NCBI RefSeq assembly: GCF_001282725.1
Contig: NZ_LN876584.1
Span: 63,122 to 127,121, forward strand
Direction of reading: 5' to 3'
Length of the DNA stretch: 64,000 bases
Origin: Inediibacterium massiliense
Lineage (GTDB): Bacteria; Bacillota; Clostridia; Peptostreptococcales; Thermotaleaceae
The notes beneath the pieces were generated by a model, which did no database searches, was not told where the DNA came from, and was given only the letters and a program-made list of their open reading frames with translations. Shown here piece by piece: positions 1 through 64,000 of this stretch. A program made the position numbers and the translations under genes. Numbering within the stretch: position 1 is the stretch's first letter; the number at the start of each line of letters is the position of its first letter.

Positions 1-16
1 AAAGGAGAGTGTGTAT

Positions 17-1435
17 ATGCTAGATTTTTTAAACCAAATAATAGGTACACTAAACACATGGCTGTGGTCGTATATCCTTATTGTCCTACTCATTTCTTTA
101 GGTCTTTATTTTACTGTTCGGTCTAATTTTGTTCAATTTCGATTTTTTGGAGAAATGTTTAAACTTTTAACTGAAGGTGCTACAGATGCATTAGGACAAA
201 AAAAGAAAGATGGAGTCTCATCTTTTCAAGCCTTTTGTATTAGTACTGCTTCTCGTGTTGGAACGGGTAACTTAGCAGGAGTTGCTATTGCAGTGTCTTT
301 AGGAGGTCCTGGGGCTGTATTCTGGATGTGGATTATAGCACTTATTGGAGCAGGCTCTAGTTTTGTAGAAAGTACCCTTGCTCAAATTTATAAAGTACCT
401 GATAAACATGGTTACCGTGGTGGTCCTGCTTATTATATGGAAAAAGCTTTGAATATGAGATGGATGGGAATCATCTTTTCTATATTAATTTCTATCTCCT
501 TTGGACTCGTATTTAATTCTGTGCAAGCAAATACCATTACTTTTGCTTTTGAACAGGCTTTTAGTATTAATAGATTATATATAGGAATCATTATCGCAGT
601 ATGTACTGCTTTAATCATATTTGGAGGAATCAAGAGAATTGCAACAGTTGTAGAGATGATTGTTCCTGTAATGGCAATCGCTTATGTATTGGTTGCTGTA
701 TTTGTTTTGATTAAAAATGTTACCCTTATTCCGTCCTTATTTTCTTTAATTATCGGTAGTGCTTTTGGAGTCAAACAAGCTGTAGCAGGAGGAGTAGGAG
801 CAGCTCTTATGCAAGGAATTAGAAGAGGACTTTTCTCTAATGAAGCTGGAATGGGAAGTGCACCAAATGCTGCTGCAACTGCTGAAGTAAGCCATCCTGT
901 AAAACAAGGATTGATCCAAACATTAGGAGTATTTACAGATACTCTTTTAATCTGTAGTGCAACTGCATTTATAGTAATTTTATCAGGAGCATATAAGCTT
1001 ACAGATGTAGAAGGTATTCAGCTTACTCAAATGGCTTTAAGCTCAGAGGTAGGAGCTTGGGCAAATACTTTTGTAGCTGTCTGTATTTTATTATTTGCAT
1101 TTAGTTCTATTGTTGGAAACTATTATTACGGAGAATCTAATATTGAATTTATAAATGGAAACAAAGCTTGGTTATTTGGATATAGAGTTTTGGTAGTTCT
1201 TATGGTTCTTTTTGGATCTGTTTCAAAAATAGCAATTGTTTGGGATATGGCCGATTTATTTATGGGACTTATGGCAATCATAAACTTAATTGCTATATCT
1301 ATGCTTGGAAAAATTGCTTTTGCAGCTTTAAAAGATTATACAAAGCAGAAAAAAGAAGGAAAAGATCCCGTATTTCATGTAAGTCATATTCCTGGCCTTA
1401 AAAACGTTGAATGCTGGGGAAAAATAGAAGATTAA
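17..1435 (+). CDS. Sodium:alanine/glycine symporter (AGCS family)
   Basis: Predicted inner-membrane secondary transporter of 472 residues that brings in alanine, glycine or a related amino acid with sodium. The protein is strongly hydrophobic with about 10-11 membrane segments. It carries AGCS hallmarks: a conserved stretch near residues 75-100 (STASRVGTGNLAGVA), GGPGAVFWMW, and RRGLFSNEAGMGSAPNAAAT near residue 275. Length fits the family. The ATG at 17 is preferred over the in-frame GTG at 11 because AAAGGAG at 1-7 is well spaced for the ATG only. A strong terminator follows, so the gene ends its transcript. The promoter lies outside the window. Substrate is inferred from family and is not proven. 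Confidence 0.9.
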   Translation: MLDFLNQIIGTLNTWLWSYILIVLLISLGLYFTVRSNFVQFRFFGEMFKLLTEGATDALGQKKKDGVSSFQAFCISTASRVGTGNLAGVAIAVSLGGPGAVFWMWIIALIGAGSSFVESTLAQIYKVPDKHGYRGGPAYYMEKALNMRWMGIIFSILISISFGLVFNSVQANTITFAFEQAFSINRLYIGIIIAVCTALIIFGGIKRIATVVEMIVPVMAIAYVLVAVFVLIKNVTLIPSLFSLIIGSAFGVKQAVAGGVGAALMQGIRRGLFSNEAGMGSAPNAAATAEVSHPVKQGLIQTLGVFTDTLLICSATAFIVILSGAYKLTDVEGIQLTQMALSSEVGAWANTFVAVCILLFAFSSIVGNYYYGESNIEFINGNKAWLFGYRVLVVLMVLFGSVSKIAIVWDMADLFMGLMAIINLIAISMLGKIAFAALKDYTKQKKEGKDPVFHVSHIPGLKNVECWGKIED

Positions 1436-1472
1436 AAAATTCCCATGTTGCTAGCAACATGGGAATTTTTTA
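1433..1472 (+). terminator. Rho-independent terminator after the symporter
   Basis: A perfect inverted repeat (TCCCATGTTG / CAACATGGGA with a CTAG centre) is flanked by an A run and a T run directly after the stop codon, so it can work in both directions. Confidence 0.9.
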
Positions 1473-1539
1473 ATCTTTAGGAAATTATATCAATGAATAG
1501 ATTGTGGATAACTTTAGAAAGTTAAATTTTCATCAAATT

Positions 1540-1620
1540 TTAAGCAACGGAAATTCTAAATGAAATGAAAGAATTTCGTTGGCGCCATGAGCAGTTCCGA
1601 TAGGAACATGCGAATTTTTT
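1540..1620 (+). ncRNA. Repeated structured RNA-like element, copy A
   Basis: Short element seen again at 9555-9650. It has a stem CAACG-G-AAATTCT paired with AGAATTT-CGTTG (one unpaired G), then GGCGCCATGAGC, then a small hairpin (GTTCC-GATA-GGAAC) and a T-rich run. Copy B keeps the pairing with different bases, which suggests a selected RNA fold. No gene starts downstream on this strand, since the next gene converges from the right, so it looks more like a small RNA or mobile repeat than a leader. I cannot match it to a known RNA family. Confidence 0.35.
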
Positions 1621-2723
1621 TATCTATATACTTTACTTACAGAATTAGAACCACTTAAATATAACATAGGTGGATAATACATATGAAAATCTATTACATC
1701 TCCAATTTTTATATCTTCTTTACAATCATGAATATCTACAATTAAATGATCACTACTACTTCCTACAATTTTAACTCCCTCCATTTGAGGAATCAATTTA
1801 TCATCAAGAGCAAAATCTTGTTTTCCTACGGCAAGTAATGCTCTTTTTCTTATTCCATGATCTTCATAAGTAGGAGCTCTTCCAAAAGCATCAATGAAAA
1901 TTTCTCCAATAGGATGAGTAGGTTTATTTTTCACTTCTACAACTTGCGCTTTTAAAACAAACGTGTCTTGGTGAAATGGACTCATATCATAGCCCCAAAA
2001 TTCATCTAAATCTTTAGCAAGTAATATTCCTTCTCCTAATCTTAGATTGTTTATTTTTTTAGGCATATGTCCATCTAATAAAAGAGGAATAGAACTTGTT
2101 GCTCCTCCAGATATGATCTCTAAAGGTCTATTGATTTTTTCTTCAATTTTTTCAGCCAACATACAAAGCTTGCCTAAATTATCTTTTGTAGGCTTAATAG
2201 ATCCATAACAGCCTAAATTTGTTCCTATACCTCCTAATTCTACATGTTGAAGTTTTTCCTCTATATATGTTGCCAATTCTATTAATTCTTCTTCTTCAAA
2301 AACTCCTTCTCTTAAATCTCCTAAATCAAACATCAACACGACTTTGTGATTTTTGTTTTGTTTTTTACATTCTTCTTCTATTCGATCTATAGTTTCTTTT
2401 TCTGAATTCAAACTAATATCCACATATTGTACTAATTCCTCAATTTCACTCATCATAGGAATTCTGATAAGCATCATAGGAATTTTAATTCCATATTCTT
2501 TTAAACTTATAATTTGATCCATACGGGAATCTGCTATATACTTGCATCCTGCCTCTACAAATTGATCTACTACTTTTGGAAGTCCATTAAATCCTTTTAC
2601 AACTCCTGCTACTTCTATACCTTTTTCATTGCAAAGGTCTACCATGTATTTTACATTGTCATAAATCTTTTTTGTGTGTATTTCAAGCATAGGATATTTT
2701 ACAGTTTCTACTATCGCTTGCAT
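1620..2723 (-). CDS. orr: Alanine/ornithine racemase-like PLP enzyme
   Basis: Predicted cytoplasmic PLP-dependent amino-acid racemase, 367 residues, with the alanine-racemase N-terminal barrel. The PLP lysine is probably in VVKGFNG near residue 35; GGATSS and NNLRLGEG fit the phosphate-binding part of the fold. The sequence resembles the clostridial ornithine racemase/YhfX-like group more than canonical Alr, so ornithine is a reasonable substrate guess but not shown. The start chosen is the ATG at 2723, preceded by AAAGGGGG; a longer reading frame would begin at 2765. It lies just downstream of a MocR regulator gene, with GGTTGG-type repeats in the gap. Confidence 0.8.
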   Translation of the reverse strand: MQAIVETVKYPMLEIHTKKIYDNVKYMVDLCNEKGIEVAGVVKGFNGLPKVVDQFVEAGCKYIADSRMDQIISLKEYGIKIPMMLIRIPMMSEIEELVQYVDISLNSEKETIDRIEEECKKQNKNHKVVLMFDLGDLREGVFEEEELIELATYIEEKLQHVELGGIGTNLGCYGSIKPTKDNLGKLCMLAEKIEEKINRPLEIISGGATSSIPLLLDGHMPKKINNLRLGEGILLAKDLDEFWGYDMSPFHQDTFVLKAQVVEVKNKPTHPIGEIFIDAFGRAPTYEDHGIRKRALLAVGKQDFALDDKLIPQMEGVKIVGSSSDHLIVDIHDCKEDIKIGDVIDFHMYYPPMLYLSGSNSVSKVYR

Positions 2724-2811
2724 ATTGCTACATCCCCCTTTATAAAATCTTGCTTTAGGAAACAAAACGTTTTCCTTCTTATTTCTTTAAATTTTGTTTT
2801 TTCTTAATATT

Positions 2812-2869
2812 ATTATAATACATGTTTATTTATTCCCCTCCATCCATATTGGACAATTGATACCCAACC
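2812..2869 (-). promoter_or_regulatory. Promoter with GGNTGG direct repeats before the racemase gene
   Basis: On the minus strand a TATAAT -10 (2812-2817) is preceded by 17 bp and a poor -35 (GAGGGG). GGATGG overlaps the -35 and GGTTGG lies 24 bp further upstream (2864-2869). The same geometry occurs before the lysE-like gene. Direct repeats abutting a weak -35 are typical of promoters activated by MocR/PdxR-type regulators. Confidence 0.5.
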
Positions 2870-2877
2870 AAAAGTAT

Positions 2878-2912
2878 AAAAAAAGCAACCATATTTAAAT
2901 ATGATTGCTTTT
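2878..2912 (-). terminator. Terminator of the ogt-glycosylase-MocR transcript
   Basis: Hairpin with arms AAGCAA...ATATTT and AAATAT...TTGCTT, followed on the minus strand by a T run. It begins inside the last codons of the MocR gene. Confidence 0.75.
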
Positions 2913-4343
2913 CATTCTATGAATTAATTGAGAAAGCTTTACAAGACCTGTCTTTAGCTCTTCAATAGATGCATAGGAGTAAGATATTCTCAAATAAGGA
3001 TTTTGTTCTACATCATATATATATCCTGGATACAGTAAAATTCCAATTTTGCATGATTCATCAAATAGTTTATACATATTGATTGGATCTTTTAAACGAA
3101 GCCAAACATAATAACCTCCCTTAGGAATTTCCCATGTAGCCAAAGAATAAAAATGTTTTTTTAAAATTTCCAAGGCAATATCTCTTCTTATGGCTAGTTC
3201 TTTTCTCAAAAACAAAAGATGTTCCTTATAAAGTCCTGTCTCAAGCCACTTTCCTACTGTAAATTGGGCTAAAGAGCTTGATCCATAATCTGATTGCATC
3301 TTCATATCTGCCAAATGATCAATCACAGGTTCTGGTCCTACAATCCATCCAATCCTAAGTCCAGGACTTAAAGTTTTGGATACACTTCCTACATAAAGAA
3401 CCAGTCCATGTGTATCTAAGCTCTTTAATGGGATAGGCGGCTTTTCATCAATCCACAATTCTCGATACACATCATCTTCAATGATTGGAATTTTTTCCTT
3501 CTGACAAACCTCCATAAGTTGTTTTCTTCTTCTTTGAGACATAACAATTCCTGTTGGATTTTGAAAATTAGGGATCGTATATAAAATGGATGATTTATGC
3601 TTTCTTATATATTTAGGAATAAGACTGGCTTTGATTCCTTCTTCATCCATAGGTATTCCAAACCTCTTCATTCCTACAGATTGTAAAATTTGAAGAGAGT
3701 AAAGATAAGAGGGTTTCTCTAAAAATACACTAGATCCTGGTTGCAAAATTCCCATGGCAATCAATTGAATCGCCTGAAGTGCTCCTGAAACAATAAGTAT
3801 ACAAGAAGGAGATACACAGATTCCATAGGTTTTTAAATACTTACTAATTTGTTCTCTTAAATAATACATTCCTTTTGGTTCTTCATATCCAAGATTTTTC
3901 ATTCCTTTAGCTACTTCATTTAAAATAATAGACATTTTATTTGTTGGAAACAAACTTGGTGATGCCTCTCCAGTACTAAGTCGAATCATATTGTTTTCAA
4001 ATTCCAGCTCATTAATTTGTTTGATGGTCTTAAAATTTGGAATATAAATTCCTTCTTCAATATATGCTTGCCAATTGGGTTGAATGATAGAAGGAAGTCC
4101 ATCTCTTATAATTTTCGTTCCACCTTTTCCCCGTCCCTCTATAATACCTTCTGCTTTTAATTCATCCATAGCTGCAACAATGGTACTTCTATTGACTTCA
4201 AATAGATCTGCAAGTTCTCTTTGAGAAGGAAGAACCATTCCGATGACCCATTCCCCCTCTCGAATCTTTCCTTTTACATAATCTACAATTTGCATATATA
4301 AAGGTTGTGTATCTTTTCTATGGGGTTTCCAATCAATGTCCAT
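2895..4343 (-). CDS. MocR-family regulator (GntR wHTH + aminotransferase domain), copy 1
   Basis: Transcription factor of 482 residues. An N-terminal GntR-type winged helix (residues ~8-75, QPLYMQIVDYVKGKIREGEW, PSQRELADLFEVNRSTI) is fused to a fold-type I aminotransferase-like domain. SVSKTLSPGLRIGW contains the expected PLP lysine, and NFQNPTG and EDDVYREL are further aminotransferase motifs. MocR proteins bind direct repeats and usually respond to PLP or an amino-acid adduct. The ATG at 4343 has AAGGAGG 5 bp upstream. It is the last gene of an operon with ogt and the glycosylase and sits immediately upstream of the racemase promoter, its likely target. A paralogue lies at 7102-8553. Confidence 0.9.
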   Translation of the reverse strand: MDIDWKPHRKDTQPLYMQIVDYVKGKIREGEWVIGMVLPSQRELADLFEVNRSTIVAAMDELKAEGIIEGRGKGGTKIIRDGLPSIIQPNWQAYIEEGIYIPNFKTIKQINELEFENNMIRLSTGEASPSLFPTNKMSIILNEVAKGMKNLGYEEPKGMYYLREQISKYLKTYGICVSPSCILIVSGALQAIQLIAMGILQPGSSVFLEKPSYLYSLQILQSVGMKRFGIPMDEEGIKASLIPKYIRKHKSSILYTIPNFQNPTGIVMSQRRRKQLMEVCQKEKIPIIEDDVYRELWIDEKPPIPLKSLDTHGLVLYVGSVSKTLSPGLRIGWIVGPEPVIDHLADMKMQSDYGSSSLAQFTVGKWLETGLYKEHLLFLRKELAIRRDIALEILKKHFYSLATWEIPKGGYYVWLRLKDPINMYKLFDESCKIGILLYPGYIYDVEQNPYLRISYSYASIEELKTGLVKLSQLIHRMKSNHI

Positions 4344-4353
4344 AAAATCCTCC

Positions 4354-4944
4354 TTATTTTTTAGATACAAATGGATTTTCCTTTATATAAAATCTCCAAA
4401 GCTTGTCCTTATATTCCTCTGCATAATCTATATTGATTCTCTTTGCAGAAACTATTTCTACTTTTTCATGATTATCTTTTATATAAAGCTCATCTTTCGC
4501 TACCATATCGTATCCATTGAGTTCTTTTGTAATATTTAAAGCATCACAAAGCTTTCCTGGTCCATTTGTTAGATCCTTTAAATGTTTAGACTTTATTTTT
4601 CTATTTTCTTTTAATATTTCAAATTCATTTAAAGGCTCTACCCCTCTTATGAGCACTGCTTGAGGTTCATCTTTATTGGCAGCTACAATATTTAAACAAT
4701 AATACATTCCATAAATCATATAGATATAAGCATGTCCACCCCTCCAAAACATCACTTCTGTTCTTTTTGTTCTTTTGTTGTTATATGCATGACATCCTTT
4801 ATCTAGTGGTCCTATATAGCTTTCCGTCTCTACAATTTTGCATTCAATGAAATGGTTGTCAATTTTTCTTACTAATATTTTTCCTAAAAGATCTTTTGCC
4901 AAAATCAATGCATCTTTTCTATAAAAGCTTTCATCTAACTTCAA
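4354..4944 (-). CDS. DNA-3-methyladenine glycosylase (AAG/MPG type)
   Basis: Base-excision repair enzyme that removes alkylated purines from DNA; 196 residues, the usual length of the bacterial AAG family. Recognisable parts are the N-terminal LAKDLLGKILVR, IVETESYIGPLDKGCHAY (with the catalytic glutamate of the family), MFWRGGHAYIYMIYGMYYCLN and the C-terminal LTNGPGKLCDALNI. The start is a TTG at 4944 with AGGAGG 7 bp before it. Spacing is 11 bp from ogt upstream and 10 bp to the MocR gene downstream, so the three are almost certainly one transcript. Pairing with ogt makes this an alkylation-repair unit. Confidence 0.92.
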   Translation of the reverse strand: MKLDESFYRKDALILAKDLLGKILVRKIDNHFIECKIVETESYIGPLDKGCHAYNNKRTKRTEVMFWRGGHAYIYMIYGMYYCLNIVAANKDEPQAVLIRGVEPLNEFEILKENRKIKSKHLKDLTNGPGKLCDALNITKELNGYDMVAKDELYIKDNHEKVEIVSAKRINIDYAEEYKDKLWRFYIKENPFVSKK

Positions 4945-4955
4945 AGTACTACCTC

Positions 4956-5414
4956 CTAAAATCTTTTTTCATGTTCAATCAACCATTTTTTTCTCCAAAG
5001 GCCCCCTCCATATCCAGTAAGCTTTCCATCCTTTCCAATCACTCTATGACAAGGAATCATAATGCTTATATTATTTTTATGATTTGCTCCTCCTACAGCT
5101 CTTACGGCTTTTTCATTTCCTATATTTTTTGCCAATTCTTGATAAGATATAGTCTTTCCATAGGGTATTTCTAATAATTCATTCCATACTCTTTTTTGAA
5201 AATCCGTACCTTCTAAATAAAAATTGATATGAAAATCTTTTCTTACCCCATTAAAATATTCATCTAATTGCATATATGCATTCTCTACTATTTCAATACC
5301 CTCTTTGGACTCTTTCTTCTCCTCTACAAAATGAACAGATAGGATATATTCTTCTGTTCCTATAATCTCTATGATTCCAATAGGAGAATCATAATATTTT
5401 ATATATCTTTTCAA
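4956..5414 (-). CDS. ogt: Methylated-DNA-protein-cysteine methyltransferase
   Basis: Suicide repair protein that moves the methyl group from O6-methylguanine to its own cysteine; 152 residues. The active-site motif is IPCHRVIG, preceded by the RAVGGANHKNN helix, with the GTDFQKRVWNELLEIPYGKT DNA-binding helix earlier. It lacks an N-terminal Ada domain, so it is the stand-alone Ogt/MGMT form. The start is probably a TTG at 5414 with AAGGGTG upstream. First gene of the ogt-glycosylase-MocR operon. The MocR regulator in the same transcript is not obviously a repair gene, so the link may only be co-transcription. Confidence 0.93.
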   Translation of the reverse strand: MKRYIKYYDSPIGIIEIIGTEEYILSVHFVEEKKESKEGIEIVENAYMQLDEYFNGVRKDFHINFYLEGTDFQKRVWNELLEIPYGKTISYQELAKNIGNEKAVRAVGGANHKNNISIMIPCHRVIGKDGKLTGYGGGLWRKKWLIEHEKRF

Positions 5415-5492
5415 ATCACATTCACCCTTTTTGCTTTATTGTATCATAAGGATTTCATGTGAAACAATAAAAGAGCAACCTAAAGTCGCTCT

Positions 5493-6362
5493 TTATATTT
5501 CATATATTTTCTTTTGAATTTTTTCTGCACTTCCCCCTACTTTTACCTCTGTAATCTCTTGATTCTCCGTCATAAGACTTCCCCTTATTTCTGATGGTTG
5601 ATTCATAGAGTAGCCTTGTTCAAATATCATATCTTGTGCCTTTTCTTCATTTACCTTTTTATATTTGAAAAGATAAGCACTCAAAGCTCCATTGGAAGTA
5701 CCTGTAGCAGATTCTTCTAAAATATCATATAAAGGTGCAAAGTTTCTACAATGGGCAGTGCTATCTAATTTTGTTTCTAATGTAAATACATGATATCCTA
5801 CCACATTATATTTTTTACTTACTTCTGTTATTTTATCAAAATCAGGTTTCATATGAGTGAGAGTATTTAAATTCTTTACTGGAATTAAAATATCCTTAAG
5901 TCCTGTAGATACAATTTGTATAGGAAGATCCTCTACAATATCCTCTTCTTTTATATTTAAAGAATCTACAATTTCTTTTTTATCAATAATCTCTAAAAAC
6001 TGTGGAAGAGCTTGATTCATCAAAATATTATTATTTTCTTTTATTTCAATATCTAGTACCCCTGCCTTTGTCTCTTGTTTATATTTTCCTAAACTTACAA
6101 TACCTTCTTTTAATAATACAAAGAAAGTTGCAATGGTAGCATGACCACATAAATCTACTTCTTCACTAGGAGTGAAAAATCTTACCTTAAAATCTGCTTG
6201 ATCAGATTTTTGAACAAAAGCAGTTTCAGAAAATCCAACCTTCTTAGCAATCTTTTGCATCATCTCTTCTGATAGATCATCTGCATCTATTACTACTCCG
6301 GCAGGATTTCCTCCATTCTCTGTCTTTCCAAAAGCATTTAATGTATATACCTCTACTTTCAT
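5493..6362 (-). CDS. PhzF-family isomerase/epimerase-like protein
   Basis: Cytoplasmic protein of 289 residues with the PhzF fold (two diaminopimelate-epimerase-like halves). Family features are the N-terminal NAFGKTENGGNPAGVV, GFSETAFV with the conserved glutamate, RFFTPSEEVDLCGHATIAT in the first half and ESATGTSNGALSAYL in the second. Most members have unknown substrates. Here it is 30 bp downstream of a LysE-type exporter and shares its transcript, which suggests a role in amino-acid or amine detoxification, by inference only. AAAGGAGG precedes the ATG. A hairpin at 5470-5493 overlapping the stop codon is the probable terminator. Confidence 0.9.
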   Translation of the reverse strand: MKVEVYTLNAFGKTENGGNPAGVVIDADDLSEEMMQKIAKKVGFSETAFVQKSDQADFKVRFFTPSEEVDLCGHATIATFFVLLKEGIVSLGKYKQETKAGVLDIEIKENNNILMNQALPQFLEIIDKKEIVDSLNIKEEDIVEDLPIQIVSTGLKDILIPVKNLNTLTHMKPDFDKITEVSKKYNVVGYHVFTLETKLDSTAHCRNFAPLYDILEESATGTSNGALSAYLFKYKKVNEEKAQDMIFEQGYSMNQPSEIRGSLMTENQEITEVKVGGSAEKIQKKIYEI

Positions 6363-6392
6363 TTTTTTCCTCCTTTATATAGAATATAAAAA

Positions 6393-7007
6393 CTATATAA
6401 CCATTTGAATAAAAGTATACAAAAGTTTTCCTCCATAGTAAATGATTACTGCTCCACAAATTATATTGATCCAATGAAGAACTTTAGCATTGATAGCATT
6501 TCTAAACATAGATACTATGGTAGTAATTCCCATAAACCATGAAAAGGATGCCAAACATACTCCAATAATAAACATACTTGATGCATCAGTAGGTAAAGAT
6601 GCTCTAAATCCTCCAAATAATAAAGATCCATCTATTAATGCTTGGGGATTCATCCAAGTCACTGTAAAACAAGCAATTACTACTTGCATCAGTGTTTTAT
6701 TTACATTTACTTCTTCTAGTTCTTCAGGCTTACTTTTGATTAATCCAATTCCTATATAAATAACTACTAAACTTCCAATCAAAAGAATGGCACCTCTTAA
6801 AATTTGAGATTTTTCCATTATAAGCCCCATACCAAAGAAACAAGTAAGCGCTAAAGAGATATCAAAAAAGATAGTAATCAAAGCTACTTGATAAGCCTTT
6901 ATTCTTTCTTGACTAATGGCACTATTAATCACATAAAGATTTTGCATTCCTATAGGTGCCACATAAGCAAGACCCAGCATAAATCCTTGTAATACATAAC
7001 GTAGCAT
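6393..7007 (-). CDS. LysE/ArgO-family amino-acid exporter
   Basis: Membrane protein of 204 residues with about six membrane segments, the normal size of LysE transporters, which export basic or other amino acids. The start MLRYVLQGFMLGLAYVAPIGMQNLYVI contains the family signature (APIGMQN), and WMNPQALIDGS is the second conserved block. AAAGGGGG precedes the ATG. It follows a MocR regulator gene on the same strand, and the gap contains two CCAACC/GGTTGG repeats positioned for activation of a promoter. It probably forms an operon with the PhzF gene. The exported compound is unknown. Confidence 0.9.
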   Translation of the reverse strand: MLRYVLQGFMLGLAYVAPIGMQNLYVINSAISQERIKAYQVALITIFFDISLALTCFFGMGLIMEKSQILRGAILLIGSLVVIYIGIGLIKSKPEELEEVNVNKTLMQVVIACFTVTWMNPQALIDGSLLFGGFRASLPTDASSMFIIGVCLASFSWFMGITTIVSMFRNAINAKVLHWINIICGAVIIYYGGKLLYTFIQMVI

Positions 7008-7039
7008 ATTTTTCTCCCCCTTTATTATTGTCTACCCTT

Positions 7040-7098
7040 ATTGTAAACAAAATAAAGGGAAATGTCTCCAACCAACTACACTTAAATTGTAACCAACC
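7040..7098 (-). promoter_or_regulatory. Promoter with GGTTGG direct repeats before lysE-like gene
   Basis: On the minus strand the -10 TACAAT (7040-7045) is 17 bp from a weak -35 (GAGACA) that overlaps GGTTGG at 7068-7073. A second GGTTGG is at 7093-7098, 25 bp upstream. The repeat-to--10 distance is identical to that at 2812-2869. Confidence 0.5.
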
Positions 7099-7101
7099 AA
7101 G

Positions 7102-8553
7102 TTACATTTTATCAATCAAATAAGCTAACTTCTCAATTCCCTTTTCTAAATCCTCTAAAGATGCATAGCTATATGAAATACGTATACTTTGATTGATAGA
7201 AAAATCATATACATAACCTGGATTAATCAATAGATTTTCTTTTGCAGCCAAGTCAAATAGCTTACTCATAGAAATTTTTTTCTTAAGCCTTAACCATATG
7301 TAAAATCCTCCTTTAGGAGTATTCCAATCAGCAATATGAGAAAAATTCTTTTTTAAAGCACAAATGGCTACGTCTCTTCTTTTTTTTAAGTTTTGTCTTA
7401 TTTCATAAACATGTTCTTGGTAAAGTCCACTACTAATCCATTCTGCTAATGCCCATTGGGATAAAGAACTGGATCCATAGTCTGTTTGCATCTTTATATC
7501 TCCCAACCTTTCCACTACAGGCTCAGGCCCTACTAACCAACCAATTCTAAGCCCTGGTGCCAAAGATTTTGAGATACTTCCTAAATATAAAACACTTCCA
7601 TCCTTATCCATTGATTTTAAAGGTATAGGAGGCATTTCATCTAACCAAAGCTCTCTATAGACATCATCTTCAATAATAGGAAGCCTCTCTTTTTTACATA
7701 ACTCAAGTAGCTTCTCTCTTCTATGCATAGGCATTACAATTCCTGTAGGATTGTGAAAAGTAGGAATGGTATACAATAAAGTAGTCGTTTTATGATTCCT
7801 ATTTTTTTGAATCTCATTTGGTTCAATTCCATATTGATCCATAGATAATCCTGTAAGCTTCATTCCTGCCGATTGAAAAACATGTAAAGATTTAATATAA
7901 GATGGTTTTTCTACAAATATAGTAGATCCTTCATGTAATATTCCAATAGATATAAGCTGTAAGGCTTGTAATGCACCAGAGGTAATTAAAATACAAGAAG
8001 GGCTGACATGAATATTATATTTTTTTAAATGTTCACTAATAACTTTTCTCAGTTCAAAAAGACCCTTTGGTCCTAAATATCCTAAAGAAGGAATAGTATC
8101 TGGAATATTTGTTAATACTTTTTTCATCTTATCTTTTGGAAATAGCTCTGGTGCTAATTCTCCTGTTCCAAGTCTGATCATATCCGGATCAAATTCTAAT
8201 TTATTAATCATCTGAATAGTTTGTTGATTTGGTCTATGGGTTCCTCCTTCAATATAATTCTTCCAATTTGGAGGAGATATGGATGCTAATAAAGACCAGG
8301 TATTATTTACAATTTCAGTTCCTCTTCCACTTTTTCCTTCAATAAGGCCCTCTGCCTTTAATTCATCTAATGCTTCTACAATGGTACTTCTATTGACTTG
8401 AAAAATTTCTGCAAGTTTTCTTTGAGTAGGTAATTTGCTTCCCATAGGCCAATCTCCACTTCTTATTTTTTCTTTAATATAATAGGTAATCTGCTTATAT
8501 AGAGGGTCAGAAGAAAATTTATCTGGTTTCCAATCAATAGTTAACAATCCCAT
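7102..8553 (-). CDS. MocR-family regulator, copy 2
   Basis: Second GntR-aminotransferase fusion regulator, about 481-483 residues, clearly paralogous to the one at 2895-4343 (shared DPLYKQITYYIKEKIRSGDW region, NRSTIVEALDELKAEG, SISKSLAPGLRIGW with the PLP lysine, and RISYSYASLEDLEKG at the C-terminus). Two starts are possible: the ATG at 8553 is only 2 bp from AAGGAG, while a TTG at 8547 has ideal spacing and gives an N-terminus matching copy 1, so I favour the TTG slightly. It lies upstream of the lysE-phzF operon, its likely target, and is divergent from the LUD gene. Confidence 0.9.
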   Translation of the reverse strand: MGLLTIDWKPDKFSSDPLYKQITYYIKEKIRSGDWPMGSKLPTQRKLAEIFQVNRSTIVEALDELKAEGLIEGKSGRGTEIVNNTWSLLASISPPNWKNYIEGGTHRPNQQTIQMINKLEFDPDMIRLGTGELAPELFPKDKMKKVLTNIPDTIPSLGYLGPKGLFELRKVISEHLKKYNIHVSPSCILITSGALQALQLISIGILHEGSTIFVEKPSYIKSLHVFQSAGMKLTGLSMDQYGIEPNEIQKNRNHKTTTLLYTIPTFHNPTGIVMPMHRREKLLELCKKERLPIIEDDVYRELWLDEMPPIPLKSMDKDGSVLYLGSISKSLAPGLRIGWLVGPEPVVERLGDIKMQTDYGSSSLSQWALAEWISSGLYQEHVYEIRQNLKKRRDVAICALKKNFSHIADWNTPKGGFYIWLRLKKKISMSKLFDLAAKENLLINPGYVYDFSINQSIRISYSYASLEDLEKGIEKLAYLIDKM

Positions 8554-8650
8554 CTCTCCTTACTTTATGTACTGAGTTTTCATTTATTTTTATATATCTA
8601 TTATAAAATAAAGTATTTATTTTTACCATGAAATGAATACTTTTATGAAA

Positions 8651-8679
8651 TTGATTTAGCATATGGTTCATGATACTAT
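8651..8679 (+). promoter_or_regulatory. Promoter of the LUD-domain gene
   Basis: TTGATT (8651-8656), a 17-bp spacer and TACTAT (8674-8679), about 45 bp before the GTG start. It lies in the 172-bp divergent region shared with MocR copy 2. Confidence 0.45.
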
Positions 8680-8725
8680 GAATGTATCTGAGAAATCAAA
8701 GTTCACTTTATAAGGGGGTACTCAT

Positions 8726-9367
8726 GTGGATCAAAGTGTAAAATGGGTTATAGAGAAAAAAATAGAAAGAACAATTGAATCTTTAAAAAAGAACAATATG
8801 GAAGGATATTTCGTAAGAAATGAAAAAGAACTTTTAGATAAAATATCAAGCTTACTTAAAGAAGGAGAAACTGTATCTGTAGGAGGTTCTATCACCCTTT
8901 TTGAAACGGGAGTCATTGATCTTTTGCGTAATGGAAAATATAATTTCCTAGATCGATATGAAAAAGGTTTAACAGAAAAAGATATTAAAGAAATCTATAG
9001 AAAAAGCTTTTTTGCAAATACTTATTTTACAGGAAGCAATGCCATTACAGAAAGTGGAGAACTTTATAATGTAGATGGTACAGGAAATAGAGTGGCTGCT
9101 ATGCTTTATGGTCCTGATCAAGTAATTGTTGTAGTTGGAGTCAATAAGATTGTAAAAGATTTAAATGAAGCTATAGAAAGAAATAGACAAATTGCAGCTC
9201 CTGCCAATACAAAAAGACTCAATAAAAAAACTCCTTGTGCTTCTACTGGTGTCTGTATGGAGTGTAATAGTCCCGAAAGAATCTGCAATGAATATACTTT
9301 GATCAAAAGACAAAAAGTACAGGGACGAATTAAAGTATTCATTGTAGATCAAGAATTAGGTTTTTAG
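8726..9367 (+). CDS. LUD-domain (LutC-like) protein
   Basis: Cytoplasmic protein of 213 residues of the LUD superfamily, whose members work with LutA/LutB in lactate oxidation, but this one is alone. The LUD core is seen in GETVSVGGSITLFETGVID (~residues 48-66), NAITESGELYNVDGTGNRVA and YGPDQVIVVVGVNKIV. The C-terminal part has a cysteine cluster (CASTGVCMECNSPERIC), common in stand-alone clostridial members. The start is a GTG at 8726 with AAGGGGG 7 bp upstream; an ATG two bases earlier is out of frame. It is divergent from MocR copy 2, which may regulate it. Exact reaction is unknown. Confidence 0.82.
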   Translation: MDQSVKWVIEKKIERTIESLKKNNMEGYFVRNEKELLDKISSLLKEGETVSVGGSITLFETGVIDLLRNGKYNFLDRYEKGLTEKDIKEIYRKSFFANTYFTGSNAITESGELYNVDGTGNRVAAMLYGPDQVIVVVGVNKIVKDLNEAIERNRQIAAPANTKRLNKKTPCASTGVCMECNSPERICNEYTLIKRQKVQGRIKVFIVDQELGF

Positions 9368-9386
9368 CCCTGGCGGTATATGTATA

Positions 9387-9554
9387 GAGTTTGTAGACAA
9401 AGTCATAAAAACCGTCACTAAATTTTCAAGTTTGGAAAAATAAAGAAACGATCGAAAATAGCATTACAAACTCGCTATGCTCAAACAGTGTAATGCTAAG
9501 CATTTCATCACTTATTCTATATTTCCACAAATTCTCAATAAATGTTCCTTATTT
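9387..9554 (+). repeat. MITE-like repeat, copy 1 (right end missing)
   Basis: About 168 bp closely similar to 29431-29617 and 46671-46875: left end TTGTAGACAAAGTCATAAAAA, an inner hairpin AGCATTAC...GTAATGCT around AACTCGCTATGCTCAAACA, and a tail ending CCTTATTT. The expected right terminal repeat (TATGACTTTGC) is replaced abruptly by the structured element at 9555. It lies directly after the LUD stop codon. Confidence 0.8.
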
Positions 9555-9650
9555 CTAAGCAACGGAAATCTTGAATGCAATGAAAAGATTTCGTTGGCGC
9601 CATGAGCTATCGAAGACAACTCTACTATATTAGTAGAGTTGTGTTTTTAT
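9555..9650 (+). ncRNA. Repeated structured RNA-like element, copy B
   Basis: Stem CAACG-G-AAATCTT with AAGATTT-CGTTG (same bulged G as copy A), then GGCGCCATGAGC, then a strong terminator (ACAACTCTACTA / TAGTAGAGTTGT plus T run, 9617-9648). Relative to copy A the stem differs at paired positions but still pairs. The next gene on this strand is far away, so it is not a leader for an obvious gene. Confidence 0.4.
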
Positions 9651-9694
9651 ATGTTTTAAGTAGCCCCTTTTTTTACTATAGTTCAAAATCTTCA

Positions 9695-9856
9695 CTAGTT
9701 CATTTTAATTTTCCCTAATACATATCTAAAATAACTTATGATTTTTCCACCAATAACATTGGCTATATCCATATATCGTCTCATAATATACATAATAATG
9801 AGTAACTTTACAAACAAAGCTAAACCAAGGAATATAGAATTTATCACAAAATCCAT
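9695..9856 (-). CDS. 53-residue single-span membrane peptide
   Basis: Small reading frame with an excellent ribosome site (GGGAGGG, 7 bp before the ATG at 9856). It encodes 53 residues beginning MDFVINSIFLGLALFVKLLI, with one hydrophobic span (~residues 4-25) followed by a basic, amphipathic tail (RRYMDIANVIGG...). I recognise no family. It has its own promoter-like sequence about 200 bp upstream (TTGAAA-N17-TAAAAT on the minus strand near 10057-10086). Possibilities are a small regulatory membrane protein or a type I toxin-like peptide; neither is shown. Confidence 0.45.
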   Translation of the reverse strand: MDFVINSIFLGLALFVKLLIIMYIMRRYMDIANVIGGKIISYFRYVLGKIKMN

Positions 9857-10104
9857 TATATTACCCTCCCAATACTATATATTTCCTAACAAAACAATTA
9901 AACCTTATAGTACTATAGAATCATTTTAAAATCATACTATTTCTTAAAAATTAATTTAAAATATAATTAAAAAATCTCCTAATGTAATCCATAAAATTTT
10001 TTATGCAACTGATTTGAACTTGTATTGCGTTAGGGCTATTTTGAAATCAACATATTTTACCATATAATGTAATATTTTTCAATTTTAAAAGTACTCCTTC
10101 TTCC

Positions 10105-10145
10105 ATTTCATTCAGGATTTCTGTTGCTTAAAATTTAATGAAAAA
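10105..10145 (-). repeat. Partial copy C of the structured element
   Basis: On the minus strand the sequence AAATTTTAAGCAACAGAAAT, followed by a region like TGAATGAAATG, repeats the 5' half of copy A, but the 3' half of the stem is missing. It directly follows the terminator of the 10184 gene. Between 9857 and 10104 I see nothing else except the promoter noted for the small peptide gene. Confidence 0.5.
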
Positions 10146-10177
10146 ATTGCAGCTGTATCAACAGCTGCAATTTTTAT
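10142..10177 (-). terminator. Terminator of the RsiV-like gene
   Basis: Strong hairpin with arms ATTGCAGCTGT and ACAGCTGCAAT, flanked by A and T runs, 7 bp after the stop codon. Confidence 0.9.
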
Positions 10178-10183
10178 TTTACC

Positions 10184-11527
10184 TTATAGTAGTTCTCCAA
10201 AATCATGATTCATATATGGTGCTAATTCATCTTTTGAGACACCAAATTCTATAAACGAAGTAGCGCTATCATCTAGTGGCATGTAATAGAAGAAAACTTG
10301 ATCTGCTTTAAAATAAATTCTTATTCCTTCAGCTTCTAATCCTTCTAATCCGCATGCTTTTGCTTGATCATTTAATATTTTTATAACTGCCTTTTTAGAT
10401 GGTTCATCTTTTTTAATAATATTTTCAAAAACAATTTCATTTCCAGATTTTTTCATATCTAAGTTTACACTATGTTGAATATTTATATCTTTTCCCATAG
10501 TTTTTCCTGTTCCTGTAAAAAGAACACTCAGTACATCATGATTCATCTTTTTAATTTCATAGTTGATGTTTACATCTGTATATGAATCTATTTTATACAT
10601 TTCTACTATTTTTTGTAGACTTTGATTCATATCGTCTTGAGTAAGTTCCCCTTTATAATTTTTAATTTGAGGGTAAACAATTTTTAGATGATGTACTTTA
10701 TCTTCTACTACTTTCTTTTCTATATCATAATTTAAAACTGGAATTATATTTTTATCCTTTAATATATTTTCCAAAGATTTTAAAGGAATTTTAAATTCTG
10801 GTTCTCCACTAGCTCCTGGAGCAATTGCATATTTTGCAAAGCATACCACTATATTTCCATCTTCTATATAAAAAGATTGTGTATCTGAAATAGACTTAAA
10901 TCCTTCTTCTCCATCAAAATAAATTCCCTCTTCTGTACTTTGTTGTTCTTTGATTTGTTTTTTAATTTCTTCATTGATTACTTTTTTATAGTCTGCATTT
11001 TCTTTAAACAAGTCATTGATTTGCATTGCGTTATATTCTTTTAAATCTACATTGTAACAATCCGTTCTAGGAGTTCCATGAGCTCCTCCAGTATACATAT
11101 AAGTTTGAACAACTAGAGAAAATACTCTGTCTTTTTCTTTTACACTATAATCTACAAATAATTCATAAGGATGTACTTCAAAACCTTCTTCTTTCGCTAT
11201 TTTTTCATTTTCTTTTGCTTGCTTTTCTAATTCTTCTTGATCTTTCATAGCATGGCTTAAAATAATATCATTCAATTGATCTTCATAATGTGTATCTTTC
11301 ATTCCTTCAATCACAGGAATTCTCATTTGAACATTTACAAGCTTGTTGTCAACTTTTATTACCTTTGCTTTTACTTTGATATCTTGAGTTTGTTGTTCTT
11401 GTATAGATTGTAGCACTTCTGGCTTTTTGGTTATATTTTTTTCTATAGAATCAGACATAGCAAAAGAAAAACTTCCTATAGCTAAGCATCCTACAATTCC
11501 TAGTGGTATTACTTTTTTCATATTCAT
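10184..11527 (-). CDS. Exported RsiV-like protein (DUF4163/DUF3298)
   Basis: Secreted or membrane-anchored protein of 447 residues. A basic N-terminus and hydrophobic stretch (MNMKKVIPLGIVGCLAIGSF) look like a signal peptide. Residues ~45-250 match the DUF4163-DUF3298 unit of RsiV-type proteins: PVIEGMKD, a YTGGAHGTP motif and YAIAPGASGEPEFKIPL near the end of the unit. The C-terminal ~200 residues are less clear. In RsiV these domains bind lysozyme and are tied to a sigma factor, but no sigma gene is adjacent, so the role is open. The ATG at 11527 is best spaced from AGGAGG; two other in-frame ATGs flank it. Confidence 0.75.
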   Translation of the reverse strand: MNMKKVIPLGIVGCLAIGSFSFAMSDSIEKNITKKPEVLQSIQEQQTQDIKVKAKVIKVDNKLVNVQMRIPVIEGMKDTHYEDQLNDIILSHAMKDQEELEKQAKENEKIAKEEGFEVHPYELFVDYSVKEKDRVFSLVVQTYMYTGGAHGTPRTDCYNVDLKEYNAMQINDLFKENADYKKVINEEIKKQIKEQQSTEEGIYFDGEEGFKSISDTQSFYIEDGNIVVCFAKYAIAPGASGEPEFKIPLKSLENILKDKNIIPVLNYDIEKKVVEDKVHHLKIVYPQIKNYKGELTQDDMNQSLQKIVEMYKIDSYTDVNINYEIKKMNHDVLSVLFTGTGKTMGKDINIQHSVNLDMKKSGNEIVFENIIKKDEPSKKAVIKILNDQAKACGLEGLEAEGIRIYFKADQVFFYYMPLDDSATSFIEFGVSKDELAPYMNHDFGELL

Positions 11528-11637
11528 AATCATTCCTCCTACATGTCATCTTGTATATTCATCATAGCAAAGAAGGTGAGGAAATTAGTTACATAAGAGT
11601 TACAAATTTCATTACAAAATGGTTACATATTCAATTT

Positions 11638-13044
11638 TTAGCTTTCTTTGTGAATCATTTGTCCCATAAGCACTCCCATAACAGATGCCATCATAAGTCC
11701 CCTTGTCCATCCGCTAGAATCTCCTAAAGCATATAGCCCTTCTATATTTGTATGGAAGTTTTCATCTAAATCAATTCGATTGCTATAAAACTTAATTTCT
11801 GGTCCATATAATAATGTTTCCCTACTTGCAAAACCTGGTACAACTGTATTCATAGCCTGAATAAAATGAAGTATATTTACCATAGGTCTATAGGGAATAG
11901 CTGAAGTAATATCTCCTGCTACTGCATCTAATAAGGTAGGTACTACATTAGATTGGTCTAGTTCATGTTGCCATGTCCTTTTTCCATCTAGTATATCTCC
12001 ATATCTTTGGACTAATATTTTTCCATTTCCCAACATATTGACAAGCTCTGCTACTTTTTTTCCATATTCTATAGGTTGGTTAAAAGGTTCAGAAAAATTA
12101 TGAGAGCTTAAAATAGCTAGATTTGTATTTTCTGATTTTCTTTCTTTATAAGAATGTCCATTGACAATGGCTAAATCATGATCATAATTTTCTTGACTTA
12201 CAAAGCCTCCGGGGTTTTGACAGAAGGTTCTCACCTTATTCTTAAATGGAGCTGGATATCCTATCAATTTAGATTCATATAATACATTATTTACTTTTTC
12301 CATAATTTCATTTCTTACTTCTACTCGGACTCCAATGTCTACCGTTCCTGCACTATGGTCAATATGATGCTTTAAGCACATATCCTTTAACCAATCTGCT
12401 CCCTTTCTTCCTGTAGCAATAACCATTTGATCTCCATAGATTACTTCTTTATTTTTCTTTGTTTTAGAATCAGCTACTTTTACTGCTTTGATCTTTCCAT
12501 TTTCTATAACTAAATCTTCTACCATTGTTTCAAAATAAATATCTATTTCATGATCTAATAAATAATTTTGTATTTTAAAATAAATTTCTTGAGCTTTCTC
12601 TGTTCCTAAATGTCTGATCGGACAATCTACTAATTTTAAACCTGCTTCTATTGATTTTCTTCTAATATCTTTAATGGCTTCATTATTCTCTAATCCTTCT
12701 ATTTTGGGTTCTGCTCCAAATTCAAGATAAATCTGATCTGTATATTCTATATACTCTTGTGCTTTATGCCTTCCAATAAGCTTTGGCAAATCTCCTCCTA
12801 CTTCGTGACTTAAAGATAATTTGCCATCTGAAAAAGCTCCAGCTCCTGAAAATCCTGTTGTAATATGACAATATGGTTTACAAAAAACACATTCTTTTGT
12901 CTTTTCTTTTGGACAATATCTTTGATCTATTCTTTTTCCTTTTTCAATCATTAAAATACTTTTACTCGTTTTTTTTCTGACTAATTCTAGTGCAGTAAAT
13001 ATTCCTGATGGACCTGCTCCTACTATGATTACATCATACTTCAA
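11638..13044 (-). CDS. FAD-dependent dehydrogenase (COG2509-like)
   Basis: Cytoplasmic flavoprotein of 468 residues. The N-terminal dinucleotide-binding motif is VIIVGAGPSGIFTALEL, and the C-terminal FAD motif is LYALGDSSGWTRGLMMASVMG. A cysteine-rich segment (CPKEKTKECVFCKPYC, ~residues 45-60) and GFSGAGAFSDGKL are typical of this uncharacterised dehydrogenase group, common in Firmicutes. The best start is TTG at 13044, because AAAGGAG is 8 bp upstream and the FAD motif then begins at once; the ATG at 13053 would touch the ribosome site. No partner gene is adjacent. Substrate unknown. Confidence 0.85.
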   Translation of the reverse strand: MKYDVIIVGAGPSGIFTALELVRKKTSKSILMIEKGKRIDQRYCPKEKTKECVFCKPYCHITTGFSGAGAFSDGKLSLSHEVGGDLPKLIGRHKAQEYIEYTDQIYLEFGAEPKIEGLENNEAIKDIRRKSIEAGLKLVDCPIRHLGTEKAQEIYFKIQNYLLDHEIDIYFETMVEDLVIENGKIKAVKVADSKTKKNKEVIYGDQMVIATGRKGADWLKDMCLKHHIDHSAGTVDIGVRVEVRNEIMEKVNNVLYESKLIGYPAPFKNKVRTFCQNPGGFVSQENYDHDLAIVNGHSYKERKSENTNLAILSSHNFSEPFNQPIEYGKKVAELVNMLGNGKILVQRYGDILDGKRTWQHELDQSNVVPTLLDAVAGDITSAIPYRPMVNILHFIQAMNTVVPGFASRETLLYGPEIKFYSNRIDLDENFHTNIEGLYALGDSSGWTRGLMMASVMGVLMGQMIHKES

Positions 13045-13154
13045 ATGGATCATCTCCTTTATACAGGTAAACATTTATTTTATTCATTTTTAAATGATTC
13101 TCATGACAATAAAATCTTATCCTATTTTAAAAATTTTTTCAATCTTCTTTATAT

Positions 13155-13182
13155 TAAAAAACAGCCTCTCATGAGACTGTTT
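13155..13182 (-). terminator. Terminator of the SulP gene
   Basis: Hairpin with arms AAACAG...CTC / GAG...CTGTTT and a T run on the minus strand, overlapping the stop codon of the SulP gene. Confidence 0.7.
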
Positions 13183-14690
13183 TAAGCTGTTTCTGCTAAA
13201 TTCTTTGCATACTCTAATGCCTTTCCTACCCTATTCATAGATAAATCTTTTTCATCTTCTGAAATAATCTCTAATGCATAAAGCATATCTAGCATATTTT
13301 CTTTTACTCCTGCTAAGATTACCTTCTTTCCTTCTCTCTCTAGTCCTTGCTTAATATTTTTAAGAGATACAGCTCCAGATATATCCATTACAGGCATATT
13401 CATAAGATTGAGTACAATAATATCTACATCTTCTACTTCCATTTCTAATTTACTCATCATAGCATGAGCTACTCCAAAAAATAATGGTCCTTCTATGGTA
13501 TAGGATGCAATATTTTTATCATAATCTTTATCATCTACTTCATACTTTTTGAGATATCCATCACCCATGCTCATTACAAAATAAAACATAGAAAGTAATG
13601 TTCCTAAAGCTACAGCCACTGTTAAATCTGCAAAAATAGTCAAAAGAGTAGTAGCCACAATCACAGTTCCTGCTCTTTTAGAAGCAAAAGTAATTTTACG
13701 AGTCGCATTGTATTGAATCATTTGAATAGCTGTACCCATTAAAATTCCTCCTAATACAGCAAGGGGAATTTTTGAAGCCAAAGGACTAAACTTTAAAGTG
13801 ATTACCAATAATATAATTCCATGAAGTACACCTGATAATCTTGTCCTTCCACCTGCATTTACATTTACTACAGATCTTACAATAGCTCCTGTTCCAATTA
13901 ATGATCCAAAGAGAGCCGCCACAGTATTTCCTATTCCTTGACCAATCAACTCTTGATTCGAATGATGCTTTGTTTTTGTCATCTCATCTACTACTAAAGA
14001 TGATAATAAAGACTCTATACACCCTAATAAGGCAAGTACAAAACCTGCTTGAATCACATCTTTTAATTCACTAGATTTAAATACAGGAATACTAAACTTA
14101 GGAAGTCCACTAGGAATACCTCCTACCAAAGCTCCTGACGGTATAAAATAAATTCCTGCTATAGTCCCTAGAATCAAAGCTATTAAAGAAGCTGGAACCT
14201 TTTTTGTAATAAAAGGGAAAACTAACATAACACCAATTGTCACCAAAGCCAAAATTGGACTTTCATGAAAGTATCCAAGCATCTTTAGAAAAATTAAACA
14301 TCCAATCCCATTGGTAAAACCTACAATAACAGGTCGAGGAATCAAATGAATATATTTTCCTAGCTTTAATACTCCTATTAAAATTTGAAAAACTCCTGCT
14401 AAAACCATTGCAGCAAATAATGCTTCACTTCCATATTTTTCATATAATTCAATCAATACAACAGTCATTGCTCCTGTTGGTCCGTTTACCTGAGATGGAG
14501 TTCCTCCAAATAAAGTAGATAAAATTCCTGTAATAATAGCAGAATAAAGACCTGCTTTTGCACCTGCTCCAGATGCTACTCCAAAGGCTAATGCTAATGG
14601 CAATGCTACAACAGATGTTGTAAATCCTCCCATTATGTCTCCCTTGAGATTTTTCATGTCATAACTTAAAAATGCTTTTTTTCTTTTCAA
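13182..14690 (-). CDS. SulP-family anion transporter with STAS domain
   Basis: Membrane transporter of 502 residues for sulfate, bicarbonate or a related anion. The membrane part (residues ~10-385) has about 12 spans and SulP motifs such as GLYSAIITGILSTLFGGTPSQVNGPTGAM. The C-terminal STAS domain (~residues 395-490) includes IIVLNLMNMPVMDISGAVSL. The start is a TTG at 14690 with AAGGA 6 bp before. It is monocistronic, bounded by a terminator and by IS110 copy 1 (150-bp gap at 14691-14840 with nothing else evident). Substrate not determinable. Confidence 0.9.
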   Translation of the reverse strand: MKRKKAFLSYDMKNLKGDIMGGFTTSVVALPLALAFGVASGAGAKAGLYSAIITGILSTLFGGTPSQVNGPTGAMTVVLIELYEKYGSEALFAAMVLAGVFQILIGVLKLGKYIHLIPRPVIVGFTNGIGCLIFLKMLGYFHESPILALVTIGVMLVFPFITKKVPASLIALILGTIAGIYFIPSGALVGGIPSGLPKFSIPVFKSSELKDVIQAGFVLALLGCIESLLSSLVVDEMTKTKHHSNQELIGQGIGNTVAALFGSLIGTGAIVRSVVNVNAGGRTRLSGVLHGIILLVITLKFSPLASKIPLAVLGGILMGTAIQMIQYNATRKITFASKRAGTVIVATTLLTIFADLTVAVALGTLLSMFYFVMSMGDGYLKKYEVDDKDYDKNIASYTIEGPLFFGVAHAMMSKLEMEVEDVDIIVLNLMNMPVMDISGAVSLKNIKQGLEREGKKVILAGVKENMLDMLYALEIISEDEKDLSMNRVGKALEYAKNLAETA

Positions 14691-14981
14691 CTACAATCCT
14701 TCTTTCTTTAAATTTTTCAAACAGTCAAACATGTACATTGTATACATTTCTTATATAAATTGCAAACCTTATTTTTATAAAATTCTTAAAGTATATATTC
14801 TAATATTTTCCATAAAGTTTGCCGATATATGATAAGAAAGACTTGTGGTAATAAGTCAAGATAGAAAAAGATAGGTTTTGATTAAACTTACAATAATATT
14901 TTCTAAAAAAGTCAGCACTTAATAAACCTAAGGTAAATTAGGATTAAAACGAAAGGATTGCGCATCGAATATTATTCGATA

Positions 14982-16208
14982 TTATACACTCCTTTCTGGT
15001 GTATAAAGTTGGTGATTGCGTAGCAGCACATCCACCATGCGCACAAATTTTCTTGCAGTAAGGACGAGAGCTCTTTTATGTTGATGCTTAGGAACTTCAT
15101 GATATTTCTTGAGATAGTATTCTCTATAAACGGGTTCATTTCGCATAAGTGAATTGGCAGCTTCAATCAAGTAATAGCGAAGGTAATGATTTCCCGTTTT
15201 AGTCATTGTAGTTCTTTCAGATTCAAAATTACCAGATTGTTTTCGCTTCCAGTAAAGACCTGCATATTTGGCAATTTTGGATTCATTTTCGAAGCGTTGA
15301 ATTTGACCAATTTCGGCTATTATGCCAGCAGCATAAACAGGTCCAATGCCTGGAATGCTAAGCAATGATTTGGATTCAGGTAAAATTTCAAATAATTGCT
15401 GAATTGCTTTATCAAGTTCTTTGATCTGTTTTTTTATGGTTTTAATCATCATAGCATATGAAGCCAAAATAACATCGACTGAATTCTGCATGACTTTTCC
15501 TAGTCGATAAGAGTCTCTAATGGCTTTTGAAAGTGATTTCGCAAGCTTTTCAGGATTGCTAAATCGACCACGGCCTTTTTCTTGTAAAATAGCAGCTAAA
15601 TCCTCTAAAGACATATTGGCGATGTCTTCAAGAGTCATAGAGTCGGTTACTAAGTCCATCATGGTTGCACCAAAGACAGATGTATCAATTTCTTTAGTGA
15701 GGGTATTACACTTGTAATAAATATTTTCTAAAAAATGTTGCTTCATTTCAGTCAATTGACCAATGAGCTGGTAACGTGATCTAGTTAATCTTTGTAAAGC
15801 CATATATTGTTCTTCTTTAATCAAGGAAGTATTGAAACGATCAAAGCGAAGAAAGTCAGCAATACGATAAGCATCTATTTTATCGGTTTTATCTTCTTCA
15901 AATAGGCCTTTAAACCGATGTATAGCCTTAGGATTCATAACAACAACTTCGACTCCTAAAGACTTAAGCTCAGAGTCTTCTGATAGGAAAGTTGAAGGAT
16001 GAAAGCTGTAAATAGAAGTTGCTTCCATACCGATTATAATACGATCATACCGAATTAGATCAGCGAAATGGCTAATATGTTCTTTGATTTTACTAGCACC
16101 AACAACATTATTGGGTAGAGAAACTTCTAGTAAAATTTGATCTTCACTGGTGAGAAAACAAGTATCAAGTTTTTCAGAACTAACATCAATACCAACAAAT
16201 AATTTCAT
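14982..16208 (-). CDS. IS110-family transposase (DEDD recombinase), copy 1
   Basis: Recombinase of 408 residues. The N-terminal RuvC-like DEDD domain shows D8 (VGIDVS), E62 (GMEATS) and D109/D112 (KTDKIDA). A C-terminal Transposase_20 domain contains LLSIPGIGPVYAAGIIAEIG and AGLYWKRKQSG. In characterised members (IS621) this protein is guided by a bridge RNA that pairs with target and donor DNA. AGGAGG is upstream of the ATG. It differs from copy 2 at three residues (A/T at 49, A/T in FGATMMD, T/A near the C-terminus). It is intact and probably active, since both copies are full length. Confidence 0.95.
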   Translation of the reverse strand: MKLFVGIDVSSEKLDTCFLTSEDQILLEVSLPNNVVGASKIKEHISHFADLIRYDRIIIGMEATSIYSFHPSTFLSEDSELKSLGVEVVVMNPKAIHRFKGLFEEDKTDKIDAYRIADFLRFDRFNTSLIKEEQYMALQRLTRSRYQLIGQLTEMKQHFLENIYYKCNTLTKEIDTSVFGATMMDLVTDSMTLEDIANMSLEDLAAILQEKGRGRFSNPEKLAKSLSKAIRDSYRLGKVMQNSVDVILASYAMMIKTIKKQIKELDKAIQQLFEILPESKSLLSIPGIGPVYAAGIIAEIGQIQRFENESKIAKYAGLYWKRKQSGNFESERTTMTKTGNHYLRYYLIEAANSLMRNEPVYREYYLKKYHEVPKHQHKRALVLTARKFVRMVDVLLRNHQLYTPERSV

Positions 16209-16264
16209 GGAGAGGACCTCCTTTCTATGAATTTGGAACGGCTTGGATACTGAAACCTATCCCT

Positions 16265-16530
16265 AGTTACCAACCGGATGGCAACAACCTCGCGTATGAG
16301 TATTCAATACTTGTCAATCATAAGCTGCCCGAAGCTACTAACATTCGGTATGATAGGCAAGAGATACAGCTTGTGAGTTTGCAGTACACCTGTTGGCTGG
16401 GAGACAGTCTTTAAATGCAGTCTTGCTGCAGGAGAGAACAGCCTTAATCCAGATAGATCCTTATTCCATACTTCTATTATCTAGGAATAGGACTCAATAT
16501 CCAAGGCGATAGATGAAAATTTTTAACTTT
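16265..16530 (-). ncRNA. Bridge RNA candidate of IS110 copy 1
   Basis: Same sequence and fold as described for copy 2 (36455-36720), on the minus strand. Target-binding loop is at 16395-16443 with the target guide UCUCUCCU at 16430-16437; donor-binding loop is at 16280-16329. RNA ends are estimated. Expression would be expected mainly from the circular form, where a full promoter is created. Confidence 0.65.
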
Positions 16531-16557
16531 AAATATATTATACGAGGAGAGAGTATA

Positions 16558-17196
16558 ATGAATATATCACCTACACAAAATCATTCTATTGGTCATAGTT
16601 CTTTACAATCTAATTCTAACTCTGACCACGAAATAAAATTATTACAAGACCAAAAAATAAGAGCACAAGAAAAAATTGACAAAATTAAACAAGGAGATGC
16701 TCCCCAAAAGGTAAAGCAAGAATTAATCAAACCTTTACAAGAACAAATACAACAAATAGATATGCAAATTCATGAAAAACAAATGGAGAAAATAAATAAA
16801 ACGAAAGAAATAGAAGAAAAACAAGAAAAAAATCCTCCTCAACAAGAAGGCGTTGTCTATTCTCCTATGAATAATCTTTTAGAAGCCTCTGCTATTTATT
16901 CTCAATCAAAGGTTTTAAATGGGGTAAAAAAAGATTTAAAAGGGCAATCCAATATATTAAAAATTGAAGCAAAACTCGATGGAGGTAGAATGGGAGGAGG
17001 TGGAAGTGATAAACTTAAAAAAGCTTCTGCTCTAGATCAAAAAATTCATCAAATTGAAAATAAAATAGACAAAAAAATAAAAAAGACTCAAGAGTCTATT
17101 GAAAAATCATATGAAGAAGAAGATAGTATTTCAGCTAAAAAGAAAGAAGAGGAAGAAAAATCTATTCATCATGAAAAATTAAATATTCTTGTTTAA
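16558..17196 (+). CDS. FlxA-like coiled-coil protein
   Basis: Cytoplasmic protein of 212 residues, lysine- and glutamate-rich. A coiled coil spans residues ~25-95 (KIRAQEKIDKIKQG, EQIQQIDMQIHEKQMEK), with a glycine-rich break (GGRMGGGGSDK) and a second coiled coil to the end. The N-terminal Ser/Asn/His-rich segment followed by the coiled coil resembles FlxA-like proteins, whose function is poorly known. IS110 copy 1 sits directly in its ribosome site: GGAGAGA still lies 5 bp before the ATG, but the native upstream region has been moved 1.7 kb away. A longer frame from an ATG inside the IS (16513) would add 15 residues. Confidence 0.6.
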   Translation: MNISPTQNHSIGHSSLQSNSNSDHEIKLLQDQKIRAQEKIDKIKQGDAPQKVKQELIKPLQEQIQQIDMQIHEKQMEKINKTKEIEEKQEKNPPQQEGVVYSPMNNLLEASAIYSQSKVLNGVKKDLKGQSNILKIEAKLDGGRMGGGGSDKLKKASALDQKIHQIENKIDKKIKKTQESIEKSYEEEDSISAKKKEEEEKSIHHEKLNILV

Positions 17197-17235
17197 ATGA
17201 TAGAATTTATATCATATGAAAATATTTTTCATCCA

Positions 17236-18012
17236 TTATAAAGGAATCACATATGGGGTGTTGGTATATGGACTTTTTTCTACAACCATATCCATCCCAT
17301 ATGCATTTTTTAAATTTTCAACGGTAATCACTTCATCTGGACTTCCTGATCCTATAATCTTTCCATTCTTTAAAAGGAGAATATGAGTGCTAAATCTTGC
17401 TGCTAAATTAATATCATGTAAAACAGCTACCACCGTCCTACCCTCCTTTTGGTTTGAATTTTTAATAAGCTGTAAAATTTCTATTTGATGTCTTATATCT
17501 AAAGAAGAAGTAGGTTCATCTAATAAAATAATTTTAGGTTCTTGAGCCAATGCCCTGGCAATAATCACTCTTTGCCTTTCTCCTCCACTTAATTCGTTAA
17601 TAAATCGATCTTTAAGATGATCTGTATGTGTGGATTTCATAGCATCTCTTACGATTTTATAATCATTTGTGCTCTCACTTTGCAATCTGTTCATATGAGG
17701 ACTTCTTCCCATCAAAACAATATCTTCTGCAGTAAATCTAAATTCTATATTTGTTTCTTGAGGAACTACAGCAATTATTTTTGCAATTTCTTTATAGGAC
17801 ATTTTATGAATATCTTTTTCTCCTATTTTTACATTTCCACTTTGGGGCTTTAATACAGATGAAATATTTTTTAATAAAGTTGATTTACCAGATCCATTGG
17901 GTCCTATAATACTCATGAACGCCCTAGATGGAATATAAAAAGAAATATCCTCTAAGATTTTTGTATCTTTGTATCCAAATGATAATTTAGAAATGTTCAC
18001 ATCCATAGACAT
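17236..18012 (-). CDS. ABC importer ATPase (cobalamin/iron-siderophore type)
   Basis: Cytoplasmic ATPase of 258 residues energising the permease encoded just upstream. Walker A is GPNGSGKST, the signature is LSGGERQRV, Walker B is IILLDEPTS and the switch histidine is in VAVLHDINLAARFS. The sequence is of the FecE/BtuD/HmuV type. AAGGAG precedes the ATG by 7 bp. Last gene of a three-gene operon (binding protein, permease, ATPase). Converges with the FlxA-like gene, with about 40 bp between them. Confidence 0.93.
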   Translation of the reverse strand: MSMDVNISKLSFGYKDTKILEDISFYIPSRAFMSIIGPNGSGKSTLLKNISSVLKPQSGNVKIGEKDIHKMSYKEIAKIIAVVPQETNIEFRFTAEDIVLMGRSPHMNRLQSESTNDYKIVRDAMKSTHTDHLKDRFINELSGGERQRVIIARALAQEPKIILLDEPTSSLDIRHQIEILQLIKNSNQKEGRTVVAVLHDINLAARFSTHILLLKNGKIIGSGSPDEVITVENLKNAYGMDMVVEKSPYTNTPYVIPL

Positions 18013-18026
18013 ATTTATTCTCCTTA

Positions 18027-19079
18027 CTAAGACAAACTGCTTTTTTTCTGCCTTAAAAGATATATAAAAAATGGTCCTCCAAATATGGCAGTAATAATCC
18101 CTACAGGGATTTCTATAGGAGCTATGATAGTTCTTGCAACTGTATCTGCAAATAACATAAATAATCCTCCTCCTAATCCTGCTACAGGAATTAATATTCT
18201 ATGATCTGGTCCTACTAATATTCTTACAATGTGAGGAATAATCAATCCTACAAATCCAATAATTCCACTTACAGATACTGCTATGGCTACAATAATTGAA
18301 TTGATCAGCAAAAGTATTCTTTTTGTTTTTTCCACTTCTACTCCTAAATTTTTAGCAGATTCTTCTCCTAGTAACATGACATTTAAGTCCTTTGAAAAAT
18401 AATACAAAAAACTCCATCCTATGAAAACCGGAAGTATAATGACTTTTACCTGTTCCCAACCTTTTGTAGAAAAGCTTCCTAATGTCCAAAATATTATTTT
18501 TTCTAAATCATTACTATATAGAACCATTAAAAAAGACATAATGGCTGTCAAGAATTGTCCTACTGCTATTCCTGATAATAAAAGGGTAGTCACAGGTATT
18601 TTTGACTTTATTCTTGCTAAGTTATATACCATATAAGTAGTCCCTAATGCACCAAATAAAGCAAATAAAGATATGGTATTGATCCCCAAAATTTTTATAT
18701 CTATTTTGAGTACAATGGCAAGTGTAGCTCCCAACGCCGCCCCTGATGATATGCCTATTACAAAAGGATCTGCCATTGGATTTTTAAACATTCCTTGAAA
18801 GGTTGCTCCTGAAATAGCTAAACTAATTCCTACTAAAACAGATAATAAAATCCTAGGCAGGCGGATGCTTTTTATAATGATTTCATGACTTTTAGGGATA
18901 TCTTTCATTTTTATCATATTTTTCATGCCTGGTAGTTGATGAGTAACAATTTTTAAAGCATCTATTACTTTTATATCTGCAACTCCTATAGTAGTTGCCA
19001 CCACACATAATAAAAACAAAATAATCCCCATGGATATCCATATGATTCTCCATTTCATTCTCTTTTCAATATGAATCAT
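18027..19079 (-). CDS. FecCD/BtuC-type ABC permease
   Basis: Membrane protein of 350 residues with about ten membrane segments, the standard size for the FecCD family. Family blocks include RLPRILLSVLVGISLAISG, FQGMFKNPMADPFVIGISSGA and GFVGLIIPHIVRILVGPDHR, which contains the ATPase-coupling region. It forms the channel of an importer for vitamin B12, haem or a ferric siderophore. It is 14 bp upstream of the ATPase gene and 33 bp downstream of the binding-protein gene, so one transcript is likely. Confidence 0.93.
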   Translation of the reverse strand: MIHIEKRMKWRIIWISMGIILFLLCVVATTIGVADIKVIDALKIVTHQLPGMKNMIKMKDIPKSHEIIIKSIRLPRILLSVLVGISLAISGATFQGMFKNPMADPFVIGISSGAALGATLAIVLKIDIKILGINTISLFALFGALGTTYMVYNLARIKSKIPVTTLLLSGIAVGQFLTAIMSFLMVLYSNDLEKIIFWTLGSFSTKGWEQVKVIILPVFIGWSFLYYFSKDLNVMLLGEESAKNLGVEVEKTKRILLLINSIIVAIAVSVSGIIGFVGLIIPHIVRILVGPDHRILIPVAGLGGGLFMLFADTVARTIIAPIEIPVGIITAIFGGPFFIYLLRQKKSSLS

Positions 19080-19112
19080 TATAAACTTCCCCCTGCTCTA
19101 AAGACATTTTTA

Positions 19113-20060
19113 CTAAAATAATTCTGGATGAATGGCTTTTGCCATTTCCTCTATAGCATTTTTCACTCTTTGACTAGGTCTAGACAATAAATTTCCATCT
19201 AAAATTTTTATTCTATTATTTTGAATGGCATTAATATTTTCAAAGCCTGGTCTTTGTTTGATATCACTAGCCTTTGATACTTGCATATTAGAATTATTGG
19301 TAATATAAATTTCTGGATTTTTTTGTACTAAACTTTCTATACTATATTGAGCATAGGGTTCTTTCACATCCTTTGCTACATTTTCTCCTCCTCCGATGGT
19401 AATTAATTCATCAATAAAAGATCCATCTCCTGCTGTCCATAGAGCTTGAGAATATTCTATTTCATAAAAAACTTTAGGTTTTGGCGCATTTTTTACTTTC
19501 TCTTCAATCTCTTTTTTCTTATTGTCTATATCAGCAACCATTTTATCTGATAATTTTTCTTTATTTGTAATATTTCCTATTCCTGCTATAGCATCTTTTA
19601 TTTCACTAATAGATTTAGGAGCATAAGTAACCACAGCAATTCCAGCTTCGTCTAATTTCTTTTTCATTTCCTCCTTCATAGGCCAATAATTAAATACCAT
19701 ATCTGGTTGTAATTCTATAATTTTTTCCACATTTAAATTAAATGCATCTCCTACCTTAGGCTTTTGGGTTGCTTCTTTAGGATAATCACAATAATTTGTA
19801 ACTCCTACTATTTTATCTTTCAGACCTAGTCCGTATAATATCTCTGTATGGCTAGGAGAAAGAGAAACTATTTTTTGAGGTTCTTTTTCAATAACTAAAT
19901 TCTTTCCTTCTCCATCTTTAATTTCTAAAGGATATTTTGTAGGTGCTTTTACATTTTCTTCTATATTTTCAGGCTTTTTGTTTTGGGTACATCCCATAAA
20001 CATAGAAAATATCAATAAAAACACCAGTCCAAATAGCATTCCTTTTTTGTACACTTTCAT
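19113..20060 (-). CDS. Substrate-binding lipoprotein of the ABC importer
   Basis: Lipoprotein of 315 residues: hydrophobic signal and a lipobox ending FMGC (Cys ~24). The mature part has the class III binding-protein fold (BtuF/FecB type): PQKIVSLSPSHTEILYGLGL, GVTNYCDYPKEA, PDMVFNYWP, a long alpha-helix and a C-terminal lobe. NYCDYP and AFNLNVEKI resemble the cobalamin-binding BtuF-like group, but I do not see a cobalamin riboswitch upstream (only about 140 bp are free), so substrate remains open among cobalamin, haem and siderophore. First gene of the operon. Confidence 0.9.
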   Translation of the reverse strand: MKVYKKGMLFGLVFLLIFSMFMGCTQNKKPENIEENVKAPTKYPLEIKDGEGKNLVIEKEPQKIVSLSPSHTEILYGLGLKDKIVGVTNYCDYPKEATQKPKVGDAFNLNVEKIIELQPDMVFNYWPMKEEMKKKLDEAGIAVVTYAPKSISEIKDAIAGIGNITNKEKLSDKMVADIDNKKKEIEEKVKNAPKPKVFYEIEYSQALWTAGDGSFIDELITIGGGENVAKDVKEPYAQYSIESLVQKNPEIYITNNSNMQVSKASDIKQRPGFENINAIQNNRIKILDGNLLSRPSQRVKNAIEEMAKAIHPELF

Positions 20061-20143
20061 ATAGATCCCTCCATTTTTATTTTCTATAGCTTTATTATGT
20101 GTGAAAAATTTATATCCTACTCATCATTCTATTTTTAGAATTT

Positions 20144-20168
20144 AAAAAGCTGAGCTATAAGCTCAGCT
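20144..20168 (-). terminator. Terminator of the hpd operon
   Basis: Hairpin AGCTGAGC-TATAA-GCTCAGCT followed on the minus strand by a T run, downstream of hpdA. Confidence 0.85.
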
Positions 20169-20204
20169 CAGACTGTTGACAAAGTATATTGTAACAAAGT
20201 CAAC
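20168..20204 (-). repeat. Solo right end of the MITE-like repeat
   Basis: On the minus strand the text from GACTTTGTTAC through CTTTGTCAACAGTCTGA matches the right end of MITE copy 3 (46843-46876) with small differences. It fills the gap between the hpdA stop codon and its terminator hairpin. The rest of the element is absent. Confidence 0.55.
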
Positions 20205-21136
20205 TAAAACATTGTATGATCTCCAATATAACAAGCAATATTTTCAGATAAAAATAAATCCTGTATTTCTTCTAATTTCTCTTCTGATGTAGCTTCTTCA
20301 TTTTTATATTTATACTCTTTTCCTAATTGCCTCCACTTAGATTCTCCCATTCTATGAAAAGGCAAAATATTGATTTCTACCAAATCGCACTTTTTCATAA
20401 AGCTTATTGTATCCATAATATTTTCATAAGTATCATTAAAATCTCTGATGACAGGCATTCTAAGAACCAATCTTCCTCTCCAATTGGATCTAGCTAATCT
20501 CCCTATATTTTTTAATATGTCATCATTATAAACACCTGTCTTTTTTTTATGTTCATATCTATTCATATGCTTTACATCAATAAATGCAAAATCTATATAT
20601 TCCATTACAGATAAAAATGAATCTTCATCTACAAAAGCCGTCGTTTCTATGGCTGTATGAATATAATTTTTTTTACATTCCTTTAATGCTTCTAGTAAAA
20701 ATTCCTTTTGAATAAATGGCTCTCCACCACTAAAGGTTACCCCTCCTTCTTTACTCCAAGAATGGCTATCCCTTTGAAGAATCCTCATTAATTCTTCTAC
20801 TGTATATTCTTTTCCACAAACCTTTATCGCTTGGTAAAAGCATACTCTACTACAGTCAAAGCTTTTGCATTCTTTACAGATATTAAAATTTAATTTACAT
20901 TCTCCCTCTTCATGAAATGAAAAGGCTCCCTTTTTACAAATATCTATACATCTTCTACATCCATCCTTATATTTACAACTACTTTCAGAAAACATAATAT
21001 GAGGATGAATCTCCCAACTTTCTGGATTGGCACACCATTCACATCTTAAGGGACAACCATTCATAAAGACAGCAGTTCTTGATCCTGGTCCGTCGTGAAC
21101 AGAAAAGCTTTGTATATCAAAAATATTTCCTTTCAT
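20204..21136 (-). CDS. hpdA: 4-hydroxyphenylacetate decarboxylase activating enzyme
   Basis: Radical-SAM activase of 310 residues that installs the glycyl radical on HpdB. The SAM cluster motif is CPLRCEWC (Cx3Cx2C, ~residues 28-35). A ferredoxin-like insert with two further cysteine clusters (SCKYKDGCRRCIDIC and CKECKSFDCSRVC) follows, as in glycyl-radical activases with extra 4Fe-4S clusters. GGVTFSGGEPFIQ is the GGE motif. AAAGGAG precedes the ATG. It is separated from hpdC by an MFS transporter gene, whereas the arrangement I know from C. difficile is hpdBCA without a gap. Assigned from the HpdB/HpdC neighbours plus family features. Confidence 0.9.
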   Translation of the reverse strand: MKGNIFDIQSFSVHDGPGSRTAVFMNGCPLRCEWCANPESWEIHPHIMFSESSCKYKDGCRRCIDICKKGAFSFHEEGECKLNFNICKECKSFDCSRVCFYQAIKVCGKEYTVEELMRILQRDSHSWSKEGGVTFSGGEPFIQKEFLLEALKECKKNYIHTAIETTAFVDEDSFLSVMEYIDFAFIDVKHMNRYEHKKKTGVYNDDILKNIGRLARSNWRGRLVLRMPVIRDFNDTYENIMDTISFMKKCDLVEINILPFHRMGESKWRQLGKEYKYKNEEATSEEKLEEIQDLFLSENIACYIGDHTMF

Positions 21137-21154
21137 AGTAGCTTCTCCTTTATT

Positions 21155-22441
21155 TTATATAGATTTTTTATCTAAAGATATGGGCAGTAATATGGCTACA
21201 ATAGCAGAAACGATAAAAGAACCTAATGCAAACAACATAGAATTTGTATACGTTCCATATGCATCATATAAATGCGCTCCCATAAAACTTCCCACTGCTG
21301 GCCCTATACTCATAACAATTAAAGTTGCAAGTCCCCATATTTTCCCAAATGTTTGATTTCCATAGATAGAGGCAGCATATCCTGCCACTCCACCAGGTTC
21401 GATTGCCCAATAAACAGCAAATATAATACAAGCAATTATACTGGTAAACATACTTCCCTTTGATAACATTAATAAAATACATGCCAATATTCCTGTACTG
21501 GGTGCAAATATAATCATAAATTTTCTAGCTTTCATTTCATCATTTAATTTACTTACCAATTTATCTGCTAATACACCCATAAAAGGCATTGTAAAAATAC
21601 CAGCCACCCCTATAGCTACATAATAATTTGTAGCTGTTCCCAAAGACAAATTGCAATCAGATGTCCAATACTTCACAATTTGGGTCCAAACTAAAAATTC
21701 AGCAACCATGCTAGTCAAAAAAGCAAAAATAGCTCCCCATATTGGAAATTTAGAAAAAGCTTGCTGTAAAGACCAATCTATATTTTCTTGATTTTTTCCT
21801 TTAGAATTTTTGATAGTATCCATTCCAAAAGGCTCTAGTCCATAATTTTGAGGGTTTTGCTTTGCAACCATACTTGCTATAATCAGTGCAATAAGTACTA
21901 CCAACGATAATATTCTCATAGCCATTCTCCAGTCCATAGTAGCTAGAACTTGTTTCGCTCCAAGACTTAAAACTACTTGGGCTACTGGAGCTCCCATAAA
22001 AGCAATTCCCCACATGGTAGCATAAGATTTTCCAACATACCATTTTCTTACAGATACTGTAGAAGATACCCATAGCATTCCTGTTCCAATTCCAGCAAAG
22101 ATCACATAAGGCAATAAATAAGCCAAGTATGTTTGTGCAAAGCTTGTTACAAAAAATCCCAATGCTCCAGTAATAGCCCCTAAAGCATATGCAGGTTTTG
22201 TTCCCCATTTGTCTATGATCATTCCACTAAAAAACGCTGTTATAGCATATACAGTCATCATCAAAGAATAACCTAAAGTAAGCTTGGATGCACTCCATCC
22301 TAAATCCTTTGCCATAGGTCCTTGGAGTACTGAAAAAGTAGCTCTATATCCAAATAAACAAAATACGGCTAGCCAAGATGCTAAAACTACCATATGACCT
22401 AATCTTTTGGCTTGTTTTTCATCTACTTTGTCATGGATCAT
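21155..22441 (-). CDS. MFS transporter (oxalate:formate-antiporter-like) in the hpd operon
   Basis: Membrane transporter of 428 residues with 12 predicted spans. SVLQGPMAKDLGWSASKLTLGYSLMMTVYA is typical of the OFA subfamily, which carries monocarboxylates. Position inside the hpd operon, between hpdC (73 bp upstream, across a hairpin) and hpdA (18 bp downstream), argues that it imports 4-hydroxyphenylacetate or a related aromatic acid. That substrate is inferred from context only. It starts at ATG 22441 after AAGGGGG. Confidence 0.85.
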   Translation of the reverse strand: MIHDKVDEKQAKRLGHMVVLASWLAVFCLFGYRATFSVLQGPMAKDLGWSASKLTLGYSLMMTVYAITAFFSGMIIDKWGTKPAYALGAITGALGFFVTSFAQTYLAYLLPYVIFAGIGTGMLWVSSTVSVRKWYVGKSYATMWGIAFMGAPVAQVVLSLGAKQVLATMDWRMAMRILSLVVLIALIIASMVAKQNPQNYGLEPFGMDTIKNSKGKNQENIDWSLQQAFSKFPIWGAIFAFLTSMVAEFLVWTQIVKYWTSDCNLSLGTATNYYVAIGVAGIFTMPFMGVLADKLVSKLNDEMKARKFMIIFAPSTGILACILLMLSKGSMFTSIIACIIFAVYWAIEPGGVAGYAASIYGNQTFGKIWGLATLIVMSIGPAVGSFMGAHLYDAYGTYTNSMLFALGSFIVSAIVAILLPISLDKKSI

Positions 22442-22479
22442 TTCCTTACCCCCTTAACTTTATTTTATGAATCTTTAAA

Positions 22480-22503
22480 GGGCGCAATTTGATCTATGCG
22501 CCC
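22480..22503 (-). terminator. Intra-operon hairpin between hpdC and the transporter gene
   Basis: Inverted repeat GGGCGCA / TGCGCCC followed by TTTAAAG on the minus strand. The T run is short, so it may be a partial terminator or an mRNA-stabilising structure that lowers expression of the transporter and hpdA relative to hpdBC. Confidence 0.6.
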
Positions 22504-22514
22504 TCTATACATAT

Positions 22515-22784
22515 CTATTTCTTAAAAATATGCTTCGTACATGTCATTGCATGTAAATCTCCAAATGTCCAATCCTCTTTATCAAGACCTTTGCAAATTC
22601 CTATTTCATCTTCATCTGGATCTTTAAAGTGATGACAGTTTCTGCATTTTGGTGCTTCTTTAAAAGCATTACATACATTTCCATCTATATTAATCATAGT
22701 ATTGGCAAGTCTACAAATGCCTTTTGCTGCATCTATAGGTGAAAAATTTATACAATCATTATGTCTAAATTTATTCACTTTCAT
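22515..22784 (-). CDS. hpdC: 4-hydroxyphenylacetate decarboxylase small subunit
   Basis: Iron-sulfur subunit of 89 residues, required for hydroxyarylacetate decarboxylases and absent from other glycyl-radical enzymes. All eight expected ligands of its two 4Fe-4S clusters are visible: His8, Cys11, Cys24 and Cys38 for the first, and Cys47, Cys50, Cys64 and Cys82 for the second. Compared with the C. difficile protein as I recall it, a non-ligand cysteine after the first motif is serine here. The ATG at 22784 overlaps the hpdB stop codon (TGATG), giving tight translational coupling; AAGGAG lies 4 bp upstream. Confidence 0.95.
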   Translation of the reverse strand: MKVNKFRHNDCINFSPIDAAKGICRLANTMINIDGNVCNAFKEAPKCRNCHHFKDPDEDEIGICKGLDKEDWTFGDLHAMTCTKHIFKK

Positions 22785-25507
22785 CACACTCCTTCATATT
22801 CTGTTCTTGCTATGACTTCATCTTGAATAGGCTTACCAATTTCACACCAGTATTGAGTAAACCCTGCTACCCGTACCATAAGATCTCTATACTCATCAGG
22901 ATTTTTTTGTGCATCCTTTAAAACCTTAGAATCTACAATATTATATTGAATATGGAATCCTCCCTTTCTCATATAAGCACGAGTTAAATCTAATAAATTC
23001 TTTGTGCCTTGTTCTCCCTTTAAAGCACTTGGATGAAGTTTCATATTCATTTGTGAATTTTGAGATCTGGAGTGATCCCAAACTGTAGCAGATTCAAACA
23101 AAGCATAAGGTCCATTTTTATCTGTCCCTGGATAAGCAGACATAGATCCATCTGCATAAGTAGTTCCTCCTAATCTGCCATCTGGTGTGGCTAATGTTGC
23201 AGCCCCTTGAGCACCATGGGTAGAAACAGAGATTTGACAGGCATACATTGGTTTTCCATACAAAGATTCTGCTCCTTTTGCCATCTTACAAAACCAATCT
23301 TCATATCCTGCTAAAATAGAATCAGCATATGGATCATCATTTCCATACTTAGGTGATAACAAGCATTCTCCATAAATCTCATCATAAGCATCTAATATAT
23401 CTGATTTTTCTTGATCCATTAAAGAATAGCTTCCAACCTCTTCCGCATTTTTAAATCCAAAATTATGAAGAATAGCTTCTCTCATTTCATCAATAGTAAA
23501 TTTTTTATCATCGTAAACAATTTTTTTAAGAGCTGCTAAAGAGTTGACCATTGTAACGGTTCCGCAACTTTCTACATTAAAGGTTGCATTATAACGATAA
23601 CCCATATTTCCTATATGAAGTCCTTTTTCTAAGCAATCTGGTTTTAATAGGGAATTAACTAAGGACATATTCTGTTTACGCCAAACATCATGTTGAATAT
23701 TATTTGTTTTTGCTAAAATATCAACCGCTTTTTCATAATATTCTTTGAAGGTTTCAATTAATTCTTCATAACTTTCAAGCTTTTTATTATGAGGCTTAAA
23801 AACTTGTAATCCTGTTCTATAATCTTTCCCATTTGTAAGTACAAGCTCTAATACCTTTGGATTTGCAACAAAATGTACTCCTACACTCGTAGGCTGTCCT
23901 GCTCCTCCAGGAATTTCATATTCTTTTCCATTTAAGGCAAGTTTTTTAAAACATCCAGGTGAAGTTTCCAAGCATCCTCCTATAGCAAATGATCTTGCTT
24001 CTTCTATTGTCATTCCCTCTTTCGCATATTGATTTACAATAAAATCTATTCCTCCCCTATTATTCATCCAAGCTGGATAGCCAGCTCCTGTTTTGTCACA
24101 TTCTGCACATTTTAATAAAAATTTTTCTGGTAATTTTTCATCATATAAAACAGATAAAGTAGGTTGAGGAGTTGCACAGGTCATACCTGCTTCTACAATT
24201 AACATTTCTAGTTCATTTGTTGCTGACTGACCTTTTGAAGTCAATCCACCAAGACTTAAATTGTTAAAAGTATTTCCTGATAAAACACCACCTACTACAC
24301 CAGTAGAAGCAAAACAATCTATAGCTGTAATTTTGATTCTATATAATTCTAATAGTTCTAAAACTTCTTCTTTTGTAATGCGTAAAGCTTCTAGATCTTG
24401 TTCATACCAAGGATATAGAATTTGTCCCAATCTACCAATAGAAAGTCCTGATATAGCATCTTCGTTCAACGCTGAAATATGTATTGTATAAGATAATTGG
24501 AGAGCTTCTCTAAAGGTTCTTGGTTGATGATGAGCAATCCATTCTAATGAGTTTGAAATCTCTTCATATTCATCTCTTTCCTTTTGAGTTTTAGCAATCT
24601 CTTGTAGAGATTTTGCATGTTTTGCATAATTTAAAATCCAATTTTGAATTCCTTCTAATACATAAACTACTCCTTCGTAAAAATAAAGCCTGTCCATGCC
24701 AGTTAATCCATCACCATCTGCTTTTCCTGCTACTTGTTTTTTGCAATCTTTCGCCATTTCTATCAAACGATCCAATCCATATTGTAGTGGATAATAGTAA
24801 TTGACAACCTCTCTTCCTTGTGGAAGGGTAAACCCTGAGTCAAACATACAAATTAAACTTCTCATAATATTTTCTTTTACTTCATAATCAGGAACCATTT
24901 GTTCATATTTATGACTTACGTCTTCTACAGATTTTCCTACCCATTCATTAGCTACTTTTAGAAGTGCAGGAATTTCCTCTTTTCTCATACCAAATTTTCC
25001 TGCAATGGAAACAACACTTCCAAAGCTTTTGGTAACATTTCCTCCCCCACTTCCAAATTTACTAAGCTCTCCTGAACTTGCACTTCCTGTTTTTAAAGCT
25101 TCTTGATAAAGCTCACTTTCTTTTGCTACAAAAAAGCTTTCAGAAAGCCATGGCATTGGAAATGATCCTCTATAATTATAAGTCTTTTGCATCACTAGCT
25201 TTTCACCAGGAACAATATTAGGAGTTAAATGAGAAAATGCTTCTCTTAAAGCTTTTGCTCTTCTTACAATAGTAATTTCTCCTTCTAAAGCCTTCCACGT
25301 TCTGTTATACCAATATGGAAATTCCATATTCGCTGTGGATAAAGTATTGTAAAAAATTTCTCTTAATTTTCTAGCTCTCGGGGTAGGTTCTTTTTTCACC
25401 TCTCTATCTATCATTTCCTCTGGCGCTTTTCCGCCAGCTTGATAGTTAATAGATAAGCCTTTTGCTTCTAGGATGTCTGCAAGCTTGACCTTTTTCTTTT
25501 CATCCAT
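22784..25507 (-). CDS. hpdB: 4-hydroxyphenylacetate decarboxylase, glycyl-radical subunit
   Basis: Catalytic subunit of 907 residues that converts 4-hydroxyphenylacetate to p-cresol and CO2 under strictly anoxic conditions. The thiyl-radical cysteine and base are in GGCLETSPG (about residue 510). The glycyl-radical site is [10 protein letters not shown] (Gly882), 25 residues from the end. The N-terminal part ([42 protein letters not shown]) and the C-terminus ([11 protein letters not shown]) match the clostridial HpdB/CsdB group. Together with HpdC this separates it from indoleacetate or phenylacetate decarboxylases, which lack a small subunit. First gene of hpdB-hpdC-MFS-hpdA. Confidence 0.96.
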
Positions 25508-25583
25508 TTTGGGTCCCTCTTTTCAATCTAAATTTCATTACAATAGAATATATGAAATAGTTGAAAAGATATGTGTAAAAAAC

Positions 25584-25624
25584 AAAGGCTATGTAAAAAT
25601 ATTTTATATTTTCACATAGCCTTT
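25584..25624. terminator. Bidirectional terminator between metS-like gene and hpdB
   Basis: Long hairpin with arms AAAGGCTATGT and ACATAGCCTTT and AT-rich stem, with A and T flanks. On the minus strand it ends the NSS transporter transcript before the hpd operon begins. Confidence 0.8.
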
Positions 25625-25639
25625 ATTTTTATATCAAAA

Positions 25640-25738
25640 TCAATCTTTATGTTTTAATCCAATGGTTAAAGTTGTTGCCAATCCACCCCATAATACTACT
25701 GCTCCAATTGTAAAAAATAATATTGCTGTAGAAGTCAT
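25640..25738 (-). CDS. MetS-type small subunit of an NSS transporter
   Basis: Tiny gene of 32 residues starting MTSTAILFFTIGAVVLWGGL: one membrane span and a short tail ending KHKD. This is the pattern of MetS-family small subunits, which pair with an NSS transporter as in MetPS. The ATG follows the transporter stop codon without a gap, and GGAGG sits within the last transporter codons, so the two are translationally coupled. Too short for most gene callers. Confidence 0.85.
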   Translation of the reverse strand: MTSTAILFFTIGAVVLWGGLATTLTIGLKHKD

Positions 25739-27247
25739 CTATGCCACCTCCTTAAAGGTATTTACTTGTAAGTCATTATTTTTCCAAGGTCTTTTACTTG
25801 CAATAATAGCCGTAACAATAATGATTGCTACTACTCCCCATCCAAAAGTTAGAAGTGCTTTCATTGGATATCCTCCATAAGGAGTCTTTATTTCTGTGAT
25901 AATATTTTGTACCAACATATAAGTTAATATAGTAGGTGTCACAAATTTCACCATAACATCCCACCATTTACCAACTCTATAAATGGATATTACATTGGTA
26001 TGTTCCCTTATGGTATGAGCTCCTAAGAACCATCCTAAAACAATAGCTTCTCCTAAGCCTACTACTACTACACAATAAGAATTAATGAAGGCATCTACAA
26101 TATCAAGAAAATAAAGTCCTGCTCCTGTAGCATACATCACACTAATAAAATATCCTCCAAGGGCTGCAAAAGTAACAACTTTTTTTCTAGATGCTCCTGT
26201 TTTATCCATAACTGCTGCTGCAAATGCTTCTATTAAAGATACACAAGAAGTAAGACCTGCAAATACTAAACATGCAAAGAATAATATTCCAAACATTTTT
26301 CCCAAAGAGCCCATCATAGAAAATACTTTTGGAAATACTACAAATGCCAATCCAATACTTTGGCTTGCTACTTCATCTACAGCTACTCCTTGACTGGTAG
26401 CCATAAATCCTAAAATTGCAAATACACCTATAGCAGATAATAGCTCAAATCCACAATTTGCAAAAGCCGTTATAAATGCACTATTGTTGATATCTGTTTT
26501 ATTTGGTAGATAACTAGAATAGGTAATTAAAATACCCATTGCTAAGCTTAGTGAATAAAATACTTGCCCATAGGCATTAATCCATACCTTTGGATCTAAT
26601 ACTTTAGACCAATCTGGTGTAAATAATTTGTTAAGTCCAACAGATGCTCCAGGAAGTGTCACTCCTCTTACTACAATAATAACCATGATTACAAAAAGAG
26701 TAGGCAATAATACTTTATTTGCTTTTTCTATTCCTCCAGAAACTCCTCTATAACAAATAGCCCAATTGATTAGCCATAATGCAGTAATGCAAATAAATAT
26801 TGGCCATCTCATTCCTCCTAAATCAAATGGACCACTTGAAACTTTTAAAAATTCATTAAAGAAAAAGCTATTTGTATCTGATCCCCATCCTTGAGAAAAA
26901 GAAAAATACAAATAATTCATAGCCCAACTTAAAATCATCGTATAATAAGTCAATATTACAAATGAAGTAATACTCGGCCACCATCCAAGCCATTCCCACT
27001 TCTTACTAGACTTTGCAAAAGCAAGGGGTGCTGACCCTCTATATTTATGTCCAAATCCGTATTCTAGTATGATAAGAGGAATTCCTGCAGTAAATATTGC
27101 AATAAAATAAGGTATTAAGAAAGCCCCTCCTCCATTAGAATATACTAGATACGGATACCTCCATATATTTCCAAGACCAACTGCTGAACCTATAGCAGCA
27201 AGAATAAATCCCATTTTTGAACCCCATTGTTCTCTATTTTGAGACAT
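25739..27247 (-). CDS. Neurotransmitter:sodium symporter family transporter
   Basis: Sodium-coupled amino-acid transporter of 502 residues with about 12 spans. The N-terminal SKMGFILAAIGSAVGLGNIWRYPYL is the NSS signature with the first sodium/substrate site. CVSLIEAFAAAVMDK and the C-terminal region are also typical. It is paired with a MetS-type small subunit and preceded by a T-box leader, so its expression responds to the charging of one tRNA. Methionine is a candidate substrate because MetPS carries methionine, but I could not settle the specifier codon. It is upstream of the hpd operon on the same strand, with a terminator between. Confidence 0.93.
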   Translation of the reverse strand: MSQNREQWGSKMGFILAAIGSAVGLGNIWRYPYLVYSNGGGAFLIPYFIAIFTAGIPLIILEYGFGHKYRGSAPLAFAKSSKKWEWLGWWPSITSFVILTYYTMILSWAMNYLYFSFSQGWGSDTNSFFFNEFLKVSSGPFDLGGMRWPIFICITALWLINWAICYRGVSGGIEKANKVLLPTLFVIMVIIVVRGVTLPGASVGLNKLFTPDWSKVLDPKVWINAYGQVFYSLSLAMGILITYSSYLPNKTDINNSAFITAFANCGFELLSAIGVFAILGFMATSQGVAVDEVASQSIGLAFVVFPKVFSMMGSLGKMFGILFFACLVFAGLTSCVSLIEAFAAAVMDKTGASRKKVVTFAALGGYFISVMYATGAGLYFLDIVDAFINSYCVVVVGLGEAIVLGWFLGAHTIREHTNVISIYRVGKWWDVMVKFVTPTILTYMLVQNIITEIKTPYGGYPMKALLTFGWGVVAIIIVTAIIASKRPWKNNDLQVNTFKEVA

Positions 27248-27365
27248 GCACTACACTCCTTTCAAAATTATCACTTTTATTTTTTCATTTTTATGGTACT
27301 TTTTTATCTTGTGGTAATTTTGAGATCTGTCTGGCCAGACTTACTCTATTTTTTCCTTTTACGGG

Positions 27366-27668
27366 AATAAAAAAATCTCCCGTCTCTAAAACATAAATTT
27401 TATGTTCTAGAGACGAGAGACTTACTCGTGGTACCACTCTAATTTACAATTTGCTCACGCAAATTGACTCTTCAGGTCGAAGGATATTCCTTGAACCCTA
27501 GCCATATAACGGTGGCACTTCTACATATTGTAGAACCCGGCCTTGTTTACTCCTTACGTTTCAACTTAGCAGCTCTGGAGTGATCATTATATACTGCTTT
27601 AACACCGAATCTCAGCACCTTCGGCTCTCTGTAGTTAAAGATTAAGTATCTTTCTCTCCGTCATAACT
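27366..27668 (-). promoter_or_regulatory. T-box leader controlling the NSS transporter gene
   Basis: On the minus strand the T-box AGAGTGGTACCACGAG lies at 27425-27440, followed by a terminator with a stem of GTCTCTAGAACATAAA / TTTATGTTTTAGAGAC type and a T run ending near 27368. Upstream, Stem I is visible from about 27660: GGAG pairs with CTCC, ATACT with AGTAT and CTTTAAC with GTTAAAG, and AGAGAGCCGAAGGTGCTGAG is a typical Stem I segment. The specifier loop strand reads ATAATGATCA; AAT (Asn) or ATG (Met) could be the specifier. The gap 27669-27858 holds only AT-rich promoter sequence. Confidence 0.92.
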
Positions 27669-27873
27669 TTTTGAATATTTAGTTTGTTTTGTTTATTGAA
27701 TATTATTATACTATGGATTCATTTATTGTGCAATAGAAATATTAAATTTTTTTAAAAATTTTAATATTTTACTTTGAAACCCCTCTCCCATCATATATAA
27801 TCTATTATGTATATTTAGATCAAAATAATATTTCATAAATTTACTATAAATATATGATATGAGAGGAGTATAT

Positions 27874-29430
27874 ATGAGTATATTAACAGTTAAGAATTTA
27901 AGTCATGGCTTTGGAGATCGAGCCATTTTTAATAATGTATCCTTTAGACTTTTAAATGGAGAGCATATTGGACTCATTGGAGCCAATGGAGAAGGAAAAT
28001 CTACTTTTATGAATATTGTCACTGGAAAATTAGAGCCTGACGAAGGACAAATCGAATGGGCAAAAAGAGTTCGAGTAGGTTATCTTGATCAACATACAGT
28101 CCTTGAAAAAGGTCTTAGCATCCGTGATGCATTAAAAAATGCGTTTTCGTATTTATTTGACCTTGAAAAAGAAATGAATGAAATATGTGATAAAATGGGA
28201 GATGCTTCCCCTGAAGAATTAGAAAAGCTTCTTATAGATTTAGGTACCCTTCAAGATCTTTTGACTAATAATGATTTTTATATGATTGATTCAAAGGTAG
28301 AAGAAATAGCTAAAGGTCTTGGTCTCGATGATGTAGGACTAGAAAAAGATGTTCATGATTTAAGTGGTGGACAAAGAACAAAAGTACTTCTTGCCAAACT
28401 TCTTTTAGAAAAACCTGATATTCTTCTTTTGGACGAGCCTACAAACTATTTGGATGAAAAGCATATTGAATGGCTAAAGAGATATCTTCAAGAGTATGAA
28501 AATGCTTTTATATTGATTTCTCATGATATTCCTTTTTTAAATAGTGTAATCAATTTAATTTATCATATGGAAAATCAAGAGCTTAATCGTTATGTAGGAG
28601 ACTATGATAATTTTATGCAAGTTTATGAAGCGAAAAAACAACAACTAGAAGCAGCTTATAAAAAGCAACAACAAGAAATCGCTGAACTAAAAGATTTTGT
28701 AGCAAGAAATAAAGCAAGAGTCTCTACTAGAAATATGGCCATGTCTAGACAAAAAAAGCTTGATAAAATGGATGTCATAGAATTAGCAAGAGAAAAACCA
28801 AAGCCAGAATTTCATTTTAAAGAATCCAGAACTTCTGGAAAACTTATATTCGAAACCAAAGATTTAATCATAGGATATGATGAACCTCTTTCCAAACCAT
28901 TAAACCTTCGTATGGAACGAAAACAAAAAATTGCACTAGTAGGAGCGAATGGTCTTGGAAAAACTACTTTATTAAAAAGTATACTAGGACAAATCAATCC
29001 TATCTCTGGATCTGTTGAGCTTGGTGATTATCTTCACATAGGATATTTTGAACAAGAAATCAAAGAAGCAAACTATAAGACATGTATTGAAGAAGTATGG
29101 CAAGACTTTCCTTCCTTTACTCAATATGAAGTTCGTGCAGCTTTGGCAAAATGTGGATTAACTACAAAGCATATAGAAAGCAAGGTATTAGTATTAAGCG
29201 GAGGAGAACAAGCCAAGGTGCGTCTTTGTAAATTAATCAACAAAGAAACAAATTTATTAGTTCTAGATGAACCTACCAACCACTTAGATGTAGATGCCAA
29301 GGAAGAATTAAAAAAAGCACTAAAAGAATATAATGGCAGTATTCTTTTGATTTGTCATGAACCTGAATTTTATCAAGATATTGTAACAGAAGTTTGGAAT
29401 TGCGAAAATTGGACAACTAAACTTAAATAA
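27874..29430 (+). CDS. ABC-F family ATPase
   Basis: Soluble protein of 518 residues with two ABC domains and no membrane part. Domain 1 has GANGEGKST, LSGGQRTKV and ILLLDEPTN; domain 2 has GANGLGKTT, LSGGEQAKV and LVLDEPTNHLD. The linker between them (~residues 240-310) is charged and helical (AYKKQQQEIAELKDFVARNK). Such proteins bind the ribosome and act in translation or antibiotic protection; this one looks like the housekeeping YbiT/YdiF sort, but resistance cannot be excluded. The ATG at 27874 has GAGGAG 5 bp upstream; an earlier in-frame ATG at 27859 overlaps the ribosome site. Confidence 0.9.
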   Translation: MSILTVKNLSHGFGDRAIFNNVSFRLLNGEHIGLIGANGEGKSTFMNIVTGKLEPDEGQIEWAKRVRVGYLDQHTVLEKGLSIRDALKNAFSYLFDLEKEMNEICDKMGDASPEELEKLLIDLGTLQDLLTNNDFYMIDSKVEEIAKGLGLDDVGLEKDVHDLSGGQRTKVLLAKLLLEKPDILLLDEPTNYLDEKHIEWLKRYLQEYENAFILISHDIPFLNSVINLIYHMENQELNRYVGDYDNFMQVYEAKKQQLEAAYKKQQQEIAELKDFVARNKARVSTRNMAMSRQKKLDKMDVIELAREKPKPEFHFKESRTSGKLIFETKDLIIGYDEPLSKPLNLRMERKQKIALVGANGLGKTTLLKSILGQINPISGSVELGDYLHIGYFEQEIKEANYKTCIEEVWQDFPSFTQYEVRAALAKCGLTTKHIESKVLVLSGGEQAKVRLCKLINKETNLLVLDEPTNHLDVDAKEELKKALKEYNGSILLICHEPEFYQDIVTEVWNCENWTTKLK

Positions 29431-29617
29431 GACAAAGTCATAAAAAACGTCACCAATTTTCAAATTTGGAAAATATATAGAAACGATCGAAAATAACATT
29501 ACAAACTCGCTATGCTCAAACAGTGTAATGCTAACCATTTTCTCACTTATTCTATATTTTCATAAATTCTCAATAATTGTTCCTAATTTTTATGACTTTA
29601 CTAAAATATAGTTTGTC
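29431..29617 (+). repeat. MITE-like repeat, copy 2
   Basis: Starts at the base after the ABC-F stop codon with GACAAAGTCATAAAAAACG and ends TTTTTATGACTTTACTAAAA...GTTTGTC, so inner ends form an inverted repeat. The internal hairpin (ACATTAC / GTAATG) and AACTCGCTATGCTCAAACA are conserved with copies 1 and 3. It encodes no protein. It separates the ABC-F gene from its terminator. Confidence 0.8.
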
Positions 29618-29621
29618 TTCA

Positions 29622-29659
29622 CCCTAAAACAAAGGATATATACATCCTTTGTTTTAGGG
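29622..29659. terminator. Bidirectional terminator between ABC-F and APC permease genes
   Basis: Long hairpin CCCTAAAACAAAGGAT / ATCCTTTGTTTTAGGG, directly after the right end of MITE copy 2. It lies between two convergent genes. Confidence 0.85.
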
Positions 29660-29668
29660 TTTAATCAT

Positions 29669-30970
29669 TTATCTATCTTTTTTAAGATAATAAAATATAG
29701 GGATTCCAGCTAAAGTGATAATAATCCCAATAAACGAATTCATAGGAGAACTTACAATTGTACTATAAAGAATATAGATCCCACCTAATATTCCTATAAG
29801 GGGAACTATTGGATATAGAGGTACTTCATAATTTCTCTCTTCTTTTGAAACTCTTTTTCTTAAAATAAATATGCCTCCTACGCCCATTACAAAGAATATC
29901 CATAATACAAAGATTAATAAATCCGTTAGAGTATTAAAAGTCCCTGAAAAAATATATGCTATAGATAGTAAAAACTGAATCATTAATGCATTTGCAGGTG
30001 TACCAAAGGATGGATGAAGTCTTTTTAAAAAATTTGAAAAAGGTAAATGATTCCTTTCTCCCATAGCCAAAGGTACTCTAGATCCTGTCATGACATATCC
30101 ATTCATAGCACCAAATACAGAAACCATAATTCCTATTGTAATAAAAGCTCCCCCACCACTTCCTAAAAGTACACTTGCTACAGCTGATGCAGGTCTTTGT
30201 GACATAATAATTTCTAAAGCTGGCATCACATTTAAAATAGCCAAATTTACTAATACATATACTACAATCACAGTTCCTACTCCTAATACAATGGCTCTTG
30301 GCAATTCTTTGGATGGATTCTTCAATTCTCCAGCCACATTCGTTACTCCAATCCATCCATCATATGCCCAAAGTGTCCCTAATATGGCAGCTCCAAATCC
30401 AGCTCCTTCTATAGAAGTTTGCATAAAATGAATATCATGGGCTTCTCCTTTTATGAGTCCCACTACAATAATAACCAAAATAGGTAATAATTTTCCTACA
30501 GTAGATACTGTTTGAATGACTCCTCCATATCTCGTAGAAATAATATTCATCAGTAATAGAAATCCCAATGCACAAGTAGCTAGTATTTTTTGTCCTAAAT
30601 CACCTAGCGGAATAAAATAAGATGAAAAAGTGGCAAATGCAATAGCAAGAGCTGCTATTGCTGCTGGATAGGCAATGACTGTTTGTACCCACCCTAATAA
30701 AAAGCCCCAGATCTCTCCATATAATTCCTCCAAATAAATATAAAGTCCTCCTGTTTTAGGAATAGCTGATGCAATTTCAGCGATTGTCAAAGCTGATGCT
30801 AAAGTAATAATTCCTCCTGCTATCCAAGCAAGTATCCCAAGTCCTGGAGATCCAGCATTTTTAAATACAATCCCAGGTTTTAAAAAGATTCCAGATCCAA
30901 TAATCATCCCTATTACCAAAGAAATTGCTTCTGTAAAAGTAAGAGCTTTTTTCAAATTTTGCTGTGTCAT
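29669..30970 (-). CDS. APC-superfamily amino-acid permease
   Basis: Membrane transporter of 433 residues with about 12 spans. The start FTEAISLVIGMIIGSGIFLKPG contains the substrate-binding glycine motif of APC/LAT-like permeases. AWIAGGIITLASALTIAEIASAIPKTGGLYIYLEELYG is typical of the family's second and third spans. Probably an amino-acid exchanger or uptake system; substrate unknown. It is monocistronic, with a terminator on one side and about 160 bp of AT-rich sequence on the other. Confidence 0.92.
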   Translation of the reverse strand: MTQQNLKKALTFTEAISLVIGMIIGSGIFLKPGIVFKNAGSPGLGILAWIAGGIITLASALTIAEIASAIPKTGGLYIYLEELYGEIWGFLLGWVQTVIAYPAAIAALAIAFATFSSYFIPLGDLGQKILATCALGFLLLMNIISTRYGGVIQTVSTVGKLLPILVIIVVGLIKGEAHDIHFMQTSIEGAGFGAAILGTLWAYDGWIGVTNVAGELKNPSKELPRAIVLGVGTVIVVYVLVNLAILNVMPALEIIMSQRPASAVASVLLGSGGGAFITIGIMVSVFGAMNGYVMTGSRVPLAMGERNHLPFSNFLKRLHPSFGTPANALMIQFLLSIAYIFSGTFNTLTDLLIFVLWIFFVMGVGGIFILRKRVSKEERNYEVPLYPIVPLIGILGGIYILYSTIVSSPMNSFIGIIITLAGIPIFYYLKKDR

Positions 30971-31104
30971 AAATATTCTATCCTTCCTCTTTTGTTTGTC
31001 ATTATAAAATATATTTTTTTATTATATCATTTTTATTTTTGTTGTATCTAGTATGTTTTCATTACTTTATAAATATTATTTCCACTTCCATTGTTTATAA
31101 ACGA

Positions 31105-31131
31105 AAAAAGAGAGCATTCCTCTCTCTTCCT
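31105..31131 (-). terminator. Weak terminator of the protease gene
   Basis: Short GAGAG/CTCTC hairpin and a T run on the minus strand just after the stop codon. Confidence 0.5.
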
Positions 31132-32505
31132 TTATCTACCAATAAATTGTTTTATATAAGAAGTAGGTACAGCTAAATTTAAATTTTGGCCTTCAAAGGC
31201 TGCTGTTGTAATTCCTGCCAAATTTCCATACATATCAATTAATGCTCCTCCTGAGCTTCCTGGAGAGATTGGAGCAGTAATTTGAACCATTTTTACATGA
31301 TCTAACTCTCTAAATCCTGATACAATTCCATCTGAAATGGTATTAAATAATCCTAATGGACTTCCTATGGTTATGATTTTTTGCCCTCTTACCAATTCCT
31401 GGTCATTGAGTGGAATAGGGTTTGTTTTTTTATCTACTTTTATAAGGGCTAAATCATAATCTATATGATATTTTACAATATTGTATACTTCATATTCACG
31501 AGGATCATTTTCAAAAATTACTCCAAAAGACAATCCCTTATTTACTACATGAAAATTTGTAATAATCCATCCCTCATGATTGATTGCAACACCTGACCCT
31601 CTGCTAACAATTTCCTTATTTGGATCATAAACATGAATCATTACAATAGATTCTGCCAGTCTAGCAAGTTCTTCATAACTTTTTTCAACATTTCCTTGTA
31701 CACTAATTGTATTTTGCTTACGTTCTATATGAACTGGATCTTTCCTATTGCTCTTAGAAGTGATTTTGGATTTTATATTATTTTCTTCAAAGGGTACATT
31801 ACAATTGTTCATATTCTTATATATAAACAATTTAGAATACTCATCTGCTTTAGGTACAATATGCTTTACATCTTCCTTGGGATTAATATAAAGTACATCA
31901 CACCCTAATTTCCACAAAAATATCAAAAAATAAAATTCATGTTTTTTAATATCTCCATAAAATATCACTTTAGGAATAGACTTCATGTTTATTCCATTTA
32001 TGAATAATTTCTTTATATATTCATTCATCCATAATAATAATTTTACCCCAAAATTTTTTCTCATAGTAAGATTACTATGGGGATTATGCTTATCATATAG
32101 TTTAAGAACTTCTTGAAAAGCTATTTTCTTCGTCCACTCCAAAGATTCATTCTCTATTGTATAACCCATATGAAAAGAAAATAAATCTGAAGAATTGAAG
32201 TATGTATTTTCTAATCTCATATAATCTTCCATAATTTTTTTCATTTTTTCTATTTCATTATTATCTATAATTTTCTTTAACCCATGGATGATTTTAATAT
32301 AACTTACTGCATTAGATTGAAGCTCCATATCCAATTCTTTTAAATTTTTTATATAAATATCTTCTGTATTCTCCATTCCTATATATCTACTAAAAACTGC
32401 TTCTTTATTACTACTTCTTTTATCTTTCAATATACATTTCATATCTTCCAAAGGATTTTTCGTTTCCATCATTGTAAATTTTAATGGTTTTACTGTTACG
32501 ATCAT
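31132..32505 (-). CDS. Serine protease with a YceG-like N-terminal domain
   Basis: Protein of 457 residues without signal peptide or clear membrane span, so probably cytoplasmic. The C-terminal ~190 residues are a trypsin/DegP-like S1C protease: catalytic His in ITNFHVVN, Asp in YHIDYDLALIK and Ser in SPGSSGGALID. No PDZ domain follows. The N-terminal ~260 residues resemble YceG-type proteins of tellurite/stress-resistance loci (MRKNFGVKLLLWMNEY, PKVIFYGDIKKHEFYFLIFL, GCDVLYINP). The ATG at 32505 after GGGGGTG is preferred to the one at 32532. There are no ter genes nearby. The domain assignment of the N-terminus is from memory of the family and less certain than the protease. Confidence 0.75.
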   Translation of the reverse strand: MIVTVKPLKFTMMETKNPLEDMKCILKDKRSSNKEAVFSRYIGMENTEDIYIKNLKELDMELQSNAVSYIKIIHGLKKIIDNNEIEKMKKIMEDYMRLENTYFNSSDLFSFHMGYTIENESLEWTKKIAFQEVLKLYDKHNPHSNLTMRKNFGVKLLLWMNEYIKKLFINGINMKSIPKVIFYGDIKKHEFYFLIFLWKLGCDVLYINPKEDVKHIVPKADEYSKLFIYKNMNNCNVPFEENNIKSKITSKSNRKDPVHIERKQNTISVQGNVEKSYEELARLAESIVMIHVYDPNKEIVSRGSGVAINHEGWIITNFHVVNKGLSFGVIFENDPREYEVYNIVKYHIDYDLALIKVDKKTNPIPLNDQELVRGQKIITIGSPLGLFNTISDGIVSGFRELDHVKMVQITAPISPGSSGGALIDMYGNLAGITTAAFEGQNLNLAVPTSYIKQFIGR

Positions 32506-32539
32506 TATTTTCACCCCCAAAAATTTTATCACGAATTTA

Positions 32540-32619
32540 GGGACGGTTACAATCGTTTGTTATTTATTTTTTTACATTTCAAAAAAATAACTCCTAGCTT
32601 TATTCAAACTAGAAGTTAT
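32540..32619 (+). repeat. REP-like unit at the left border of the RAYT gene
   Basis: GGGACGGTTAC at 32540-32550 is followed by an AT-rich spacer and a hairpin (ATAACTCCTAG / CTAGAAGTTAT, 32587-32620). The motif recurs inverted at 33644-33654 across the RAYT gene, and at several other places in the window. Confidence 0.65.
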
Positions 32620-32669
32620 CTATAAATTTTCCCACAACAAAATACCCCTTTAGTGATACTTATTTACTT

Positions 32670-33575
32670 TTATGCGCTCTTCATCAATCCTTGTACAAAA
32701 TTTTTTATTTCATCATTTCTTGTATACATATCTACTCCTATTAAAGATAAATTCGATACTCTTCCTGCAGTAATATTGCCTAGAATTTTACAAATCTCTT
32801 TTGCTGTCATATTACAAAAGCACATCATCATAAATGCACTTAATGCCCTCAATGAAGTACTTTTGCTACTATGCTTTAAATATATATATTCCCAGTCTAT
32901 TTGTAGAAATTGAGCTACATCACTAATAATTTTATTAGGTGTATAATCTCTTATGATTATTTCTCTCTCACTTCTATACTCATAATCTTTTATTTCAAAC
33001 TCTATATCTAATAGATCTTCTTCATGATTACATCGATCTACTAAATCCAAATATTGTTTCATATTCTTTTTATGATGCAATTGTAATATATTTTCTAAAA
33101 AACTTTTATCTAATATTTCATAGTCATTAGTACGTTTTACATATTCTCTTAAACTGGAAAATGGATACTCTTTAACATTACCTTTAAATAAAGGTAGATC
33201 CTTAGGATTATTGTGAATATAAGCAGATAACATAATTAAGTACTTTTCACTATCTATAATTTTGCTTTTAAATCGATCTTGAAAAACATGCCCATGTCTT
33301 TTATATTTAAAATTATAATATTGAGCATAACAAAAGTTTATACAATGCATAATTTTAGATATATCAGCACCATTTACATCTATCATAAGATGTCCATGAT
33401 TGTCTAGTAGACAATAGGCATATATTTTAAACTGATATTTATTTTCATATTTTTTTATAAGAGAAAGATATTTTATTTTATCACTATTTTCTTTAAATAA
33501 ATCAATTTCACTAATACTTCGAATCATTACATGATATATAGAATCTATACTTTTTATTCTAGCTACTCTTGGCAT
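32670..33575 (-). CDS. REP-associated tyrosine transposase (RAYT, Y1/HUH family)
   Basis: Single-strand transposase of 301 residues related to IS200 TnpA. The HUH site reads NHGHLMID (family usually NHVHLL). GHVFQDRFKS is the conserved RFKS block and the catalytic tyrosine is in SAYIHNNP. The C-terminal ~120 residues form a helical DnaA/HTH-like region seen in long RAYTs. The gene is bracketed by inverted GGGACGGTTAC sequences (32540 and 33654), consistent with a RAYT that mobilises this REP family. No second open reading frame belongs to the unit. Confidence 0.88.
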   Translation of the reverse strand: MPRVARIKSIDSIYHVMIRSISEIDLFKENSDKIKYLSLIKKYENKYQFKIYAYCLLDNHGHLMIDVNGADISKIMHCINFCYAQYYNFKYKRHGHVFQDRFKSKIIDSEKYLIMLSAYIHNNPKDLPLFKGNVKEYPFSSLREYVKRTNDYEILDKSFLENILQLHHKKNMKQYLDLVDRCNHEEDLLDIEFEIKDYEYRSEREIIIRDYTPNKIISDVAQFLQIDWEYIYLKHSSKSTSLRALSAFMMMCFCNMTAKEICKILGNITAGRVSNLSLIGVDMYTRNDEIKNFVQGLMKSA

Positions 33576-33611
33576 AAAAACCTACTCCCTCTCTTTATGA
33601 TTAAAAGTAGT

Positions 33612-34460
33612 TTATGTATTTTCATCATTATTTATGTATTTTTGTAACCGTCCCTTAATTGGGATTTGTATTTCTGAAATGTATTCTTCTTCCGAGTCTG
33701 AAAAGTCATAGTCTACAATATTTTTTTCAATAGAATCCCCTATGATTTCATATCCGTTTTGTTCGATCCATTGGATAAGAACTTTATAGTACTCTTCTAT
33801 TTTTGTGTAAGGTCCTAAAAATACAATACATGCATAATCGTTTTCTGGAATATATTCTAATTGTTCATAAAAAAAATCTTCTCCAGATAAAACTTCCACG
33901 AAATATCTAAATTTACTCACCTTTCCTTTTAATATATCTGTCTTAAATACAGAAGTATATACCTGTCCTTCAATGAGCCAAGAACTATTTTTCATATATC
34001 TTCCATTTATTTTCAGTGCTTGTTTTATCTGATCATGATTTTCCCCATTATATGTATCCAAAAAAATTCCTTTCCTTTCAGCTATTCTCTCTATTCTTAT
34101 TTGATTAATATCCTCTCCAATACTATTAAAAAGTTCTATTTTGTTATGAATTTTCTTTTTTAAATTAATAAACTGATTTATTTTTTCATCAATTTCTTCT
34201 TCCTTGTCTTTTAATAATTTTAATAAATTGTCTATATTTTTATGATTCATATATTTTTTAATATCTTCTAAAGAAATATCTAATTGTTTCAAAAAAAGTA
34301 TTCGACTCAACTTAAAAAAATTTCTAATGCTATAATATCTATATCCATTTTTTTGATCATAGTCTGGTTTTAAAAGACCAATTTTATCATAATACCGTAA
34401 TGTATCTGTACTAATATTAAAAAGGCTTGATAATTCTCCAATTAAAAACTTATCTTTCAT
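33612..34460 (-). CDS. MerR-family multidrug-type regulator
   Basis: Transcription regulator of 282 residues. A MerR winged helix is at the N-terminus (FLIGELSSLFNISTDTLRYYDKIGLLKP, GYRYYS), followed by a long dimerisation helix (~residues 70-115). A C-terminal GyrI-like ligand-binding domain (~residues 130-270) resembles BltR/BmrR proteins that sense drugs. The ATG at 34460 fits AAGGAAGG. The last codons (from GGG ACG GTT ACA) coincide with the REP motif at 33644-33654, so the C-terminal ~13 residues come from repeat DNA. It is not next to an obvious efflux gene; its target is unknown. Confidence 0.88.
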   Translation of the reverse strand: MKDKFLIGELSSLFNISTDTLRYYDKIGLLKPDYDQKNGYRYYSIRNFFKLSRILFLKQLDISLEDIKKYMNHKNIDNLLKLLKDKEEEIDEKINQFINLKKKIHNKIELFNSIGEDINQIRIERIAERKGIFLDTYNGENHDQIKQALKINGRYMKNSSWLIEGQVYTSVFKTDILKGKVSKFRYFVEVLSGEDFFYEQLEYIPENDYACIVFLGPYTKIEEYYKVLIQWIEQNGYEIIGDSIEKNIVDYDFSDSEEEYISEIQIPIKGRLQKYINNDENT

Positions 34461-34517
34461 AATTATCACCTTCCTTCTATAATAATTTTATTGTACCATG
34501 ATTTTAAAATTGACAAA

Positions 34518-34551
34518 CAACAAAAGGCCATCTCATAGATGTCCTTTTGTT
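34518..34551 (-). terminator. Terminator of the arginase gene
   Basis: Hairpin AACAAAAGG..ATCT / AGAT..CCTTTTGTT just downstream of the arginase stop codon. Confidence 0.75.
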
Positions 34552-34559
34552 ATTTATAT

Positions 34560-35456
34560 TTATATATATTTAAATATCCAATCTATCAAATCTATTGTTA
34601 AATCAGCAGTTATATCATTTCTATCTAATAAAGTATTAAGTTCCACAATATCCATAGATTTTATAAGCTTCGTTTGAGCAAGCATTTTTAAAATAGTCTT
34701 TGTATTTTCAATATTGATCCCATTAGATACAGGAGTTCCTGTTCCTGGAACAAGTGGAGAGTCTATAAAATCTATGTCAAAGCTTACATGAATGGTATCA
34801 ATATTTTTTTTCTGAATTTGTTTTATAATTTCATCGGTTACACTTTCTATCCCTCTTTTATGAATAATTTCAGATGAATAAACATTTAAGTTTCTTTCCT
34901 GTATGATGATCCTTTCTCCATCATCCAAATCCCTCGCTCCTACAATAAAAACATTGTCAGAAGGTATTTTGGGGCCTTTAAAATATAGATTTACTAAGTC
35001 TGGATGTCCTATTCCCATGGCATGAGAAAGGGGCATTCCATGTACATTACCGCTTTGGGTAGTCTCAATAGTGTTAATATCTCCATGGGCATCTATCCAT
35101 ATGACTGCAAAATTTTTATTTGCTCGACTTACACCTGAAATACTACCTAATCCTATAGAATGATCTCCCCCAATGACAAGTGGGAAACTGCCTCCCTTAA
35201 TAGAACAATATACCATATGTGCAAGATTAGTATTTACACAAATAATAGAATCAAAATATTTCATTTTGGGATGAGAATAAAATTTATTATACTCTTTTGT
35301 ATGAGGTATAATCATATTTCCCATATCATAAACTGTATGATTATGCTTACGAATCACTTGAATGATATTTTTTTCTCTTAATTTCTGAGGTGCATATTCA
35401 GGTCCTTTTTTATCAGAACCATAAAAAATGGGAACACCGATCAAGTTCACATCCAT
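34560..35456 (-). CDS. Arginase-family ureohydrolase
   Basis: Manganese enzyme of 298 residues. Metal ligands and motifs are in GGDHSIGLGS, WIDAHGDINT and VSFDIDFIDS. SGNVHGMPLSHAMG is the substrate-binding loop of arginases (HGMP), which favours arginine to ornithine plus urea over agmatine. AAAGGAGG precedes the ATG. It stands alone between a terminator and a 200-bp AT-rich gap. A product of ornithine would connect with the ornithine-racemase-like enzyme at 1620-2723, but they are far apart and the link is only metabolic inference. Confidence 0.92.
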   Translation of the reverse strand: MDVNLIGVPIFYGSDKKGPEYAPQKLREKNIIQVIRKHNHTVYDMGNMIIPHTKEYNKFYSHPKMKYFDSIICVNTNLAHMVYCSIKGGSFPLVIGGDHSIGLGSISGVSRANKNFAVIWIDAHGDINTIETTQSGNVHGMPLSHAMGIGHPDLVNLYFKGPKIPSDNVFIVGARDLDDGERIIIQERNLNVYSSEIIHKRGIESVTDEIIKQIQKKNIDTIHVSFDIDFIDSPLVPGTGTPVSNGINIENTKTILKMLAQTKLIKSMDIVELNTLLDRNDITADLTIDLIDWIFKYI

Positions 35457-35635
35457 TAGAGATTCCTCCTTTTATTCTAATATTGTTATAATTCTCTCTA
35501 TCTATACTAATCATTTGTATATTTTTTTAGTGTATTTAATTTTATTATAAAGGTTGGAGCAACTCTAATGTCAATATATTTTTTAATTTTTCTTTATTTT
35601 CTTATTATTCCAATTATTAAATTTAAAAATATAAT

Positions 35636-35661
35636 AGCTCTCTTTTTTCAAAGAGAGCTGT
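35636..35661 (-). terminator. Terminator of the sigma/anti-sigma transcript
   Basis: Perfect hairpin AGCTCTCTT / AAGAGAGCT just after the stop codon of the 35666 gene, followed by an AT-rich tract on the minus strand. Confidence 0.75.
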
Positions 35662-35665
35662 CTTA

Positions 35666-36427
35666 TTATTTCATAGATTCTGCAATTTTTATCAATTCAT
35701 CTTTTGTAATTTCTCCTCTTCCTGATAGTCTATAAAGAACATTGTTCATTTCCCAATCTATATATCGATCATCAGATATTACCGCATCTACTCCATTCAT
35801 TTTTACTTTTTCAATTTTTCCATCTGTTCCTGTTTCATATGCTGTCTCTTCATCAGCAAATCTTTGTTGCATAGAAATATATTTTCCTGTTTTTTTATTA
35901 GTGAAATACAAATCAATATATTTTTTACTTACATTACCTTTTTCATCTTTATAAAATTCACCTTTATCTAATTCATATCCTTTTGGTAGATAGGTAGGAA
36001 GAAGAACGTTAAAACAAGTATATTTATTAAACTCATTAGGATCTTTAATCACTAGATTGTATGATTCATCTTCTTGATTCATTTTCTCTTGTTGGGATGC
36101 AGTTATAATCTCCCCATTACCAATACCAACAATTTCTTCTCCATCAGCTGTATAGTATTTTTGATTTTTTTCTTTATTTAGCTCCTTGATCTCTTTTCCA
36201 TCCTTATCAAAAATCTTTCCTTTTAGATCATCTGGCATAGGAAGTGTATCTGTTTGGGAGGACTCTGTTTGCGTAACTGTAATATGTCCTAAAGATACCT
36301 TTTGAACAATTTTTTCTACTAAATCTTGTGCAAATGATGATTGCATAATAGAAACTCCCATAATACATACCACTGCAAAAGATGCAACCAAAGTAGCAGG
36401 ACGTCTAAATTTATTTGATTTTTTCAT
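35666..36427 (-). pseudogene. C-terminal part of a split anti-sigma-like membrane protein
   Basis: Piece of 253 residues: short basic N-terminus, one membrane span (TLVASFAVVCIMGVSIMQSS, ~residues 11-31) and a large outer domain with a DUF4367-like region (NVLLPTYLPKGYEL, MQQRFADEE, WEMNNVLYRLSGRGEITKDEL). Removing IS110 copy 2 restores an unbroken frame with the 38149-38346 piece (...NMNKNKGEIIMKKSNK...), giving about 320 residues, so this was probably one anti-sigma protein. It may still be translated, since GGAGAGA precedes the ATG at 36427. An alternative is that these were always two overlapping genes with an internal ribosome site. Confidence 0.7.
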
Positions 36428-36454
36428 AATGATCTCTCCTCGTATAATATATTT

Positions 36455-36720
36455 AAATTTAAAAATTTTCATCTATCGACTTGGATATTGAGTCCTATTC
36501 CTAGATAATAGAAGTATGGAATAAGGATCTATCTGGATTAAGGCTGTTCTCTCCTGCAGCAAGACTGCATTTAAAGACTGTCTCCCAGCCAACAGGTGTA
36601 CTGCAAACTCACAAGCTGTATCTCTTGCCTATCATACCGAATGTTAGTAGCTTCGGGCAGCTTATGATTGACAAGTATTGAATACTCATACGCGAGGTTG
36701 TTGCCATCCGGTTGGTAACT
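36455..36720 (+). ncRNA. Bridge RNA candidate of IS110 copy 2
   Basis: The 5' non-coding end folds into the two loops expected of a bridge RNA. Target-binding loop 36542-36590: GGCUG closes with CAGCC, the left guide UCUCUCCU (36548-36555) equals the left target plus core, an inner hairpin GCAG-CAAGA-CUGC follows, then AAAG (36573-36576) complementary to CUUU of the right target. Donor-binding loop 36656-36705: GGCAGC closes with GUUGCC, ACAAGU (36671-36676) equals the element's right end, an AGUAU-UGA-AUACU hairpin follows, then AUACG (36688-36692) complementary to CGTAT of the left end. RNA ends are estimates. Confidence 0.7.
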
Positions 36721-36776
36721 AGGGATAGGTTTCAGTATCCAAGCCGTTCCAAATTCATAGAAAGGAGGTCCTATCC

Positions 36777-38003
36777 ATGAAATTATTTGTTGGTATTGAT
36801 GTTAGTTCTGAAAAACTTGATACTTGTTTTCTCACCAGTGAAGATCAAATTTTACTAGAAGTTTCTCTACCCAATAATGTTGTTGGTGCTAGTAAAATCA
36901 AAGAACATATTAGCCATTTCACTGATCTAATTCGGTATGATCGTATTATAATCGGTATGGAAGCAACTTCTATTTACAGCTTTCATCCTTCAACTTTCCT
37001 ATCAGAAGACTCTGAGCTTAAGTCTTTAGGAGTCGAAGTTGTTGTTATGAATCCTAAGGCTATACATCGGTTTAAAGGCCTATTTGAAGAAGATAAAACC
37101 GATAAAATAGATGCTTATCGTATTGCTGACTTTCTTCGCTTTGATCGTTTCAATACTTCCTTGATTAAAGAAGAACAATATATGGCTTTACAAAGATTAA
37201 CTAGATCACGTTACCAGCTCATTGGTCAATTGACTGAAATGAAGCAACATTTTTTAGAAAATATTTATTACAAGTGTAATACCCTCACTAAAGAAATTGA
37301 TACATCTGTCTTTGGTACAACCATGATGGACTTAGTAACCGACTCTATGACTCTTGAAGACATCGCCAATATGTCTTTAGAGGATTTGGCTGCTATTTTA
37401 CAAGAAAAAGGCCGTGGTCGATTTAGCAATCCTGAAAAGCTTGCGAAATCACTTTCAAAAGCCATTAGAGACTCTTATCGACTAGGAAAAGTCATGCAGA
37501 ATTCAGTCGATGTTATTTTGGCTTCATATGCTATGATGATTAAAACCATAAAAAAACAGATCAAAGAACTTGATAAAGCAATTCAGCAATTATTTGAAAT
37601 TTTACCTGAATCCAAATCATTGCTTAGCATTCCAGGCATTGGACCTGTTTATGCTGCTGGCATAATAGCCGAAATTGGTCAAATTCAACGCTTCGAAAAT
37701 GAATCCAAAATTGCCAAATATGCAGGTCTTTACTGGAAGCGAAAACAATCTGGTAATTTTGAATCTGAAAGAACTACAATGACTAAAACGGGAAATCATT
37801 ACCTTCGCTATTACTTGATTGAAGCTGCCAATTCACTTATGCGTAATGAACCTGTTTATAGAGAATACTATCTCAAGAAATATCATGAAGTTCCTAAGCA
37901 TCAACATAAAAGAGCTCTCGTCCTTACTGCAAGAAAATTTGTGCGCATGGTGGATGTGCTGCTACGCAATCACCAACTTTATGCACCAGAAAGGAGTGTA
38001 TAA
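36777..38003 (+). CDS. IS110-family transposase, copy 2
   Basis: 408 residues, three amino-acid differences from copy 1, with all DEDD residues (D8, E62, D109, D112) and the C-terminal Transposase_20 domain intact. AGGAGG is 8 bp before the ATG. Encoded opposite to the sigma/anti-sigma operon it interrupts, so readthrough would give antisense RNA to neither neighbour beyond the 3' non-coding end. Confidence 0.95.
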   Translation: MKLFVGIDVSSEKLDTCFLTSEDQILLEVSLPNNVVGASKIKEHISHFTDLIRYDRIIIGMEATSIYSFHPSTFLSEDSELKSLGVEVVVMNPKAIHRFKGLFEEDKTDKIDAYRIADFLRFDRFNTSLIKEEQYMALQRLTRSRYQLIGQLTEMKQHFLENIYYKCNTLTKEIDTSVFGTTMMDLVTDSMTLEDIANMSLEDLAAILQEKGRGRFSNPEKLAKSLSKAIRDSYRLGKVMQNSVDVILASYAMMIKTIKKQIKELDKAIQQLFEILPESKSLLSIPGIGPVYAAGIIAEIGQIQRFENESKIAKYAGLYWKRKQSGNFESERTTMTKTGNHYLRYYLIEAANSLMRNEPVYREYYLKKYHEVPKHQHKRALVLTARKFVRMVDVLLRNHQLYAPERSV

Positions 38004-38148
38004 TATCGAATAATCTTCGATGCGCAATCTTTTCGTTTTAATCCTAATTTACCTTAGGTTTATTAAGTGCTGACTTTTTTAGAAAATATTATTGTAAGTT
38101 TAATCAAAACCTATCTTTTTCTATCTTGACTTATTACCACAAGTCTTT

Positions 38149-38346
38149 ATTTTTATTCATATTTTCTATAGTCTTATGAAATACAGCCTCTTTATTACTA
38201 TTTTTACTAAAATCTTTATCTAATATCTTTCCTAATTCTAATAGGTCATTATATTCTTGTGATTGGAATGAATGGATCGTTTCTATCCCATTTAAATAAT
38301 TATCTATATCTTGCGAGAATCTATCTTCAATACTTTTTTTATTCAT
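38149..38346 (-). pseudogene. N-terminal part of the split anti-sigma-like protein
   Basis: About 66 native residues starting MNKKSIEDRFSQDIDNYLNG, helical and charged, with no membrane span; this is the cytoplasmic part that would contact the sigma factor. The frame runs into IS110 copy 2 and gains four foreign residues (DLW preceded by K) before a stop at 38134. The ATG overlaps the sigma stop codon by 4 bp (ATGA), the usual sigma/anti-sigma coupling. Loss of the membrane anchor would release it from any surface signal. Confidence 0.7.
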
Positions 38347-38900
38347 ACGGATTCCTCCCTCTTTATTTCTTTTTTTAGTTTTTTCATTGTACGATAAAGA
38401 ATAATTCCCACATTATTTTCAGTAATATCCAATATATTTGCAATTTCTTTGTTTTTTAAATTCCCACCAAATTTTAATGCTACAATATTTCTCTCCCTTG
38501 GGCTTAATAGATTCAAAATCTTAAACAGCTCATCATTTGTCTCTTCTATTAATACCATCCTTTCTGGAGTCTTCTCCCCAGATATTAATTCTTTGATCCC
38601 ATCTAGAGAAAAGAGTTTTCGTTTTTTTATGCTTCTAAAGTAGTCATTGATCACATTTTTAGCTATGGCAAACAACCATACCTCAAATGGAGATTCACTT
38701 TGAGAATATGTATTTATTTTAAGCATTACTTTTTCAAATACCTGACTTGTTAAATCTTCTGTTGTATGAGGGCAATGTACTCGATAATATATATAGTTAT
38801 ATACTCTTTTATAATAAGCTTCAAAAATATCAGCTAATTCTTTTTCTTTGTAAACATTCTTTTGGTCCTCTAAGCAGTGCACTACAGATACCTGCTGCAT
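38343..38900 (-). CDS. ECF-type RNA polymerase sigma factor (1)
   Basis: Sigma-70 family factor of 185 residues with only regions 2 and 4. Region 2 (~residues 22-95) includes YYKRVYNYIYYRV, EDLTSQVFEKVMLK and WLFAIAKNVINDYFRS; region 4 (~residues 125-180) includes LSPRERNIVALKFGGNLKNKEIANILDITENNV. AAGGAGG lies 10 bp upstream of the ATG. Its partner, encoded by the overlapping downstream gene, is disrupted by IS110 copy 2, so the factor may be unusually free or unusually inhibited. Its regulon cannot be read from the sequence. Confidence 0.9.
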   Translation of the reverse strand: MQQVSVVHCLEDQKNVYKEKELADIFEAYYKRVYNYIYYRVHCPHTTEDLTSQVFEKVMLKINTYSQSESPFEVWLFAIAKNVINDYFRSIKKRKLFSLDGIKELISGEKTPERMVLIEETNDELFKILNLLSPRERNIVALKFGGNLKNKEIANILDITENNVGIILYRTMKKLKKEIKREESV

Positions 38901-39273
38901 CTTTTATCAACCTCCTTTTCTGGCCTATTTCACTTAGCTAAGTAATTTCATATGTTAATACGTAAATTTTTTCATTTCATTACATCTATTTTAAATATTT
39001 TTTTATCTTATGAATAGATTTCAATTCAATTATGCTCTATACCTATTGAATATAGCCACTTGCTTTATTTAAAAATTTCTATTTTACTTTTTTATTATTA
39101 TTTATTTTACTAGATATGCATTTCCTTCTTATTCATAAACTCTTTTATATTTTTTCAGTTCTAAATACAAAAAACTTCTAGCTTTACTTAAACTAGAAGT
39201 TCTTATATTTGGAAGACATATATCTTTGTAACTGTCCCCAGTATTTATATATCTTTGTAACTGTCCCCAGTAT
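38901..39273. other. Gap between sigma gene and cheY with REP-like repeats
   Basis: AT-rich intergenic region. It holds a hairpin AACTTCTAG / CTAGAAGTT (39168-39200) like those next to other REP units, and two tandem 29-bp copies (39222-39277) carrying GTAACTGTCCCC, a variant of the REP motif. The rest (38920-39160) presumably contains the sigma gene promoter; I see no further gene. Confidence 0.6.
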
Positions 39274-39636
39274 TTATTGATGCAATTGAACCTTAATAAT
39301 TTCTTCTACCAATCTTTCTTTTTTATAAGGCTTTACAATATAGCTTTTCGCTCCTGCTTGTATAGCCTGCATCACAGACGTCTCTTGTCCTATTGCAGAA
39401 CATACTATAATCTTTGCATCTGGATCAATCTTTTTAATTTCTTTTATAGCAGTTACCCCATCCATATTGGGCATAGTCACATCCATTAGTACTACACTAG
39501 GTTTTAATTGTTGGTATTTTTTTATAGCCTCTAATCCATCCTTTGCTTCTCCTACTACTTCTAAATGATTTTGCTTTAATATTTTTGCTATATCTGCTCT
39601 TACAAACAACGCATCATCTACAATTAAGATTCCCAT
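39274..39636 (-). CDS. cheY: CheY-like response regulator
   Basis: Single receiver domain of 120 residues. The acidic pocket is in VDDA (Asp7/8), the phospho-acceptor is Asp52 (VLMDVTMPNMDG) and the conserved lysine is in IVKPYKKERL. It has no output domain, as expected for CheY, which carries the chemotaxis signal to the flagellar motor. Last gene of MCP-cheW-cheA-cheY, 12 bp after cheA. GGAGGAG precedes the ATG. Confidence 0.9.
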   Translation of the reverse strand: MGILIVDDALFVRADIAKILKQNHLEVVGEAKDGLEAIKKYQQLKPSVVLMDVTMPNMDGVTAIKEIKKIDPDAKIIVCSAIGQETSVMQAIQAGAKSYIVKPYKKERLVEEIIKVQLHQ

Positions 39637-39648
39637 ATTACTCCTCCT

Positions 39649-41619
39649 CTATTGATTAAAATTTTTGCTTACAGAGGATATATCCATAATGTATGCAAGC
39701 GTACCATCTCCTAATATGCTTACACCAGAAATATCCTGAAGATTTCCTAATAATTGATTTTCTCCTACGAAATCACTGATAGACTTAATGACAATTTGTT
39801 GTTCTTTTACAATCCTATTGACTACAAACCCAAACTTTCTTTCTGCTACAGCTACGATAATAATGGATACTTTATGGGTAGGAATTTGATTTTCTATTTG
39901 AAAATATTTTTCGAGACATATAAGAGGAATGGCTTCTTCTCTCCAGTGAAAAATTTCTATTCCACCTACTTTGTGAATTCTTTCATCTGTATGAACATTT
40001 TTTACTCTCAAAATTTCTATAATGTTATAAACTGGAAGAGCAAAAGTATATTCTTGCTCTTTTATAATCAATGCTTGACTGATGGCTAATGTTAATGGAA
40101 GTTTAATAATAAAGCTAGTACCTTGTCCTTTATTTGTTTGAATATCAATCATTCCATGCAACTTTCTAATGTTTGACTTTACTACGTCTAATCCTACTCC
40201 TCTTCCAGATATGTCACTTACCTTCGCTGCCGTAGAAAAACCTGGCTCAAATATGTAATATAGTATCTCTTTATCAGATAAATTATTTAATTTATCTTCT
40301 GTAGCAAGTCCTTTCTCTAATACTTTTCTTTTTATTTTATTTACATCCAATCCACAACCATCATCAGATAAAGTAATGATTACGTATCTTTCTTCACTTT
40401 TAGCACTTAATTTTAGGTTTCCTGTTGCTTTTTTTCTTTGGTTGAATCTTTCTTCCTTTTCTTCAATTCCATGGTCAATCGCATTTCTTAAAAGATGGGT
40501 AATAGGATCTACTAGTTCTTCTATAATGCCTCTATCAATTTCTGTCTCACTACCCTCAATAATAAAATCAACCTCTTTATTGCATTTTAAGGATAAATCT
40601 CTTACCATCCTTGGAAAACGTTTGAAAATATTTTCTAAAGGAAGCATTCTAGTACCCATGACTGTCTCTTGTAGCTGCGTTCCAACTAAATTGATGTGAG
40701 ATAAAGTATTGAGTAATTTATGGATATGTATATCATTTTTATAAGCTTTTTTTAAATGAAATGAAATTTGATTTAAATTTTCCTTATCTGTAATAAACTC
40801 TCCTACTAAATTTAATATTTTGTCTATCTTACTAATATCTACTCTTATAGTAGATTTTTCTTGACTTATATGATTTTCTGAAATTTTTTCAACTTGTTTT
40901 TCTTTGTTACATGCACTTTTTTGTACTTTTGTTATAAACACATTTTTCAATTGAGAAACAAATTGAATTTGCTCATAGATTTTTTCATCTTCTTCCTCTG
41001 TATCAAACATCATAACAAAAGTATCTCCAAAATCTTCATCAGCTACTTGAATAAAATCAGGAGGAATGGTTCTATGGATTGTTCCTATCTGAGACAATGA
41101 GTCATGAATTTGAAAAGCTTTGATACATTTCATCTCTACATCTTCATCAAATACAATCTCTATTTCATGAGTTCTTGGTAGTTCTTTGTCTGCATGATGT
41201 TCTTCTTTGCACTCTTTATCCATTTTATTTTGTTTTAAGATGTGATTGATTTGCTCTAAAATATCTTCTATATGAGTATTACAGCTCGTTCCTTCACAAA
41301 TACTTGTATACATTTCTTTGAATAAATCTACTGCATAAAATGATACATTCATGATAGAAAGATCTATATGTATTTCTTTTTCTCTTATTTTAGAAAGCAA
41401 ACTTTCAAGGGCATGAGCTAATGAAGACATTTTTTCAAATCCCATAATTGCAGATGACCCTTTGATAGAATGAACCATTCTAAAAATACAATGAATGGAT
41501 TCTTCATTTTCCGGTCCATTTTCAAGATTCAATAATTCTTCTTCTATTTTTTCTATTTGTTCTTTCGTTTCTTCTAAAAATAAACAAAGATCCTCCATAT
41601 CAAATCGATCTGTACTCAT
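39649..41619 (-). CDS. cheA: Chemotaxis histidine kinase CheA
   Basis: Sensor kinase of 656 residues. Domains in order: Hpt (~5-110) with phospho-His50 in MVHSIKGSS; a linker with a short response-regulator-binding-like region (~135-225); dimerisation and HATPase domains (~255-500) with LLRNAIDHGIE, DDGCGLD and GRGVGLDVV; and a CheW-like domain (~505-650). It phosphorylates CheY in response to the upstream MCP. The start is set at the ATG at 41619, where AAAGGAG has better spacing than at 41625. CheR, CheB, CheC and CheD are not present in the window. Confidence 0.93.
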   Translation of the reverse strand: MSTDRFDMEDLCLFLEETKEQIEKIEEELLNLENGPENEESIHCIFRMVHSIKGSSAIMGFEKMSSLAHALESLLSKIREKEIHIDLSIMNVSFYAVDLFKEMYTSICEGTSCNTHIEDILEQINHILKQNKMDKECKEEHHADKELPRTHEIEIVFDEDVEMKCIKAFQIHDSLSQIGTIHRTIPPDFIQVADEDFGDTFVMMFDTEEEDEKIYEQIQFVSQLKNVFITKVQKSACNKEKQVEKISENHISQEKSTIRVDISKIDKILNLVGEFITDKENLNQISFHLKKAYKNDIHIHKLLNTLSHINLVGTQLQETVMGTRMLPLENIFKRFPRMVRDLSLKCNKEVDFIIEGSETEIDRGIIEELVDPITHLLRNAIDHGIEEKEERFNQRKKATGNLKLSAKSEERYVIITLSDDGCGLDVNKIKRKVLEKGLATEDKLNNLSDKEILYYIFEPGFSTAAKVSDISGRGVGLDVVKSNIRKLHGMIDIQTNKGQGTSFIIKLPLTLAISQALIIKEQEYTFALPVYNIIEILRVKNVHTDERIHKVGGIEIFHWREEAIPLICLEKYFQIENQIPTHKVSIIIVAVAERKFGFVVNRIVKEQQIVIKSISDFVGENQLLGNLQDISGVSILGDGTLAYIMDISSVSKNFNQ

Positions 41620-41648
41620 GCTCATTCTCCTTTATATCATCCATCCTC

Positions 41649-42074
41649 TTATACATGAAATATTTTTTCAATATCTATATAAAAAAGCATTCTTTTTTCT
41701 TTTTTTATTACCCCGGCAATATAATCATAATGAATATTCATTTCATCTAAAGAAGAGTTTATGCAAGATGGATCAAATTCTTCTACACAAGATACTCCAT
41801 CTACTAACAATCCTACATTCTGCCCATTACTATTTATCACAATAATTCTGGATTTTTTAGTGATTTCATAACCATTTAGTCCTAATTTTCTCCTTATATT
41901 TACAACAGGCACTAATACGCCTCTTAAATTGATCATTCCCTCTATGTAGTATGGGGCCTTAGGAATTTTATGAATAGCTATGTCTTTTAATCTATTGATT
42001 TCCTTTACTTTTGATATGTCTATTGCATATTCTTCATCTTCTAAAACAAAAATTACAAATTGATTTTGATTCAT
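41649..42074 (-). CDS. cheW: Chemotaxis coupling protein CheW
   Basis: Adaptor of 141 residues that links receptors to CheA. The SH3-like fold is seen in QFVIFVLEDEEYAIDI, YIEGMINLRGVLVPVVNIRRKLG and a receptor/CheA-binding C-terminal half. GGGAGG precedes the ATG. Spacing is 18 bp from the upstream MCP gene and about 29 bp to cheA, so one operon. It has no extra domains. Confidence 0.93.
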   Translation of the reverse strand: MNQNQFVIFVLEDEEYAIDISKVKEINRLKDIAIHKIPKAPYYIEGMINLRGVLVPVVNIRRKLGLNGYEITKKSRIIVINSNGQNVGLLVDGVSCVEEFDPSCINSSLDEMNIHYDYIAGVIKKEKRMLFYIDIEKIFHV

Positions 42075-42092
42075 TTCAAAATCCTCCCATAT

Positions 42093-44381
42093 CTATATTT
42101 GGGATATTTTAAATTTTGATGTAATATTTGATAAGGTTACTGCCTGATCTTCAAGATTTTGAGCTGTTGCAGCCATTTCTTCGCTACTTGCAGATACCTC
42201 ATTTGTCATATGGCTGATGCTTTCTGCTGTAGCTAAAAGTTCTTCACTTGCAGCTGATTGTTCTTCGGCTGCACTTGCTACTCCTTGAGATAGCTCACTT
42301 ACTTTTTCTATAGATAAGATCACCTCATCAATTGCCGTTACTTGCTCTTCTACAGCAGCTGATACCTGAACAGAAAGATCATTCACCTTTTGTATAGCTT
42401 CCATAATAGATTGACTTGCTTGACTTTGCTCCTCTGTTGATAGTGCAATTTCATTAATTAGACCTGTGGTATTGTTAATAGATTCAAATATTTGATCTAA
42501 TGAATTTCCAGTATTTTTTACTAAAGTGACACCATTTTCTACCTGCTTTGCACCATTATTTGTTTTATGAATAGCATCTTGAACTTCTTCTTGAATCTTT
42601 TTTACTAATTTTGTAATATCTTTTGTAGCTTCTCCGCTTTTTTCCGCTAAACTTCCTATGGCTCCTGCTACTACTGCAAATCCTTTTCCATGTTCTCCTG
42701 CTCTTGCTGCTTCAATAGATGCATTTAATGATAAAAGATTCGTTTGTTCTGCAATATCATCAATAACCTCTACAATATCTCCAATCTCAATAGCAGCTTT
42801 TCCCAACCCTGTGATGACATGTGTAATATTTTCCATTACTTTATTAATATTATCCATTTCCTTTATCGTATGATCTATAGCTTCTTTTCCTTGTGTCCCT
42901 ACTTCTACTGTTTTTTCTGCTACTTTATTTGCATTTTGAGAATTACTTGCAATGAGTGCAATAGATGCATTCATTTGTCCCAATGCTCCTGTTACTTCTA
43001 CAATTTCTTCTGCTGTCTCTTCTATATTTTTTGCTACATCACTTGCGGCTTTTCCTAATTCTTCTATAGAACTGTTGACCACATGAATATTGCCAGACAT
43101 ATCACTTACATTAGATGCCACATCTCCTATAGATCGACTCATCTCATTCATAGCTGTTGTTAATTCTTCTATAGAAGTAGCTTGATCCTGTGTTGAAGAA
43201 GCGATTTCCTCTGCCGCACTACTTGTCTCTTGTGAAGCATTTGTCAACTGACTGGTTACATCTAAAATTTTGATCATAGAATGTTTTTGTCCGTCTATCA
43301 TTTGATTGAAGCTCTTTGCCAATACTCCAATTTCATCTTTAGATTTAACATGTGCATAAACTGTAAGATCTCCATTGGCTGCTTGCTCCATTAATTGCAT
43401 TAAATGCTTGATTCCATCACTCATCTGCTTAGAAATGAAAAAAGCAAATACAGCACCTATTAAAATAGCCATGATAATGATCTTTAACGTACTATTTCTT
43501 ATACCTATTACAGGTTTCATATACTCAGACACAGGTATGTTAATTGCCAAAGACCACTTTCCTACTGGTTCATATATATTTAATTTTTCTACTCCTTCAT
43601 ATTCATAAGTACCAAATCCAGATTCGCCACTGACCATCTTTTGTGCAATCTCTTTTAAGGAGCTACTTTCTGAATTTAAAAGGTTTTCCTGAAGAATCTT
43701 TTCTTTTTGTGGATGATATAAAACAACTCCTTCTTTGTCTATCAAATAAGCATATCCAGTTTCTCCTGCTTGTACTTCTTTGATTACATTTATTATATTA
43801 GAAAATGGAATTGTCATCCCTATAGCTCCAACAATATTTCCTCTACTACTTTTTAATGGCATACTATAGCTAATAATTTCCTCATTCGAATTTTTAGATA
43901 CAATCACTTCACTCCAAAAACAATTTCCTTTCATTGCTTCTTTAAAATATTCTCTATCTGACAAATCTAATCCAATTTCTGCATTTTTACTAATATCTAA
44001 TATAACTTTTCCATTGTTATCTATAATGCAAATACCATCTGATATATCTTCTATAGTTTTTCCAAAATCTTTCACTAAAATCTCTGCTTCTCTAGCTGTA
44101 TTCTCACTTATCATTCCTTGTTCTAATTCATCTGCATATTGAACAATAGAAGGAATTCCTCTTAAAATACTTCCAATCTTTTCAACTTGCTCTGTCTGAA
44201 AATTTATTTTTTCCTTCGTTCCACGAAGCCTAGCATCCAAGGTACTTTTTGTTCCTTCATTGATTGCATACTTTGAATTATTATACGAATAATATCCTAG
44301 GGTTGAAAGAGGTAAAACAATAAGTATAAGTGCAAATATCATTAGTTTAGACATAATATTAAGCTGTTTTTTCCATTTCAC
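42093..44381 (-). CDS. Methyl-accepting chemotaxis protein with Cache sensor
   Basis: Receptor of 762 residues. One membrane span at ~10-32, an extracytoplasmic dCache-type domain to ~residue 300 (GICIIDNNGKVILDISKNAEIG, GYAYLIDKEGVVLYHP), a second span at ~302-322, HAMP (~325-375) and a long signalling coiled coil. The tip reads [38 protein letters not shown], so the usual ADEVRKLAE is changed to AGAIGSLAE. The start is a GTG at 44381 after GAGGAGAGGG. It heads the MCP-cheW-cheA-cheY operon. Cache domains often bind amino acids or carboxylates; the ligand here is unknown. Confidence 0.92.
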   Translation of the reverse strand: MKWKKQLNIMSKLMIFALILIVLPLSTLGYYSYNNSKYAINEGTKSTLDARLRGTKEKINFQTEQVEKIGSILRGIPSIVQYADELEQGMISENTAREAEILVKDFGKTIEDISDGICIIDNNGKVILDISKNAEIGLDLSDREYFKEAMKGNCFWSEVIVSKNSNEEIISYSMPLKSSRGNIVGAIGMTIPFSNIINVIKEVQAGETGYAYLIDKEGVVLYHPQKEKILQENLLNSESSSLKEIAQKMVSGESGFGTYEYEGVEKLNIYEPVGKWSLAINIPVSEYMKPVIGIRNSTLKIIIMAILIGAVFAFFISKQMSDGIKHLMQLMEQAANGDLTVYAHVKSKDEIGVLAKSFNQMIDGQKHSMIKILDVTSQLTNASQETSSAAEEIASSTQDQATSIEELTTAMNEMSRSIGDVASNVSDMSGNIHVVNSSIEELGKAASDVAKNIEETAEEIVEVTGALGQMNASIALIASNSQNANKVAEKTVEVGTQGKEAIDHTIKEMDNINKVMENITHVITGLGKAAIEIGDIVEVIDDIAEQTNLLSLNASIEAARAGEHGKGFAVVAGAIGSLAEKSGEATKDITKLVKKIQEEVQDAIHKTNNGAKQVENGVTLVKNTGNSLDQIFESINNTTGLINEIALSTEEQSQASQSIMEAIQKVNDLSVQVSAAVEEQVTAIDEVILSIEKVSELSQGVASAAEEQSAASEELLATAESISHMTNEVSASSEEMAATAQNLEDQAVTLSNITSKFKISQI

Positions 44382-44715
44382 TTTTACCCTCTCCTCATAA
44401 TTTTTATATTTTTATTACTGTGCAACCAATTCTGTTCCTTCTAATAGTGTTAGCTACATACATTCTATTGTATTTTTTTATCATCTCCTATTTAGTAAAA
44501 TAAACCTCCATTCTTTTAATTTTCTATAAATGCATCTTTAAAGGTTATTATACAATATTATACAATATTGAGACATTTCAGTCAATATTCTGCCTTTTTC
44601 TCCATTTCTCTAAATAAAACCCCTTAAATCTTATTTTTATTAAGGGGTTTCTAAACTTATAAAGTATTTATGCTCCATTTATTTTTTATTGTTTATACTA
44701 TCTAGTTATATATAA
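44382..44715. other. Gap between the two MCP genes
   Basis: AT-rich region containing a terminator at 44615-44650 (CCCCTTAA / TTAAGGGG) for the 44716 gene. The part at 44382-44600 presumably carries the promoter of the chemotaxis operon, but I see no convincing -35/-10 pair and no further gene. Confidence 0.6.
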
Positions 44716-46473
44716 CTAATCTACTTTAAATTTATCTGTCCTCTCTTTTAATTTCAATGCAACATTCTTTAACTCTTCTGCACTTGCTCCAATTTCTTCA
44801 AATGCACTTGCTTGGTTTTCTATTACTGCATTAATCTGCTGTACAGCACTTGCATTATCTTGTGTAGAAGCTGATATTTCATCCATTGCTTTTGTCATCT
44901 CTTCAGCAGATTGTGATTGTTGATTGGCTGAAGAAGAAATTGTCTTCATTTTTCCATTAATATCTTTTATAGAATTTAATATATTTTGAAAATGTGTTTG
45001 TATGATATTTGATTTTTCAACGCTAACTCCTACTAATGCTTGTCCTTGTGAAATAGCTTGACTGGCATGATCTGCCTTGATTTGAATTTCATCTATTAAT
45101 ACAGTTATACTAGAAGCTGATTCTGTACTTTCTTCTGCTAATTTTCTAACCTCATCTGCTACTACTGCAAATCCTCTTCCATGTTCTCCTGCTCTTGCTG
45201 CTTCTATTGCTGCATTTAATGCAAGAAGATTTGTCTGCTGTGAAATGTTTGTTATCATTGAAACAATTTCTCCTATTTGATCTGATGAATCCTTCAGCTC
45301 ACCTATTACTTTGTATACCTCTTTTGTTGCTTCATTAACTTTATGATTGGCATCTACTACCTCTTTAACATTGTTTGCTCCTTGATTTGCAAATTCTAAA
45401 GTATCATTACTCTTATCAAATGCATCCTTTGCCTGCCGTGAAACAACTTCTATACTGCTTGCTAACTCTTCAATACTAGCGGTTGTCTCCTCTACTACAC
45501 TTGCATTATTCTGTGCCCCATCGGATACATTCGATATGCCTCCTGCTATTTGTTCTATTCCTTGATTTACTTGATCTATACTTAAAGCAATTTGACTAGA
45601 TGATTCTGCTAGATGATCTGCATTATATTTTGCTTGTCCTACTAAATCTTGAATTTTATCTACAAATAGATTAAACCACTCCGTAAGCTCACCTATCTCA
45701 TCTTTAGAATGAATATTTAATCTCTTGGTTAGATCTCCTTCTCCTTGTGCAATATTCTTGAGCATATCTATGGTTTTATGTATAGGTTTTTTAATTGTAT
45801 TAGATATTACCATGCCAAGGAAAATCGCTAAAAACATACCTATGATGATCACTATGATTACAATTTTATTAGCTTTTTCATATTCCATTTTACCCTGGAT
45901 ATTTGCTTCATTTGCTACGTTTATATTGACATTGATAATTTTACTTAGCGTACTTTCTGCTTTTAGAAATAACTCTCTACTTTTCATGTAAGCTTCATAC
46001 ACTTGTTCATCATTTTTTTGTATCCTTACATCATTAAGAGGTACTCCTGATGCAATGAGTTCATCTTTTTGCCTAGATAAATCTATAATCAGCTTATCCT
46101 GTGTCTTCCACTTATTCCACTGTGGTACAAATTCTTCCCAAAGATCTTTTTCTTCTTTTGTCTGTGGAAGAGGCTCATAAGTTTTTCGAGCTTTTTCAGC
46201 CCTTTGAAAAGCTTTCTCAATATAAGTATATTGTGCTTGTCTTATCTCCTTGTCCATCATGTCTTTATTGATTAATCCTCTCTCTCCTACAACTACAGCT
46301 GTTTGAGCTTCATTCATAATTAATAAAGCTTCTACACTAGGAAGTCTCACATCTGCAATCTCATATTGATCTTGCATGATATTTTTCATTGAATAATACC
46401 CTGTCAATCCTATAACTCCTGTAAGCAAAGAAACAATTATAAATCCCATTAAAATTTTGGTTCTAATTTTCAT
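44716..46473 (-). CDS. Methyl-accepting chemotaxis protein with 4-helix-bundle sensor
   Basis: Receptor of 585 residues. Span at ~8-28, a 4HB_MCP-type helical sensor (~35-195, with [24 protein letters not shown]), second span at ~198-218, HAMP (~220-272) and a signalling domain with the canonical tip ([39 protein letters not shown]). The ATG at 46473 follows GGAGGGG; an upstream ATG at 46491 lacks a good site. It is monocistronic, between a terminator and MITE copy 3. It may feed the adjacent CheA, but its tip differs from that of the operon MCP. Confidence 0.92.
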
Positions 46474-46647
46474 TTGGCCCCTCCAATTCATTTTTTTCCC
46501 TCCATTGAAATATTTTATTTTCTATTCGACATTTTTCTTCTTTTTTCCTCTTTTTTCTTTTTCCGAAATATTTTTTAGAAAACCAACATTTAATTTATCT
46601 AAATAAAAACTTATCATTATTAAAATCATTTACATTTACACAAAAAA

Positions 46648-46670
46648 AATGATTCTATACAAGAATCATT
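46648..46670 (-). terminator. Terminator half (left) next to MITE copy 3
   Basis: Hairpin with arms AATGATTC / GAATCATT and loop TATACAA, with a T run only on the minus-strand side. A near-identical hairpin lies at 46876-46898 on the other side of the MITE. Confidence 0.7.
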
Positions 46671-46875
46671 GAGCTTGTAGACAAAGTCATAAAAAACGTC
46701 ACTCATTTTCAAATTTGGAAAATATAAAGAAACGCTCGAAAATAGCATTACAAACTCGCTATGCTCAAACAGTGTAATGCTAATCATTTTCTTACTTATT
46801 CTATATTTTCACAAATTCTCAATAAATGTTCCTTATTTTTATGACTTTGCTAAACAATACTTTGCCAACAGTCTG
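46671..46875 (+). repeat. MITE-like repeat, copy 3 (most complete)
   Basis: Starts GAGCTTGTAGACAAAGTCAT and ends TTTTTATGACTTTGC...CTTTGCCAACAGTCTG, so inner ends are inverted. It shares with copies 1 and 2 the AGCATTAC...GTAATGCT hairpin. It splits what looks like one A-run/hairpin/T-run terminator, with the hairpin (about 23 bp) now present on both sides. No reading frame. Confidence 0.82.
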
Positions 46876-46904
46876 AATGGTTCTATACAAGAATCATTTT
46901 TTTG
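46876..46904 (+). terminator. Terminator half (right) next to MITE copy 3
   Basis: Hairpin arms AATGGTTC / GAATCATT (one G-T pair), followed by seven T on the plus-strand side only. With 46648-46670 it appears to be a duplicated copy of one original bidirectional terminator. Confidence 0.65.
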
Positions 46905-46909
46905 ATATA

Positions 46910-48316
46910 CTACATTATAATTTGAAAAGTAGTTCCATACCCTATTTTACTTTGTACAGATAAATTGCCTCCATGAATCGTTATAATATCTTTTGCTATG
47001 GCCATTCCTAGTCCTGAACCTTCATGATCTTTGCTTGTATTTGTTCCTCTATAGTATCTAGTAAATATATGTTTGATATCTTCCTCTTTTATTCCTTTTC
47101 CATCATCTTCAATAAAGATCATCAGTTTATCTTTTCCTTTTTTTATTCTTACTGTAATATTTACCTTTCGATCATTATGGACAATAGCATTAGATATGAT
47201 ATTATGAATCACTCTTTTAAATAGAACAGGATCTATCCTTTTTTGTATTTCTTCTAAATCACTTATAAAATCTATATTTGTATCCCTGTTTTCAGATGTA
47301 TTTAAAAAATCAATTACAATTTCTCTCAGAAAAGATACTAAATTGCAATCCTCAAGCCTAGGAGATATTTTTTTATTTTTTAATCTAGTACTTAAATTTA
47401 AATCATCTACCAATTCTTTAATATAGATGGCTTTTTTCTCTATAATCTGTGCATATTCTTTCACTTCTTCATTAGTAAAATCATATCCACTATCAAGAAG
47501 CTCTGCATACCCTCGAATAGATGACAGAGGTGTTTTAATATCATGAGAAATATTGGATAGCCATTCTTCTCTCATAAGATCCAATTCTTTTCTTTCCTGC
47601 TCGCTTTCTTCTAACAAATCACCCAAATGATTCATATTCGAATAAACTTCTTTATATAAACCCCTTTCTTCATAGTTTATTCTATAGTTCCCACTACCTA
47701 AATACTCAATACCTTGGATAATTTTTTTGACAGGCTCTGTAAGTTTACTGCTAAAATATAGTCCGAATAATAGTGCCAATAGAATATCTATTCCGATGAT
47801 TAACATCAATCCATTTTTAAAAATAAAACCTGCATAATCTTTGTTATATATAAAAACTTGTTTATCTATCATTTCATAAGGAAACCCAATTAAATAACTA
47901 TATCTATATCCATCTATAGACTTTTCTCCTACTAAAACAGTCGATGGTTTTGCATATTTATAATAGTGAATCAAATCCATAGGGTTATATTTTATAGGTA
48001 CTGTTTTTTCCTTTTGATACTGATACACTTCTTTTCCATTTTCATCCAGTATCTGTATCCATGCATGATTTTTCATGAGAGATTTTTTTGCATCTTCTGT
48101 AATATCAATTTTTTCTTGATCTTTATAAATATTTCGTTGAAAGTTCCTAACATACCCTTCTGGCCTAAAATACACTCCATCCTTCATGGAATGAGATAGA
48201 TCATCTGTATTTTTATGAGCGATTAAAAAAAATATGGCTGTAATATTCATAATTAAAACCAATACAACGATTAACACAATACTGATAACAAAGCTAAAGG
48301 TAAGCTTCCATTTCAT
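46910..48316 (-). CDS. Two-component sensor histidine kinase
   Basis: Membrane kinase of 468 residues. Span at ~10-32, an outer domain to ~residue 155, second span at ~165-190, HAMP (~190-240), the H-box ISHDIKTPLSSIRGY (phospho-His) and an HATPase domain with HNIISNAIVHN, EDDGKGIKEEDI and GSGLGMAIAK. The ATG at 48316 is 9 bp after AAAGGA. It lies 5 bp after the response-regulator stop codon and is co-transcribed with it. The neighbouring ABC-2 exporter suggests sensing of an antimicrobial or envelope stress, by context only. Confidence 0.92.
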   Translation of the reverse strand: MKWKLTFSFVISIVLIVVLVLIMNITAIFFLIAHKNTDDLSHSMKDGVYFRPEGYVRNFQRNIYKDQEKIDITEDAKKSLMKNHAWIQILDENGKEVYQYQKEKTVPIKYNPMDLIHYYKYAKPSTVLVGEKSIDGYRYSYLIGFPYEMIDKQVFIYNKDYAGFIFKNGLMLIIGIDILLALLFGLYFSSKLTEPVKKIIQGIEYLGSGNYRINYEERGLYKEVYSNMNHLGDLLEESEQERKELDLMREEWLSNISHDIKTPLSSIRGYAELLDSGYDFTNEEVKEYAQIIEKKAIYIKELVDDLNLSTRLKNKKISPRLEDCNLVSFLREIVIDFLNTSENRDTNIDFISDLEEIQKRIDPVLFKRVIHNIISNAIVHNDRKVNITVRIKKGKDKLMIFIEDDGKGIKEEDIKHIFTRYYRGTNTSKDHEGSGLGMAIAKDIITIHGGNLSVQSKIGYGTTFQIIM

Positions 48317-48321
48317 AATGA

Positions 48322-49026
48322 TCAATCCTTTATCAAAAGTTTGTATCCTAAACCTTTTACAGTTACCAAATACTCAGGTTTGGATGGATCTCTTTCAATC
48401 TTTTCTCTAATTTTTCTGATATGTACCATAATGGTATTGTCATATCCTATATAATCCTCTCCCCAAACTTCATTACATAATTTTTCTTTACTCATAATTT
48501 GATTTGGATAATTTGCTAGATATTGAAGAAGTTTAAATTCTTTAGGCTTTAACTCTATTTTGTCTTCTCCTTTAGAAAGTTCTGCTCTTTTAGGGTCCAT
48601 TCTAAAAGGACCAAATTGTAAAATAGGATCATCTTTTTCCATTTGATAAGTACTTCTTCTTAGATGGGCTTTGACTCTATAAGCCAATTCTTTAGGACTA
48701 AATGGTTTTGTAATATAATCATCCCCTCCAATGGCAAAGCCTAATATCTTATCTAATTCTTCCGATTTAGCAGATATAAACAATATAGGCACTCTGGAAG
48801 TGTTTCGAATTTTTTTACATAATTCATACCCTTCTATGTCTGGAAGCATAATATCTAAAATCACAAGATCTGGTTGAATATTTTTAAAAAGCTCTAATCC
48901 TCCTTTTCCTGTTTTTTCTGTATACACATGTTTAAATCCCTCTTTTTTTAAAACTGTATGAATTAATTGTAAAAGCTCTTGTTCATCATCTATGACTAAA
49001 ATCTTTTTATTTAATGTACCGTCCAT
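48322..49026 (-). CDS. OmpR-family response regulator
   Basis: DNA-binding regulator of 234 residues. Receiver domain (~6-120) with acidic DDE near residue 13, phospho-Asp in VILDIMLPDIEGYE and lysine in ITKPFSPKEL; winged-helix output domain (~135-232) with KPKEFKLLQYLA and VHIRKIREKIE. It precedes and overlaps the regulatory unit of its kinase. A weak hairpin at 49056-49096 separates it from the ABC exporter genes upstream, so the two units may be partly uncoupled. Confidence 0.93.
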   Translation of the reverse strand: MDGTLNKKILVIDDEQELLQLIHTVLKKEGFKHVYTEKTGKGGLELFKNIQPDLVILDIMLPDIEGYELCKKIRNTSRVPILFISAKSEELDKILGFAIGGDDYITKPFSPKELAYRVKAHLRRSTYQMEKDDPILQFGPFRMDPKRAELSKGEDKIELKPKEFKLLQYLANYPNQIMSKEKLCNEVWGEDYIGYDNTIMVHIRKIREKIERDPSKPEYLVTVKGLGYKLLIKD

Positions 49027-49160
49027 AAGACACCTCTTCTCTAATTTTTAAATGTGAAAATGCCCTTTTGATCATAGATTAAAGGACATTCTGAAAAGCT
49101 TATTTTATTTATTCCTAATTTTTAAATTTTACCATACTTATTTTTGTTTATATATATTAT

Positions 49161-49931
49161 TTAGTTTTTCCTTAGGAATGAATTATATGTCATTTTAGGA
49201 AAAATCATCATAATACCTATAAAAATTACAACAGAAATTACAATCATAGACATAGGTGTTTTATATCTTATGAGCTGACAACTCATCATTCCCCACAGGG
49301 GTGTAGCTCCTAAATATTTTCCTAACCCACTGTTTCTTACAAATCCCTCTAGTATATAAGGTAGACCCATAATGAGTCCTCCAAATACAAAAGGTATGGC
49401 AGATGAATTACTCATAGATGATAAAAACAATCCTATTTGTGCAAAGAAAAAAGAACCTAAAATAATAGTAAAAGTCATAATGAAAACCATTTGAATCATA
49501 GTTATATCTGATCCACTATTTTCAAAATACCAAAGACTTTTTAAAGATAAATTCAATCCTAAAAAATTAAATTTTGTAAAAGCAGATAAACACAATGTAA
49601 AAAATATTGAAAGATTTAAAATAGAAGCTCCTATACCCGATGCTATTGATTTGGCTGCTATTATTTGTTTCCTTCCGTTTTTTGTTGTTTTTATAAGTCC
49701 AGACATATTAGAATTATATTCTAATGTATATGCTCCTGAAAAAATCATAAACATAAGTATTCCCATAAATGGTACCAATCCATATGCTTTACTAAATAAA
49801 TCTGCATATGTCTCCTCCATAGAAAATGCTCTTATAGAAATAAAACTTAAAAATAATATACTGATCCATACAATTAAAATTCTTTTTTTAAAAAGTATTT
49901 TTTTAAGCTCTAGTTTTATAAGTGATCCCAT
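49161..49931 (-). CDS. ABC-2 type permease (small)
   Basis: Membrane protein of 256 residues with six predicted spans, beginning MGSLIKLELKKILFKKRILIVWI, a typical ABC-2 permease N-terminus. It shares the exporter with the ATPase encoded just upstream (stop and start overlap within a few bases) and the larger permease before that. GGAGG is 7 bp before the ATG at 49931. Probably exports or flips a peptide, antibiotic or lipid; substrate unknown. Confidence 0.85.
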   Translation of the reverse strand: MGSLIKLELKKILFKKRILIVWISILFLSFISIRAFSMEETYADLFSKAYGLVPFMGILMFMIFSGAYTLEYNSNMSGLIKTTKNGRKQIIAAKSIASGIGASILNLSIFFTLCLSAFTKFNFLGLNLSLKSLWYFENSGSDITMIQMVFIMTFTIILGSFFFAQIGLFLSSMSNSSAIPFVFGGLIMGLPYILEGFVRNSGLGKYLGATPLWGMMSCQLIRYKTPMSMIVISVVIFIGIMMIFPKMTYNSFLRKN

Positions 49932-49933
49932 CA

Positions 49934-50824
49934 CTACACCTCCCTTGTATTTTCTAGATCAAAATAAAACATATAAACATCTTCAAATCTTGGTTCTATC
50001 CCCTCTACATATGCATATCTAGGCATTTTATCACTTACTACTCTTAGTTCTACATAATCCGAACTACGTTGTATATTTACTACTTTATAAAGACTTTGTA
50101 TTTCCATCACTTCATTTTCATTAGAAGTTTTTATACAATAAACTTTCCCTTCCATTCCTGAAAGAATTTCTCTATGGTTTCCTTTCATAAGCATAGCTCC
50201 ATCTTTAATCATAATGGTTTCTTTTGCAATAGATTCTATATCTGAAATAATATGAGTAGACAATATAATGATCTTATCTTTAGAAATTTGAGAAAGAAGA
50301 TTTCTAAATCTTGCTCTTTCTTGAGGATCTAATCCTGCTGTTGGTTCATCTAAAACTAATATTTTAGGATCATTTAATAAAGCTTGTGCAATCCCTACTC
50401 TTCTTTTCATCCCTCCTGAAAATTTATCTACTGCTTTATTTCTCACTTCATATAATCCTACAAGCTCTAACAACTCTTTTATTTTGTTTTTAGATTCTTG
50501 TTTACCCATTCCCTTTAAAGCTGCTACATATTGTAAAAACTGTTGAGCTGAAAAATTTTTATACACACCAAATTCTTGAGGCAGATATCCCAAAATATCT
50601 CTATACTCTTCATTTAAATTTTTTATATTTTTTCCATTGTATATAATTTCTCCTTCTGATGGATGGATTAAAGTTGTAATTTGTTTCATAAAAGTAGTCT
50701 TACCTGCTCCATTCGGTCCTAAAAGTCCATACAAACCATTTTCAAGGGTTACTGTAATATGATCATTTGCATTTTTATTTCCGTAAGTTTTTGTTAAATT
50801 TTTTATTTCAAGTGTATTCATCAT
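49934..50824 (-). CDS. ABC exporter ATPase (1)
   Basis: ATPase of about 296 residues. Walker A GPNGAGKTT, signature FSGGMKRRVGIAQ, Walker B ILVLDEPTAGLDP and an H-loop in STHIISD. A C-terminal extension of about 80 residues (VYCIKTSNENEV...) is usual in this CcmA/NatA-like group. Three ATG codons in a row occur at the start; the middle one (50824) has the best spacing from GGAGGG. It closely resembles the ATPase at 55255-56115. Confidence 0.92.
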   Translation of the reverse strand: MMNTLEIKNLTKTYGNKNANDHITVTLENGLYGLLGPNGAGKTTFMKQITTLIHPSEGEIIYNGKNIKNLNEEYRDILGYLPQEFGVYKNFSAQQFLQYVAALKGMGKQESKNKIKELLELVGLYEVRNKAVDKFSGGMKRRVGIAQALLNDPKILVLDEPTAGLDPQERARFRNLLSQISKDKIIILSTHIISDIESIAKETIMIKDGAMLMKGNHREILSGMEGKVYCIKTSNENEVMEIQSLYKVVNIQRSSDYVELRVVSDKMPRYAYVEGIEPRFEDVYMFYFDLENTREV

Positions 50825-50838
50825 CATTTTCCCTCCTA

Positions 50839-51858
50839 TTATTTTGTTAAAACTTTTTTAAATGTAAATATACAGCTGCCTATTCCAATCCCTAGCATAG
50901 ATACTAAAAATATATTACACATATAAACAATCTCTACATTGATTCCTAAAATGTGAACATGTCCCAGATACATTCCTACAAATTGTTCCATATGAAACAT
51001 AATATCTATATAATTGCTTGTGCTCATAATCATCACCAATGAATAGGGTAAAAATTTCATTACAGTAACTACTTTTCCAGCTCCTATAAATAGTACACTT
51101 CCACTGATGGCTGCCAAAGAAGTAGTAGTTGCAAAGGAAAAAAAACTTGCAAATACTGAAATTGTAGTAAAAATTAAAATCATTACACCCATCTTTAAAA
51201 TCAAATACTCATAGATGGTATAGGGTTCTTTGAGTAACCCTGCAAAATCAATAATTCTAAATGCTTGCAATTGTCCATGAACAGGTGGTCCATATTGAAA
51301 AATAGTAATTATAAAAGTAACGCTTATATAAGCTATATATAAAATAATTGGTAAAAATATAGACATTTCTAATTTTGAATATAAAACCTTAAACTTATTT
51401 TTTGATGAAAGAATAATGTCATTCATCCCTGAAACCCTTTCATCCGTATAGATGTTTGAAAATATTAAAACCAAAATAATCATCATCACACTATTTATGA
51501 AAGGATGCGTGATTCTATGATTAAATACCTTAAAAAAACTTACATCTTGATACTTTGTATTTTCTATAGCTTTTAACTTCTTCTTTGATATGATTTTTAG
51601 ATTTTGAGAAAAATCATCATCTCCATTGTAGCTAGCCATTTCCTTTATCTGATTCATCTTTTGATCTAACTTCTCTTGTGCAATGATCTCTTTCGATCTA
51701 GTATCTTTTATAAGTTCATACTTTTCATTTCTATATATATTTTCTGTTTCTAAGACAGGCTTTAAAAAAACCGATACTCCACAAAGAAATACAAATAATC
51801 CTAAAGAGATCCATCCTATTTTAGATTTAAAAAGCTTTTTTATTTCCCAAAAGATCAT
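50839..51858 (-). CDS. ABC-2 type permease (large)
   Basis: Membrane protein of 339 residues: N-terminal span, a charged outer loop (~residues 30-105) and five further spans. It begins MIFWEIKKLFKSKIGWISLG. Same layout as the broken permease at 54306-55253, with which it can be aligned around YLILKMGVM, so the two exporter units are paralogous. GAGGAGG precedes the ATG. It lies 13 bp after the TraX gene and about 12 bp before the ATPase gene. Confidence 0.85.
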   Translation of the reverse strand: MIFWEIKKLFKSKIGWISLGLFVFLCGVSVFLKPVLETENIYRNEKYELIKDTRSKEIIAQEKLDQKMNQIKEMASYNGDDDFSQNLKIISKKKLKAIENTKYQDVSFFKVFNHRITHPFINSVMMIILVLIFSNIYTDERVSGMNDIILSSKNKFKVLYSKLEMSIFLPIILYIAYISVTFIITIFQYGPPVHGQLQAFRIIDFAGLLKEPYTIYEYLILKMGVMILIFTTISVFASFFSFATTTSLAAISGSVLFIGAGKVVTVMKFLPYSLVMIMSTSNYIDIMFHMEQFVGMYLGHVHILGINVEIVYMCNIFLVSMLGIGIGSCIFTFKKVLTK

Positions 51859-51871
51859 GACCCAACCTCCT

Positions 51872-52669
51872 CTACCTTTTCATCATATACACGGATATCA
51901 AATAGAACACATAAATATGAGCTGGATAAAATGTGTAAAATAAATATTTCATTCCTTTTCCCTTTTGACTGTTATACAAGTAGAAAAGAGGAGCTGAAAA
52001 AACCATCATCCATTGATAATTATTAAAAAATAATCCTTTTATACTCATATCCCCTGTAAACATAAGAAGTATAGATAAAATAGAATAAACAATCACAAGT
52101 TTTTTTCTATCTTCTCTTAATAGATACATGACAATACCCAATAGAACAAATACAGGTCCACCTTCTACTATCATAGGTGTTGGGATCATAAATATAAGAT
52201 GCATCATTCCTGGTACAGTGATATTCATAAACATGATCATTCCTAAAGCTATAGGTAATATAAATAACCCTACCCCTTTGATTATATTTGCCATACTCTT
52301 TTCTTTTATAGCTTTTGTCAAGTACTCTACCATAGATAAATAAATAATAATCATCAATAGAGTTGAAAAAATATTATTCATTAAACCAAAAGAATCAGTT
52401 CTAGGAAAATATTTAGAAAAAAATAAGTTTCCAAAACTCATGACTAATGATCCTATATAAAGTCTTAACATATATTTTTTTCTATTCTTTGTGCGAACAA
52501 ATCCTTCTACTGTCATAAATATAAAAATAGGTGCAACAATTCTTCCAACCCAATTAAATGCTACAGGTATATCCCCTCTAAAATTAAAAAATTCATGTAT
52601 ATGATCAAATATCATAAGAATGAGTCCTATCATCTTTAATTGAAATCCTGTAAATCCTTTATCCTTCAT
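51872..52669 (-). CDS. TraX-family membrane protein
   Basis: Membrane protein of 265 residues with eight or more spans. The N-terminus FTGFQLKMIGLILMIFDHIHEF and GRIVAPIFIFMTVEGFVRTKN are characteristic of the TraX family (named for pilin acetylation, but in Firmicutes chromosomes probably a general acyltransferase-like protein). The C-terminal FYTFYPAHIYVFYLI contains the conserved YPxH block. GAGGAGG precedes the ATG. First gene of the transcript with the three ABC genes. Its role with the exporter is unknown. Confidence 0.88.
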   Translation of the reverse strand: MKDKGFTGFQLKMIGLILMIFDHIHEFFNFRGDIPVAFNWVGRIVAPIFIFMTVEGFVRTKNRKKYMLRLYIGSLVMSFGNLFFSKYFPRTDSFGLMNNIFSTLLMIIIYLSMVEYLTKAIKEKSMANIIKGVGLFILPIALGMIMFMNITVPGMMHLIFMIPTPMIVEGGPVFVLLGIVMYLLREDRKKLVIVYSILSILLMFTGDMSIKGLFFNNYQWMMVFSAPLFYLYNSQKGKGMKYLFYTFYPAHIYVFYLISVYMMKR

Positions 52670-52759
52670 AATTTTCCTCCTCTTGATTGATATATTCTCA
52701 TTATAAAGGACACATCTTAACTCATTATCATCTTAACCTTAAATAAACCTTAAACCTGA

Positions 52760-52844
52760 GGGACGGTTATCATCTTTTCACTGTCATTCTAAAAATACTT
52801 AAAATAAAAAAATAACTCCTTATTTATAAAAAATAGAAGTTATT
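52760..52844 (+). repeat. REP-like unit
   Basis: GGGACGGTTAT (52760-52770), a spacer containing TTTTCACTGTCATTCT, and a hairpin AATAACT.../...AGTTATT ending at 52844. The rest of the 52670-52932 gap shows nothing further. Confidence 0.6.
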
Positions 52845-52932
52845 CTTAACTTTAATCACATTCCTATGTTTTGAATTGTGTTTGTCACATCTGTTTTACT
52901 TCTCTGTTCAAAAATTATTTTCCTTTGACTTC

Positions 52933-53751
52933 CTATCTATAAATTCGTCTGATGTTGTTTAGTACCAATGTAAATATTATACATGAAATCATGATTAAAA
53001 TTAGGTTTATATTTAACCATGATAGACCATTATATCCAGTAAAATGAAATCTATGATACATACCAATATATCCAATCCATGTGCTTATATTTGCTACTAT
53101 GCTCATAATCATACCTTTTCTATAAAAAAAGTAAAGAGATACACAATATGTAACAATAAGAGGCGAAAGCCAATTTACAATTAAAATTGACCATAAATTT
53201 GTATCCTTTATCATAGAATTTGCCCATGCTAGTATACAAGCAAATAAAATATTGTATCCAATAATTATTATAGTTCTGGCTATTGTAATTTCATATATTG
53301 AATATCTACACACAGCTTCTATTTCATTTGTATTATAATAAATCCCTCTATAAAAATAGCAAATACTATATACTGTAACAATCGGTGCTAATAATAAAAG
53401 ATAATTTGTTTGTTCCTTCACAATTAATAAAAATCCTAAAAGCATTATAAAAATAGAAACAAGCCAAAAATTTTTATCAAGAAGTGATATTTGATGCCTT
53501 ATATGAAATAACAATTCAGTCATAGATTGAAATATATTTACTTTTTCATTATTATTTTCATTTGCTAGATCATTATCTTCTTCAAAGTCAATATTTTTCA
53601 TTATGTTATCAAAAAGCTCTTCAGGAGGCTCTATGTTTTTTTGATTTTCAAACAATGCTTCAATTTTTTCAATATCCTCTAAACAAATTTCATTTTTTAT
53701 GTCAAAGCATTCTATTTCATCAAAAATTTCTTTTGTTCTTTTTTGCCTCAT
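52933..53751 (-). CDS. Probable membrane anti-sigma factor
   Basis: Protein of 272 residues that I do not recognise as a named family. The first ~95 residues are acidic and cytoplasmic (EECFD-type helices, FDNIMKNIDFEEDNDL), followed by six predicted spans. It overlaps the upstream sigma gene by 32 bp and has AGGAGGTG before its ATG. The overlap and soluble-plus-membrane layout fit a membrane-held anti-sigma factor. It lacks an evident zinc motif (HxxxCxxC), so the mode of binding is unknown. Confidence 0.6.
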   Translation of the reverse strand: MRQKRTKEIFDEIECFDIKNEICLEDIEKIEALFENQKNIEPPEELFDNIMKNIDFEEDNDLANENNNEKVNIFQSMTELLFHIRHQISLLDKNFWLVSIFIMLLGFLLIVKEQTNYLLLLAPIVTVYSICYFYRGIYYNTNEIEAVCRYSIYEITIARTIIIIGYNILFACILAWANSMIKDTNLWSILIVNWLSPLIVTYCVSLYFFYRKGMIMSIVANISTWIGYIGMYHRFHFTGYNGLSWLNINLILIMISCIIFTLVLNNIRRIYR

Positions 53752-54292
53752 CTACTTCACCTCCTGTTTCTAACTTATTCTTTATATGTTTAATCCCTTG
53801 ATATAATCTACTTTTTACTGTATTGATATTACTTCCTGTAATTTGTGCAATATCTTCAATAGATAATTCATTACAAAATCGAAGTTTTATTACTTCCTTT
53901 TGTCCTTGGTTTAAACCTTCTATAAAATCATTGATATTATTATGAAAAAGAGCATGATCAATAGTATTTTTTTTCTCTTTTATTTTTGTATCTATAGGAA
54001 CAACTTTCTGCTGCTTTTTATATTGACTTGACCTTGTATAATCAATGATACAATGATATGCAATTTTATAAAGCCATGGCTTAAAAGGATACTCAGAAGA
54101 ATAAGTATCTCTTCTTTTATAAACCTTGCAGAAAACTTCTTGGCATAAATCTTGAGATGTATAATAATCATTTAACTTTATATATATGTATCTAAAAATA
54201 TCTTTATAGTAACGCTTTACAATCAGTTCTACTGCTTCTTTTCTTCCATTTTGAACTTGTTTGAATAAATCTTCATCACTTACAACATCCAT
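53720..54292 (-). CDS. ECF-type sigma factor (2)
   Basis: Sigma factor of 190 residues with region 2 (~15-90: VKRYYKDIFRYIYIKL, SQDLCQEVFCKVYKR, WLYKIAYHCIIDYTR) and region 4 (~120-175: LNQGQKEVIKLRFCNELSIEDIAQITGSNINTVKSRL). GAGGTGGGGG precedes the ATG. It follows the broken ABC permease gene by 13 bp and overlaps the membrane protein gene after it. It probably belongs to the same transcript as the BceAB-like and ABC-2 genes and may control them in response to envelope stress. Confidence 0.92.
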   Translation of the reverse strand: MDVVSDEDLFKQVQNGRKEAVELIVKRYYKDIFRYIYIKLNDYYTSQDLCQEVFCKVYKRRDTYSSEYPFKPWLYKIAYHCIIDYTRSSQYKKQQKVVPIDTKIKEKKNTIDHALFHNNINDFIEGLNQGQKEVIKLRFCNELSIEDIAQITGSNINTVKSRLYQGIKHIKNKLETGGEVDEAKKNKRNF

Positions 54293-54305
54293 TCCCCCAC
54301 CTCTT

Positions 54306-55253
54306 TTATTCCATTCTTTTATAAATATATAATCCTAAAAAATATATACATATAGTTTGAAAAATCATATTTAGTATTGTTATTTTTATATCATGGACAA
54401 TTAAGCCGTATATATATTGCTGATAGGCATAATATGTCCCAATAATAATATGTTTTAAATATTCTCCTCCAAAATATAAGATATTGCTTTGAACAATCAA
54501 TATAATACTCATCATATAAGAAGTAAGGCTATCTTTTGTAACCGTTGAAATAAAATGAAATACTACAATTGCAGACATACATATCAGTCATCCAAAAATA
54601 ACTTTAAGGATTAAAAATTCCTTTATACTTCTTTCTATTGGAGCAAAACTATATCCCCTTAAAGATTGAATTTGCCCTGATAAATCTGAAAATCCCATTA
54701 AAAATCCACTTAATATATATGAAAATAATATATTTACAACAAAAATGATAGTAACTGCTAATGATAACCCCAAAAATTTAGAAAAATATAATTCTCCTCG
54801 ACTTGCCTTAGATGAAAATTGAAAAGCTGTAATATTTTTTGATTTTTCATAACATACACTATTACAGCAAAATAAAAGAATTAAAAATAAGAATTCCTCA
54901 TAATTAAAAATACTTTTACTCAACCCTTGAGAAAAATCTTTTTTAAGCGGGGATACTTTATGTGTTGTATAAAATTCTAAATAATGTTTTCTATTTTCAA
55001 TCTCTCTTTTTAACTCTTTTATATGATCTTTTAAATAATGATGAGAAGTAGGATCTGTTAAAAATTCTTTACTTGCTTCAATTTCTTTTACATATTCCTT
55101 TTTATATCCCTCATAAAAGAACTCATATTGAGAAAAATAACTATATTCATAAACAATATGAAATAAAGAAAGAAATAATATTCCTAAAAATGCTATCTTA
55201 AAACCTAATGATTTGATAATTTTATAAAATTCAGCTTGAAATAAAATCAACAT
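54306..55253 (-). pseudogene. ABC-2 type permease with an in-frame TGA
   Basis: One frame of 315 codons interrupted by a single TGA at 54588-54590. The sequence reads ...LILKVIFG, stop, LICMSAIVVFHF... with no frameshift. The second part also has its own ATG at 54578. The two parts together match the 339-residue permease at 50839-51858 in layout (N-terminal span, charged loop rich in Lys/Glu, then five spans). The simplest reading is a TGG (Trp) to TGA change within the fourth membrane region. It could be a pseudogene, a sequencing error or readthrough. The ATG at 55253 follows AAGGGG. Confidence 0.75.
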
Positions 55254-55254
55254 A

Positions 55255-56115
55255 TTATACCCCTTGATAATAATAAACATAAGCATCTTCTAAGTTAGGC
55301 TTGACAGATATTGCATTTACCTCTGGTTTTTCTCCCACTATCCTAATTATCATTTTTTCTTTTTTATTTATGCTACCACTTACCAAATATTTTTCTTTTA
55401 ATTTTTTTACTTCATTAAAATCCGTTAAAATTTCATATACCCTTCCATTTAATTCTTCTAATGCTTCCTGTGGTGTTATATATGTAATCAATTCTCCATT
55501 TTTCATAAACAATATATCTGAAGCAACTGCTTCTACATCAGAAATAATATGTGTAGATAAAATAATAATTTTTTCCTCACTTATTTCAATTAAAAAATCT
55601 CTAAATTTTATTCTTTCCTCTATATCTAATCCTACAGTAGGTTCATCTAATATAAGGATCTTAGGATCATTTAAAAAAGCTTGTGCAATCCCTAGTCTCT
55701 GTTTCATTCCACCTGAAAGATTTTTAAGTTTTTCTTTTTTCATATCCTCTAGTGAAACCATCTCTAATAATTCTTGTATTCTATCCTTTGATACATGTTC
55801 TTTTATTCCTTTTAAAGCTGCAAAATACTTTAAAAATTTTTCTACAGTAAGATGGGGGTATACCCCAAAATCTTGAGGTAAATACCCAATGATACTTCGA
55901 TAATCCTTTCCCATTTTGAATATATCTTTTCCATTTAAATAAACATTTCCACTTGTTGGATTCATAACTGTAGCTATTATCTTTAAAAGAGTTGTTTTTC
56001 CTGCACCGTTTGGGGCTAAAACTGCTGTAATGCCTTCTCTTAATGAAATAGACAAATCATTTAATGCAGTTTTTTTATCATATATTTTTGTTAAATTTTT
56101 TATTTCTAATTCCAA
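55255..56115 (-). CDS. ABC exporter ATPase (2)
   Basis: ATPase of 286 residues, paralogue of the one at 49934-50824. Walker A APNGAGKTT (the first residue is usually G), signature LSGGMKQRLGIAQ, Walker B ILILDEPTVGLD, H-loop STHIISD. The start is a TTG at 56115 after AAGGGG. Its stop codon is directly followed by the ATG of the broken permease, so loss of the permease would leave this ATPase without its partner. It is 14 bp downstream of the BceB-like gene. Confidence 0.92.
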   Translation of the reverse strand: MELEIKNLTKIYDKKTALNDLSISLREGITAVLAPNGAGKTTLLKIIATVMNPTSGNVYLNGKDIFKMGKDYRSIIGYLPQDFGVYPHLTVEKFLKYFAALKGIKEHVSKDRIQELLEMVSLEDMKKEKLKNLSGGMKQRLGIAQAFLNDPKILILDEPTVGLDIEERIKFRDFLIEISEEKIIILSTHIISDVEAVASDILFMKNGELITYITPQEALEELNGRVYEILTDFNEVKKLKEKYLVSGSINKKEKMIIRIVGEKPEVNAISVKPNLEDAYVYYYQGV

Positions 56116-56129
56116 TCAATCACTTCCCC

Positions 56130-58217
56130 TTATACATTTTCAAAGTTTGTACATTCTTTAATTGCTGCTTTTCTGACAAAAAAGAATATAAACACTTGAA
56201 TAGTCCACATAAACAATGTTATAAAACCTACTGCTTTTAATACTTCATTTGGAAAATAAACATCCATCACCTTTAACATTTCTCCTAATAAAAGAATTGT
56301 TAAAATACTTCCTAATAGAGTAGGAACAAAATATATAATAGCAGCTTGTTTTGTTACTACAAATCTGATATCCCTTAATTTATATCCTAAGAAAGTAAGA
56401 TTCTTATATAGAATTTTATCCTGCCACATTGTATTTAAAATTTTAATTCCTACCACCATTACAGCTGAAGAAAATGCAACGATTGATATAAATACCATCA
56501 ACAATAAATAAATTGCATAGTCTTGAATACTATTATAATAAGCATGATATCTAGTATATGGACTAAAGACCCACCTTTTATTTGCGTATAATTCACTTCC
56601 TTTATAATCCTTCATATCATAATGATCATATCCTCCATAACCATTTTCTAATACTCTATCAAATATAGGTGCATCCTTAAAATTACTACACCACTGATAA
56701 CCACTTTTTTTAGCAACTAACTCATATAAATCTTTACTGAATTTTTCTGTTTTTGTCCAATCATCTGCATTGAACATATATGTTTTTACTACAAATTCAT
56801 CCTTTTGATTTTCTCTTAAACGATTATAATCATTACTATCTAATACATTTACTTTTCCATTGTGGAATGAATCGTGATTTAATACTCCTCCTATATACAC
56901 CTTTCCATTATCTACAATAGTCATTTCTTCTCTAGTTGTAGAGTCTAATAATATTCTTTCTATATTTTTCTTATTTTTTTTATCTTTTCTTATGTAAGAA
57001 GGATCTACTGAAATAAGTGTAACAAAAGTTCCTGGTTCTAAATCAAAATCTTTTTTTCCTGTAATTTTTCTAACAAACTCTTCTGAAATAAAAGGATTTG
57101 AATTCCACTCATTATATTCTGCTATATTATAGCCTAACATAATCTCATTCATTTCTACCAAATCTTTTACTTTTATATCATGTTCCTTTGCTAAGCTTAA
57201 AATATCCTCAATCTTTAAATCTCCTTGCTGAAATCCAATAATTACAGCTACGTCAAAAGGATCTATTTTTTCATATTTATTTAATCCATCAATCATACCT
57301 ATGGCATTAAACCCTAATGCAAAAATAGATATACTCATCAAAATAGTACTTACAAATAATGCTAATGTATATTGCTTTCCCTTTTGCTTGATTAAATTAA
57401 AAAATACTATATTTTTATAATAATATTTCTTATTTATATTTTTGATAAAAGTTCCAATAGAAGTAATTTGAATAATAAATAGATATAATCCAATCAATGA
57501 TAACCCTAAGAAAATAATATGTATTTTCCCTAAGAATCCCTCACTTATTGAAAAAACTCTAAATAAAAATAATCCTACAGGAATCAAAATAAAACCTATT
57601 ACCCCTAATATATAATGATCTCCTTTTAAATCTTCCACTTCTTCTGTTGATTTTAGTATTTTTATAATATCTGCATTTTTTATATACCTTATTGTTTTAA
57701 TATGAATAATCATCATTGCAACCATAGAAAATATAAAAGCTATGATTAGCCCTAAAAATCCAATGCTATAATTTGTTTCAGCTGTTGATAAAAACATTGT
57801 TATAAAAGACCAACAAAAAAAACTTATTGGAATAGAAAAAAGTAGTCCAGCAAAGGTAGCTAATGGAACAATAAATCTTAACTCCTTCATCACCATCTTT
57901 TGAACATTCTTTCTTCTAATTCCTAAAGACATAAATACTCCTATTTCCTTGGATTTATGCTTTAGAAATAGTCCATGGGCATATATGATAAAAATTAAAC
58001 TTCCAATCATATTCAATCCATACGTTCCTAGTGAAATCATTTGGGTAGAACCGCCATCCATTAATATATCATCAACAGTAGGACTAAACTGAATAATCCC
58101 ATAAGCAGCAATCATAGACACTGCAAATATAATAGACCCTATCAGTATCAAATACTGTTTTATATTGTTTTTTACAAGTTTTTTTGTAATTTGATTAAGC
58201 CTCATATCCATCACCAT
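56130..58217 (-). CDS. FtsX/BceB-like ABC permease
   Basis: Membrane protein of about 695 residues with ten predicted spans: a FtsX-like unit at the N-terminus, a large outer domain of about 220 residues between spans 7 and 8 (~residues 310-540), and a second FtsX unit at the end. This is the architecture of BceB-type peptide-antibiotic resistance permeases, although the outer domain is not obviously conserved. It overlaps the ATPase gene upstream by 23 bp. Several in-frame ATGs (58217, 58211, 58205) are possible starts. No BceRS pair is adjacent; an ECF sigma factor lies downstream instead. Confidence 0.88.
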   Translation of the reverse strand: MVMDMRLNQITKKLVKNNIKQYLILIGSIIFAVSMIAAYGIIQFSPTVDDILMDGGSTQMISLGTYGLNMIGSLIFIIYAHGLFLKHKSKEIGVFMSLGIRRKNVQKMVMKELRFIVPLATFAGLLFSIPISFFCWSFITMFLSTAETNYSIGFLGLIIAFIFSMVAMMIIHIKTIRYIKNADIIKILKSTEEVEDLKGDHYILGVIGFILIPVGLFLFRVFSISEGFLGKIHIIFLGLSLIGLYLFIIQITSIGTFIKNINKKYYYKNIVFFNLIKQKGKQYTLALFVSTILMSISIFALGFNAIGMIDGLNKYEKIDPFDVAVIIGFQQGDLKIEDILSLAKEHDIKVKDLVEMNEIMLGYNIAEYNEWNSNPFISEEFVRKITGKKDFDLEPGTFVTLISVDPSYIRKDKKNKKNIERILLDSTTREEMTIVDNGKVYIGGVLNHDSFHNGKVNVLDSNDYNRLRENQKDEFVVKTYMFNADDWTKTEKFSKDLYELVAKKSGYQWCSNFKDAPIFDRVLENGYGGYDHYDMKDYKGSELYANKRWVFSPYTRYHAYYNSIQDYAIYLLLMVFISIVAFSSAVMVVGIKILNTMWQDKILYKNLTFLGYKLRDIRFVVTKQAAIIYFVPTLLGSILTILLLGEMLKVMDVYFPNEVLKAVGFITLFMWTIQVFIFFFVRKAAIKECTNFENV

Positions 58218-58947
58218 TAATCTCCTTCATAAAGGTCAATATTTCATTTAAAAATTCTCGTGGAGCCCCTTCTCTTACAAGCTCTTTTATGATTTGACCA
58301 TCCTTTAGAGCTACTACTCTGTCTGAATAAGATGCAGAAAAAGCATCATGAGTAACCATAAAAACTGTGGCCTCTAAATTTTTTTTTGCATCCATAAAGG
58401 CTTCAATCACAGCCGTACTTGATTTAGAATCTAAATTTCCTGTTGGTTCATCTGCTAAAAGAATATATGGTTTATTAGATAAAGCTCTTGCTATGGCAAC
58501 TCTTTGTTTTTGCCCTCCTGATATTTCACTTGGATACTTATCTTTTATTTCGTCTATTCCAAAAGAACTTAATAACTGTCTTGATTCTTGCTCCATTTTT
58601 CTCATATTCTTACCAGCAATAATTTGTGGTAAAAAAATATTTTCTAAGACTGTCAATCCATTCATTAACATAAAATCTTGAAATACAAATCCTAACTTAC
58701 TTTGTCTTATATCAGAAAGTTTTCTTTCATTTATATTTAAAATATTTTCCCCATCTAATAAAATTTCTCCTGAATCTCCCTTTATAAATCCTGATATACA
58801 ATTAAGAAGTGTAGTTTTGCCACTTCCTGATGGTCCCATTACAGAAACAAATTCTCCCTTATGGATTCTTAATGATATACCATTTAAAGCTACATATCTT
58901 CCATGTTTTGATGTGTATACTTTTGTTAGATTATTAATTTTTAACAT
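58195..58947 (-). CDS. BceA/LolD-type ABC ATPase
   Basis: ATPase of 250 residues of the MacB/LolD class. Walker A GPSGSGKTT, signature ISGGQKQRVAIARAL, Walker B ILLADEPTGNLD and H-loop VTHDAFSASYSDR. The N-terminal LTKVYTSKHGRYVALNGIS is typical. It pairs with the FtsX-like permease, whose start it overlaps. First gene of a probable operon running to 52933. GGAGGA precedes the ATG at 58947. Confidence 0.94.
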   Translation of the reverse strand: MLKINNLTKVYTSKHGRYVALNGISLRIHKGEFVSVMGPSGSGKTTLLNCISGFIKGDSGEILLDGENILNINERKLSDIRQSKLGFVFQDFMLMNGLTVLENIFLPQIIAGKNMRKMEQESRQLLSSFGIDEIKDKYPSEISGGQKQRVAIARALSNKPYILLADEPTGNLDSKSSTAVIEAFMDAKKNLEATVFMVTHDAFSASYSDRVVALKDGQIIKELVREGAPREFLNEILTFMKEINGDGYEA

Positions 58948-59077
58948 AAAAAAATCCTCCTCCTATTTTCATCATCTACTATCTATTACGGAACAAGATA
59001 GCTGAAAAGTTTTAAAGGATAAGGAATTTTTTTGTAAACCTATAAACACTGGGTCATTATTTTTTATTTATATACTG

Positions 59078-59722
59078 TTACTCATTAAAATCTTCGTCTA
59101 CATAAAACTGTAAAGGCTTAATCTTCCAAATTCCAGAAAACATGATAGCTGGAAAACTCACCATAGCCGTATTATAATAAGTTACATACTCATTATAAGA
59201 AAGCTTTGAATTTAAAATAGTATTTTGTGATTCTTCCAATTGAACTAATATATGAGAAATATGTTTATCTGATTTTAAATCTGGATATTTTTCTACCGTT
59301 ACCTTCAAGTCTGTTAAAGCTCCTATCCCTTCTATATTTCCACTGGTCTTTCTATCTCCTTCTCTAGAAAATGCCACAGACTTTTGAATATCACTCTCAT
59401 GAGATAAAAACTTTGATATAATTTCTTCTGCTTTAGCAATCAATTGACTTTCACGCTTTTTATATATACTAATATTACTGTATAAAGCAGTTGTTGTTAA
59501 TTCTAATTTCTTTAAGTAATTAAACTCACTCCCAACTGTATAAATAATCATAGTAATCAATGAAAGTATCAGAGAAATCATCACATAAATATCTGGAATT
59601 TCGTCTCCTTCTGTAACCATGCCCAAAATAAAAAAGTAAAAAAACCACCCTAAAATAAGTCCTCCAATAAATGACCATAATTTCTTTGTATACGTTCTCT
59701 CTTTAATTTTCTTTGCACTCAT
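59078..59722 (-). CDS. LemA-family membrane protein
   Basis: Protein of 214 residues. Two hydrophobic spans at the N-terminus (~16-36 and ~45-63), then a four-helix LemA domain with the family signature LSYNEYVTYYNTAMVSFPA near residue 180. LemA proteins usually have one span; two here is somewhat unusual. Function is unclear in general. AAAGGAGG precedes the ATG. A decayed copy of its 3' end lies at 62820-62903, on the far side of the MarR-MATE-methyltransferase cassette. Confidence 0.85.
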   Translation of the reverse strand: MSAKKIKERTYTKKLWSFIGGLILGWFFYFFILGMVTEGDEIPDIYVMISLILSLITMIIYTVGSEFNYLKKLELTTTALYSNISIYKKRESQLIAKAEEIISKFLSHESDIQKSVAFSREGDRKTSGNIEGIGALTDLKVTVEKYPDLKSDKHISHILVQLEESQNTILNSKLSYNEYVTYYNTAMVSFPAIMFSGIWKIKPLQFYVDEDFNE

Positions 59723-59895
59723 GTATGTCTCCTCCTTTTGTCATGATAATGGTATCGGCATCCTCTTAGTATTTTTTTATCCATTGAATAAATATTTCTC
59801 CATTGTTTATAGTTCAGATTTATATTCGTTCCTACAACTAAAAAAAATCAAGCTAGGGCATTTATCTCCCTAAGGTTCTAGGTTCTAAACTTCCT

Positions 59896-60020
59896 AAACT
59901 TCTAGGGACGGTTATCATTTTTTCACTGTTATTCTAAAAATATTTAAAATAAACTTCTAGGGACGGTTATCATTTTTTCACTGTTATTCTAAAAATATTT
60001 AAAATAAAAAAATAACTCCT
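59896..60020 (+). repeat. Tandem 55-bp REP-like duplication
   Basis: Two exact-looking 55-bp units beginning at 59896 and 59951, each with GGGACGGTTAT, TTTTTTCACTGTTATTCT and an AT-rich tail, followed by the left arm AATAACTCCT of the usual hairpin. The rest of the 59723-60086 gap is AT-rich, with no gene seen before the marR promoter. Confidence 0.75.
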
Positions 60021-60051
60021 TATCGTACTAAAATTAGTATCGGAATACTCC

Positions 60052-60086
60052 TTGACAAAAGTGTATAGGATCTATATACTTATAGC
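60052..60086 (+). promoter_or_regulatory. marR promoter with overlapping operator O1
   Basis: TTGACA (60052-60057), a 17-bp spacer and TATACT (60075-60080) form a near-consensus promoter. The palindrome AGTGTATAG...TATATACT (60060-60080) covers the spacer and -10, so a repressor bound here would block RNA polymerase. The -10 ends 6 bp before the marR ATG, so the transcript should start at or next to the ATG. Confidence 0.75.
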
Positions 60087-60563
60087 ATGATGATTAAGAA
60101 TAGTAAAAATAAAACAAAACTTAGCTACACGCTTTTGCGCGTATTCTGGAAAATTTTTGAAATTGACAAAAAAACACGTTGCTATGGGACGGATGAACAG
60201 CTCTTTGAAGCAGAAATTCATATGATTAAATCTATCAAAGAAAATGAGGGAATTCATGTAACCGGGCTTGCCAAATTATTAGGGGTGACAAAAGGCGCGG
60301 TATCCCAAATTATTATGAAGCTTGAAAAGAAGGGTATGGTTGTCAAAGACACCGATCCCCTCAACCTGTCGAGATTAGTTTTAAAACTGACTCCAAAAGG
60401 AGCAATAGCATATATAAACCACGAAAAGATTCATCATCAATTTGATGACCTTGTTCATGAATCTTTGCAAGGTGCTTCTGCGGACAATATAGCTTTCCTT
60501 AAGGATTTTCTAAATTCACTTGAAAGGAGAATAGACAATTTTGAAAACAGTAATAAAGAGTAA
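60087..60563 (+). CDS. MarR-family repressor
   Basis: Winged-helix regulator of 158 residues: IHMIKSIKENEGIHVTGLAKLLGVTKGAVSQII (~residues 48-80) is the recognition region and KGMVVKDTDPLNLSRLVLKLTPKG the wing. It has no ribosome site; the promoter predicts a leaderless message starting at the ATG 60087 (or the next ATG at 60090). Three near-identical palindromes (O1-O3) before marR and the MATE gene suggest it represses both. Base composition and codon use (GCGCGTATTC, ACCGGGCTT) are less AT-rich than the neighbours, pointing to transfer. Confidence 0.9.
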   Translation: MMIKNSKNKTKLSYTLLRVFWKIFEIDKKTRCYGTDEQLFEAEIHMIKSIKENEGIHVTGLAKLLGVTKGAVSQIIMKLEKKGMVVKDTDPLNLSRLVLKLTPKGAIAYINHEKIHHQFDDLVHESLQGASADNIAFLKDFLNSLERRIDNFENSNKE

Positions 60564-60580
60564 TGTTTTTTCTTACCCAT

Positions 60581-60663
60581 AGTGTATAGTCTATATACAC
60601 TTATCTATATTCTTTATATATAAATGCGTTTATTTTTTAGCAAAAGTGTATAGTAACTATACT
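60581..60663 (+). promoter_or_regulatory. Operators O2 and O3 before the MATE gene
   Basis: O2 (60581-60601) reads AGTGTATAG, three bases, then TATACACT-type symmetry; O3 (60645-60663) reads AGTGTATAGTAACTATACT. Both match O1 in the marR promoter. O3 includes a TATACT -10-like box 30 bp before the MATE ATG, but its -35 is poor. Confidence 0.7.
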
Positions 60664-60692
60664 GATTAAAACTATGAAAGGAATTGATTTCA

Positions 60693-62069
60693 ATGAATAT
60701 GAATGTTCAAAAACTTCAAATGATGCGGGATGAAAAAATCCCGAAGATACTTATTAAGCTAGGTATACCTACAATGATAGGCATGATAGTTTCTGCACTT
60801 TACATCGTAGTAGATGCATACTTTGTAGGTGGGCTTGGAACCAGCCAGATGGGTGCCGTGTCTATCGTATTCCCCATTGTTCAGGTTATCGTCGGGCTTG
60901 GAATGACCTTTGGAAGCGGGGCTGCATCCTATATTTCCCGTTTGCTCGGTGAAGGGAATGATGAGAAGGCAAACCGGACAGCATCAACAGCGCTATTTTC
61001 TAGCCTGTTCGTCGGAGTGGTGTCCATTATCATTTCACTATGCTTCCTTGATAAAATATTAATTACATTGGGCGCCACAGCCACAATCCTTCCCTATGCA
61101 AGAGAATACGCCCTTATTTATGTGTCAGGCTCCATTCTGAATATAATGAATGTAACCATGAACAATATGATCACGGCAGAAGGCCGTACACAGCTGACGA
61201 TGATATCTATGCTAATCGGAGGCATCTTAAATGTGATATTAGACCCAATTTTCATATACCCTTTAGGCTTTGGTATTCGGGGAGCCGCTATTGCAACAGT
61301 CATTTCTCAAATGGCAACCACCTACCTTTACTTATGGTTTATTCTTGGCAAAAAAGGTTATCTCCGTTTTTCCATCCGGCTTTTTACTTTTGATGGGACA
61401 ATTTTGGGTGAGATATTCAAGGTTGGAATACCTATCCTTGTGTTTCAGATTTTAGCCAGCGCGGCAATGGGTCTTTCCAATACGGCAGCTAGCGTGTACG
61501 GGGATTCAGCAGTCGCAGCTATTGGCGTAGTGACTAGAATTATGACGCTTGGAACCTATGTGGTTTTTGGTTATATGAAAGGGTTTCAGCCGATAGCCGG
61601 TTACAATTATGGAGCAAAAAGATATGACCGTCTGAGTGAAGCCACAAAAGTATCTCTAAAATGGTCTACGATATTCTGTACCATCGTAGCGCTTTTCATG
61701 GTTATATTTCCTACTTCCATCATATCGCTTTTTTCAGAGAATGACGTAGAATTGATTGATATTGGCACTAAGGCTCTGCGTGCAAACGGAATTATTTTCC
61801 CCTTCTATGGATTTCAAATGGTTTATATGGCACTATTTCTTGCTATGGGGAAAGGAAAGGAAGGCGGACTTCTCAGCATCGGTCGCCAGGGATTATTTTT
61901 CATTCCCGTCATTTTGATTTTCCCTCGGTTGTTCCACCTTGAAGGTGTCATCTGGACGCAGCCAGTAGCGGACTTGCTAACAGTTGTCTTGACTGCAGTT
62001 TTTGCACTTCAATTACACAAAAAATTAAAGCTGATAAAGCAAGGAGGACACACAAATGAAACTAACTGA
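60693..62069 (+). CDS. MATE-family efflux pump (MepA-like)
   Basis: Membrane pump of 458 residues with 12 predicted spans, exporting cationic drugs in exchange for sodium or protons. Family blocks are ILIKLGIPTMIGMIVSALYIVVDAYFVG, GSGAASYISRLLG, LIGGILNVILDPIFI and GFQPIAGYNYGA. The ATG at 60693 follows AAAGGA by 10 bp. Genes for MarR upstream and a methyltransferase downstream (overlapping by 14 bp) make a self-contained cassette. GC content is visibly higher than flanking genes. Confidence 0.93.
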   Translation: MNMNVQKLQMMRDEKIPKILIKLGIPTMIGMIVSALYIVVDAYFVGGLGTSQMGAVSIVFPIVQVIVGLGMTFGSGAASYISRLLGEGNDEKANRTASTALFSSLFVGVVSIIISLCFLDKILITLGATATILPYAREYALIYVSGSILNIMNVTMNNMITAEGRTQLTMISMLIGGILNVILDPIFIYPLGFGIRGAAIATVISQMATTYLYLWFILGKKGYLRFSIRLFTFDGTILGEIFKVGIPILVFQILASAAMGLSNTAASVYGDSAVAAIGVVTRIMTLGTYVVFGYMKGFQPIAGYNYGAKRYDRLSEATKVSLKWSTIFCTIVALFMVIFPTSIISLFSENDVELIDIGTKALRANGIIFPFYGFQMVYMALFLAMGKGKEGGLLSIGRQGLFFIPVILIFPRLFHLEGVIWTQPVADLLTVVLTAVFALQLHKKLKLIKQGGHTNETN

Positions 62070-62640
62070 TATCTGGGGATTCATGCTTAATAAAAGAGCA
62101 AAATCAGGTTCTCAGCGAGTACTTGAAAGTCTACAAATCAAAGATGGTGACATGATAGCCGACATTGGATCGGGAGGCGGATATTTTACCTTTGAATTTG
62201 CAAAAATGGTGGGGAAAAATGGAAAAGTTTTCGCCGTTGACACAAACACTGCCTTATTGAGATATATTAACAATAAGCTCAAAATACAGAAAATCCAAAA
62301 TGTCGTAACAATAATAGCAAAGGAGACAGGCTTTGTATTACCAGATGGAACTTGCAATCTCATATTCGTAAGAAATGTATTTCATCACATAAATAATGCC
62401 GAAGTTTATTTTAGGAACATTCAAAAGAATCTAAATCCAAATGGAAAAATAGCTATTATTGAATGGCTTCCAAATACAAAGAGGGGCTATCCCATACGCA
62501 CTGATCACAGTACATCAGAAATTGAGATACGTAAAGTTATGAAGGTAGCAGGATTTCAGCAAATTAGATCATTCGATTTTTTAGACAATCAATCTTTCAA
62601 TATATTTAAATTAAACTCAACATCGTCAAATAGTTTTTAA
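62056..62640 (+). CDS. SAM-dependent methyltransferase
   Basis: Class I methyltransferase of 194 residues: motif I ADIGSGGGYFTFEFAK (~residues 34-49), acidic loop VFAVDTNTAL, motif IV-like NLIFVRNVFHHI and post-motif NPNGKIAIIEW. Its start lies within the MATE gene; AAGGAGG is in the last MATE codons, so translation is coupled. Substrate unknown; ubiquinone/menaquinone-type or small-molecule methyltransferases look similar. A hairpin at 62722-62755 (AATAACTTCT / AGAAGTTATT) probably ends transcription. Confidence 0.87.
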   Translation: MKLTDIWGFMLNKRAKSGSQRVLESLQIKDGDMIADIGSGGGYFTFEFAKMVGKNGKVFAVDTNTALLRYINNKLKIQKIQNVVTIIAKETGFVLPDGTCNLIFVRNVFHHINNAEVYFRNIQKNLNPNGKIAIIEWLPNTKRGYPIRTDHSTSEIEIRKVMKVAGFQQIRSFDFLDNQSFNIFKLNSTSSNSF

Positions 62641-63409
62641 TCTACCTTATGTATTATTACTACAAGGCTATATATTATTACAAGAAACCGTTATTAATTC
62701 TTTATTGTTTTCTTGTAATAAAAAATAACTTCTTATTAAAAATAGAAGTTATTTTTTATTTGAGCTTTTAATTATTTTTATTTGCTTTTTTCATTGTTTA
62801 TATAGCTTTATAACTATTCCTAAATTTCAACATTAAAATCTTCGTCTACATAAAACTGTACAGGCTTTAACTTCCACATTCCAACAAACATAATCGCTGA
62901 AATCTAAGACTCCATTCCCCAAAGTTCACAGCCTTGCACGTTAAACGGGAATAACAAGTCCCAACCAGCCAAAACGTATATACTTTTGAAATGGAATAAT
63001 AGTCTAAATACGGGTATAGAAAAATCTTCCCTGGTACAGTTACATTAATATCCTTCATAAAATATATACCCATTTCGACTATTGTTCGGACTTTCTAATT
63101 TGAAAAATGAATAATCCTTCTAACTCCATATTACAAAGGACGGTTATTGTTTTTTTACTATTGTTTTTGACCTACAAATGAATTAACCCCTAACCTGAAT
63201 TCAGAAACAATTAAAATTGCTTAACCGTCCCTAATTTCCCTAATTTCCTAATTTCCAATAAAACATTAGATCGTAGTTTGTTCACATGTTATAATATAAA
63301 TATTTTCTAAATCACTCTCTCATCCATACTCATCTACCGATTACTACATATATAGAAAAGATTTTAACAAAAATAAATAATATAATTATCATTTTAAGGA
63401 GGAAAAAAT
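62641..63409. other. Repeat-rich gap with no intact gene
   Basis: Holds the terminator-like hairpin at 62722-62755, a LemA remnant (62820-62903), about 200 bp of less AT-rich sequence of unknown origin (62904-63110), two REP motifs facing each other (63138-63147 GGACGGTTAT; 63221-63231 TTAACCGTCCC), and AT-rich sequence with the MCP promoter. A 68-codon minus-strand frame at 62867-63073 has no support. Confidence 0.6.
62820..62903 (-). pseudogene. Remnant of a lemA gene (3' end)
   Basis: On the minus strand this encodes SAIMFVGMWKLKPVQFYVDEDF before a stop, nearly the same as the end of the intact LemA protein (PAIMFSGIWKIKPLQFYVDEDF). Upstream the similarity ends abruptly in unrelated sequence, so only about 27 codons remain. 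Confidence 0.85.
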
Positions 63410-64000
63410 ATGAAAAGCAAAGGAAGTATCAAGCGGTATTTATTAATGTTTTTAGTAGGTTTTTTGTTGTTATCCTCTGCAGTCAATACTATATGTACTG
63501 CCATTGTAATCAATACCAAAATAAAAAATGTATTAATTACAAAAGCTAAAGAACAAGTATACGAAATAGGAAAACAAGCAGAACAAATACTAGCAAATGA
63601 AGAAGATCCAATCCCTATCCTTCAAAAATTTGTGGAAGAAAAAGAAAAACAAGAAAATGTCACTTATGCTATCGTTATTAATACTAATGTAAAAGCCATT
63701 GCTCATAGCGATCCACAAAAAATAGGAAAAACTTATAAAGATACATATACCATAGAAGGAGCCACCGAGGGCAAGTCTCAATTTACAAGATGGTATGCAG
63801 AAGTACAAAAAATTTGGACATATGATATTATGCAACCTATCTATAAAGATGGGCAACTATATGGTGTAATGGATATAGGAGTCCCTGAAAGTGGAATAAA
63901 GGACATTGTAAAAAGTGTTATTATGTACCAAGTGTTCATTTCACTTATAAGTTTTGTAGTAATTGGAATTCTAATGTGGATGATCATTCGTAAAATAACA
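63410..64000 (+). CDS. MCP-like sensor protein (cut by window end)
   Basis: The first 197 codons of a membrane receptor. Span at ~12-36 (LLMFLVGFLLLSSAVNTICTA), an extracytoplasmic single-Cache-like domain (~40-165, with YAIVINTNVKAIAHSDPQKIGKTY, QPIYKDGQLYGVMDIGV) and a second span at ~172-195. The rest, probably HAMP plus a chemotaxis signalling or kinase domain, lies beyond the window. AAGGAGG precedes the ATG at 63410. It cannot be decided here whether it is a chemoreceptor or a sensor kinase, but the Cache-span layout favours an MCP. Confidence 0.75.
   Translation, partial: MKSKGSIKRYLLMFLVGFLLLSSAVNTICTAIVINTKIKNVLITKAKEQVYEIGKQAEQILANEEDPIPILQKFVEEKEKQENVTYAIVINTNVKAIAHSDPQKIGKTYKDTYTIEGATEGKSQFTRWYAEVQKIWTYDIMQPIYKDGQLYGVMDIGVPESGIKDIVKSVIMYQVFISLISFVVIGILMWMIIRKIT

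Follow-up and report, generated by a model that had tools for sequence, protein, structure and literature searches.

Two MocR-type regulator genes of Inediibacterium massiliense are each followed by a matched direct-repeat operator and predicted promoter

The window analysed here, meaning the whole stretch of 64,000 nucleotides taken from contig NZ_LN876584.1 of Inediibacterium massiliense (assembly GCF_001282725.1), contains two MocR genes together with their putative targets, all on the minus strand. In window coordinates, the features are:

1620..2723, minus strand: Target A, Orr-like PLP racemase (Ala_racemase_N); the reading frame is open from 2765, with a likely ATG at 2723
2812..2840, minus strand: predicted racemase promoter; -35 GAGGGG (2840-2835), 17 bp, -10 TATAAT (2817-2812)
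2840..2869, minus strand: operator A; distal GGTTGG (2869-2864), 18 bp, proximal GGATGG (2845-2840), a 24-bp repeat
2880..2913, minus strand: terminator-like hairpin overlapping the mocR1 stop codon, between mocR1 and the racemase promoter
2895..4343, minus strand: MocR1, GntR wHTH plus aminotransferase-like domain; the reading frame is open from 4370
4354..4944, minus strand: mpg, DNA-3-methyladenine glycosylase, upstream of mocR1
4956..5414, minus strand: ogt, methylated-DNA--protein-cysteine methyltransferase
5493..6362, minus strand: phzF-family isomerase, the second gene, after lysE with a 30-bp gap
6393..7007, minus strand: Target B, LysE-family exporter
7040..7068, minus strand: predicted lysE-phzF promoter; -35 GAGACA (7068-7063), 17 bp, -10 TACAAT (7045-7040)
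7068..7098, minus strand: operator B; GGTTGG (7098-7093), 19 bp, GGTTGG (7073-7068), a 25-bp repeat
7102..8553, minus strand: MocR2, GntR wHTH plus aminotransferase-like domain; its stop codon lies 3 bp from operator B

Both regulators combine an N-terminal GntR wHTH (PF00392; 58.2 bits for MocR1 and 68.7 bits for MocR2, cut-off 27) with an aminotransferase fold-type I domain (PF00155; 113.5 and 124.0 bits, respectively), and by both domains they are GntR regulators of the MocR/GabR subfamily. The SxSK motif of MocR2 aligns with that of solved aminotransferases and MocR1 has the motif by alignment; its lysine is presumably the PLP lysine in both proteins. No terminator-like site was found between the MocR2 stop codon and operator B.

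The original prediction had described two repeat pairs, 24 and 25 bp apart, each with its proximal repeat on a poor -35 and at an equal distance from the -10, in promoters located directly downstream of a MocR gene. This was borne out on the minus strand: the -10 starts 22 bp from the proximal box at both sites (5 + 17 bp), the -35 that goes with the 17-bp spacer overlaps this box by the box's last G, and the distal boxes follow the mocR stop codons after 25 bp (mocR1, site A) and 3 bp (mocR2, site B). The only correction concerns site A, for which boxes and spacing had been given correctly and the order reversed, as the transcribed strand reads GGTTGG and then GGATGG. When compared with TTGACA, the -35 of site A (GAGGGG) matches at 1 of 6 positions, and that of site B (GAGACA) at 4 of 6, the first two T being absent. 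Upstream of either mocR of the window no box pair was found, the arrangement being tandem and not divergent.

Taken alone, the box pair is weak evidence, because GGWTGG-N16-22-GGWTGG matched the organism's own genome 6 times and its reversed control 3 times. A composite pattern (pair plus -10), built on the two window sites themselves, matched only these two sites in the 3.5 Mb genome (control 0), while 11 of its 12 matches in a family set of 16 genomes fell in MocR loci (control 1).

Conservation in relatives, on which the original prediction had staked part of its case, came out in its favour in a motif search around 111 MocRs, a set that contains both MocRs of the window (more than 44% identity and more than 430 aa, with duplicates removed by comparing the last 430 residues). 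A pair with 23-25 bp spacing was present beside 69 of the 111 genes (the window's two counted), and 200 mononucleotide shuffles gave a mean of 0.125 and a maximum of 2; in loci of at least 9 kb, 55 pair matches were located in 58.5 kb near MocR vs. 7 in 888 kb elsewhere. The 24-bp GGTTGG/GGATGG operator, followed by a -10 at the 22-bp distance, recurs without mismatch in L025, L026, L028, L056, L120, and L149, and with one mismatch in L148. No exact 23-25 bp pair accompanied 42 of the 111 MocRs; when the spacing was widened to 22-26 bp, 39 were left without an exact pair; of these, 22 showed a version with 1-2 mismatches and a -10, against a shuffle mean of 2.1, and the other 17 showed nothing. 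The 72 sites with 22-26 bp spacing comprise 20 tandem and 52 divergent ones, and a -10 lies at 22 bp from the proximal box in 20/20 and 46/52 of them, respectively. In tandem sites the mean -10 match is 5.7/6 at this distance and at most 3.4 at the other offsets tested (12-30), and the mean -35 match is 3.0/6. The triplet AGA stands after the proximal box at 59 of the 72 sites and after the distal one at none, so it behaves as a promoter rather than an operator sequence. Divergent-site relatives have the -10 of mocR itself 5-8 bp past the distal box (40 of 51 scored). The geometry is thus shared across the MocR subgroup, including the divergons of Bacilli.

The presence of the operator also tracked that of the regulator. 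For lysE, an operator was counted when two boxes with at most one mismatch over both, spaced 22-26 bp, were accompanied by a -10, and a MocR was considered adjacent when more than 400 residues were matched inside the 1.5-kb flanks. Of 66 lysE matches the best 30 were scored, a set that contains the window's locus; here the operator was found at 12/12 loci with an adjacent MocR vs. 1/18 without (Fisher p 1.5e-7, uncorrected for relatedness); of these 18, the loci of G048, G109, and G148 belong to genomes with a related MocR elsewhere, and only G109 has the operator. Within the family, lysE and orr-like promoters (matches of at least 63% and at least 55%, respectively, with racemase matches of 37-49% left out) carried it in 11/11 cases with a MocR neighbour, one of them with a single mismatch, and in 0/5 cases without, again uncorrected for relatedness. 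The orr gene of G169, which enters no count, has a one-mismatch pair in the same geometry. In two genomes from which both MocRs are absent (G002 and G007) the proximal box has decayed: next to a 33-residue MocR2 remnant, the G007 lysE promoter keeps an intact distal box while its proximal GGTTGG has become GATTGT, the same GATTGT stands at the proximal-box position of the G002 orr promoter, and in G007 the orr box is gone.

The two matched operator-promoter sites are therefore real and far beyond chance. That the repeats are functionless chance matches in AT-rich intergenic DNA would agree with the pair without a -10 barely exceeding its control in the own genome, but the comparative data (conservation, constant distance to the -10, and dependence on the regulator) refute this explanation, and we rejected it as having practically no probability left.

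We consider it likely, judging from the arrangement of these sites, that MocR1 and MocR2 activate the downstream genes through two direct repeats, the proximal of which adjoins a weak -35. Each regulator would bind as a head-to-tail dimer immediately 3' of its own gene, where the direct GG[T/A]TGG boxes are spaced 24-25 bp, so that MocR1 would drive the racemase gene and MocR2 would drive lysE-phzF. The -35 at the proximal box is weak and the -10, at a constant distance of 22 bp, is good, so transcription by RNA polymerase probably depends on the bound regulator; activation of this type is called class II activation. An amino-acid ligand would probably be sensed as a PLP adduct in the aminotransferase-like domain; binding, activation over repression, the dimer form, and the ligand are all four what we infer. 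Two uncharacterised MocRs can now be assigned a predicted operator, promoter geometry, and target, and by homology the assignment extends to the Firmicutes MocR subgroup to which both proteins belong, for which, to our knowledge, no ligand is known.

If the MocRs were repressors instead, binding to the proximal box would close the promoter until the amino acid arrives, and a proximal box that touches the -35 suits such a role too, as does the fact that some MocRs are described as repressing (EnuR, PtsJ). What makes repression unlikely is that the regulated promoters have a poor -35, which is better in 3/4 promoters of MocR-less genomes (a difference spotted post hoc and measured against relatives, not true ancestors), as fits the loss of an activator, and that the characterised relatives described in PMC5320631 (activators of PLP genes, GabR, and TauR) activate their targets. 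Genomes that retain the target without the regulator can serve as a natural control for whether the promoter depends on an activator. Activation from repeat operators also has precedents in GabR and PdxR (PMC5320631, PMC6917764, PMC9452892).

The operator type itself, two direct repeats by a weak -35, is already known for MocR/GabR regulators. GabR of Bacillus subtilis shares the wHTH and the aminotransferase-like domain, and is described as binding a pair of 6-nt direct repeats that flank an inverted repeat in a divergent promoter region, where it acts as activator of its target and autorepressor (PMC9452892, PMC6917764). Most divergent-site members of the subgroup, largely Bacilli, have this three-box layout, whereas in the window the boxes differ from those of GabR in sequence and spacing, mocR is located upstream in tandem, and the inverted box is missing; a divergent target with autorepression, common but not obligatory among MocR/GabR regulators, is hence not the layout seen here. 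The closest curated model for both proteins is PdxR (Bacillus clausii, Listeria, and streptococci), on which MocR2 scores 335.8 bits and MocR1 310.1 (cut-off 320), although the MocR2 score may merely reflect the breadth of the model. PdxR is reported to use direct and inverted repeats (PMC5320631). In the window, racemase and exporter genes are the neighbours, and not pdxST or pdxKU; no pdx gene was present among the scanned neighbours, and the genome's only two composite sites stand before lysE and the orr-like racemase gene. In the account of MocR regulons by Suvorova and Rodionov (2016), 70 regulogs have motifs of two direct boxes, 103 have an inverted box in addition to these, and 33 have alternating arrangements, with boxes one or several helix turns apart and targets that include LysE/YggA-family and PhzF-related genes (PMC5320631). 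Its introduction and sections 8-10 name no racemase regulon and its main text does not contain GGTTGG, though the supplementary tables may list an equivalent; a literature search for MocR with ornithine racemase returned nothing related by title. Compared with GabR and PdxR, the tandem arrangement with two boxes is a simpler system in which to tell activation and autorepression apart.

Target A belongs to the same family as ornithine racemase (Orr, NF040742), but its score of 422.2 bits is under the cut-off of 480, as are those of four more MocR-linked racemases (385-398 bits), and it lies apart from the aminomutase-linked Orr. The true Orr of the genome is a second racemase gene (G000:C14:922075), which scores 545.6 bits and has a match to a D-ornithine aminomutase subunit about 4 kb away. 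An identity of Target A as ornithine racemase was therefore rejected, and by these scores it is classed as Orr-like, not Orr proper; amino-acid racemisation is its likely activity, and its linkage to MocR1 points to a ligand amino acid outside the ornithine pathway. On the side of MocR2, phzF was dismissed as a conserved co-target, since none of the 11 longer tandem mocR-lysE loci set beside that of the window had a match to it (L055, which equals L150, L056, L057, L059, L060, L062, L064, L070, L088, L145, and L151). A distant phzF (29% and 36%) does adjoin lysE or mocR in L066 and L087, which are divergent Bacilli loci.

MocR1 and MocR2 are 56% identical and are paralogues, as had been proposed, but the further claim of a duplicated regulator/target module found no support. 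A recent local duplication that copied regulator and operator, with different targets acquired afterwards, would account for this identity, for two nearly identical operators, and for their proximity, the distance being 4.3 kb in the window, 4.5 kb in G008, and about 10 kb in G006. Nevertheless, the operator is family-wide, the targets are unrelated (an Ala_racemase_N-type racemase vs. a LysE exporter and PhzF), and in a careful tree of 52 rows the MocR1 group joins mostly Bacilli divergon MocRs (18 rows, of which L063, L073, and L091 are non-Bacilli) with support 100/99. A single clade of MocR1 and the clostridial MocR2 groups was rejected (AU p 0.0002), the groups for this test having been defined with knowledge of an earlier, quick tree; that tree, of 112 rows and with long branches, served as a lead. 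The clostridial lysE group alone has weak support (59/78). A recent local duplication of the module is thus disfavoured, and we regard it as very improbable.

Either MocR might act at both promoters, so that racemase and exporter are co-controlled in a single overlapping regulon. Mean identity between the two groups is 58% for the wHTH and 73% for positions 44-66, their recognition-helix regions are similar, the genome has only two composite sites, and divergent-site relatives have either GGTTGG or GGATGG as proximal box. Against a shared regulon stand the spacing of 24 vs. 25 bp in the window and the retention of MocR1-orr without MocR2 in G005 and G009, which means that this module can stand alone. 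By a strict criterion the fixed differences between MocR1 and MocR2 all lie beyond the wHTH, a result weakened by a looser criterion, under which wHTH positions 26, 40, 60, and 76 have disjoint residue sets, a further point against sharing. Co-control appears less likely than not. The proximal box is GGATGG at orr sites and GGTTGG in 13/13 MocR2-group sites of the tree; genomes with a single MocR (G005 and G009 with MocR1, G012 with MocR2) retain the corresponding box types, so the A/T difference probably reflects the history of the lineages and not insulation. Residue 60 as its determinant was not supported.

More tentatively, and less likely than not, the system could be read as a portable cassette for MocR activation, with parts that come apart in the course of evolution. 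Two direct boxes with a sub-standard -35, 22 bp from the -10, would form the activation unit, and the targets found at this geometry are unrelated (two LysE types, the Orr-like racemase, an aminotransferase, and a B3/4-domain gene). The inverted middle box would serve autorepression and vanish once mocR sits upstream of the target; it was present in 0/19 tandem sites and 19/25 others, a link with arrangement that lacks statistical support because the tree gives 2 independent pairs (3 with weak branches). L031 (G001) and five divergent sites without the box (22-23 bp spacing) are counter-examples to a strict rule. After loss of the regulator, the promoter would survive through a change of the box's last G to T, which would destroy the box and improve the -35; such a T is found in two different promoters of two genomes. 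As to the surroundings of mocR1, the gene order ogt-mpg-mocR1 is repeated in L145 and L147, and similar inverted repeats with T runs were seen by eye 3' of mocR1 in L025, L028, and L029.

The two MocR genes of the window lie in the following locus:

8553-7102, minus strand, mocR2, GntR wHTH plus class I aminotransferase-like domain
7007-6393, minus strand, lysE, target of the mocR2 site
6362-5493, minus strand, phzF, after lysE
5414-4956, minus strand, ogt, alkylation repair
4944-4354, minus strand, mpg, alkylation repair
4343-2895, minus strand, mocR1, GntR wHTH plus class I aminotransferase-like domain
about 2723-1620, minus strand, Orr-like racemase gene, downstream of mocR1
11-1435, agcS, convergent to the racemase gene

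On the minus strand, the 3' side of mocR1 reads GGTTGGGTATCAATTGTCCAATATGGATGG, AGGGGAATAAATAAACATGTAT and TATAAT, and that of mocR2 GGTTGGTTACAATTTAAGTGTAGTTGGTTGG, AGACATTTCCCTTTATTTTGTT and TACAAT, i.e., a distal box, a proximal box and a -10. The boxes are spaced 24 bp (mocR1 site) and 25 bp (mocR2 site), and a poor -35 (GAGGGG and GAGACA, respectively; 17-bp spacer) starts on the last G of the proximal box. The -10 starts 22 bp past the proximal box in both, and the single geometry originally noted holds. These are very probably two MocR-activated promoters of one operator type. Between mocR1 and its target promoter lies a terminator-like hairpin; the search between mocR2 and lysE gave none, which would make some read-through from mocR2 into lysE-phzF possible.

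The repeat pair without the -10 was barely above control in the window's own genome (6 vs. 3 matches). The composite pattern of pair plus -10, framed on the two window sites themselves, matched exactly these two sites in the 3.5 Mb genome, and 12 times in 16 family genomes (11 in MocR loci; reversed control 1). The remaining family match is located outside MocR1/MocR2 loci (G008:C18:116957-117014, L159). For 69 of 111 distinct subgroup MocRs, a 23-25 bp pair lies in the 500 bp before mocR or in the 250 bp after it (shuffle mean 0.125, maximum 2), so the motif search proposed as a check found the repeats conserved in relatives; the sites are real and well conserved.

A spacing of 22-26 bp occurs at 72 sites, of which 20 are tandem (3' of mocR) and 52 divergent (5' of mocR), and a target-ward -10 at 22 bp is present in 20/20 and 46/52, respectively. 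AGA directly follows the proximal box in 59/72 and the distal box in 0/72. The first reading frame past the site is of the LysE type in 59 cases, Orr-like in 6, aminotransferase-like in 4 and other in 2 (none found in 1); two further sites precede a B3/4-domain gene (G001) and an orr-like gene (G133). The LysE of Bacilli loci is only 22-30% identical to the window LysE, so that variation is greater among targets than in the control unit. In L027, L032, L038 and L063 the MocR target is a divergent aminotransferase-like gene (spacing 22-24 bp).

Divergent and tandem sites differ in an inverted CCATCC-like box (4 or 5 of 5 scored letters matching), placed 4 bp ahead of the proximal box in 43/52 of the former and 0/20 of the latter. 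Of the divergent sites scored, 40/51 have the mocR -10 at 5-8 bp beyond the distal box, a placement as expected for autorepression. The direct-inverted-direct order of divergent sites is also that of published GabR, for which the passages seen of a synthetic promoter study report undiminished activation when the inverted box was mutated (PMC9452892). Only two independent pairs in the tree relate the middle box to gene arrangement, too few for statistics. The window sites belong to a known kind of system (MocR); the passages of MocR literature consulted contained no description of an orr-like target or of the tandem two-box form. One clostridial case, G133, retains the inverted box: a three-box operator (GGTTGG, TCAACC, GGATGG; L149 8833-8862) precedes an operon of orr and mocR. 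In G001, two MocR-type operators stand back to back (L148 4840-4975), GGTTGG/GGTTGG towards the B3/4-domain gene and GGTTGC/GGATGG towards orr.

Operator presence follows that of MocR. In the best 30 of 66 lysE matches from 393 genomes of the order, an operator with at most one mismatch was found in 12/12 loci with an adjacent MocR and 1/18 without (Fisher p 1.5e-7, kinship ignored). This one locus is that of G109, a genome with a related MocR on a different contig; G048 and G148 likewise have one elsewhere, and no operator at lysE. Within the family, lysE and orr-like promoters carry the operator in 11/11 cases beside MocR (one mismatch in G001 orr) and 0/5 without, two of these five (G003 and G004 lysE) being in a different gene context. 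In G002, from the window's genus, phzF-ogt-mpg-orr is present (83-89% identical), mocR1, mocR2 and lysE are all absent from the locus, and the orr promoter retains its -10 with GATTGT as proximal box. The same GATTGT occurs before G007 lysE, where mocR2 is reduced to a 33-residue remnant. Compared with its G008 counterpart, this lysE promoter has 3 changed positions over the stretch from distal box to -10, the proximal box accounting for 2; the G007 orr promoter has lost its box. G020 lysE, without adjacent MocR, is a fourth case of such decay, with one mismatch per box. MocR-less promoters match the -35 (of 6) better than MocR-keeping relatives in three comparisons (5 vs. 4, 3 vs. 1, 4 vs. 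2) and equally in G020 lysE (3/6); in this post hoc set of four cases, a better -35 fits a promoter freed from its activator. Taken as a whole, we consider the activation model likely.

MocR1 and MocR2 are paralogues, as predicted (56% identity, 481 alignment columns), and the two modules are near neighbours in the window and likewise in G006 and G008. The duplicated regulator/target module also proposed was not borne out, and local duplication is disfavoured as the source of the shared geometry. In a careful, unrooted tree, MocR1 and its orr-linked relatives form one group (8 rows, support 100/100) that joins mostly Bacilli divergon MocRs (100/99), while MocR2 is placed among other clostridial MocRs. 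Since a joint clade of the MocR1 group and the clostridial MocR2 group, both named once an earlier tree had been seen, was rejected (p-AU 0.0002), the geometry would most simply be ancestral to the subgroup.

With regard to possible cross-talk, the two groups share on average 58% of residues in the wHTH, 73% at positions 44-66 and 54% in the remainder. All 17 strictly fixed differences (8 vs. 13 rows) fall beyond residue 90, and two (129 and 444) adjoin motifs conserved in alignments with solved aminotransferases, which would suit different ligands. At wHTH positions 26, 40, 60 and 76 the residue sets are disjoint. The proximal box is GGATGG at orr sites (7 exact plus the one-mismatch G001 operator; the relaxed G169 site differs) and GGTTGG in 13/13 MocR2-group sites in the tree, but at remoter lysE sites of clostridia it is variable (L190 and L191 have GGATGG, L193 has GGCTGG). 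G005 and G009, with MocR1 only, retain GGATGG, and therefore the box difference is probably lineage history, not insulation from MocR2.

The window racemase scores 422 bits on the Orr model (cut-off 480), and further MocR-linked racemases (G001, G006, G133, G169) 385-398 bits. The genome's other copy reaches 545.6 bits, about 4 kb from an OAM_alpha match, and no 22-26 bp repeat pair was found in 18 kb around its cluster. This ornithine aminomutase-type cluster (G000:C14:917892-923115, L152) holds the true Orr. The surroundings of orr in G005, G006, G007 and G009 include an AgcS-type carrier and glutaminase-related genes (Pfam-named in G005 only), from which we would guess at an amino acid such as alanine. 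The ogt and mpg genes (window 4354-5414) immediately precede mocR1, a link for which we have no explanation; the order ogt-mpg-mocR1 recurs in L145 (11914-12983) and L147 (8887-10038) and is kept in G006 and G009, and in G005 mpg alone, without ogt, precedes mocR1.
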